Positions 1-35,049 of a DNA stretch of 35,049 bases are shown here, piece after piece. Each line of letters begins with the position of its first letter. Position 1 is the first letter of the stretch. The notes beneath the pieces are model-generated. The model was given only the letters and a program-made list of their open reading frames with translations. It did not search any database and was not told the DNA's origin. Location of the stretch: assembly GCA_023150835.1 (NCBI GenBank), contig JAKLKB010000062.1, positions 1 to 35,049 on the forward strand, in the 5' to 3' direction. This DNA comes from Myxococcota bacterium. Its GTDB lineage: Bacteria > Myxococcota_C > UBA6777. The position numbers and the translations under genes are program-made.

Positions 1-333
1 AAAGTACGGAAAGTACGGAAAGTACGGAAAGCACGGAAAGTACGGAAAGTACGGAAAGTACGGAAAGTACGGAAAGTACGGAAAGTACGGAAAGTACGGA
101 AAGTACGGAAAGTACGGAAAGTACGGAAAGTACGGAAAGCACGGAAAGTACGGAAAGTACGGAAAGTACGGAAAGTACGGAAGATACGGAAAGTACGGAA
201 AGTACGGAAAGTACGGAAAGTACGGAAAGTACGGAAAGTACGGAAGATACGGAAGATACGGAAGATACGGAAGATACGGAAGATACGGAAGATACGGAAG
301 ATACGGAAGATACGGAAGATACGGAAGGCACGG
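1..333. repeat. 9-bp tandem satellite array, truncated by window edge
   Basis: About 36 head-to-tail copies of a 9-bp unit fill the left edge. The first part is almost pure AAAGTACGG, with rare AAAGCACGG. After about position 180, and fully after about 241, the unit changes to AAGATACGG. The last degenerate copy (AAGGCACGG) ends near 327-333. No spacers are present, so this is not a CRISPR array. The unit length is a multiple of three but no gene is supported across it. The array lies beyond the 3' end of the minus-strand lipoprotein gene. Between 334 and 463 I see only a short hairpin, TGGGGT-GGA-ACCCCA at 426-440, without a T-run. Confidence 0.97.
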
Positions 334-463
334 CGACGGGGTTTCTCTGTGCGCTCAGACTTTCTGCCTTCCTCCCCCTCGCGGCAGCAGCGAGGCATTG
401 CGAGCGTCGCAGGGAGAGGCGCGTATGGGGTGGAACCCCACAAAGGCAAAGGGAGAAGGGGGA

Positions 464-3400
464 TTAGGGAGTTTTGGGTGGGCCTTTGCGCATACGGACG
501 ACGTTGTAGAACTGTTTGAGTCCGTAGGCGGTTTGATCGTTGGGTGTTTCAACGAAGTTGGCGACGACGAGGAGGATATTGCGGAGGTCTTGGACATCGA
601 GAGGGGCGGGAGAACCGGGGGAAAAGCGGTTGACGGTGGAGAAGAGAGAAGGGAAGACGCCGATGTTGTAGGAGTCGCGCAAGGGGTGAGCGACGGCGGC
701 GTTTTTGATGATTTCGAGTAAGGTGCCTTTTTGGTCGAGGGGGAGGGAGGCGTGGAGGAAGCCGAGGGTACGGGCGACGATCTCTTGGCGAGTTTGGAGG
801 ATGCGTCCAAGATAACGGGCGATGGGGACGCGGATCTTGTCGGGTACAGGGGTGAGGAGTTCGGCAGCCATCGCGAGGATCTCACCGAAGGATTGGGGAT
901 CTTCTTCGGGTTTGGGTAGAAGGTGGACGAGGAGATCGGTGGCGAGTTGAAGGAGGGGGCGTTCTTGGGTGAAGGCTTCGAACAGATCGAGTGCAGCGGG
1001 GATCATGGGATCGGTGAGAAGTTCGACGAGTGTGTCTTCGGTGCGTTTGAGGAAAGGCCCCCATTGGCCGGCTTTGTTTTGTTTGTCGATGTATTGGGCG
1101 GCGTAGTCGAGGAGTTTGATCAAGACGATGGGAGCGCGTCGGTTTTTGAAGCGTGCGGTCGGGCCTTCGCCTTCGGTTTGGAGGATCAGATCATAGAGTG
1201 CGTGGATCGCGCCAAGCCAAGCGTCCCGGGCGGTTTGTTTGGCGTCCCCATCGAGGGCTTTGGCCATTTCGGTGAGGTCATCCCACAAACGTCCAGCGAT
1301 GGTGTTTCGGATGGTGCTTTTAGGTTTTCCGATCAAGAAGGCGAGGTAGGACTGAAAGAAGGTGATGGCTTTGGGTGCGCCTTGGGCGTCGGATATCGGG
1401 AGTTTTTGGAGGATGGCGCTCCATTTTTCGAGGTGTTCAAGGATCTGCGTTTCTTTGGTGGCATCGAGCAGGACGGGTTCGATGCTGCGGAGGTTGGTGC
1501 GGGGTTGCGGATAAACGGGCTTTCCGTCTTTGGTTTGGTGTTGGTTGGAGTTGGAGCCCCAATGTCTGTGGAGGACGCCAAGGAGGTCAAGGAAGCGTTC
1601 GAGTTTGTTGTATTTGTGGAAGACTTGGGCGATGGGTTTGAGTGCGCCGCCATCTTTTCCGATCAGGCCGGATGCGAGGCCGGAAAGCAAAGCATCGCCT
1701 TGCCAGTTGCGAACTTCGTAGCCTTCTTTGCCGATGATCGGCTTCATTTTGATGGTGAGTTTGAGTCCGGCCACAAGGGGGACGTTTTCAAAGACGAGAT
1801 CGCGGTTAAGGAAGAGGCCGAGTTGTTCGGGGTCGGGGGCTTCGGCAAGGCCCATGGCAGGGAGAGATTGACGGAGTTGATCTTTGATGAAGCCTTCTTC
1901 GATGGGGTTGCCGTTGACGTAGACGATCTCCCAGATGCTGGCTTTGCCGATGAGTGCGCGAAGATAGAAGAGGGCGAGGTTGTCGATGCGCATCTCAAAG
2001 AAGGGCAAGTCGACGTTTCCCGGGCCTTCAAGTTTAGAGAGGTAGCTGTGTTTGTTGACGTCGGCGAGTAGGTGAAGAACGCGCTGAAAGTGCGAGCGGT
2101 TGCCTTCGATATCAGCGGATTTGAAGTCGACGCGGTCTTTGAAGACAGCGCTGTCTTTTCCGGTGTTTTTGAAGTTTTCGTAATCTTGTGGTGTGACTGT
2201 GCCTTTGTATTCGAGGAGGTTGACAAAGGCGCGCTTGACTTGGGGGACAAGACCGGGGGTTTGGAGGGCGAGCAAGAGATCATCAAAAAACCCGGGGGTA
2301 TCGATGATCTCTTGGAAGATGGGGAGGATATCTTCAAACAGAGAGCTTTCGAGGCGGACGTTGACGGTGTGTCGATCGGCGATCTTGGAGACTTGTTCGA
2401 GGAGGGCGAGGAGTTGGGCAAAATCGCTTTCGTGTTTGCGTGTGATCTGTGCGACAGCTTGGACGACTTTGTCGAGGTTCTGTCCGAGGAGCGCGGCGAA
2501 ACCTGTGCGGAGGGTGCGGATGATCGGGCTTTTGTCGGAGTAGGCTTGTCGTTGTGCATCGAGGGGTTCGAGCAGGGGGCGGATCCCGACGGTGAGGTTG
2601 AAAGGGAAGGGGATACGGTTGTCTTTGAGGGGAAGGTCACGCAGCAAGAGGGAGCCTGTGTCACCGAGCATACTTCCGAGGACGGTTTGAGAGAGGTCGC
2701 GGGTGTCGTAGACAGGCTTTCCGTTGGCGAGGGCTTCTCCGCAAAGGCCGCGTCCGTCGGTGTTGCGGGGGCCAAAGGGGGTGGGTGGATTGGAGAGGCC
2801 CGCGCCTTCTTGGGTGCGGATGGGGTTTCCTTCGAGATCGATGCGCAAGACGCAGCGTTTTCCGAGATTTTGGTGAGAGAGGCCGGGATCTTCTTGGAGG
2901 AGAAGATCGGCGATCAGGCTGGTGCCTTGAGTTTCGCGGCTGTTGTTGGTGCGGCTGAGCCAGTCGCCCGCTGTTTCGAGCAGTCGGGCAAGATGGCGAT
3001 CTTCGCCCGGGGCGGGTGTGACGCCATTGTCGGCGAGTCCATCGCGAGCGCGAAGGAAAGCGACGCCTTTTTCCATGAGTTCGCGGATCTTGGGGAAAGA
3101 GACGACACGGCGGAGGATACTGGCTTGTCCTTTGAGCAGAGGAGGAGAAAGGCCGACGCGCAAGAGCAAAAGGTAAACGGCCTCCATGAGGGCTTGATCT
3201 TGGAGGGCATCGGTCATGGTGAGCGCGAGCACGCGGGTGAGAGCGGGCATGGTGTCGTTGTCGTGGAGGGGAAGCAGTGCGCGCAGAAAGGCTTCGAGGT
3301 CGGCGACCATCGCGGGGGGGACGATCTTGTTGATGGCGACGATGATCTCTTCGCGCATAGCTTGGACAGCTTTGACGCGCTGTGCGGAGAGCGTAGGGTG

Positions 3401-3685
3401 ATAACTGGCCTCACGCTCAATGTATTTGTAGATCTCAAGGCCGAGATCGCGTTGTGCGGGTGGAGTGTAGGGCTGGCTGGGGGCGCCGCGTCCGTCGGGC
3501 ATGGGATCGACGCACGCATGAAGCGAAAAGATCCCGAATCCTACGAAAAAAAATAGGGTGATGCGCAAGAAAGCACTTCGCCATGCTTTTGTGTTTGTGG
3601 TAGGTTGGCAGCGTCGGTGTGCTGAGGAACGATTGGAGGTCGCCTTGTTGGGCGAACGAAGATGGCGAGTACTGGTTGTGTTCAT
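464..3685 (-). CDS. Large helical lipoprotein of unknown function (1073 aa)
   Basis: I do not recognise a named family. The protein starts with a long basic N-region (about 35 residues), then a hydrophobic stretch ending in SLHAC, so Cys58 is a plausible lipidation site and the protein is probably anchored in the envelope. The rest looks mainly alpha-helical, with many amphipathic leucine-rich segments and no transmembrane helices. The ATG at 3685 was chosen because the signal sequence follows it and an AAGG-like ribosome site lies about 10 bases upstream; the reading frame is open further upstream (to 3811), but that extension carries no signal-like features. It is transcribed divergently from the amidohydrolase lipoprotein gene. 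Two long opposite-strand frames (923-2071 and 2072-3556) lie across it; I treat these as shadows of codon bias. Existence of the gene is likely; function is unknown. Confidence 0.8.
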   Translation of the reverse strand: MNTTSTRHLRSPNKATSNRSSAHRRCQPTTNTKAWRSAFLRITLFFFVGFGIFSLHACVDPMPDGRGAPSQPYTPPAQRDLGLEIYKYIEREASYHPTLSAQRVKAVQAMREEIIVAINKIVPPAMVADLEAFLRALLPLHDNDTMPALTRVLALTMTDALQDQALMEAVYLLLLRVGLSPPLLKGQASILRRVVSFPKIRELMEKGVAFLRARDGLADNGVTPAPGEDRHLARLLETAGDWLSRTNNSRETQGTSLIADLLLQEDPGLSHQNLGKRCVLRIDLEGNPIRTQEGAGLSNPPTPFGPRNTDGRGLCGEALANGKPVYDTRDLSQTVLGSMLGDTGSLLLRDLPLKDNRIPFPFNLTVGIRPLLEPLDAQRQAYSDKSPIIRTLRTGFAALLGQNLDKVVQAVAQITRKHESDFAQLLALLEQVSKIADRHTVNVRLESSLFEDILPIFQEIIDTPGFFDDLLLALQTPGLVPQVKRAFVNLLEYKGTVTPQDYENFKNTGKDSAVFKDRVDFKSADIEGNRSHFQRVLHLLADVNKHSYLSKLEGPGNVDLPFFEMRIDNLALFYLRALIGKASIWEIVYVNGNPIEEGFIKDQLRQSLPAMGLAEAPDPEQLGLFLNRDLVFENVPLVAGLKLTIKMKPIIGKEGYEVRNWQGDALLSGLASGLIGKDGGALKPIAQVFHKYNKLERFLDLLGVLHRHWGSNSNQHQTKDGKPVYPQPRTNLRSIEPVLLDATKETQILEHLEKWSAILQKLPISDAQGAPKAITFFQSYLAFLIGKPKSTIRNTIAGRLWDDLTEMAKALDGDAKQTARDAWLGAIHALYDLILQTEGEGPTARFKNRRAPIVLIKLLDYAAQYIDKQNKAGQWGPFLKRTEDTLVELLTDPMIPAALDLFEAFTQERPLLQLATDLLVHLLPKPEEDPQSFGEILAMAAELLTPVPDKIRVPIARYLGRILQTRQEIVARTLGFLHASLPLDQKGTLLEIIKNAAVAHPLRDSYNIGVFPSLFSTVNRFSPGSPAPLDVQDLRNILLVVANFVETPNDQTAYGLKQFYNVVRMRKGPPKTP

Positions 3686-3980
3686 CACAGGCAACCCTTC
3701 ATGATCGAGAAAGAAACGGCATTCGATGTGGATTTGTGTGCGATTCAGGTTCTGGATGGGTCTTGCGCCGAACGGTCGAAAAGACAGCAAAGGTCTGGAA
3801 TCGCAAAGCATTTGCGTTACACGAGTTTGTGGTGAAAGTCAACCTGTGTCAAGGCATGATCGCCCAAGCTCACATTTGGTTTGAGCGATGGTTCAGGCGA
3901 GTTTGTGTGTTTGCAAGAGACGGGAGGTCGTTTGCAAAGAGCGAGAGATTCGGCTGGATCATCGAAGACAAGGAGCAAGT
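3686..3980. other. Divergent intergenic region between two lipoprotein genes
   Basis: These 295 bases separate two divergent starts and must hold both promoters. On the minus strand a TTGACA and an overlapping TTGACT lie near 3840-3862, but no convincing -10 box follows, so I do not call a promoter. A clear AAGGAG ribosome site at 3969-3974 serves the plus-strand gene. No gene or repeat is seen. Confidence 0.5.
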
Positions 3981-6656
3981 ATGCAGCAAGGATATCAAGC
4001 GCGTCGTTGGTTGGGTTGGGGTGTGTTGTGGTTGTTTGTGTTGTGGGTGGGATTGGGCAGTGCAGCCTGTGGTCGTGATGGCAAAGTGTCGGAAGAACCC
4101 GGCACAGAGACCACCCAACAAGAAAATACCCCCGAAGAACAACTTGGCCAAGAAGAAGCCGTCAGTACGGAAAACACGCCCGAAGAGAAGACTTCTACTC
4201 CTGACGAGGCGGTGTCTACGCCCGATGAGCCGACCTCTCCCCCTGATGGCGGGACGGAAGTGGTCCCCGAAAAAACGGGACCGGATACCCCCCCCAGTCC
4301 CGCAAGCTGCCAAGTCACCCAAGGCACCAACGAAAGCCTGTGGTTTGTCGCGGATCTGCTCACGCCAGAGGGTCTGAAAGAAGGCTGGCATCTGGTGGTG
4401 CAAAGCGGAAAGATCACTTGCGTGGCGGCAGATTGTAGTGCCAAAGCCCCCCAAGGAGCGCACAAATTCACTTGCTCGAACGTGATCCTTAGCCCGGGCC
4501 TGATCAATGCTCACGAACACATGAACTGGTCTTTGGGTGTACCCGGGGCCTATTCGCCTGTGTATGATCACCGCCACGAATGGCGCAAAGGCCAAGATGG
4601 AAAGCCCCGTGTCCCGGCTTCGGGCAACAACGCATCGAGCAAGGCCATCGGATGGGGCGAGTTGCGGATGTTGATGAGCGGGGCCACCAGTATCGCAGGA
4701 TCGACGGGATCTCCCGGCCTGTTGCGCAACTTGGATATCGCTTCTCGCCGAGAAGGATTGCCCGGGGTGGCCTTGTATTCGACCTTTCCGCTGGATGATG
4801 ATGGTGGAGAAAAACTGGCGAGTTCTTGCAATTATCCCGGGACAGGCTACGACAAGATCGCTGATGTCGACAAATCCGATGCGTATCTTCCCCACATCGG
4901 CGAAGGCATCAACGAAGAAGCCTACAACGAATTCCGTTGTTTGAGTGGTGCAGGTCGCGAAGATCTGATCCAAGCCAAGACCGCGATCATCCACGGCATT
5001 GCTGTGCAAGCTTCGGATATCGCGCTGATGGCGCGTCGTGGTGCGTCGTTGATCTGGTCGCCGCGCTCCAATATCTCGCTGTATGGGCATACTGCATCGG
5101 TGGCCTTGTACAAGCGTTTTGGTGTGAATATCGCGCTCGGAACGGACTGGGTGTTGTCGGGTTCGATGAACGTCACCCGCGAACTCCGCTGCGTCGACTT
5201 TTTGAACAAGTATCACTACAACAGCACCTTCACCGATCAAGAGATGGTCGAGATGGTGACGGCCAATGCGGCCCGCGCTACGGGGGTTCATAACTTCGTT
5301 GGATCGTTGAAAGAGGGGATGTTCGCGGATATTACGCTGTTTGCGGCTCCACGCAGCAAGGGCTATCGAGCCGTGATCGATGCTCGCCCCGAAGATACCT
5401 TGTTGGTCTTGCGCGCTGGCAAGGCTCTTTATGGAAACAAAGCCTATCTTGAAGGGCTGCTGCCCAACCAAGCCAGCGACTGCGATGTCTTGGATGTCTG
5501 CGGCACACCCAAACGGGCTTGCATCACAGCTGCCGGTATTACCGAGATCAAGAACTTCGCAGACCTCGAAACCTACGCCAAAACCAACAATGCTTATCCG
5601 CTGTTTGTGTGCGACGATCAAACGCCCAAAGATGAACCAAGCTGCAAACCCACCCGCGCCGGACAATTCGGACAAAGCGATCCCAATGACCGTGACGGCG
5701 ACGGCATCCCCAACGCCCAAGACAACTGCCCCGATATCTTTAACCCGATCCGCCCGATGGACAAAGGCAAACAAGCCGACGCAGACGGCGATGGTCTCGG
5801 CGATTCCTGCGATCCTTGCCCGTTGACTCCAAACTCGACGCAATGCACAGGCTTTGATCCCAACGACCGCGACGGTGACGGAAAGCCCAACGCCCAAGAC
5901 AACTGCCCTTACGTCGCCAACCCCGATCAAGCGGACAAAGACGGCGATGGCATCGGAGATGTCTGCGATCCTTGTCCTGACGCCAAAACCAACCCGGGCG
6001 ATCCTTGCCCTGCAACCGCCCAAACCATCTACGATATCAAGCAAAAGAAACTACCCAAAGGAACCCGCGTCAAGCTTGTAAACGTCCTTGTAACGGGCGT
6101 CGAGATCACCACGTCGAACCGCGTCTTTGTGCAGATGAAACAAGGCGATCCCGGATACAACGGAGCCGATTATTCGGGCGTCATGGTCTATCTGGGCGAC
6201 AAATCTTTGACGCCGATCCCCACGATGAAAGCTGGAGATCGCGTGACACTTGAAGGCACAACCGACGAGTTCAGCGGCCAGATCCAGATCAACAAGATCA
6301 CCACCCTGACCGTCACTCCCGGTACCGAGGCCCTCCCTGCTGCGGTGGTTGTCAAAGTTAGCGATATCAACGCAACCACCGCCACCCGCGCCGCTGCCCT
6401 CGAAGGTGTGATCGTCAAGATCGAAGCGGTCGAAGTCACCAACGCCAATCCCGACGGCCCCGCCAACGATTACAAAGAATTCTCCGTCGCCGAAACCGCA
6501 AACAAATCAGCCCAGATCCGCATCGACGATCTGTTCGTCGCCATGACTTACGTCCGAACTGTCGGTGACAAGTTCACTTCCATCACGGGAACCCTCGGCC
6601 TCACCTTCGGCAACTACAAGATCATGCCCGCCAAAGAAGCCGATATGATCCGCTAA
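3981..6656 (+). CDS. Amidohydrolase-superfamily lipoprotein with TSP3 calcium repeats (891 aa)
   Basis: The ATG follows AAGGAG by six bases. A basic start and hydrophobic core end in GSAAC, giving Cys30 as lipobox Cys. A Pro/Glu/Thr-rich linker (about 31-108) leads to an amidohydrolase domain of the chlorohydrolase/cytosine deaminase-like group. The metal-ligand pattern is intact: H178-x-H180 (NAHEH), H305 in PHIGEG, H338 in IIHG and D389 in LGTDW. Residues about 566-668 hold thrombospondin type 3-like repeats ([15 protein letters not shown] and variants) that normally bind calcium. A C-terminal beta-rich domain (about 680-891) resembles secreted OB-fold-like modules. The enzyme would hydrolyse a C-N or C-Cl type bond outside the cytoplasm; the substrate cannot be read from sequence. 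The fusion of a lipid-anchored hydrolase to TSP3 repeats is unusual. Family call is firm; reaction is open. Confidence 0.92.
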
Positions 6657-6940
6657 TGCAGACAGGCTGGCGGGATGGGGTTTGTGGTGGGATAGGGGGG
6701 GCGCTCTGTCGCTTCACAAAGGGGGCGTTTTCTGATCCGTTGTTCAATGAAAAACAAAGGGATCTGGATCTTTGGGAATGGTTTCCGTATATTGTGGTTT
6801 CTTTGCGCATTCTTGCGGTTGTGTGCAACTTCTGTTATGGGGGTGTGCGAAGTTTGGCGTATCTGAGAAGAATAGGGTTGAGCAGAAAGACGAAGGAAGG
6901 CTTCGGGACGATGGGGCCTTGTGGATACTTGGGAGGTTTT

Positions 6941-9900
6941 ATGAGGAACGTAGTTGTACGGCAGCGATGGTATGCGCTGCTTTCTGTTGTGTTGTTTGGG
7001 ATGTTGTTGTTTGGGGGCCAGTGGGCGTGCAATTGTGGTGGGGACCCGGGCGTGGATGGTGGTGAAGAGACCAGTACCAACGGGGAAAAAGTCGTTGAGA
7101 GCATCTGTCCCAAGCCAAGTGATCCATGCGAAAACAATGCGACTTGCCAAGCGTGCGGGAGTTTGTTGACGTGTATCAAAGGGGTGTGTGTGGATACAGG
7201 CGAACCCTTTGATCTGGATACGATCCCATTTTGCCCGAGCCTTGGGAGTGTTTGTATCGGAAATAGCGATTGTCAAAAGCCCAATTGCAACCCGTTGGAA
7301 TGTCGCAATGGCATCTGTTCGGAAGTGATCCCTGATGTCATACCCGACGAAGAGCGCTGCCCGTTGACTTGTTCGAGCGGTGCGGATTGTTCGGTCAAAG
7401 CGTGTGGTGAGCGGATCGCGTGTCTCAACGGCGTGTGCGGTCCTCCGCAACAAAAATGCCCCGACACTTGCACCAGCGACGAACAATGCCGTACGCCCGA
7501 TTGTGGCGAGCGCGTGCGCTGTGTGGCCGGAAAATGCGGTACGATCCAGAAATGCCCTGAAAAATGCGCTTCGGATGCCGAGTGCCAACAAGCGACCTGC
7601 GGCACCAAGATCGCCTGTAAAGAAGGCGTGTGCAGCGAGCCTGATTCCAACACGGCTCCCGTCGCGGTGATTGATCCGATCCGCGATGCGCCTCAAGTCG
7701 GCAATCGCATCACGATGGACGGGCGCAACAGCAAAGACGCAGACGGCGACACCTTGACCTTCCGTTGGCGGATCACCAAACGCCCCCAAGGAAGCCAAGC
7801 CAGCTTCGACAACAACGCGATCTCGACACCTGCGTTCATCCCCGACTTTGCGGGGATCTACACCATCGAACTGATCGTCAACGACGGAAAAGTCGATAGC
7901 AAGCCCGCGACCGTCGATTTGGATATCAAAAACAGCGCGCTCCCTCCTCCCGTCCTCAACGCACTCGCTCCCAACGAAGCCACCGCCGATCGACTGCCGC
8001 TTAACGTCTCGTTGTTTGGTGCAAACTTCCGACCAGACTCCAAAGTGACGGTCGATGGGGCAGGACAGAGCGTCACCTTTGTGAACAGCGCTGAACTCAG
8101 CATCAAGGCCAGCGGCTTGAGTGTCGGAACCCACAAGATCCAAGTCGAAAATGCAGACGGCCAAAAGAGCGCGATCTTGGACTTTGTGGTCAAGGCCAAA
8201 GTCGCCCAAGCACCGCGCATCGATGCGCTTGATCCTTCGCAGATCGAGTCGGGTACGCCCATCCAGTTCAAGATCTTTGGTGAGTTCTTTGTGTCTGGAG
8301 CTACCGCAACCCTCGCTGGGAACGTGTTTTCCGTCACCTTCAACTCTTCCAAAGAGCTTTCTGGACTGACTGCGGTGGCCCTGATGGTCGGCACCTACGA
8401 TGTACAAGTGACCAACCCCGACGGCCAAAAGAGCAATGTCGTCAAGCTGACGATCACGCCCCAAAAACCCGTCTTGAAGCTGATCAGCCTTTCTCCCACA
8501 GAGATCTTTGCAGGCGTGAAAACCGCCCTCAAAGTGACGGGCGATGCCTTTGTGGCGGGAGCCGTACTGGTGATCGCGGGCCAACGCTTCGCAGCCACCA
8601 GCGTGACGCAAACAAACATGGAAGTCGATGTCCTCCTTGCGACCGCAGGAACGTACACCGTCGTCGTTCAAAACCCCGATGGTAGCACCACCAACGCCTT
8701 GCAACTGATCGTCAAGAACGCTGCACCCAAGCTGAGTTTTGTCGATCCCGCGCAAGTCCAAGAGTTTACGCCGATCACCTTGCGTCTGAACGGCACAGGC
8801 TTCTTGAGTGGCGCACAAGGTCGCCTCAATGGCTCGGCCTATCCAACGACCTTTGTGTCCACAACAGAGATCCGCGTCACCTTGCCCGATACCGTGAAGG
8901 CCGGTACTTACAGCGTCGATGTGTTGAACCCCGACAACCAAGCGAGCAACACCGTCACCTTGACCGTGACGCCCAAGCCGCCCGCACCCAAGATCGCGAC
9001 CATTGTCCCTGCTCGCGTCGAACAAGGCGCAGGCACCGAGATCACCGTCAGCGGAAGTGACTTTGTTAGTGGCGCTCAGATCCAGATCGGGCCACGCCTG
9101 CTCAACGCGACCTTCGACAGCGCCAACACGCTTCGTATCAAAGTCCCCACCGACCTTGTCGCAGGAAATTATCCTGTGGTGGTGTTCAATCCCGACGGCC
9201 AAAAGAGCAACACAGGAACCATCGAGATCTTCCGTTCCCCTCCACCCGTCCTCAACTCGATCGATCCAACCACCGCAGAAGTTGGAAAAGCCCTGACCAT
9301 CGAGTTCAAAGGCAGCAACTTCCGCTCTGGTTCTGTGACGGTCTTCCAAGGAGCCGCACAGACCACCGCGTTTGTGGATGCGCAAACCTTGCGGATGACG
9401 ATCTCGCTCAATGGTGTAAGCGCCGGAACCTACGAGGTTTGGGTGGAAAACCCTGACGGCCAGATCTCCCAAAAACTCAAGTTCACGGTCACAGCCCCCC
9501 AAGGACCGCAGATCGTTCAGCTCCTGCCCAAAGACGGAACCACCAACACCAAAGTCAACGGGATCGTCGATGGACGGGGCTTTGTGACGGGTGCAAAAGT
9601 GCTCTTTAACGGCCAAGCCATGACCACCACCTTTATCAATGCCTCGTCTCTTGGCGTGGTGTACGACCTCAACAACATCGCCGCAGGCACGTATCCTGTG
9701 GTGGTCGAAAACCCCGATGGTAAGCGTTCTAACGCCGCCTTCTTTACCGTCTCGGGACAAAAGCTGCCTGCACCGATCTTGATCTCGGTCACCCCCACCA
9801 CCATCAAACTTAGCTCCAACCAACCGATCTATCTCAACGGCCAGCACTTCCAATCGGGTGCTGTGATGTCGCTGCAATTGCCCTTTGTTGGGGCGGTTGG

Positions 9901-10054
9901 ACTTCCCACCAACTACATCAACGACACTCTTTTGATCGTCACCGCGCAACTTCCAAGTATTCCTTTCCCCTTCCCCCCTCAGCGCGTCCAAGTCTACATC
10001 ACCAACCCCGACGGCCAACGCAGCAACAGTCTCCAAGTCACCGTCGAGCGATAA
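6941..10054 (+). CDS. Cys-rich, PKD-like and multi-TIG/IPT surface lipoprotein (1037 aa)
   Basis: ATG at 6941 is preceded by GGGAGG at 6931-6936. The frame is open upstream to 6656, but that extension lacks a start signal. A hydrophobic segment ends in GQWAC; the -3 residue is not the usual Leu, so lipidation is likely but not certain. Five Cys-rich repeats of the form CP..C..D..C....CG....C..G.C follow, then a PKD/REJ-like domain (NTAPVAVIDP to about DGKVDSKPATVDLDI). Eight TIG/IPT immunoglobulin-like repeats then run to the C-terminus, most ending in NPDGQ(K/R)SN or a close variant. Such proteins are usually surface adhesins or scaffolds. No catalytic domain is visible. It follows the amidohydrolase in the same direction after 284 bases with no obvious gene. 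The 1127-aa opposite-strand frame across it is an artefact of the repeats. Confidence 0.92.
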   Translation: MRNVVVRQRWYALLSVVLFGMLLFGGQWACNCGGDPGVDGGEETSTNGEKVVESICPKPSDPCENNATCQACGSLLTCIKGVCVDTGEPFDLDTIPFCPSLGSVCIGNSDCQKPNCNPLECRNGICSEVIPDVIPDEERCPLTCSSGADCSVKACGERIACLNGVCGPPQQKCPDTCTSDEQCRTPDCGERVRCVAGKCGTIQKCPEKCASDAECQQATCGTKIACKEGVCSEPDSNTAPVAVIDPIRDAPQVGNRITMDGRNSKDADGDTLTFRWRITKRPQGSQASFDNNAISTPAFIPDFAGIYTIELIVNDGKVDSKPATVDLDIKNSALPPPVLNALAPNEATADRLPLNVSLFGANFRPDSKVTVDGAGQSVTFVNSAELSIKASGLSVGTHKIQVENADGQKSAILDFVVKAKVAQAPRIDALDPSQIESGTPIQFKIFGEFFVSGATATLAGNVFSVTFNSSKELSGLTAVALMVGTYDVQVTNPDGQKSNVVKLTITPQKPVLKLISLSPTEIFAGVKTALKVTGDAFVAGAVLVIAGQRFAATSVTQTNMEVDVLLATAGTYTVVVQNPDGSTTNALQLIVKNAAPKLSFVDPAQVQEFTPITLRLNGTGFLSGAQGRLNGSAYPTTFVSTTEIRVTLPDTVKAGTYSVDVLNPDNQASNTVTLTVTPKPPAPKIATIVPARVEQGAGTEITVSGSDFVSGAQIQIGPRLLNATFDSANTLRIKVPTDLVAGNYPVVVFNPDGQKSNTGTIEIFRSPPPVLNSIDPTTAEVGKALTIEFKGSNFRSGSVTVFQGAAQTTAFVDAQTLRMTISLNGVSAGTYEVWVENPDGQISQKLKFTVTAPQGPQIVQLLPKDGTTNTKVNGIVDGRGFVTGAKVLFNGQAMTTTFINASSLGVVYDLNNIAAGTYPVVVENPDGKRSNAAFFTVSGQKLPAPILISVTPTTIKLSSNQPIYLNGQHFQSGAVMSLQLPFVGAVGLPTNYINDTLLIVTAQLPSIPFPFPPQRVQVYITNPDGQRSNSLQVTVER

Positions 10055-10091
10055 TCTCCGATCTTTCGTGTTGAAGGGGGGGATGTGTGCC

Positions 10092-10119
10092 TTGACAGGG
10101 TGGGGGATCTGCGGATAGT
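10092..10119 (+). promoter_or_regulatory. Sigma-70-like promoter for the MoxR operon
   Basis: A perfect TTGACA (10092-10097) is followed after 16 bases by GATAGT (10114-10119, four of six matches). It lies about 49 bases before the ATG at 10168, in a 113-base gap after the TIG protein, so the ATPase operon probably has its own promoter. Confidence 0.5.
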
Positions 10120-10167
10120 GCTGAGGGGAGATGGGGTTGTGCTTTTGGCAACAAGAAGGACACGGGC

Positions 10168-11004
10168 ATGGCAGAGCAGGAAGCGGCGCGCATCTACGAA
10201 CTCGGCGGGGTCAAGCTGCTCTTGGCGCATCCAGACGACGTCGTTTCGCGGTGGGTGGGACAAGAAGAAGTTCTCAAGCAGGTTTTGGCGGCGTGGTTGG
10301 TGTTGGGCGAGGGCGATCTGCCGCTGCATCCGCGAGTGATGGGCAAATCGGGTTCGGGGAAGACGACGCTGTTGTGTGCAGCCGCAAAGCAGCGTGGGCA
10401 AGAAGTGTATATGTTGCAAGCGACGATGGATATGCGTCCCGAAGACTTGTTGATTACGCCCGTGATTGGGGGAGGTGGGCAGATCCGTTATGTTGCGTCT
10501 GCGTTGGTGACGGCGATGATTCGGGGGGGAGTGTGCCTTTTGGATGAGGCCAATCGCATGGGAGAGCGGACGTGGGCAGCGCTTGCGCCGTTGCTCGATC
10601 AGCGCCGTTATGTCGAGTCGATCGTGACAGGTCTCAAGATCAAGGCCCATCCGTCGTTTCGCTTTGGGGTGACGATGAACGAAGATGCCGCAATTTTTGA
10701 GATCCCAGCGTATATCCATGCACGACTACAGCCGCAGATCCGGCTTGATTTTCCGACGCCCGAGGACGAGATGGCGATCTTGCGTGCTTGGCTGCCTTTT
10801 GTGGATGAAGAGATCCTCGAGTACGTTGTGGACTTTTTGCAGCGCGCTCACGAAGATGACGAGCGTTTTACGGTGCGCGATGGTCTCAATATCGCACGCT
10901 ACGCCGCGAAGCTGCTCGACTCAGAAACGCTACCTCACGAAGAAGCCCTCTACATCGCGACGTTGCAGATCCTTGGCGAAGAGGCCCATGCCTACATCGA
11001 ATAA
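10168..11004 (+). CDS. MoxR-type AAA+ ATPase (278 aa)
   Basis: Walker A is GKSGSGKTT (59-67) and Walker B is VCLLDEAN (122-129, D126/E127). Sensor 1 is in FGVTMNED (about 167-173), and IHARLQPQI near 183-191 corresponds to the arginine-finger strand of the MoxR/AAA_5 group. Such ATPases remodel or activate partner proteins, often von Willebrand A-domain proteins, in the cytoplasm. An AGAAGGA ribosome site at 10154-10160 supports the start. The next gene overlaps the stop codon by 17 bases, so the two are translationally coupled and probably form a complex or pathway. No VWA-domain gene is present in the window, which is atypical for MoxR operons. Family is firm; target is unknown. Confidence 0.93.
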   Translation: MAEQEAARIYELGGVKLLLAHPDDVVSRWVGQEEVLKQVLAAWLVLGEGDLPLHPRVMGKSGSGKTTLLCAAAKQRGQEVYMLQATMDMRPEDLLITPVIGGGGQIRYVASALVTAMIRGGVCLLDEANRMGERTWAALAPLLDQRRYVESIVTGLKIKAHPSFRFGVTMNEDAAIFEIPAYIHARLQPQIRLDFPTPEDEMAILRAWLPFVDEEILEYVVDFLQRAHEDDERFTVRDGLNIARYAAKLLDSETLPHEEALYIATLQILGEEAHAYIE

Positions 11005-13051
11005 ACCGATGGCTTCGATCCGAAGAACCACCAATCCAGCGATCGTGCAGCTTTCGCAGGTTTCTTACCAAGAGCCTTGGTTGGAGATCGCGCCCGGGAT
11101 CGCCTGTGTTCCGTGTCTTCATTACCGCGTCGAGTTTGCCGATGCGGTCCGTCGGGCGGTGGTGTTGTATCAGCCCGATGCCATCGCGGTCGAACTACCC
11201 CCGACGCTTGCTCCTTCGCTGCGTTTGGCGATCCAACATCTCCCCGCACTGTCCGTCTTGTTTTATCTCGACAGCGAACAACAACCCCTCTATCTCCAGA
11301 TCGAACCCACCGATGCGATCGTCGAAGCCGTACGCAGCGGCATGGAAAAGCAGATCCCGCTTCATTTTGTAGATATCGATGCCGGCTATACGCACCAACA
11401 CGACGACCCTGTACCCGATGCTTACGCTTGTTTGCGTTTGGGCCTTCGGGCTTATTGCGAAAAAGTCATGGCTTCATTGCGCCAACAGCCCAAAACACCC
11501 GAAGATCGGCGTCGTGAGCAAGCGATGGCCTACCACCTCCAGTCCCTGCAACGCCAACACAAACGCATCCTTTTTGTCGGTGGGATGGCGCATATCGAGG
11601 CCATTACACAAGATCTCAAATCTCCTCAACCGATGCCGTTTTCAAGACGCCATCGAGAAGATATCCATGTTTTTCATCTTCATCCTGACTCCGTTCGTGA
11701 GATCGCCATCGAGACGCCCTTTTTGATCGCGGTCTACGAGCTGAGACGACACGCCCTTCCGCCTGAACCTCCACCCCGACTGCCCAAGCACAGACCACGC
11801 TTTGAGCGTTTTGAACTTCTCCAAGGAGGCCGCCCCTCCGACCCCGAACGCTTGTACCTCGATGCGCTTTACCGCGCTGCACGTCAGGCTCACGGTCCTG
11901 CCCAACCTTCGCGAAAATGTCCTGTGTACCTGCTTCCCTTGGATCGTTTGTTTGTGCAAGAAGCCCTGATCTCCGAAGCCGCCCATCGATACCAAGCCGA
12001 GATCGGCGAGCGCGTGAGCGCAGAACAGCGCGCAGTGCTTCGTCGCTACGCTGCGCGTTATGCCGCGATCGAACAACGCCTTGTTTCGGATCTTTTCCAG
12101 CTTTTGACAGCGGCGCGTTTTTGTGTGGACGAAGACTTTTGCTACGAGGTGTGGGATCTCGCCACTCGTTATCCTTGGCAAGAACACCACACCGCGATGC
12201 CGATGGTCGAGGTCGATCAGGCCGAGGAGATCGTTGAAGATGCCCGACAACGCTTGCTTGCACGACTTCTCAAACAACGCCGACAAAGCGAGCGCCGCCT
12301 TCCCATCCGCCCTCGGCCTGTCCGACGCTCCGCAGACGAATGGAAACGATATGTCTCGGGCGAAACGATCTTTACCTATCCACCCGAAGATCGGGCGCTT
12401 GCTTCTTGCCTCCAAACCTTGCAAGAGATCGCCCTCCGTCGTCTCGCCCAAGAGCGAACTCTGATCCGCCCCTTTTGTTCGGGGATGTTGGATGGTGTGG
12501 AGCTTGGAGAAACGCTACGCCACCCCAACGAAGGCCAAGTCTATGTGCGCGAATCAGGCCGTGTCATGGGCAAGATCGCAAGCGTTGTCTTGATCTTTGA
12601 AAACGATCCCGAGACCTCGCGCTATCCGTACAAAGGCACATGGCTTGGAGAATCGGAAGACGCCCCCGATCGGGCTTTTTATGCAACCCCTCCTGATGAA
12701 AAAAGCGGGGGGGCGGGTGTTCACCGATGTGAGTATGGTGGTCTGCTGTTGAGTGCGCCCTCTGGCAGATTGTTTGACGTGTGGAGCGATATCGATTATC
12801 GGTTGGCGCGCAGCCCCGCCGAAGTGTTGCTGCTGGCTGCGTTGGATTATGCCGTCGAGCCTTATGTGTTGTATCTCGCCAAACGCCCGTGTCGTTCGTG
12901 GTTTCACAAGATCGCTGCGCGCATGGGCTTGCGCATCCTCTGCTTTTCTCTCCACGAGATCGGCCCACCCACACGCAAAAAGATCCGCACCTTTCACCTT
13001 CTCGACAGCATCGAACGACGCGAACATACCGAGGATCTCCTCGATCTCTGA
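10988..13051 (+). CDS. TraB/ChaN-like domain protein coupled to MoxR ATPase (687 aa)
   Basis: The N-terminal 210 residues resemble the TraB/ChaN/Tiki-like fold: an early YQPDAIAVELPP strand with E69 and a later RILFVGGMAHIEAI strand with H202, which match the family's conserved Glu and G-x-x-H positions. The C-terminal two thirds are not recognised; they hold basic, helical segments and a final conserved-looking block (SPAEVLLLAALDYAV to the end). I chose ATG 10988, overlapping the ATPase stop by 17 bases; a second in-frame ATG at 11009 lies just after that stop, and neither has a perfectly spaced ribosome site. TraB-like proteins are suspected metal-dependent hydrolases or heme-linked proteins; here the activity is unknown. 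The overlap suggests it is the ATPase partner. Its 3' end is tandemly duplicated (see repeat). Confidence 0.8.
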   Translation: MPTSNKPMASIRRTTNPAIVQLSQVSYQEPWLEIAPGIACVPCLHYRVEFADAVRRAVVLYQPDAIAVELPPTLAPSLRLAIQHLPALSVLFYLDSEQQPLYLQIEPTDAIVEAVRSGMEKQIPLHFVDIDAGYTHQHDDPVPDAYACLRLGLRAYCEKVMASLRQQPKTPEDRRREQAMAYHLQSLQRQHKRILFVGGMAHIEAITQDLKSPQPMPFSRRHREDIHVFHLHPDSVREIAIETPFLIAVYELRRHALPPEPPPRLPKHRPRFERFELLQGGRPSDPERLYLDALYRAARQAHGPAQPSRKCPVYLLPLDRLFVQEALISEAAHRYQAEIGERVSAEQRAVLRRYAARYAAIEQRLVSDLFQLLTAARFCVDEDFCYEVWDLATRYPWQEHHTAMPMVEVDQAEEIVEDARQRLLARLLKQRRQSERRLPIRPRPVRRSADEWKRYVSGETIFTYPPEDRALASCLQTLQEIALRRLAQERTLIRPFCSGMLDGVELGETLRHPNEGQVYVRESGRVMGKIASVVLIFENDPETSRYPYKGTWLGESEDAPDRAFYATPPDEKSGGAGVHRCEYGGLLLSAPSGRLFDVWSDIDYRLARSPAEVLLLAALDYAVEPYVLYLAKRPCRSWFHKIAARMGLRILCFSLHEIGPPTRKKIRTFHLLDSIERREHTEDLLDL

Positions 13052-13118
13052 ACCCACAATCGATCGCATCGAACGACGCAAACATACCGAGGCCCTCCTC
13101 GATCTCTGAACCCGCAAG
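13008..13118 (+). repeat. 58-bp tandem duplication of a gene 3' end
   Basis: Positions 13008-13065 are repeated from 13066 onward (period 58) with only about four mismatches. The first copy contains the last 14 codons and stop of the TraB-like gene; the second carries the same codons and a second stop outside the gene. It fills most of the gap before sufE. Confidence 0.9.
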
Positions 13119-13132
13119 AAAGGCCCGCCCTG

Positions 13133-13564
13133 ATGGATATCGAAGAACTGGTCGACAACCTCGAACTCCTCGAAGATTGGGAAGAGCGCTACCGTTATCT
13201 GATCGAACTCGGACGCAAACTGCCACCCTTGCCAGACGACCAACACACCGAGCAAAACAAAGTGCGCGGCTGCATGAGCCAAGTCTGGATGTTCCCCCAA
13301 GTCGATGACCGCATCTCTCCGCCCATCCTGCATTTTCTGGCCGACAGCGACGCCCACATCGTCAAAGGACTGATCGCCGTCTTGATGGTTGTGTATTCGG
13401 GAAAAACAGCCCAAGAGATCCTTGATATCGATATCCACGCCGTTTTTACGCGGCTTGGCCTCGAAAAGCACATCACCCCCAACCGACGCAACGGCTTCTT
13501 TTCGATGGTTGGGCGCATCCAAGACCTCGCCCGTACCTCCCTTGCTTCCGCTCCTTCCGCCTGA
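13133..13564 (+). CDS. sufE: SufE-type sulfur acceptor protein (143 aa)
   Basis: SufE accepts persulfide sulfur from the cysteine desulfurase SufS and stimulates it during iron-sulfur cluster assembly in the cytoplasm. The full family pattern is present: WEERYRYLIELGRKLPPLP near the N-terminus, then NKVRGCMSQVW with the sulfur-accepting Cys47, and the C-terminal helix region with ILDIDIHAVFTRLGLEKHITPNRRNGF. Length is typical of the family (about 140 aa). An AAGAAAGG-like site lies upstream of the ATG. No sufS, sufB or other cluster-assembly gene is nearby, so it sits apart from the usual suf operon, downstream of the MoxR/TraB-like pair and probably cotranscribed. A dispersed repeat begins about 10 bases after its stop. 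Confidence 0.95.
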   Translation: MDIEELVDNLELLEDWEERYRYLIELGRKLPPLPDDQHTEQNKVRGCMSQVWMFPQVDDRISPPILHFLADSDAHIVKGLIAVLMVVYSGKTAQEILDIDIHAVFTRLGLEKHITPNRRNGFFSMVGRIQDLARTSLASAPSA

Positions 13565-13574
13565 TCTGACAGAG

Positions 13575-13716
13575 GCTGTTGGTTTGTTTGTGTGGGGCGA
13601 GGTACCACGCCCCGCAAGGGACCGAAGGCCCCTTGACCCCTTGAGGGGCGAACAGATCATCCTTTTTTACACAGACGACTCTGTCGCTTGAACTGCCGCG
13701 AACACGGCTTTTTTGG
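13575..13716 (+). repeat. Dispersed hairpin-rich MITE-like repeat, copy A
   Basis: Same element as at 16978-17148, 20975-21120 and 28377-28545. Landmarks in order: GGGGCGAGGTACCACGCCCC hairpin, CCCCGCAAGGG, CCTTGACCCC, a GGGGCGAA block, GACTCTGTCGCTTG, GCGAACACGGCTTTTTTGGC. It begins about 10 bases after the sufE stop. It encodes no protein. Mobility is inferred from its dispersal only. Confidence 0.85.
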
Positions 13717-13777
13717 CTACGTATCGCTTCGGTAGATGTACGCTTCCAACAGATATCGCTATGTTAGACACCCGCTG

Positions 13778-13891
13778 ATACGAGATCCGAGTGATGTGTA
13801 CACAAAGGATAGTGCGTAGACACCCGATTGTTGGGCAGCCACACCTGTCTGCCCCTACGTTTTGCGATCACACGACGGGCGGATCTCGTAT
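13778..13891. repeat. 114-bp segment bounded by perfect 12-bp inverted repeats
   Basis: ATACGAGATCCG at 13778-13789 has its exact reverse complement CGGATCTCGTAT at 13880-13891, touching the stop codon of the minus-strand membrane protein gene. Inside lies a GGGCAG/CTGCCC palindrome (13833-13854). The rest of 13565-13890 holds repeat copy A and two short GTTAGACACCCG/GTAGACACCCG repeats but no gene. It may be a small non-autonomous element or a chance pair. Confidence 0.6.
13833..13854 (+). repeat. GGGCAG/CTGCCC palindromic repeat, copy 1
   Basis: GGGCAGCCACACCTGTCTGC is followed by CC and then CTAC. The same palindrome with a flanking GTAGGGGC/GCCCCTAC occurs at 14809, 34747, 34831 (variant) and 34885. 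Confidence 0.75.
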
Positions 13892-14751
13892 TAGTACAGT
13901 TTTTTGAAGGCTTGTGTGGCGTCGCGTTCGAAGGCATCTATCTGCCCGCAGTAGGTTTTCCCATCGATGGGGAGGCCACATCCGAGGCAAGTCTCAAGGA
14001 GTTGTCCAGCGGGGCGTGCGTGCATACCGATCTCGTCAGGCAATCGGTCGAGGCGTTTGTTGTAGGCGTTGAGTTCGGGTTGAAGGGCTTTCCAGATCCG
14101 CAGGCATTCGTCTTTGGCGAGGGGGTCGCCTTGGGCGATGCGTTCTCGAAGTTGCTGTTGTTGTGCGCCTTGGGTCCGAAATCGTGCGAGTTGTTCGAGG
14201 GTTTTTTGGATGGCTTGGATGACAGGACGTGGCCGATCGGTGGTGGTGGGGATCGGCGAAGGAGCCGAAGAATCCGAGGAAGAAGTGGGGGGCGTGGGCA
14301 AAGAGAGCGTGTTAGAAGGTTGGGGGAGGTGACGTTTCGAGGGGGCGCGAGCGGAGGTGGCCTCAGCAGAAGAAGCGGGATATGCGGAAGAGGTGCGTGG
14401 AGAGGGCGTTTGGGAGTTTGTGGGAGACGGCAGGTGGGGGCGTTGGGCGAGTTGATGTCGCGGAATCGAGTGTTGCGAGGGTGAGGAGGGTGAATACAAG
14501 GGCCATGCGAAGGACAATGCGCCCAAGATCGCGGTTGCAAGGGGCCATTGTGGGCGAGCGGGCTGGAGCGGCCACGCCATCAGGTGATGGAGGGCTGCGC
14601 GGGTGGATGGATGGACGACGTAGAGGATCGCTAGGAAAAAGGCGATCCCACCGAGCAGATAGCCCGCACGCGGAGCGACAACAAGCCATGCGATCCACAA
14701 CAAGCCGAGCAGCAGTAGAGACGCGAATGGCGGTGATGTCGGACGTTGCAA
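13891..14751 (-). CDS. TTG-started membrane protein with C-terminal Cys motif (286 aa)
   Basis: No family is recognised. The frame is open far upstream, but that part is only the antisense of the neighbouring Cys-rich gene. I place the start at a TTG (codon at 14751-14749), because AAAGGAG sits seven bases before it and hydrophobic coding begins at once. Two adjacent transmembrane helices (about residues 10-27 and 31-47) and a third near 70-87 are followed by a Pro/Ser/Thr-rich linker to about residue 185. The soluble C-terminal part (about 100 residues) contains a Gln-rich helix and a CLGCGLPIDGKTYCG motif (C-x2-C-x8-C) that could bind metal or form disulfides. It may be cotranscribed with the upstream matrixin-like gene (115-base gap holding a palindromic repeat). 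Confidence 0.65.
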   Translation of the reverse strand: MQRPTSPPFASLLLLGLLWIAWLVVAPRAGYLLGGIAFFLAILYVVHPSTRAALHHLMAWPLQPARPQWPLATAILGALSFAWPLYSPSSPSQHSIPRHQLAQRPHLPSPTNSQTPSPRTSSAYPASSAEATSARAPSKRHLPQPSNTLSLPTPPTSSSDSSAPSPIPTTTDRPRPVIQAIQKTLEQLARFRTQGAQQQQLRERIAQGDPLAKDECLRIWKALQPELNAYNKRLDRLPDEIGMHARPAGQLLETCLGCGLPIDGKTYCGQIDAFERDATQAFKKLY

Positions 14752-14808
14752 GAGGGCTCTCCTTTCTTGCTCCTCGTACAGGAGCGAGAGTGTGCTCGAA
14801 ACATATAG

Positions 14809-14830
14809 GGGCAGACAGGCGTGGCTGCCC
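14809..14830 (-). repeat. GGGCAG/CTGCCC palindromic repeat, copy 2
   Basis: GGGCAGACAGGCGTGGCTGC then CC, preceded by TAG: the inverted orientation of copy 1. It lies between two minus-strand genes, just upstream of the TTG-started gene, and could form an mRNA hairpin there. Confidence 0.75.
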
Positions 14831-14866
14831 AACCACAGAACTGCTACAGCAAGTCGTGTCGACGTT

Positions 14867-16957
14867 TCAATCACACATCTCTCGGAGATCGCATGACGCG
14901 GTTGGATTTGGTTGGGTGGGACGGGGGCGAAGAGTGCGGCGGCGCAGGAACAAGCCGACGAGTAGGAGCATCCAAAGCGCGCTTTCTGTGTTTTGAGCGA
15001 TGGGTCCGATCTGGCAGCTACAGCCGCTTTTTCCCGTTCCGCTGGCGACGCATTGACCGTTGAGGCAGTTTTGGCCTGTTGCGCAGTCCGAGGCGAGGGT
15101 GCAGCCTGTTTTGGGCTTGGCTTGACAGATGCCGTTGATGCAATCGAGACCGTTGGTGCATTGGGCAGCGCTTTGGCAGCCTTGGGGGGGCGTTCCTGTG
15201 CAAGTACACGCACCAAAGCTCTTGCCATCGGCGTTACAGGACTGACTGCCATTTTTGCCATCGGTGCAAACGCAGCCTTGGCTGACGCCCGGGACGCAGG
15301 CTTGGGGCGCATCGCAAGGGCAAGCATCAAAGCCCGAACCATCGGCTTTGCACGTGGTGGTTTTGGTCCCGTTGGGGCAAACACAAGCGATCGTTTGGTT
15401 GGGGGTGCAAGTTCCTGTGGGGGTGCAAACGCAGTCTGTAAAGCCCGACGCATCGGACTTGCAGGATTGGGTTCCATTTTTTCCGTCAGTGCAAACACAA
15501 GCGCGGCTTTGGTTGGGTGTGCAAGATTGGGGGCCTGTGCAAGTACAAGTCTCAAAGCCCGAACCATCGGGCTTGCAGGACTGGCTGCCATTTTTGCCGT
15601 CCGTGCAGACGCAGCCTTGGGATGCGCCCGGGGTGCAGGCTTTTTTGGGTTGGCATTGGGCATTTTGGCAGACATGATCGGCGGGGCAGTCGGTGTCTTT
15701 TGTGCATCCTGTGGTGGAGGTTTTGCAGGTGCCGTTGTCACAGCGTTGACCTTGCGGGCAGTCGGCGTCTTTTGTGCATCCTGTGGTTTTGTCTTTGCAG
15801 ATACCGTTGTCGCAGAACTTCCCGACGGGACAATCGCTGTCTTGTCGGCAGCCCGAGGCGATGTTGCAAGCACCACCGATACAGCGCTCACCGGCCTTAC
15901 AATCTGCATCGCTGTTGCAGGTTCCCGGGCGGGGCTTGCACGTGCCGTTGTCGCAGATCTCGCGCAAGTTGCACTCGCTGTCTTGGGTGCAAAAGGGGAC
16001 GATATCGCACTTTCCGTTGACGCATTTTTGTTTGCTCGGACAATCGGTGTCTTTTGTGCAAGCGGAGCCTTTGCAGACAAAACCGGGTGGGAGGCATTGG
16101 GCGTTGTAGCTCGATCCGTTGCAGCTATATCCCGAAGGGCAGAGTCCATCGAAGTTACAAAGCTGGATGCAGAAATTGCCCGTCCCTACGAAGTCACAGG
16201 TCATCCCTGCACCGCAGTCTTGGGTGGTATTGCAGGGCTTGCAAGCGTTTGGCAAAGGGGCAGGCGGAGCAGAAACGCAACTGGCCTGTTGGCAAGCGAG
16301 TTGCGATGGGCAGTCGGTGTCTTGGGCGCATTGGGGTTGTCCTGAAGGGTACAGGAAACAGGCTCCTGCGATATCATCGGGGTGCAGGCTGCGTTTTTTG
16401 ATCGCCCCCGGGTAAAACGTCCCTTCCATCGTCGAAGTGAGGACTTTGCTCGATTGGAGGCCCAACAAAGAACCTGCTGCGACCGTTGCGATACTGATCA
16501 GGTCAAACTGCCCGCTGGTCGGGGTCAATGACCACCCCATCTTCGGGTTGATCGAGACGTCTACTTCGGTGAGTTCGTTCTTTTGGTTGTAAAAGAAGTT
16601 GGGGACAAACACGATGCCTTGTCCGTAGGTCACTTCAAAGTTCCCCGGAAATCCGACGACGTTGGTGCTGTCGCCACGCACAGGGAGTTGGGTGGTGGGG
16701 CCGCGATAAAGGAAGCTGATCTGGGCGCACTTGATCTTGGTCCATTCGGAAAAAGCGTCTTGAAAGATCTGTGCGAGTTGGGTTTGCGGGACTTGGGTGT
16801 AAGCGTCGGGGTTGAATTTCCATTCGATGGCTTTTCCCATCGGCCACTTGATGGGGGTTGTGCCGTTTTTCAGGTACTCGTAGGCATGGGCATGATCGGC
16901 CCCAAAGAGCAAAGAACACAAAGCACACAAACGAAACAGAAAATGTAAAGAGCGCAT
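14867..16957 (-). CDS. Secreted Cys-rich protein with catalytically dead matrixin domain and MYXO-CTERM-like tail (696 aa)
   Basis: ATG 16957 is preceded by AAGGAAAAGGAT. A signal peptide ends at AHA-Y (about residue 25). Residues 26-205 look like a matrixin-type (M10) metallopeptidase domain, ending in the typical DDIAGACFLYP block. The zinc motif HExxHxxGxxH is replaced by VAAGSLLGLQS (159-169): both first His, the catalytic Glu and the third His are gone, while G166 and the Met near 177 remain. It should therefore bind or scaffold rather than cleave. From about 210 onward come many C-x-x-D-x-D-C-type Cys-rich repeats and C-x-C-T-D-G-K-N-G repeats. The C-terminus has CSC, a hydrophobic helix (ALWMLLLVGLFL) and RRR, as in MYXO-CTERM sorting tails, but with about 20 extra residues after the Arg cluster. 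Confidence 0.88.
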   Translation of the reverse strand: MRSLHFLFRLCALCSLLFGADHAHAYEYLKNGTTPIKWPMGKAIEWKFNPDAYTQVPQTQLAQIFQDAFSEWTKIKCAQISFLYRGPTTQLPVRGDSTNVVGFPGNFEVTYGQGIVFVPNFFYNQKNELTEVDVSINPKMGWSLTPTSGQFDLISIATVAAGSLLGLQSSKVLTSTMEGTFYPGAIKKRSLHPDDIAGACFLYPSGQPQCAQDTDCPSQLACQQASCVSAPPAPLPNACKPCNTTQDCGAGMTCDFVGTGNFCIQLCNFDGLCPSGYSCNGSSYNAQCLPPGFVCKGSACTKDTDCPSKQKCVNGKCDIVPFCTQDSECNLREICDNGTCKPRPGTCNSDADCKAGERCIGGACNIASGCRQDSDCPVGKFCDNGICKDKTTGCTKDADCPQGQRCDNGTCKTSTTGCTKDTDCPADHVCQNAQCQPKKACTPGASQGCVCTDGKNGSQSCKPDGSGFETCTCTGPQSCTPNQSRACVCTDGKNGTQSCKSDASGFTDCVCTPTGTCTPNQTIACVCPNGTKTTTCKADGSGFDACPCDAPQACVPGVSQGCVCTDGKNGSQSCNADGKSFGACTCTGTPPQGCQSAAQCTNGLDCINGICQAKPKTGCTLASDCATGQNCLNGQCVASGTGKSGCSCQIGPIAQNTESALWMLLLVGLFLRRRTLRPRPTQPNPTASCDLREMCD

Positions 16958-16977
16958 CGTCGATCCTTTTCCTTTTC

Positions 16978-17148
16978 GGAGTGACGCAGTTTTGCAAAAA
17001 AGCCGTGTTCGCGCCGTTGCAAGCGAGAGAGCCGTTGGTTTTGAAAAACAGTGATCTTTTCGCCGAGTCGGGGTCAAGGGGGCAAAGCTCCCTTGCGGGG
17101 TTTGGGGCAAAGCCCCACAAAAACAAACCCAACAAGTCGCTTTAGACC
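16978..17148 (-). repeat. Dispersed hairpin-rich MITE-like repeat, copy B
   Basis: Inverted relative to copies A and C. Reading the minus strand: TTGTTGGGTTTGTTTTTGTG, then GGGGC/GCCCC hairpin, CCCCGCAAGGG, CCTTGACCCC, GATC block, CGGCTCTCTCGCTTG, GCGAACACGGCTTTTTTGC, and the terminus AACTGCGTCACTCC. It ends about 20 bases before the matrixin-like gene start and may contribute to its leader. Confidence 0.85.
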
Positions 17149-17226
17149 GATCGCAAGACCCTGCTTTGGGCGGGATGCTTTCGCCTTTGATATCGGCACA
17201 ACAGCAGAGAGCGTTCGCAGAAAAGT

Positions 17227-18468
17227 TTAGTCTTTTGTTTTTGCAGGAAAAAGGCACAAGTGCAACAATTTCTGTTCATAAGCAAGGCCCGCGCCGATCA
17301 GCCCGGCATTTTGGAGGCGCAGATCGAGGCCCATCGAGAGGGAGGGACGGGCTTCGGCGGTGAATTGCCATAAGGCTTCGAGCAATGCTTCTCCATGAGG
17401 GCCTTTGGAAGGAGCGGTGGGAGGGGCGACATGGATGTCTTGTACATAAGAGGCGATCCAATGGGGATAATAGAACGCTGCGGTGACGGGTGAATCGAGC
17501 AGATCAAGGGCCAAGAGATGGCCGTGAAGATAGGCGATCTGGCCGACTTGATGTTCTTGATAAGGGAGAGCCTTGAGGTAGTGTTCGAGCGTTGGATGGT
17601 GGGCTTCTTGGGCGTCGAGGTAGCTGTGGGAGACGGAAAGAGCTTGAGAGTGGGCAAGATAGCGTTCGGTGTCTTTTCGAAGGTTGTGGAGGTCGCTTGC
17701 GAAGGTTTGTTCTCGGCGAAATGATCGGCTGACGCTGTGGAGTTTGTGTGCGCGTCCGAGCGCAGCAAACAAGCCCAGTTCTGTTCGAGCGAGGCGTTCG
17801 ATGGGGGATGTTTGTTTGCGGAGTTCTTGTTCGATGGGGGAGACTTCGATGATATGGCGGCTTTGGGGAGCCAAGAGGTAGGAGGCGTTGGCGATCCGCG
17901 CTTGTTTGAGGGATGAAAAGATCTCGTCGTTGAGGATCAACAGCGGTTGTGTGCTGTGGTTGTGGATGACCAGTTTGGTCGGATGGCCGATCGCGTTGAT
18001 CTCTTCGATGGCTGCTTTGTTTTGGCGGATCGCCTCTTGGAGGAACAGCACGTCGGAGGAGGGGGCTTCATGCCGCAACAGCGGATAGATCGTCAGGTCT
18101 TCATGTTGGATCGCTGGCGCACACACAAGTCCTTGCAGAAAGACCACAAAGTAGACCTCTTGGGGCGGGGGGGGTGGCGGCTTCATCAAGTCTGCTGCTG
18201 CCCCGCCAAAATACACCAACGGCTGCTGTGCCTTGGGGACTTCGACAGAGTCCGCATCAGGCGACCGAAGGGAGTCTCGCGCTTCGACAGGTACGGAAGA
18301 TCCGTTGGAAAGCGGGGCAGAAAGTTTGGACGGTTTGGCGGGCGGAGAGGGAATCGTAGAGGAAGAGGAGTGATTGGAAGAGAGCGCAGGAGGAGCCACG
18401 GGAGAGGCCGAAGGGGCAGGTGCTTGGGTCGATGCAGAGAACAGGGAGCGTAGCCAATGGGGTAACAT
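17227..18468 (-). CDS. ARPP-1 (DUF6569)-family protein (413 aa)
   Basis: Residues about 110-400 carry the ARPP-1 pattern: DLTIYPLLRHEAP, a LFLQEAIRQNKAAIEEI stretch, then VIHNHSTQPLLILNDEIFSSLKQARIANASYLLAP and a closing IIEVSPIEQ. In known members this region reads roughly N-x-S-x-x-P-V-L-I-L-x-G-E; here the Gly before Glu is Asp. The family's biochemical role is not established; it was noted next to rhodanese/phosphatase genes. The N-terminal 100 residues are Ser/Pro/Ala-rich linker without a convincing signal peptide, including a run of six prolines. A TTGAGGATC ribosome site precedes ATG 18468. It lies between the dead matrixin and the caspase-like gene in the same orientation, 179 bases after the latter. 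Family assignment is from pattern memory, so moderately sure. Confidence 0.8.
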   Translation of the reverse strand: MLPHWLRSLFSASTQAPAPSASPVAPPALSSNHSSSSTIPSPPAKPSKLSAPLSNGSSVPVEARDSLRSPDADSVEVPKAQQPLVYFGGAAADLMKPPPPPPQEVYFVVFLQGLVCAPAIQHEDLTIYPLLRHEAPSSDVLFLQEAIRQNKAAIEEINAIGHPTKLVIHNHSTQPLLILNDEIFSSLKQARIANASYLLAPQSRHIIEVSPIEQELRKQTSPIERLARTELGLFAALGRAHKLHSVSRSFRREQTFASDLHNLRKDTERYLAHSQALSVSHSYLDAQEAHHPTLEHYLKALPYQEHQVGQIAYLHGHLLALDLLDSPVTAAFYYPHWIASYVQDIHVAPPTAPSKGPHGEALLEALWQFTAEARPSLSMGLDLRLQNAGLIGAGLAYEQKLLHLCLFPAKTKD

Positions 18469-18524
18469 CGGTGATCCTCAAGATTCGTGAACCGCTCGCC
18501 CATCGAGCGCGTGGCTCTTTTCGC

Positions 18525-18650
18525 CGAAGTGTAACACTGCTTTCGCGAAAAGCCTTGTTTATGCAAATAACTCGAATCCGAACGGGGCGCAAGGCTTTGT
18601 ACCGTGAGGCAGGCCGAGACAAAGCGTCCAACCGCGTAAGCCCCATCTTA
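18525..18650 (-). repeat. Possible degenerate copy of the dispersed repeat
   Basis: GTAACACTGCTTTCGCGAAA followed by AGCCTTGTTTATGCA resembles one terminus of copy D (GTTACGCAGTCGCCAAAAAA then GCCGTGTTCGCA), and CAACCGCGTAAG near 18631 matches the other terminus exactly. The interior has drifted. It occupies the gap between the caspase-like and ARPP-1 genes. Confidence 0.4.
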
Positions 18651-20219
18651 ATAAAGGCGCGTGGTGTTGTGTGGTGTCGATGGAAGCGGTGGTGTGGAGT
18701 GGACGGCGGGGGACGACGATGGAGCGGGTGTGTGAGGGCGGGTGGCGGTGATCGCGGAGGGCGGGTGGTTGTGTTGGTGATGGAGGATAAAAAAGACGGT
18801 AGCGGCGAGGCTTGCGGCGAGGGTGATACCGAGGGCGGTGGTTCCGCCGATATTGGTGCGTGTCGAGGCATCGACAAGAGATTGATCGATCATGCCTGTT
18901 CCGCCCGATTGTTCGAGGGGAGTGCGGGCATCGCCGTACAATTTGTGAGAGACACCGTACAGCGTGCCTGTGGCGACGGCTCCTGCAAGCGTCACCCCAA
19001 GGGCAGCGTAAAAGGCCGTCAGATAGGGGGTGGGTCGTTTGAGTTGCGCGGGGTGAGTGAGCCAAGCGATGCCTTTGTTGGAGGCGGCAGCATAGGAAAG
19101 CAGGCGGCCTTGGAAGCGTTTCAGTCGGTGGGGTTTGCCTTGGTGGAGGTCGATCTGTTTGGATTGATAGCCGCCCTTGCTGCGGTAAATGATGGTGTAC
19201 GAACCCGCCTCAAGGCCAAGATGCACAGGCTCGCCGAGGCGTTTTTTGATCTCCGCAAGCAAAAGCTGTTTTTCAGGTTGGAGGACGTAGTAATGGCCTG
19301 CAAGAGCGGTATCCAAGATCAGGCGGGACGGGGCTTTTTGAGGGTAAGTCAAGATCACATGTCCATGCCCTCGAAAAGACTTGCGGAAGCTTGGGTGTTG
19401 TACACCGCTGGAGAGAAAAAGTGTGTGGGAGATGGTTTTTTGGTAGGTGTAGCTGTAGGCTTCTTCGAGCGTCACAAGGCCGTCTTGGTTGTGATCGGCA
19501 AGGCCACGCAGAGCCGAGATCAGATGGTGAGTAAAGATCGAGCCGCGAAGGCTTTCGAGTTCGTGGGCATCTTCGCCGATACCGCTGGCGGTGAGGATGG
19601 CCTCGCCTTGGAGGGGCGTTTGCCATGCGGAAGGAAGGGCGAAATGGCGCTTGATCCGCCGCGCTCCTTTCAGTCGGAGCATCTGGCCGCTTTGGCAGGT
19701 GTCGAGGATCAAGATGCGCAGGTGAGCCGACGAGCGCCGAAGGATCTCGCGCAGCGTCGGGTAGGCAAGAGCCTGAGAGCCGAGGTGAAGAGCGTGGGGG
19801 TCTGCGTGGCCTGAGTAATAAAACAGCAGGTGTGTGGGGTGGTTGGGATGTCGCTGTCGAAAGGCGCGGATGGCCGCGTCTGTTTGTGAGAGAGCCGCAA
19901 TCAGCGTTTGGGGATCGAGACCGATCAAGCGTTGTATCCGATGTTTTGGGATCCCTCCGATCTCACGCAAGGTTTGGGCCATGCGTAGCGTGTCGCTTTG
20001 GGCGTAGCGCAGCGGGCGATCGCTTGGGTAACCCAGATTGTTCCCCACCAGTACAGCAAAGACCGCAGGGCGTAAAACCCCATCCGTTGGGGACGAACGA
20101 TGTGTTAGCGGTTGGCTGTGTGCGAGCGAGTAGGCGAAGCCGATACCCCACAAGAGCATCCCACACAAAATCCACCGCGTCACACCGAGCAAAGGAAAAA
20201 AACGAAACAAGCGAGACAT
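18648..20219 (-). CDS. Membrane-anchored caspase-like (peptidase C14) protein with EF-hand-like loop (523 aa)
   Basis: ATG 20219 follows GGAGA by about 11 bases. An N-terminal hydrophobic segment (about 9-34) is a signal anchor or signal peptide. The caspase fold begins at RPAVFAVLVGNN; the catalytic dyad is His138 (LLFYYSGHAD) and Cys175 (LILDTCQSG), both intact. An EF-hand-like loop, DHNQDGLVTLEE (242-253), lies before the end of the peptidase domain, as in several bacterial metacaspase-like proteins, and suggests calcium control. A beta-rich region (about 300-400) is followed by two transmembrane helices (AALGVTLAGAVATGTLYGV and ALGITLAASLAATVFFIL) and a Pro/Ser/Thr tail. It is divergent from an ECF sigma gene, which probably shares its regulation. 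Substrates are unknown; related orthocaspases and metacaspases cleave after Arg/Lys. Confidence 0.92.
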   Translation of the reverse strand: MSRLFRFFPLLGVTRWILCGMLLWGIGFAYSLAHSQPLTHRSSPTDGVLRPAVFAVLVGNNLGYPSDRPLRYAQSDTLRMAQTLREIGGIPKHRIQRLIGLDPQTLIAALSQTDAAIRAFRQRHPNHPTHLLFYYSGHADPHALHLGSQALAYPTLREILRRSSAHLRILILDTCQSGQMLRLKGARRIKRHFALPSAWQTPLQGEAILTASGIGEDAHELESLRGSIFTHHLISALRGLADHNQDGLVTLEEAYSYTYQKTISHTLFLSSGVQHPSFRKSFRGHGHVILTYPQKAPSRLILDTALAGHYYVLQPEKQLLLAEIKKRLGEPVHLGLEAGSYTIIYRSKGGYQSKQIDLHQGKPHRLKRFQGRLLSYAAASNKGIAWLTHPAQLKRPTPYLTAFYAALGVTLAGAVATGTLYGVSHKLYGDARTPLEQSGGTGMIDQSLVDASTRTNIGGTTALGITLAASLAATVFFILHHQHNHPPSAITATRPHTPAPSSSPAVHSTPPLPSTPHNTTRLY

Positions 20220-20278
20220 GGTGCGGCATCTCCTACGCCTTTTGGCAGAGAGTGGCTGCAAAAGGTTGATATCGGTGT

Positions 20279-20308
20279 ATTCTTTGGCGGGGCGTGCGGG
20301 TGTGTCAA
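20279..20308 (-). promoter_or_regulatory. Candidate promoter of the caspase-like gene
   Basis: On the minus strand TTGACA (20308-20303) is followed after 18 bases by AAGAAT (20284-20279, four of six matches). It lies about 60 bases before the ATG at 20219. The region is shared with the divergent sigma gene, for which no clear promoter is seen. Confidence 0.4.
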
Positions 20309-20372
20309 CGCCCCTCCGCGATGCGTCGCCTGAGATCGCAACGGTCGCATCACCGAAAAGACGATCGGTTTT

Positions 20373-20975
20373 GTGGATCTTGGAAAAAGATTTCCCACAG
20401 AGGTCTGCTTTGTCGTCTTTGAGACAGCAGAGCGCGTGAGAGAGGTAGTCGCAGCCTTGGATGCACAAGAACTCGCAGATATCTACGAACGATACGGATA
20501 CATGGTGTTGCGTGTGTGCAGGGAAGTCCTGCGCGATGAACAAGAAGCCAAAGATGCCTTGCAAGAAACCTTCTTAAAGTTTTGGCGCTTTTCCGAACGT
20601 GCCGAAGAAGTCACCGAGATATCGGGCCTCTTGCGAAGAACGGCGCTGTCTTGTGCGATCGATGCGTTGCGTGCGCGTCAACGGCGTGGTCGGCATCGCG
20701 AAGCATGGCAAGAATTACGCACGTTGTTGGAGGAAGAGCGCCGTCTCGAACAAGGCCGCACGTACTCGCAAAAAGAAGTGATCACGTTGTTGTTCCAGTC
20801 TTTGCGTGTGGACGACGAGACCTTGCGGATGGCTTATCTGTATTATCTCGATGAGATGACGCTCGAAGAAGTAGCCCTCGAAACAGGCTTTTCTCGGCGC
20901 GCTGTCGGCATGAAATTAGAACGCTTCCGCGAACATGCCCAAAAATACTGCACCAATCACGGGATCTCTTTCTGA
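20373..20975 (+). CDS. ECF-type RNA polymerase sigma factor (up to 200 aa)
   Basis: Region 2 is clear in ERYGYMVLRVCREVLRDEQ followed by EAKDALQETFLKFWRF, and region 4 helix-turn-helix in MTLEEVALETGFSRRAVGMKLERF. There is no region 3 or 1, so it is an ECF (extracytoplasmic function) factor that redirects RNA polymerase after a signal. The start is uncertain: GTG 20373 gives the longest form, GTG 20436 and TTG 20457 are alternatives, and GAGAGAGG at 20438-20445 favours TTG 20457; conserved sequence begins just after that. It is divergent from the caspase-like gene and precedes a zinc anti-sigma gene, its likely inhibitor. A dispersed repeat (copy C) separates the two. It probably controls its own operon and its neighbours. 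Confidence 0.93.
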   Translation: MDLGKRFPTEVCFVVFETAERVREVVAALDAQELADIYERYGYMVLRVCREVLRDEQEAKDALQETFLKFWRFSERAEEVTEISGLLRRTALSCAIDALRARQRRGRHREAWQELRTLLEEERRLEQGRTYSQKEVITLLFQSLRVDDETLRMAYLYYLDEMTLEEVALETGFSRRAVGMKLERFREHAQKYCTNHGISF

Positions 20976-21120
20976 TGGGAGTTGCGCAGTTGGATGGTTT
21001 TTGTGGGGCGCTGCCCCAATCCCCGCAAGGGAGCGCGGCTCCCTTGACCCCGAAAGGGGCGAAGAGATCGATGGTTTTCCAGACGGACGACTCTGTCGCT
21101 TCAAGCGGCGCGAACACGGG
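20975..21120 (+). repeat. Dispersed hairpin-rich MITE-like repeat, copy C
   Basis: It begins directly at the sigma factor stop with TGGGAGTTGCGCAGTTGG, an intact left terminus. It contains TGGGGC-GCT-GCCCCA and AAGGGAGC-GCG-GCTCCCTT hairpins, CTTGACCCCGAAAGGGGCGA, GACTCTGTCGCTTC and GCGCGAACACGG, then is cut before the TTTTTTGG end. It splits the sigma/anti-sigma operon. Confidence 0.88.
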
Positions 21121-21197
21121 GGGGGCTACAATCTGCGCCTCTCTGGTTGGAAAGGCTCTCTGAATGCCGCTCCTCTTTGGTTGGAAAGGATGGGTCG

Positions 21198-22394
21198 ATG
21201 ACGCCCAGCGTACGGGAATCTTTGGATAACACATCGGCGATCTCTGCGCATCCCTCGCGGCAAGCGTGGGATCGGTTTTGCCTCGAAGAAGCATCTGCCC
21301 AAGAACGCACCCGCCTCCAACTCCATCTTTCGGAATGTGCGCACTGCCAGTCCTCCATCCATCTGATCCGCTTAGAACAATCGGCGTTTGCACAATCCTT
21401 TCCTCGCCTTGCTTTTCTCCAAGCGATCTCCACCCAAACAACTCCCGCTGTCGAGATCCTCGAAGGATCCCGCAGCTTGAGCCTCGAAGGATCCCGCAAC
21501 TTGGGCCTCGAAGGATCCCGCAACTTGGGCCTCGAAGGCTCCCGCAGCTTGGGCCTCGAAGGCTCCCGCAACTTGGGCCTCGAAGGCTCCCGCAGCTTGG
21601 GCCTCGAACAAGTCTCTTTGGCGCGTACCGAAGAAGTCCCGTTGCGGCGTCAGGAAGTATTGGTTTCTGTCGGGCATGGTGGTTGGTTGGAGTGGCTTCG
21701 TTGGGGTGGTTGGTTGGGTTCGGTGGGGGCGTGTGGTTTGTTGTTGTTGTGGTTGGGGTCGGTGGGAGATCCCAAAGAGATCGGCAAGAGCGAGCCGTTG
21801 GGGTCCGAAGCTGCACCTTTCTCGGCAAAGAGGCCGATGGTTCGGCATGATGAAGTGTTGGGTCCAGAGGCTGAACCTTTCTCGGCAAAGAGGCCGATGG
21901 TTCGGCATGATGAAGTGTTGGGTCCAGAGGCTGAACCTTTCTCGGCAAAGAGGCCGATGGTTCGGCATGATGGGGAGCTTTGGCGGAAAAAAGGCGGGGG
22001 GCCGTTGTTGGAGGTCTTTTTGTCTCGCAAGGGGGTGCAAGCCTTGGTGCGATCGGGGGCCTCTTTTGAGGCAGGAGATCAGTTGGGCTTTTGCTATCAA
22101 GGGGCGGGGTATGGATTTTTGACGTTGGTGCTTGTGGATGCGAAAGGGTCGGTGTCATGGCTGTATCCGTCCTCGGCTGCACCAAGCATCCCCATCGCAG
22201 CCCAAGGCCGTCTACAAGATGCCGTGGAGTTGGATTCATCGCTTGGACGAGAGCGGATTATCGCCTTCTTTGCGGAGCGTCCCCTCCATGCCAAGCGGAT
22301 CCTCGCGGCGCTATCTTCCCCAAAGGAAGGCCCACAACAGCTTGCAACGGGTGAGCGAGTTTTTGTTCGCAGCTTTTTGTTGAAAAAGAAGTAG
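21198..22394 (+). CDS. Zinc-finger anti-sigma factor with DUF4384-like domain and internal repeats (398 aa)
   Basis: ATG 21198 lies seven bases after GGAAAGGA. The N-terminal cytoplasmic part has the ZAS motif H43-x3-C47-x2-C50, which lets such proteins hold ECF sigma factors. Six perfect-length eight-residue repeats (LEGSR-S/N-LG) follow. A transmembrane helix (LGSVGACGLLLLWLGSVG, about residues 176-193) comes next, then three near-identical 20-residue repeats (PFSAKRPMVRHDEVLGPEAE). The C-terminal domain (about 270-398) looks like DUF4384, a module found in caspase/sigma loci, with LEVFLSRKG, GDQLGFCYQGAGYGFLTLVLVDAKG and RIIAFFAERPL. It likely senses an envelope signal and releases the sigma factor. 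Its 3' end is eight bases from the convergent subtilase gene. Confidence 0.88.
   Translation: MTPSVRESLDNTSAISAHPSRQAWDRFCLEEASAQERTRLQLHLSECAHCQSSIHLIRLEQSAFAQSFPRLAFLQAISTQTTPAVEILEGSRSLSLEGSRNLGLEGSRNLGLEGSRSLGLEGSRNLGLEGSRSLGLEQVSLARTEEVPLRRQEVLVSVGHGGWLEWLRWGGWLGSVGACGLLLLWLGSVGDPKEIGKSEPLGSEAAPFSAKRPMVRHDEVLGPEAEPFSAKRPMVRHDEVLGPEAEPFSAKRPMVRHDGELWRKKGGGPLLEVFLSRKGVQALVRSGASFEAGDQLGFCYQGAGYGFLTLVLVDAKGSVSWLYPSSAAPSIPIAAQGRLQDAVELDSSLGRERIIAFFAERPLHAKRILAALSSPKEGPQQLATGERVFVRSFLLKKK
21459..21602 (+). repeat. 24-bp coding tandem repeat, six units (LEGSRxLG)
   Basis: Six copies of CTCGAAGGMTCCCGCARCTT-GGGC in frame inside the anti-sigma gene, with starts at 21459, 21483, 21507, 21531, 21555 and 21579; a partial seventh begins at 21603. 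The copies are nearly identical in DNA, so the expansion is recent and likely length-variable. Confidence 0.95.
21809..21974 (+). repeat. 60-bp coding tandem repeat, about 2.75 units
   Basis: Positions 21841-21900 and 21901-21960 are identical. A nearly identical partial copy precedes them (from about 21809) and a short part follows. Exactly 20 codons per unit, on the far side of the transmembrane helix from the 24-bp repeats. Confidence 0.95.
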
Positions 22395-22402
22395 ATCTGT
22401 TT

Positions 22403-25285
22403 TCAGCGGCGGAGGGGCCAAAAGCCCAGAAAAAACAACACCCACAAACTCCACCACAAAAAGGAGCCGATTGGAGAGGCATCCGAGGGGGCGTTGCAGC
22501 CGCATCCACCTTTGGGGAGCTCGGTCTCCTCGGCAGGTTCGGGGGTGTTTTCGGATGCGGTGTCTGCGGTGGTTTCGGGCATCGCATCCGAAGTCGTGGC
22601 GGTATCTGGCGAAGCATCGGCGATCGGCTCGGTGGTTGGGGTGCTTTCGGAGGGGGCGGTCTCCTTTGTGTCTTCGGTGGGGGTGGGTTCGGAGGGTTGG
22701 ATCGGTTCGGAGGTCGGGTCGGTGGCGCGGAGGGTGAGTGAAGCGGTGGCGGTGCGGCCACTTTCGGAGACGGCGATGACGGTGAGGGTGCGTTGTCCGA
22801 CTTGATCGAGAGTGATCTCTTCGGTGGGGGCGGTGCCGATGCGCTCGTTGCCGTCTTTTTCGTCGAGGTTCCAGAAGAATTCTTTGAGGACGACGTTGTT
22901 GAGGGCGGTCACTTTGAGCGATACACGAAAAGGGGCGGGGCCTTCGGTGGTTCCGTTGGAGGTTTCGAGCTTGATCTGTGGGGCGGTGGAAGCTTGCCAG
23001 AACTGGTAGGCTTCGGGCAAACGGAGCAAGCCTTTTCCCCACTGCGCTTCATCGGGGTTGCTTTGCCAAGTGACGGGCTGTGCGGTCTTTTGGAAGAGGG
23101 GGCGCACAAAGGCGGTGGGATCTTTTTGCAAGATCAGTGCGGCAGCGCCTGTTGCCATCGGCGTTGCCATGCTGGTTCCCCCCAATACAAAACCGCCGTT
23201 GAGCGTGTATCCTGCGAGTAGATCGCTGCATCCTTCGAGGTTGGGGTCTTGTTTGCAGTCCAAGACGAAGCGGGTGGCGGTGGACTCGATGCTGTGTCCC
23301 GGGGCCAAGAGGGTGACACCTGCCCGACCGTCACGAGTGGGGCCGCGACTGCTGAACCACGAAAGATCCACAGGCGACAAAAACTCTGAAGCAAAGAAAT
23401 AACCGCTGTCCAGATCGGCGGCGTTGTGCAGATCGTACGAACCGACCGCAAGCGCACCGCGTGAGGTGGCGGGACTTGAAAGCGTCCCTTGGACCGAGCC
23501 ATCGGGGTTTTGTGGAATCAGATCCAGAAACTCCCCATCTTCCGAAGAATTGTAGGCATGAAAGATCCCTGAGTCTGTGCCGCCTGTGCGGGTGATGCGA
23601 AAGGTGATGATCTCTTCTTGTTGGGGCTCGCTGTTCCATCGGAGGCTGACGGTGCTGTGTAAAAGCGTGGGGTTGTCGGGAAACACCTGTCCAGCCGCCC
23701 ATTCAAAGGTGAAGAGGCCGTTGTTGGCTTGTCGCGTTTGGCCCCACAACAAGGTCTCGCTGCGCCCGTTGCTTGAGAACGAGATCGCGTAGGTGTCAGC
23801 TTTGTCTGTGAAAAAATCGACCACGAGCGGGTACGAATCGGCTCCGTAAGGCGGGGTAGCTTGGATGCGTAGAGTGGTGCTTTGGTTTGGGCCGAGTTGG
23901 GCGGTTGCGTGGAGCGGAGAAGCCCCTTCGTTGCCGACAGCGGCGATCAGGTTTACTCCCGGGGCAACGGCTTGTTCGACCGCTTTGTCGTCAAGATGGG
24001 TTCCATCGTGCGCACCGAGATGACCCCCAAGGCTCATATTGACCACCACAGGGCGCTTGAGCGACTTGGCTTTGTCGAGGATATACGCAAGGGCTGTCAC
24101 GATATCGCTAAATCCTTTGACGATGATCAAGTCGGCAGCAGGGGCGATCCCGGGCTTGGAACCGCCACCCGCAGCGATCCCTGCGATGTGGGTCCCGTGA
24201 CCGTCGGTGTCAAAGCTGCGCACAGCGTTGCGATTGCACGAAGGAAGGGCTGCATCGATCTCTTGGCGGGTGTATTCGACGCCGTATCCGCTTTGTCCGA
24301 CGATGCTTGCCGGAGGAGAGCGCTCTCCTCGGCGGGGCGTGAGATCTTGATCCCACAACGACAGCACCCGTGAGCGGCCCTGTTGAACAAAATCGGCGTG
24401 GCACCAATCGATCCCTGTGTCGATGATGCCGATGATCACGCCGTTTCCGTCGAGGCTGTGGGCTTTTTTGAGTGTGTTTGCGCCGATCCCTGCGCGTCGT
24501 GGCGGTCGAGAACTGCTGATCGCACCGCCGCTGAGTTGGCTTGTGCTGAGGGGGATATCTTCGGAGGCCACGATCAAGGCGAAGGAGCCGCGCTTGTTGT
24601 CCTGAGAGGCTACACGCACAAACAGCGTGGTGGGTTGTGTGGTGCTGTGCGAAAGGCGGGCGTGCGAAATTGGCGACGGATGGGGGTCGCTGCTTCCACC
24701 ATTTCCGAAGGAGGGAAAGTCGCGGTCGAGGACGTTGGTGCAGTTGGTATCGGCGCACAGGCTGACGAGCGGTGTCCAAACAGGCCGTTGTTCTTCGCCA
24801 TCAGGGATCGCGAGGATCGTGAGCTTGCCCGCAACAGGAAGCACCAAGGCATAAGTCAGCGTAGGTGTCGATGCTGAAAGTGCCGCTGCATGGGTGATCA
24901 TGTTTGACATGGCGAGGCTTCGGCGTGGTTTGTGCCGTACAGCAGGAGAGATCCGCACGATGGCAGCATGACCGCGAAGTTGTCGCAATGCCCCCAACGT
25001 CGCACGCACCGCCACTACCGAACCGACACGCCCACCATACGAAAGCCCCTCGATCTTCGGGAGCGCGTACCCTTGTTTGAGTTCCATGATCAGCCGATAT
25101 CGGCCTTGGGCGTCTTTGCGCACCGTTGAACCCAACAATCCACCCCGCAGCAGCGATCGCAAGGCGATCCCCCACCCTTCGCTTTCTGTCTTCTCTCGCG
25201 GCGACGTGAGCAAGATCGATTCTTCCTTGAAGTTGCACCCCGCCAACAACACACTCCAACACAGCCATACTCTCCAATTCCACAT
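22403..25285 (-). CDS. Subtilisin-like (S8) serine protease lipoprotein with MYXO-CTERM-like tail (960 aa)
   Basis: ATG 25285 lies about eight bases after AAGGAG. MWNWRVWLCWSVLLAGC is a clear lipoprotein signal (Cys17). The S8 catalytic triad is intact: Asp289 (GIIDTG), His363 (DGHGTHIAG) and Ser705 (GGTSMATP); the long stretch between His and Ser holds a beta-rich insertion. A region before the protease domain (about 60-270) is prodomain-like. After it, a PKD-like module (about 745-830) and a Pro/Glu/Thr/Ala-rich linker lead to GGCGC, a tryptophan-rich transmembrane helix and a final RR, as in MYXO-CTERM proteins. Carrying both a lipobox and a C-terminal sorting tail is unusual. It should act outside the cytoplasm. 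It is convergent with the anti-sigma gene and its start lies 77 bases from a 9-bp satellite. Confidence 0.93.
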   Translation of the reverse strand: MWNWRVWLCWSVLLAGCNFKEESILLTSPREKTESEGWGIALRSLLRGGLLGSTVRKDAQGRYRLIMELKQGYALPKIEGLSYGGRVGSVVAVRATLGALRQLRGHAAIVRISPAVRHKPRRSLAMSNMITHAAALSASTPTLTYALVLPVAGKLTILAIPDGEEQRPVWTPLVSLCADTNCTNVLDRDFPSFGNGGSSDPHPSPISHARLSHSTTQPTTLFVRVASQDNKRGSFALIVASEDIPLSTSQLSGGAISSSRPPRRAGIGANTLKKAHSLDGNGVIIGIIDTGIDWCHADFVQQGRSRVLSLWDQDLTPRRGERSPPASIVGQSGYGVEYTRQEIDAALPSCNRNAVRSFDTDGHGTHIAGIAAGGGSKPGIAPAADLIIVKGFSDIVTALAYILDKAKSLKRPVVVNMSLGGHLGAHDGTHLDDKAVEQAVAPGVNLIAAVGNEGASPLHATAQLGPNQSTTLRIQATPPYGADSYPLVVDFFTDKADTYAISFSSNGRSETLLWGQTRQANNGLFTFEWAAGQVFPDNPTLLHSTVSLRWNSEPQQEEIITFRITRTGGTDSGIFHAYNSSEDGEFLDLIPQNPDGSVQGTLSSPATSRGALAVGSYDLHNAADLDSGYFFASEFLSPVDLSWFSSRGPTRDGRAGVTLLAPGHSIESTATRFVLDCKQDPNLEGCSDLLAGYTLNGGFVLGGTSMATPMATGAAALILQKDPTAFVRPLFQKTAQPVTWQSNPDEAQWGKGLLRLPEAYQFWQASTAPQIKLETSNGTTEGPAPFRVSLKVTALNNVVLKEFFWNLDEKDGNERIGTAPTEEITLDQVGQRTLTVIAVSESGRTATASLTLRATDPTSEPIQPSEPTPTEDTKETAPSESTPTTEPIADASPDTATTSDAMPETTADTASENTPEPAEETELPKGGCGCNAPSDASPIGSFLWWSLWVLFFLGFWPLRR

Positions 25286-25361
25286 CTTCAACCACTCCTT
25301 CACAAAAAACCCGTTCCGTTTTCGATAGGGTACGCAAAACCCCAACCCATGTCCACGTAAA

Positions 25362-25428
25362 ACACGGAAGACACGGAAGACACGGAAGACACGGAAGACA
25401 CGGAAGACACGGAAGACACGGAAGACAC
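25362..25428. repeat. 9-bp tandem satellite, second array
   Basis: Seven copies of ACACGGAAG plus a partial unit. The unit shares the CGGAAG core and 9-base period with the array at 1-333 (ACGGAAGAC here, ACGGAAGAT there). It sits upstream of the subtilase start and just past the 3' end of the dehydrogenase gene, in the 164-base gap between two minus-strand genes. Confidence 0.95.
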
Positions 25429-25449
25429 AAACGATGAAATGGCTTTTGG

Positions 25450-28350
25450 TTAGGGGAGGAGGGCTTGATAGAGGATTTGGATGGGGTGTTTAGGGGTGTA
25501 GCGGGTGCCATCGTGGATCTGGTGGCGGCAGGAAGTACCGACGGCGAGGACTTCGGCATCTTGGCGTTGTTCGACGGCGGGGAAGAGGGTGAGGCGGCCT
25601 ATTTGCATGGAGACATCGTACTTTTCTTTGTCGTAGCCGAAGGAACCCGCCATGCCGCAGCAGCCCGAAGGGATCTCTTGGACGGAGAGTTCGGGGACAA
25701 GGCGGAGCATATCGAGGGTGGGCTTGGTGCCGACGAGGGCTTTTTGGAAGCAGTGTCCGTGAACCAAGAAGCGCTTGGGGGTGGGTGCAAAGGGATGGAT
25801 AAAGTGGGCTTTTTGCGATTCGGCGACGAGGAATTCATCGATCAGATAGGCGTTTTTGGCGATCTGCTCGATGATAGGGTCGTTGGGGAAAAAGTCGCGG
25901 TATTCGTCGCGAAAGGTGAGTAAGGTCGAGGGTTCGACGCCCACAAGCGGGATGCCTTGTTCCATCGGGCCGCGCAAGCGCCACATATTGTCTTCGGCGA
26001 GGCGTTTGGCGCGTCGTGTAAAGCCTTTCGAGATCAGTGTACGTCCGTCGTCTCGGACGGTGGAGAGATCGACGTGGTAGCCTGCGGCTTCAAGAACGGT
26101 GATCGCTGCGATCCCGACGTGAGGTTCGTTGTAGTTCACAAAAGGATCGGCGAGGAAATGGACGGTTTTTCCGTTCTTTCCAGCGTTGCGATGGGGCGTA
26201 TGGAAGCGAAACCACATCCGCAGCGTGGGGATCTGGATTGCGGGGATCTGACGACGGCGATCGACCCCGAGGGCTTGTTCAAAGAGCCACCGCCCAAAGG
26301 CCGAAGAAGTGAAGGCGTTGAACAAGAAGGCCACAGGTGCCGCAAGTCGCGTGAGAAAGGGCATCCAGCCAAAGGCGAGATCAGCGAGCGGAGCGCCTTG
26401 GAGGTCGTGACGGCGTTGGAGGTATTCGTACTTGAGTTTGGCCATATCGACGTTGGAGGGGCATTCGGACTTACAGGCTTTGCATTCGAGACAAAGCTTC
26501 ATGGTGTCGTAGACTTCGGAGGAGGTGAAGGCTTTGGTGGGGCCGTACTTCATGATGGCGTTGCGCAGGACGTTTGCGCGACCGCGAGTGCTGTGCTGTT
26601 CTTCGCGGGTGGCCTGATACGAAGGGCACATCGTCCCCGAAGCGAGGGGAGATTTGCGGCAGACGCCCGCGCCGTTGCAAAACTCGGTGGCGCGCAGATA
26701 ACCTTGCTGCTTTTCAAACGACAGGACGGTGGGGATATCGTGGGTTTGATAGTCTTTGGGATAGCGGAGGTCTTGGTCGATGGGAAGGGCGTGGACGATC
26801 TTGTGGGGGTTGAGCAGAGCGTGCGGATCGAAGGCGCGTTTGACTTCGCACAAGACGTTGTACAGTTCGCTGCCAAAGAAGCGCTCGATAAAGGGGCCTC
26901 GCACCCGTCCGTCGCCATGTTCGCCTGAGATCGAGCCGCCGTACTTGATCACCAGATCGGTCACTTCTTCGGCGATGGCTTTCATGCGTTCGATGTCATG
27001 GGGATCTTTGATGTCGAGAACAGGCCGCATGTGCAACTCACCGACCGAAGCATGGGCATAATACACGCAAGAGGTCTTGTGTTTGTCCATGATCGCTTGA
27101 AACTCTTCGATGTAATCGGGGAGCGATTCGGGTGGGACAGCGGTGTCTTCGACAAAAGCGATCGGCTTGGGATCGCCCGGCATGGTGGAAAGCACGCCGA
27201 GACCGGCTTTTCGGAGGTTCCAGACCTTGTTGATATCGCTCCCCCATAGCCGCGTAAAAGCATAACCAAGCTTGCGCTCTTTCATGCAAGCTTCCATCGC
27301 GTCCATCTTGTCGAGGATCTCTTGTTTGGTATCGCCAAAAAACTCGACAGCAAGGACGCCTTGGGGATCGCCTTGCAGAAAGAAGCGCAACGGCTCGGTT
27401 CCACGATTTCCTTTGCTGAGATCGAGGATCATCTTGTCGATCAGTTCGATGGCTGCGGGCTGAAAGGGCAACGCCTCGACCGTGGCCTTCATGCACTCCC
27501 GCAAGCTCTCGAATTGCAAAACCACCAGCCCTTTTTGTTTGGGCAGCGGGACAAGGTTGATGCGTGCGCGGGTGATTAGTGCCAACGTCCCTTCGGAGGC
27601 GCACATCAGACGGCTGAGATTGAAGGGCTTGTCTTCGCGCAAAAGCTCGTCGAGCAGATAGCCTGTATTGCGGCGGACGATCTTGGGATAGCGCTCTTGG
27701 ATCAGGCCGCGATGTTCGCGCAAGATACGGGTGATCTCGCGGTAGATGTGGCCTTCGTGGTTGTTCAGTAGCTTCTTTTGCTCGATCTCTTGGGGGGTGA
27801 GATCGCGGAAAACAGCGATCGATCCGTCCGCAAGCACCACTTCGGTTTCAAAGAGATGATCGACCGTTTTTCCGTAGAGGATGGAGTGCGTACCACACGA
27901 GTTGTTGCCGATCATCCCGCCGATCATGGCGCGGTTGGAGGTCGATGTATCGGGCCCGTACTGGAGTCCATGAGGGGCCATCAGCGCGTTGATATCGTCT
28001 TGGATTACACCGGGTTCGACCCACAACCAGCGCTCCGCAAGGTTGGTCTCAAGGATGCGGTTCATATACTTCGAGACATCCAAGACCATGCCTTTTCCGA
28101 CGCATTGGCCCGCAAGGGATGTCCCTGCGGCACGCGGGATGATCGGTAGCTTGTGCAGCCCTGCGATCCGCACAGCTTCGACGATATCTTGGGTGTGCTT
28201 TGGAAGCACCACGCCCTCAGGTTCGGCTTGATAGATCGAGGCATCCGTAGCGTACAACATCCGCGAAGCCGAATCGACTCGGACTTCGCCTTCGATACGT
28301 TTTTGAAGGGCCGCAAAAGCCCGATGATAGACAGTTGTTTGTGAGATCAT
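25450..28350 (-). CDS. FAD/Fe-S D-2-hydroxyacid dehydrogenase (YdiJ/Dld-type fusion, 966 aa)
   Basis: Three modules in one chain. The N-terminal FAD-binding PCMH domain shows PIIPRAAGTSLAGQ and the IGGMIGNNSCGTHSILYG flavin loop. The FAD-linked oxidase C-terminal domain follows (about 260-530), including ISGEHGDGRVRGPF near its end. A ferredoxin-like part has CNGAGVCRKS and the 4Fe-4S ligand set CLECKACKSECPSNVDM, and the C-terminal CCG-type domain has GHCFQKALVG and PSGCCGMAGSFGYDKEKYD. This is the arrangement of YdiJ-like D-lactate/D-2-hydroxyglutarate dehydrogenases, which oxidise a D-2-hydroxyacid and pass electrons to the respiratory chain or a partner. Length fits (YdiJ is about 1018 aa). 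The ATG at 28350 has only a weak ribosome site. The dispersed repeat D lies directly upstream, and its end could supply part of the promoter. Confidence 0.93.
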   Translation of the reverse strand: MISQTTVYHRAFAALQKRIEGEVRVDSASRMLYATDASIYQAEPEGVVLPKHTQDIVEAVRIAGLHKLPIIPRAAGTSLAGQCVGKGMVLDVSKYMNRILETNLAERWLWVEPGVIQDDINALMAPHGLQYGPDTSTSNRAMIGGMIGNNSCGTHSILYGKTVDHLFETEVVLADGSIAVFRDLTPQEIEQKKLLNNHEGHIYREITRILREHRGLIQERYPKIVRRNTGYLLDELLREDKPFNLSRLMCASEGTLALITRARINLVPLPKQKGLVVLQFESLRECMKATVEALPFQPAAIELIDKMILDLSKGNRGTEPLRFFLQGDPQGVLAVEFFGDTKQEILDKMDAMEACMKERKLGYAFTRLWGSDINKVWNLRKAGLGVLSTMPGDPKPIAFVEDTAVPPESLPDYIEEFQAIMDKHKTSCVYYAHASVGELHMRPVLDIKDPHDIERMKAIAEEVTDLVIKYGGSISGEHGDGRVRGPFIERFFGSELYNVLCEVKRAFDPHALLNPHKIVHALPIDQDLRYPKDYQTHDIPTVLSFEKQQGYLRATEFCNGAGVCRKSPLASGTMCPSYQATREEQHSTRGRANVLRNAIMKYGPTKAFTSSEVYDTMKLCLECKACKSECPSNVDMAKLKYEYLQRRHDLQGAPLADLAFGWMPFLTRLAAPVAFLFNAFTSSAFGRWLFEQALGVDRRRQIPAIQIPTLRMWFRFHTPHRNAGKNGKTVHFLADPFVNYNEPHVGIAAITVLEAAGYHVDLSTVRDDGRTLISKGFTRRAKRLAEDNMWRLRGPMEQGIPLVGVEPSTLLTFRDEYRDFFPNDPIIEQIAKNAYLIDEFLVAESQKAHFIHPFAPTPKRFLVHGHCFQKALVGTKPTLDMLRLVPELSVQEIPSGCCGMAGSFGYDKEKYDVSMQIGRLTLFPAVEQRQDAEVLAVGTSCRHQIHDGTRYTPKHPIQILYQALLP

Positions 28351-28376
28351 TGCGTCGCTCTATTCTTTATTAGATA

Positions 28377-28545
28377 GGAGTTACGCAGTCGCCAAAAAAG
28401 CCGTGTTCGCACTCCCCCAAGCGACAGAGCCGTTGTGTTGAACAACCTGCTCTCTCTTCGTCCCTCATGGGGTCAAGGGGGCGGCGCTCCCTTGCGGGGT
28501 GTGGTACCTCGCCCCGCAAAACAAGCCCAACCGCGTAAGTCTTGT
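28377..28545 (-). repeat. Dispersed hairpin-rich MITE-like repeat, copy D
   Basis: The most complete copy. Minus strand: GACTTACGCGGTTGGGC at one end and GGCGACTGCGTAACTCC at the other, so the two ends are imperfect inverted repeats (GAGTTACGCAGTCGCC versus GACTTACGCGGTTGGG). Inside: GGGGCGAGGTACCACACCCC, CCCCGCAAGGGAG, CCTTGACCCC, GGCTCTGTCGCTTG, GCGAACACGGCTTTTTTGGC. It fills the gap from the gloB stop to near the dehydrogenase start. Confidence 0.9.
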
Positions 28546-29331
28546 TCAGAATTGGTTTTTCATCTCGCGTAATGCGCCCAAGATCTCGATGGGATCGTGA
28601 GGTTGAACTGCTCTTTCGAGGGAGACCATTTTGATCACTTCGAGTTCTTGGGTGCGCAAAAAGGGATTGACTTGCTTTTCCTTGCCGACGGTCGAGGGGA
28701 TCGTGGGCCGTTGTTGTTCTCGCAGAGAGAGGACTTCTGCATACGTTTGTTCGATCGAGGGGTTGTTGGGTTCGATGTGGCGGGCGAATCGCAAGTTGGA
28801 AGCGGTGTACTCGTGGCCGCAATACACGCGAGTTGCATCGGGTAGTGCGGCAAGTTTTTGAAGTGAAGCGTGCATCTCGGCGGGTGTGCCTTCAAAGAAA
28901 CGCCCACATCCCCCAAAGAACAGCGTATCCCCACAAAATAACGCCCCCGCTTTTGCGAAGTAATAAGCGATGTGACCGCGTGTATGGCCGGGAGTAAAGA
29001 TCACTTCGGCCTCGTGCTGACCGACACAGACGCGGTCGCCTTCTTGAACGCGACGGGTGATCGCGGGGATACGCTCGCTGTCTGGGCCGTAGCCCACGAT
29101 CTCAAGGGTGGGCCAATGCTTTTTGAGATCTTCGTTTCCGCCCACATGATCGAAGTGGTGGTGTGTATTGAGGAGCAGCGAGGGGGTAAGGTTCATCGTC
29201 TCAAGCGTTTGGATCATCGCGTCTGCATCGGGACAATCGACCAAGGCCACCACACCGCTTTGCTTGCAATGCAGGATGTAGCTGTAGTTGTCGGAAAGCA
29301 TCGGAACAAGGGTGATCTCAAGATCTGACAT
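28546..29331 (-). CDS. gloB: Hydroxyacylglutathione hydrolase (glyoxalase II, 261 aa)
   Basis: This metallo-beta-lactamase-fold enzyme hydrolyses S-lactoylglutathione to D-lactate and glutathione, the second step of methylglyoxal removal. The binuclear metal motif is T-H57-H-H59-F-D61-H62, followed by FTPGHTRGH and the bridging Asp in FCGDTLFFGGCGR, and a late His in YCGHEYT. Length and the closing NPFLRT block match GloB. AAAGGAT lies about eight bases before ATG 29331, and a promoter is visible upstream. The downstream neighbour on the same strand is a D-2-hydroxyacid dehydrogenase, which could use the D-lactate formed; this link is inference. Repeat D separates the two genes. Confidence 0.95.
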   Translation of the reverse strand: MSDLEITLVPMLSDNYSYILHCKQSGVVALVDCPDADAMIQTLETMNLTPSLLLNTHHHFDHVGGNEDLKKHWPTLEIVGYGPDSERIPAITRRVQEGDRVCVGQHEAEVIFTPGHTRGHIAYYFAKAGALFCGDTLFFGGCGRFFEGTPAEMHASLQKLAALPDATRVYCGHEYTASNLRFARHIEPNNPSIEQTYAEVLSLREQQRPTIPSTVGKEKQVNPFLRTQELEVIKMVSLERAVQPHDPIEILGALREMKNQF

Positions 29332-29379
29332 GGGGCGTATCCTTTCGGAAAATGCCAAGCATCTGTACAAAACAAGCGT

Positions 29380-29407
29380 ACTATACGATTTCCGCTTTGC
29401 GGCGCAA
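29380..29407 (-). promoter_or_regulatory. Sigma-70-like promoter for gloB
   Basis: Minus strand TTGCGC (29407-29402), 16-base spacer, TATAGT (29385-29380, five of six matches to TATAAT), giving a leader of about 40 bases. It shares the palindrome TTGCGGCGCAA with the divergent promoter. Confidence 0.55.
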
Positions 29408-29424
29408 GTTCTACCGACTATATT
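29397..29424 (+). promoter_or_regulatory. Sigma-70-like promoter for the glycosyltransferase gene
   Basis: TTGCGG (29397-29402), 16-base spacer, TATATT (29419-29424, five of six). The leader would be about 110 bases. The -35 boxes of the two divergent promoters overlap in the 11-bp palindrome at 29397-29407. Confidence 0.5.
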
Positions 29425-29541
29425 GTTCCCCTTGCATCGCCGTGATTGGTTTGGGTGAGGGCGTTTTTTTTGTTGGCAAAGCGGTAAAGGAGCGGTCGCA
29501 ACACACAGCAGTCGCAACGCACAGAAAGGGTGTCACGTTCG

Positions 29542-30564
29542 ATGAAGCTTCGGATCTTGTATTGTGGTGTAGATGACGGGACTTGTCGACATCGGGGAAA
29601 TGCTCTTGTGCGGCTGGGGCACACCGTCGAGTTTCTCAATTATCGATACCCGCACGATCCTTGGCTGTATCGCCTCAAAAAATATGCGGGTCTTGACGTG
29701 TCTGGCATCAACGCGCTTTTGCAAAGCACGATGACGCGCAACGAGTACGATGTGGTCTGGTTTGACAAGTGCGTCGACCTACATCCAAACGTGCTGCGGC
29801 GTATGCGCAAGCACGCATCTCATTGCAAGTTTGTGCATTACAGTCCAGATGATATGTTCAACACACAGAATTCGACGCCTCGTTATGTTGCGTGCATTCC
29901 TTGGTACGATCTGCACGTCACCACCAAAAGCTATAACGTCCAAGAACTGCGGGACTGCGGAGCGCAAGATGTCTTTTTTGTGGACAACGCTTATGAACCG
30001 ACCGTTCACCGCCCCGTTGTGCTTACCGAAAAAGAGAACGCTTTGTATCAAGCCGATGTGGGATTCTTGGGGGCGTATGAATGCGAACGTGCGGAGATGA
30101 TCAAGCGTTTGGCGCAGCAGGGCATCCGCGTGAGGGTTTGGGGGGGGGGAGGCTGGTCGAAGATCAAGTCATGGCATCCGAACCTTCGGATCGAACCACG
30201 TGCGGTACTCGAAGAAGACTATGCCAAGGCGATCTGTGGAATGAAGATCTGCCTTGCGTTTCTGCGCAAGGTCAATCGAGACTTGCAAACAACCCGAACG
30301 ATGGAGATCCCGGCTTGTGGTGTGTTTATGCTCGCTGAACGCACCGACGAGCATTTGCGCTTGTTTGAGGAAGGCGTTGAAGCCGCCTTTTTCTCCTCAT
30401 TTGAAGAACTCTTTGAAAAGTGCCGCTATTACCTCGCTCACGAAGAAGAACGTCGGCGTATTGCACAAGCAGGCTACCAGCGTTGCTTGCGTGACGGCTA
30501 CTCAAACGACCACCGCATGAAGCAAGCCTTGGATTATCTGTTTGCACAAGCGGCTCTCGAATAG
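29542..30564 (+). CDS. CgeB-like family 1 glycosyltransferase (340 aa)
   Basis: The protein resembles the CgeB/spore-maturation group of GT-B glycosyltransferases. The N-terminal Rossmann half starts MKLRILYCGVDDGTCRHRGNAL and has YDVVWFDK. The C-terminal half shows the family's ADVGFLGAYECERAEMIKRL, then VRVWGGGG, FLRKVNRDLQTTRTMEIPACGVFMLAERT and an acidic EEGVEAAFFSSFEEL block that contacts the sugar nucleotide in relatives. It likely adds a sugar to a surface polysaccharide or small molecule at the cytoplasmic face; donor and acceptor are unknown. ATG 29542 was preferred over GTG 29530 because GAAAGGG is too close to the GTG. No other glycan gene is nearby. The 3' end is partly duplicated downstream. 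Confidence 0.88.
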   Translation: MKLRILYCGVDDGTCRHRGNALVRLGHTVEFLNYRYPHDPWLYRLKKYAGLDVSGINALLQSTMTRNEYDVVWFDKCVDLHPNVLRRMRKHASHCKFVHYSPDDMFNTQNSTPRYVACIPWYDLHVTTKSYNVQELRDCGAQDVFFVDNAYEPTVHRPVVLTEKENALYQADVGFLGAYECERAEMIKRLAQQGIRVRVWGGGGWSKIKSWHPNLRIEPRAVLEEDYAKAICGMKICLAFLRKVNRDLQTTRTMEIPACGVFMLAERTDEHLRLFEEGVEAAFFSSFEELFEKCRYYLAHEEERRRIAQAGYQRCLRDGYSNDHRMKQALDYLFAQAALE

Positions 30565-30637
30565 GCTCAAGGCGCACAGTCGGGGAAACGTATCTTCGCA
30601 ATTGGATTGTTTGTTTGCACAAGCAGCCCTCGAAGAG
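30529..30637 (+). repeat. Direct duplication of a gene 3' end (36 bp, 73-bp offset)
   Basis: 30529-30564, the last codons and stop of the glycosyltransferase gene (LDYLFAQAALE-stop), recurs at 30602-30637 with about 31 of 36 matches. In the second copy the stop triplet TAG reads GAG. Confidence 0.85.
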
Positions 30638-30640
30638 GGC
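30626..30640. terminator. Possible bidirectional hairpin between convergent genes
   Basis: GCCCTC-GAA-GAGGGC forms a perfect six-pair stem in the 95-base gap between the convergent glycosyltransferase and aminotransferase genes. No T-run follows on either strand, so a factor-independent terminator is only weakly supported. Confidence 0.3.
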
Positions 30641-30659
30641 AGGGCTGGAGCGCACAAGG

Positions 30660-31844
30660 TCATTTTTTGCGCAAGCGTTCGGCGGCAGCTTCGAGGATGT
30701 GATCTTCTTTGCAGAAGGCGAAACGCGCCATCTTGTGGGCGATGTGCTTGTTTTGGGGCGAGAAAAAGTAAGAGGGCGGGATCGCCACCACGCCGTATTG
30801 GGTGGTGAGGTGATGGCAAAAGGTTTCGTCGTTGTCAAAGCCCCACGCGGAGGTATCGGCCACGATGAAGTAGGTTCCTTCGGCGGGATAGGGATTCAAG
30901 TCGGCCTCTTGCAGGACGCGAAAGAAGAAGTCCCGCTTTTTTTGGTAGAAGGCGCGCAGATCGCTGTAATACGTGTTGGCTTGGGCTTGTTGGAGCACGT
31001 CGGCAACGGCGGCTTGCAGCGGTGTGGCGACACTAAACGGGATCCATTGTTGGGCCATCTGGAGGGCGTGCGTGAGGTCTGGGGGAGCGAGCACCCAGCC
31101 GATCTTCCAACCCGTCACGCTAAAGGTCTTTCCTGCGCTTCCGATGGTCAACGTGCGCTCCCACATCCCGGGCAACGTCGCGATCGACAGATGTTTGCGA
31201 TCATCGAACAGTAGCCGATCATAGACTTCATCGGCGATCACCAACAAGTCGTGCTGGATACAGACTTCTGCGATATCGTGGAGTTCTTGGGCGGTAAAGC
31301 ATTTTCCCGTCGGATTGTGGGGGGTATTGAGCATCAACGCCTTGGTGCGAGGCGTGATCGCTTGGCGCAACTCGTCGATATCCAACGTCCATTGCTGCGC
31401 AGCATTCGGACGCAACGGCACAAAGCGCGGTTGCCCCCCCGCCATCAAGATCGATGCAGGATACGAATCATAAAAAGGCTCGATCAAGATCACTTCGTCG
31501 TCTCGGTCGATCAGCGCCTGAATCACCGCAAAGATCGCCTCCGTCGCTCCCACCGTAACCGTGATCTCGGTCTCCGCATCCACTAAACGCCCCCATTCAC
31601 GGGCTGTTTCTTGAGCAAGCGCGTTGCGCAATGCAGCAAGCCCCTTGAGGGGCGCATATTGTTGATAACCCTCCATCGCTTTGCGCCCCGCTTCGCGCAC
31701 AAATTCGGGCGGCGAAAAGTCTGGAAAGCCTTGGCCTAAGTTCAGCGCTTGGTACTTCTGCGCCAGTTGAGTCCACACTGTAAAAACGGTCGTCCCAAAG
31801 CTTTGAATACGTTCTGCGCCTCGTGGATAATTCTTTGACATCAT
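30660..31844 (-). CDS. Class I PLP aminotransferase (methionine/kynurenine aminotransferase-like, 394 aa)
   Basis: A fold-type I, pyridoxal-phosphate enzyme that moves an amino group between an amino acid and a 2-oxo acid in the cytoplasm. Seen: LGQGFPDF near residue 36-43, YAPLKGLAALR, TVGATEAIF phosphate loop, NTPHNPTGK (Asn177), DEVYDRL (Asp205, Tyr208) and the Schiff-base lysine K239 in SAGKTFSVTGWKIGW. The LNLGQGFPDF signature and overall pattern fit the YbdL/kynurenine aminotransferase/glutamine transaminase K group, which often use methionine, glutamine or aromatic residues. Two ATG codons are adjacent (31844 and 31841) after GGAAGAGAGAG. A promoter lies just upstream. Substrate choice within the group cannot be settled here. 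Confidence 0.95.
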   Translation of the reverse strand: MMSKNYPRGAERIQSFGTTVFTVWTQLAQKYQALNLGQGFPDFSPPEFVREAGRKAMEGYQQYAPLKGLAALRNALAQETAREWGRLVDAETEITVTVGATEAIFAVIQALIDRDDEVILIEPFYDSYPASILMAGGQPRFVPLRPNAAQQWTLDIDELRQAITPRTKALMLNTPHNPTGKCFTAQELHDIAEVCIQHDLLVIADEVYDRLLFDDRKHLSIATLPGMWERTLTIGSAGKTFSVTGWKIGWVLAPPDLTHALQMAQQWIPFSVATPLQAAVADVLQQAQANTYYSDLRAFYQKKRDFFFRVLQEADLNPYPAEGTYFIVADTSAWGFDNDETFCHHLTTQYGVVAIPPSYFFSPQNKHIAHKMARFAFCKEDHILEAAAERLRKK

Positions 31845-31882
31845 CTCTCTCTTCCGAAGGGTTGGGGGAATACAACGTGCGC

Positions 31883-31911
31883 ATCTTAGTGGCTTGTCCC
31901 TCTCCTGTCCA
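31883..31911 (-). promoter_or_regulatory. Sigma-70-like promoter for the aminotransferase gene
   Basis: Minus strand TGGACA (31911-31906, five of six), 17-base spacer, TAAGAT (31888-31883, four of six). It gives a leader of about 32 bases before the ATG at 31844. Confidence 0.5.
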
Positions 31912-31929
31912 TATCCATGCTCCTTTCGT

Positions 31930-32060
31930 TTGTATGGGGCGAGGTACCATGCCCCGCCATAGACTGTCGCCCCTTGACCCCGTATCGGCAGGTATCACCC
32001 GCTATACTTGGGATGTTCTCACACCCGCCATAGACTGTCGCCCCTTGACCCCGTATCGGC
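31930..32060 (+). repeat. Fragment of dispersed repeat, internally duplicated
   Basis: GTTTGTATGGGGCGAGGTAC followed by CATGCCCCGC matches the middle of copy A. A 37-bp stretch (31953-31989) containing CCCCTTGACCCC recurs at 32024-32060 (71-base offset). The terminal parts of the element are missing. Confidence 0.75.
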
Positions 32061-32434
32061 GGAGCGAACGGGCGCTTTTCAAACCAACCACAGATCCGCG
32101 TGGCACGGCGCGAACTCGGGGCGTTTTGGGCGGTGGCGGGACAGGGGAGGTTGGCTTTTGGACTGTGGGGGGAACAGTCGTTGTTTGGCTTTTGGACGCT
32201 GTTTGGCTTTTGGACGCTGTGGACTGTGCGGGATCTGAACGCCTCGAAGCTTGGAGGGAAGTCGCCCAAGTGCAGACGGACTTCGCGCCGCTTGGGTGAT
32301 GCCCAAAACAAAGCCCTCGGCACAGGCTTTGCGCACGGGCCGCCACAGCCAAGCAAAAGCCGTTGCCTCTCGCCTCTCTTCCTCAAAGATCCGCAAGACG
32401 AGGCCCCTCACCACAACCTTTAGGAGCGTCCAAG

Positions 32435-33478
32435 ATGTCCAGCACAACCAAAAAAACCACCCCGTCCACCGAAAAAACCACCCAAGCCAGCCCCTCCCCC
32501 AAAACACCCAAAAAAGCCAACCCCACACCCTCCAAAACGGTCCCATCCACCAAAGCGGATGCCACGCAACCCACCAAAGCGGATGCCACGCAACCCACCA
32601 AAGCGGATGCCACGCAACCCACCAAAGCGGATGCCTCTTCCTCTTCGGAGGTCGCCGCTCCCAAGGATGCCTCTTCATCCCTTGCATCCATCGACCTTTC
32701 CAAAAACCCTCCCGCCGACAAAGACACCCGCGCTGCTTTCCAACAACACCTCGCGCAGATCGAGGCTTTCCCTGAAGCGCAAGTGGTCGCCCCCACCATC
32801 AGCGTTGTGGATAGCGTGACCTTGGCCCTTCAACTCCACCAACAAGCCCAAAAAGATATCGCTCGTCTGCGCCGACTGATCGCGTCAGGTGAACTGGCTG
32901 AAGTTTCTGTGATCGAACTGCGTACCCGCGCCCTTGCTTTGTGGCACGCACAAGCACGCTGGCAACACGCCCGAAAAACCAAGCGCCCAAAAAGCGAACA
33001 AGTGCATTTCCCCGAAGCTCTCGAATTGCGAAAAGAATTCTTGGACGCCGCCGATTACCTCTGGCGGCGCGATGCTCGCGTCAAAAAGATCCTCAAAGAG
33101 ATCCGCGAAGGCACCAGCCAGCGCGATCTTGCAGATGACTTGCAGCAACTCGCACAACTTTTCCTCGAACATCTCGATCTGATCGATGGACGCACCGATA
33201 TCACACGCGACGATATCGATCGCGCCATCACACTCTCCATCCAGATCATGGATACCCTGCTTGAGCAAGACCAAAAAGAAGCCATCCGCCTGCGCAATCG
33301 CGCTTATTCGCTCTTGGCTGACGCTTACCTCGACGTCTTCATGGCGGGTCGTTTCATCCACCGCCGCGACAAGGACACCTCTGCTCTGTACCCATCCCTT
33401 CATCTCTCGCCTTCTTCTCCCTCCCCAAAATCCGAACCCCAACCCAACCCCCCCCAAGATATCCCCCAACCCGCCTAA
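32435..33478 (+). CDS. Unknown helical protein with Thr/Lys/Pro-rich repeat N-terminus (347 aa)
   Basis: I do not recognise this gene. ATG 32435 lies eight bases after TAGGAG. Residues 1-75 are Thr, Lys, Pro and Ser-rich and disordered-looking, with four eight-residue repeats (TKADATQP). Residues about 95-325 are strongly alpha-helical and charged, with heptad-like stretches such as ALQLHQQAQKDIARLRRLIA and DDLQQLAQLFLEHLDLIDGR, so a helical bundle or coiled coil is likely. The C-terminal 25 residues are Ser/Pro-rich. There is no signal peptide or transmembrane helix. The basic Ala/Lys/Pro N-terminus recalls histone H1-like tails of myxobacterial DNA-binding proteins, but this is only a resemblance. 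It stands alone in its orientation between repeat-rich gaps. Confidence 0.82.
   Translation: MSSTTKKTTPSTEKTTQASPSPKTPKKANPTPSKTVPSTKADATQPTKADATQPTKADATQPTKADASSSSEVAAPKDASSSLASIDLSKNPPADKDTRAAFQQHLAQIEAFPEAQVVAPTISVVDSVTLALQLHQQAQKDIARLRRLIASGELAEVSVIELRTRALALWHAQARWQHARKTKRPKSEQVHFPEALELRKEFLDAADYLWRRDARVKKILKEIREGTSQRDLADDLQQLAQLFLEHLDLIDGRTDITRDDIDRAITLSIQIMDTLLEQDQKEAIRLRNRAYSLLADAYLDVFMAGRFIHRRDKDTSALYPSLHLSPSSPSPKSEPQPNPPQDIPQPA
32549..32635 (+). repeat. 24-bp coding tandem repeat (TKADATQP)
   Basis: Three full identical copies of ACCAAAGCGGATGCCACGCA-ACCC start at 32549, 32573 and 32597, and a partial copy at 32621. In frame within the unknown helical protein. Confidence 0.95.
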
Positions 33479-33591
33479 CTCCACACAACACTCACGTCGT
33501 TATACGATACCCAAAAGGATGTTTCTGCCTATTTCGCGTTTTGTGCCTCTGTAAGGGGGGAGGGCTGGGGTGGAGGGTCAACAAGTGCTTC

Positions 33592-33635
33592 ACCTAACGC
33601 CTATGGGGGGCTGCCCCATACGCGCCTTGTTAAGC
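33592..33635 (-). other. attC-like palindrome (tentative)
   Basis: ACCTAAC (33592-33598) and GTTAAGC (33629-33635) fit the RYYYAAC and GTTRRRY boxes of integron attC sites and can pair with wobbles. Between them TATGGGG-GGCTG-CCCCATA forms a perfect seven-pair stem. Only one such site is seen, there is no integrase gene, and inner L boxes are not clear, so chance is possible. Confidence 0.25.
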
Positions 33636-33887
33636 GATGGTTGGCCCCCCACCCCGAACACTCGGACACTTCGTCTGTGCTGTCGGAAAGACAACACGTT
33701 TGCACGTCAAAAGGCAAACAAAACGCAAAAAAGCGGATGTTCCTTGCTCGAACCACTGCCCCTACGCAAATTTCTGTTGTTGTGTGAGTATGTCCGTTCG
33801 CTGCTCGATGTCCCGATACACGGGCGGTTCGCCAACATTTGATCCAACTAATAACGGGCGGGATTTCGTACCGCTCCTCGCATCCAA

Positions 33888-33976
33888 GTTCAGGTTTCCT
33901 GAAGAGGTTGCGGGGAACGCTCGAAGGCGTTCAGGTTTCCCTTTGAGGCTGGGGGGAACGCTCGAAGGCGTTCAGG
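33888..33976 (+). repeat. 41-bp repeat array, left block
   Basis: About two units of GGCGTTCAGGTTTCCCTTTG plus AGGCTGGGGGGAACGCTCGAA; unit starts at 33926 and 33967 are 41 bases apart, preceded by a diverged copy. Unit borders create GAACGC-TCGAAG-GCGTTC inverted repeats. Confidence 0.88.
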
Positions 33977-34090
33977 TTCGTTGAACGGCAAAAAAAAAGG
34001 CGACTGTGCCATTCTGGTTTGCATGAATACAAAAGCGAAGCAGCATTGTTCCAAAAATGTTTGTAGTAAAGCCTTGCAGGATTTTTTTGC

Positions 34091-34195
34091 GGCGTTCAGG
34101 CTTCCCTTTGAGGCTGCGGGAAGCGCTCGAAGGCGTTCAGGCTTCCCTTTGAGGCTGCGGGAAGCGCTCGAAGGCGTTCAGGTTTCCTGAAGAGG
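34091..34195 (+). repeat. 41-bp repeat array, right block
   Basis: Two identical units (34091 and 34132) and a partial third (34173) of the same family as the left block, with GCGGGAAGCGCTCGAAGGCG in place of GGGGGGAACG. The last copy switches to TTTCCTGAAGAGG, the same variant end that opens the left block. Confidence 0.9.
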
Positions 34196-34252
34196 CCAAA
34201 CGGAACAGCCAAGGGGGTCGGAGCTTGTCGGCGAAGTGAAAGCGGCTGTCGG

Positions 34253-34699
34253 CTATGCGTTTTGCGTGGTAGGTTCGGTTGTGGTTGAGCGCAAAGCGTA
34301 CCGCAAAGGGCGGGAGGATTTTTTGACGACGCAGCCTTCCACGATCAGGCGCTCCAACCATGCTTTGGTTTGGTTTTCGGAGACATCGAGGGTCGCGGCG
34401 AGTTCCTTGTCATCCATCGGACTCTTGGAGAGTTGGTGGGTGATCAACACACGGACGGTGTGGAAAAGGGCCTCTTTTGGCTCGACGATGGCGGGAGGTG
34501 TGGGAGGGGCTTGCCAAAGGAAAGGTTGTTGGGTTGGGCTAGAGGGACTTGCCGAAGGAAAGGTTGTCGAGGGTGTGGGTTGTTTTTGCCAAAGGCGAGC
34601 CATGTCTTCGGGCGCACTGGGTTCGGGCCAAGGCATGGCTCCTTTTTGGAGGAGGGCTTCTAATGCCGAGGATCGAGGGTTTTGGGTCCGTACATACAC
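34253..34699 (-). CDS. Winged-helix protein, probably a 5'-truncated DprA/Smf-like gene (148 aa)
   Basis: Residues about 75-140 form a winged-helix-like domain ([20 protein letters not shown], then [30 protein letters not shown]). The first 30 residues ([27 protein letters not shown]) look like the last strand and helix of a Rossmann domain, as in DprA/Smf-type proteins that protect incoming single-stranded DNA; this family guess is weak. The first in-frame start is GTG 34699 without a ribosome site; ATG 34636 has AAGGAG only two bases away. The frame stays open upstream and reads [12 protein letters not shown] in coding style up to 34730, exactly where a repeat unit begins, so the true 5' part seems lost. 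The linker (about 35-75) is Pro/Ser-rich with small internal repeats. Confidence 0.5.
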
Positions 34700-34730
34700 A
34701 GGAACGAACCGAAGTTTTTCGAGTTGTTCG

Positions 34731-34965
34731 ACACGGTGTTTTGTAGGGGCAGACAGGTGTGCCTGCCCTCGCTCTGTTGCGTCGGTGACCTCTCTTCATC
34801 GCCATCTGTTTTGAACGAACCCCAACCACAGGGCAACCACAGGGGGTTGCCCCTACGTGTTTGAAATCACACGGTGTTTCGTAGGGGCAGGCCCCCGTGC
34901 CTGCCCTCGCTCTGTTGCGTCGGTGACCTCTTCATCGCTATCTGTTTTGAACGAACCCCCGAGAG
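34731..34965 (+). repeat. Duplicated unit with GGGCAG/CTGCCC palindromes
   Basis: A unit starting ACACGGTGTTT(T/C)GTAGGGGCAG and continuing through CCTGCCCTCGCTCTGTTGCG to ATCTGTTTTGAACGAACCCC begins at 34731 and again at 34869 (138-base offset). Palindromes lie at 34747-34768, 34831-34853 (GGGCAACCACAGGGGGTTGC variant) and 34885-34906. The remaining 34966-35049 shows no gene. Confidence 0.9.
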
Positions 34966-35049
34966 TTTTCGTTGTTTTCTTCAACTGTCATGTCGCGAGA
35001 CGTTCCTCTGAGACCTCTCATGTCAAGGGCAAACAAGCCATGAAGCCCG

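Follow-up and report, generated by a model that had tools for sequence, protein, structure and literature searches.

A conserved bacterial lineage of zinc-less matrixins, probably surface-anchored binding proteins

Introduction

A gene on the minus strand of a 35,049-nucleotide stretch of Myxococcota DNA (the whole stretch is hereafter called the window) encodes a predicted secreted protein with a matrixin-type domain, in which the sequence expected as HExxHxxGxxH reads VAAGSLLGLQS, and the question is what such a domain is kept for, if it is kept for anything. Inactive metzincin domains are already known from ADAM11, ADAM22, and ADAM23, which bind LGI proteins by surface residues, ADAM22 engaging LGI1 via the surface of its pseudo-domain (PMC11266112). 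The table of pseudo-members in a 2024 review on inactive metallopeptidases covers families M1, M12–M16, M24, and M41, with none from M10 (PMC11266112), and sequences lacking HEXXHXXGXXH were all excluded from a study of matrixin evolution published in 2025 (PMC12587646). In a literature search of open-licence papers, we found no bacterial lineage of dedicated zinc-less matrixins described, and such a lineage, rather than a pseudo-metzincin as such, is most likely what is new here.

Results and discussion

Architecture of the protein

The first-pass annotation had placed the gene at 14867-16957, and its coordinates, strand, and reading proved correct: a 696-residue frame runs on the minus strand from an ATG at 16957, preceded by AAGGAAAAGGA, to a stop at 14867 (Table 1). 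The orthologues described below, which together with the window protein are designated lineage A, likewise begin with a hydrophobic stretch, ending HAY. The Cys-rich repeats that had been noted after the domain were found to be TIGR04201 family repeats with DUF7107 and Dickkopf_N matches, and about 15% of the residues in this region are Cys.

Table 1 Features of the zinc-less matrixin gene and of the neighbouring peptidase gene in the window
Feature	Coordinates	Strand	Basis
Zinc-less matrixin gene, lineage A, 696 aa, predicted secreted	14867..16957	-	ORF translation and orthologues
Signal peptide (MRSLHFLFRLCALCSLLFGADHAHA)	16883..16957	-	Read from sequence
Matrixin-fold domain, residues 25-205	16343..16885	-	Pfam PF00413, AlphaFold2, Z to karilysin
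Phe117 replacing conserved Ala of substrate-binding edge strand	16607..16609	-	Alignment column
Degenerate zinc-motif helix VAAGSLLGLQS, residues 159-169 (expected HExxHxxGxxH)	16451..16483	-	Alignment and model
Retained Met-turn Met177, then lineage-specific Gly179 and Phe181	16415..16429	-	Alignment
Cys-rich repeat region, residues 207-640 (about 430)	15038..16339	-	TIGR04201, DUF7107, Dickkopf_N matches
MYXO-CTERM-like tail, residues 644-674: SGCSC motif, hydrophobic helix, Arg cluster (RRR)	14936..15028	-	TIGR03901 match
Caspase-like Peptidase_C14 gene, predicted secreted	18648..20210	-	Catalytic His/Cys intact

An NCBIfam search of the window protein returned Myxo_Cys_RPT and MYXO-CTERM, each slightly below its own cut-off. 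The wording "MYXO-CTERM-like", which had been used from the beginning, is thus a fair term, because the TIGR03901 score of 19.3 bits lies just under the cut-off of 20; the G001 orthologue scored 15.6 bits, and for three other orthologues only Myxo_Cys_RPT was reported. The same layout of Cys, helix, and Arg is present in the orthologues with a complete C-terminus, and a tail made up of a Cys motif, a hydrophobic helix, and Arg residues is the usual end of the matrixins of the phylum, active and inactive, where the C-terminus is present. The myxosortase MrtX of Myxococcus xanthus processes tails of this type for display at the surface (PMC11980579). The best MrtX-like (CPBP) genes scored 98.6–104.7 bits in four of the five genomes of the phylum against a cut-off of 180, and sub-cut-off matches also occurred in 4 of 14 control genomes. 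Since both the MYXO-CTERM and the MrtX-like scores are under their cut-offs, sorting by an MrtX-type route is only plausible. Judging from the tail, the lineage A protein is probably located at the cell surface.

A matrixin fold with an altered zinc-motif helix

Residues 37–203 of the window protein matched Peptidase_M10 (Pfam PF00413, Matrixin) over profile positions 1–158 of 159 with 25.4 bits against the curated cut-off of 24, which all six lineage A sequences exceeded (25.4–28 bits). An AlphaFold2 model of the domain showed a mean pLDDT of 96.2 and a pTM of 0.92, having been built from an alignment of 55 matrixin domains, in which active relatives prevail and might impose their own fold on the prediction. 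The best 50 Foldseek matches of this model were all matrixins, and VIA-align gave Z scores of 18.1 for karilysin (2.8 Å over 157 residues) and 18.0 for MMP-7. A control AlphaFold model from the six zinc-less rows alone (pLDDT, 77; pTM, 0.78) kept the order of elements unchanged up to the motif helix, with the C-terminal 30 residues poorly predicted, and matrixins again filled the list of its structural matches, with Z up to 14.5 (MMP-13). The altered block lies mostly within the predicted helix 129–141 of the AlphaFold2 model. These results show that the matrixin fold proposed in the first-pass annotation is predicted even from the zinc-less sequences alone, with the altered block as its zinc-motif helix.

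Compared with the matrixins of M10A/PF00413 (karilysin, MMP-7, and MMP-8), the window protein shares the whole-domain fold (Z 17–18), the Met-turn Met, the two motif Gly, and the domain end (DDIAGACFLYP), but has no zinc ligand or catalytic Glu and carries a bulky residue in the edge strand. It therefore belongs to the matrixin fold family but not to the active M10 peptidases, whose defining motif was looked for and is absent.

Substitutions in and around the emptied site

At the position of VAAGSLLGLQS, paralogues of the same genome read, for example, HEIGHVVGLDH and HEIGHFLGLGH. In the window domain, all four key residues of the motif (three His and one Glu), which are 100% conserved in 44 intact-motif matrixins, are substituted, whereas Gly138, Gly142, Met153 (Met-turn), Leu167, Asp170/171, and Pro180 are kept (domain numbering, which is protein numbering minus 24; Met153 is Met177, the Ala93 column is Phe117, and Phe157 is Phe181). 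The comparison thus bore out the earlier claim that all the ligands and the catalytic Glu had been lost from intact surroundings. Among the columns at least 80% conserved in the 44 active rows, the zinc-less clade retains those of the scaffold; only H135, E136, H139 (His in one row), H145, and A93 are lost throughout, and G103, N113, C176, and Y179 are varied in some zinc-less rows.

Column 93, Ala in active matrixins, is Phe, Met, or Tyr in all six zinc-less orthologues and is aligned to the LAHA edge strand of MMP-8; in matrixins, this strand pairs with the substrate backbone. All six zinc-less rows have the Met-turn methionine and, directly after the turn, Gly155 and Phe157, which occur in 7% and 0% of the active rows, respectively. 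Judged from sequence positions, this pattern suggests that hydrophobic residues repack the zinc/S1' region emptied in lineage A and would fill the cleft, and binding would therefore use another or a remodelled surface.

Could the domain nevertheless have kept catalysis through a different metal site or mechanism? Some presumed pseudoenzymes did prove active (PMC11266112), and the clade has five invariant Asp; at least four of these five, however, are also conserved in active paralogues and lie outside the motif. The zinc-binding His residues and the Glu have all been lost, a replacement His site is not evident because no His column is conserved among the six sequences, and Cys is invariant in a single column. 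We regard retained catalysis as very improbable.

Ancestry and retention of the zinc-less domain

The phylum is sampled by five genomes of three genera in our collection, G000 being that of the window. Orthologues were found in G001 (97% identity), G002 (44%), G004 (44%), and, as two tandem copies, G003 (44 and 43%). Their motif helices read VTAGSLLGLQS, VLAGRLLGLAD, VVAGHILGLSS, VAAGLMIGLIP, and YVVGLLIGLSS, so that, with one of the three His retained in the G004 orthologue, the zinc motif is absent from all six lineage A sequences. A sequencing or frame error was ruled out, the loss being common to the orthologues and the frame open; with the orthologues likewise lacking the motif, the loss is not due to chance either. 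The public records of these relatives are metagenome-assembled genomes labelled Myxococcota, Myxococcales, or Deltaproteobacteria. A scan of genome contigs returned only the same four relatives and one Acidobacteria matrixin with an intact HEMGHCLGLDH, and no further member of lineage A was found outside the phylum in 386 genomes, the motif being read in the fetched loci only.

Many matrixins with an intact motif are encoded in the same five genomes. In phylogenetic trees, the six zinc-less sequences are monophyletic with 100/100 support and nested among long Cys-rich active paralogues, and both the clade and its nesting were unchanged with the motif columns removed. Lineage A is thus descended from zinc-bearing paralogues. 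Active MYXO-CTERM-like matrixins of the same genomes (for example, G000:C34 and G000:C77) share with the window protein a signal peptide, a 29–32% identical domain, a Cys-rich region, and, where the C-terminus is present, the Cys-helix-Arg tail, but differ in having HExxHxxGxxH intact.

Between G000 and G001, dN/dS was 0.065 for the domain, 0.082 for the repeats, and 0.10 for the whole gene, and for six pairs of active orthologues from these genomes the range was 0.013–0.066. The matrixin domain is under strong purifying selection, as strong as that on the active paralogues, and, its value being comparable to those of the active pairs, it is retained for something. The first-pass annotation had spoken of selection for a binding role; the selection is thus established, whereas the binding role goes beyond what these values say. 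That the gene is merely decaying without function is scarcely credible: the stem branch of the clade is indeed long (0.87–1.0 changes per column), but the frame is open in all the genomes, the domain is constrained and kept in three genera, and both copies of the tandem duplicate in G003 are zinc-less. Selection and retention refute this explanation.

A probable surface-anchored pseudo-matrixin

Collectively, the protein is probably a surface-anchored pseudo-matrixin, the N-terminal domain of which would bind a protein or polymer partner instead of acting as an enzyme. The signal peptide would export the protein, the Cys-rich repeats would form a stalk, and the MYXO-CTERM-like tail would anchor it at the cell surface, displaying a matrix-metalloprotease-like domain that presumably can neither hold the catalytic zinc nor activate water. 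By analogy with the inactive metalloprotease domains of ADAM22 and ADAM23, binding is its most likely function; it is likelier than catalysis because the loss is common to all the orthologues and the fold is under strong selection. The pseudoprotease suggested in the first-pass annotation is thereby supported by the fold, the lost catalytic residues, the selection, and the conservation across species. The two outcomes that this annotation had named as contrary evidence, a predicted structure lacking the matrixin fold and orthologues in which the block is something other than the zinc-motif helix, were looked for and not observed.

Alternatively, the pseudo-domain might be only an N-terminal structural cap that aids the folding or secretion of the repeats, which would carry the function. 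The scaffold is conserved with few clade-specific positions, most lineage-specific changes resemble hydrophobic repacking, and the repeats are also under purifying selection. Nevertheless, constraint on the domain equals or exceeds that on the repeats (0.065 versus 0.082), and the domain is collinear, whereas the repeats differ in number and type between genera, and two other zinc-less clades, described below, keep the domain with almost no repeats. We therefore consider the cap unlikely and a binding domain the better explanation.

The binding domain envisaged here would be similar to ADAM11, ADAM22, and ADAM23 in the metzincin fold, the degenerate zinc motif with the retained Met, the Cys-rich downstream domains, and the membrane or surface anchoring; these are, in contrast, animal proteins of family M12, not M10. 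The iRhom pseudoproteases are alike in the general idea, as inactive protease relatives kept for binding, but have an unrelated rhomboid fold. If true, a conserved bacterial zinc-less lineage with active sisters and parallel losses would mean that pseudo-metzincins arose outside animals, and the surface-display architecture common to both kinds would allow active matrixins to be compared cleanly with inactive ones. Genes of this lineage would be labelled matrixins by automatic annotation based on PF00413.

Other zinc-less matrixins

Of the 54 matrixin domains collected, 12 are zinc-less. Besides lineage A, they include clades B and C, short matrixins of the same phylum, each without a complete zinc site, which keep the domain with almost no repeats. 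Clade B (G004:C3, L064; G003:C176, L066; G002:C131, L067) has GFMLGLWFSE-like helices and a MYXO-CTERM-like tail. Clade C (G000:C32:4605-4970, L012; G002:C56, L071; G004:C66, L074) has a Cys-plus-hydrophobic tail; its helices read HEAGKFLGLAE and HEAGRFLGLDT in G002 and G004, and FAVGRWVGLEE, with all the residues lost, in G000. Because HE remains in G002 and G004, with Lys or Arg at the second His position, clade C looks like a partial stage.

In AU tests with the motif columns left out, for groupings named after the motifs had been seen, the hypothesis that A, B, and C arose only once was rejected (p = 0.016), as were joint origins of A and B (p = 0.033) and of A and C (p = 0.022), and a joint origin of B and C was not rejected (p = 0.10). 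Clades B and C thus apparently lost the zinc site independently of lineage A. Among the loci read outside the phylum, the sole zinc-less matrixin was that of an unrelated genome (G187:C36:6567-7097, L116), which reads NEVGKFIGLGS and precedes repeats that lack the Cys-rich pattern; its kinship with lineage A was rejected (AU p = 0.025), and it looks like a separate loss. As a tentative extension, less probable than the binding role itself, the phylum may have converted matrixins anchored at the surface into non-catalytic receptors several times, each time independently (in at least two and probably three clades); lineage A, its cleft refilled, would then be the bacterial equivalent of ADAM22-type receptors and may act with the adjacent caspase-like protein.

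Genomic neighbourhood

The next genes upstream of the zinc-less matrixin gene in the window encode an ARPP-1 domain protein and the Peptidase_C14 protein, with a subtilase further on. In four genomes, the C14 orthologue lies on the strand of lineage A and upstream of it: G000, G004 (at 0.2 kb), G001 (at 1.7 kb), and G003 (at 4.8 kb). Of four orthologue regions that were compared, three (L051, L053, and L054) share C14 as a neighbour, and no other neighbour is shared so widely. This conserved neighbour is a lead, and the C14 protein may be a functional partner of lineage A.

A role in regulating a protease in trans, either the adjacent caspase-like peptidase or the sister matrixins, for which the domain would act as a decoy or competitor, seems rather improbable. 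Pseudoproteases regulating active relatives are well known (PMC11266112), the C14 His/Cys dyad is intact, its linkage recurs in four genomes, and the coordinates compared place no other C14 match closer than 10 kb to another matrixin. In G002, however, the C14 and matrixin genes are on separate contigs, with 610 bases beyond the C14 gene and an opposite-strand gene upstream of the matrixin. Moreover, G000 and G003 also share one more neighbour, an FAD oxidase, so that the C14 linkage may be mere remnant synteny.

This C14 family has 6–22 matches per genome in the phylum. Elsewhere in the window, a 1115-residue frame at 464-3811 (minus strand), a greedy gene call, is without any Pfam match, and two large consecutive frames lie at 3888-10054 (plus strand), the first an amidohydrolase with thrombospondin type 3 repeats and the second containing six TIG domains and Ig-like repeats.
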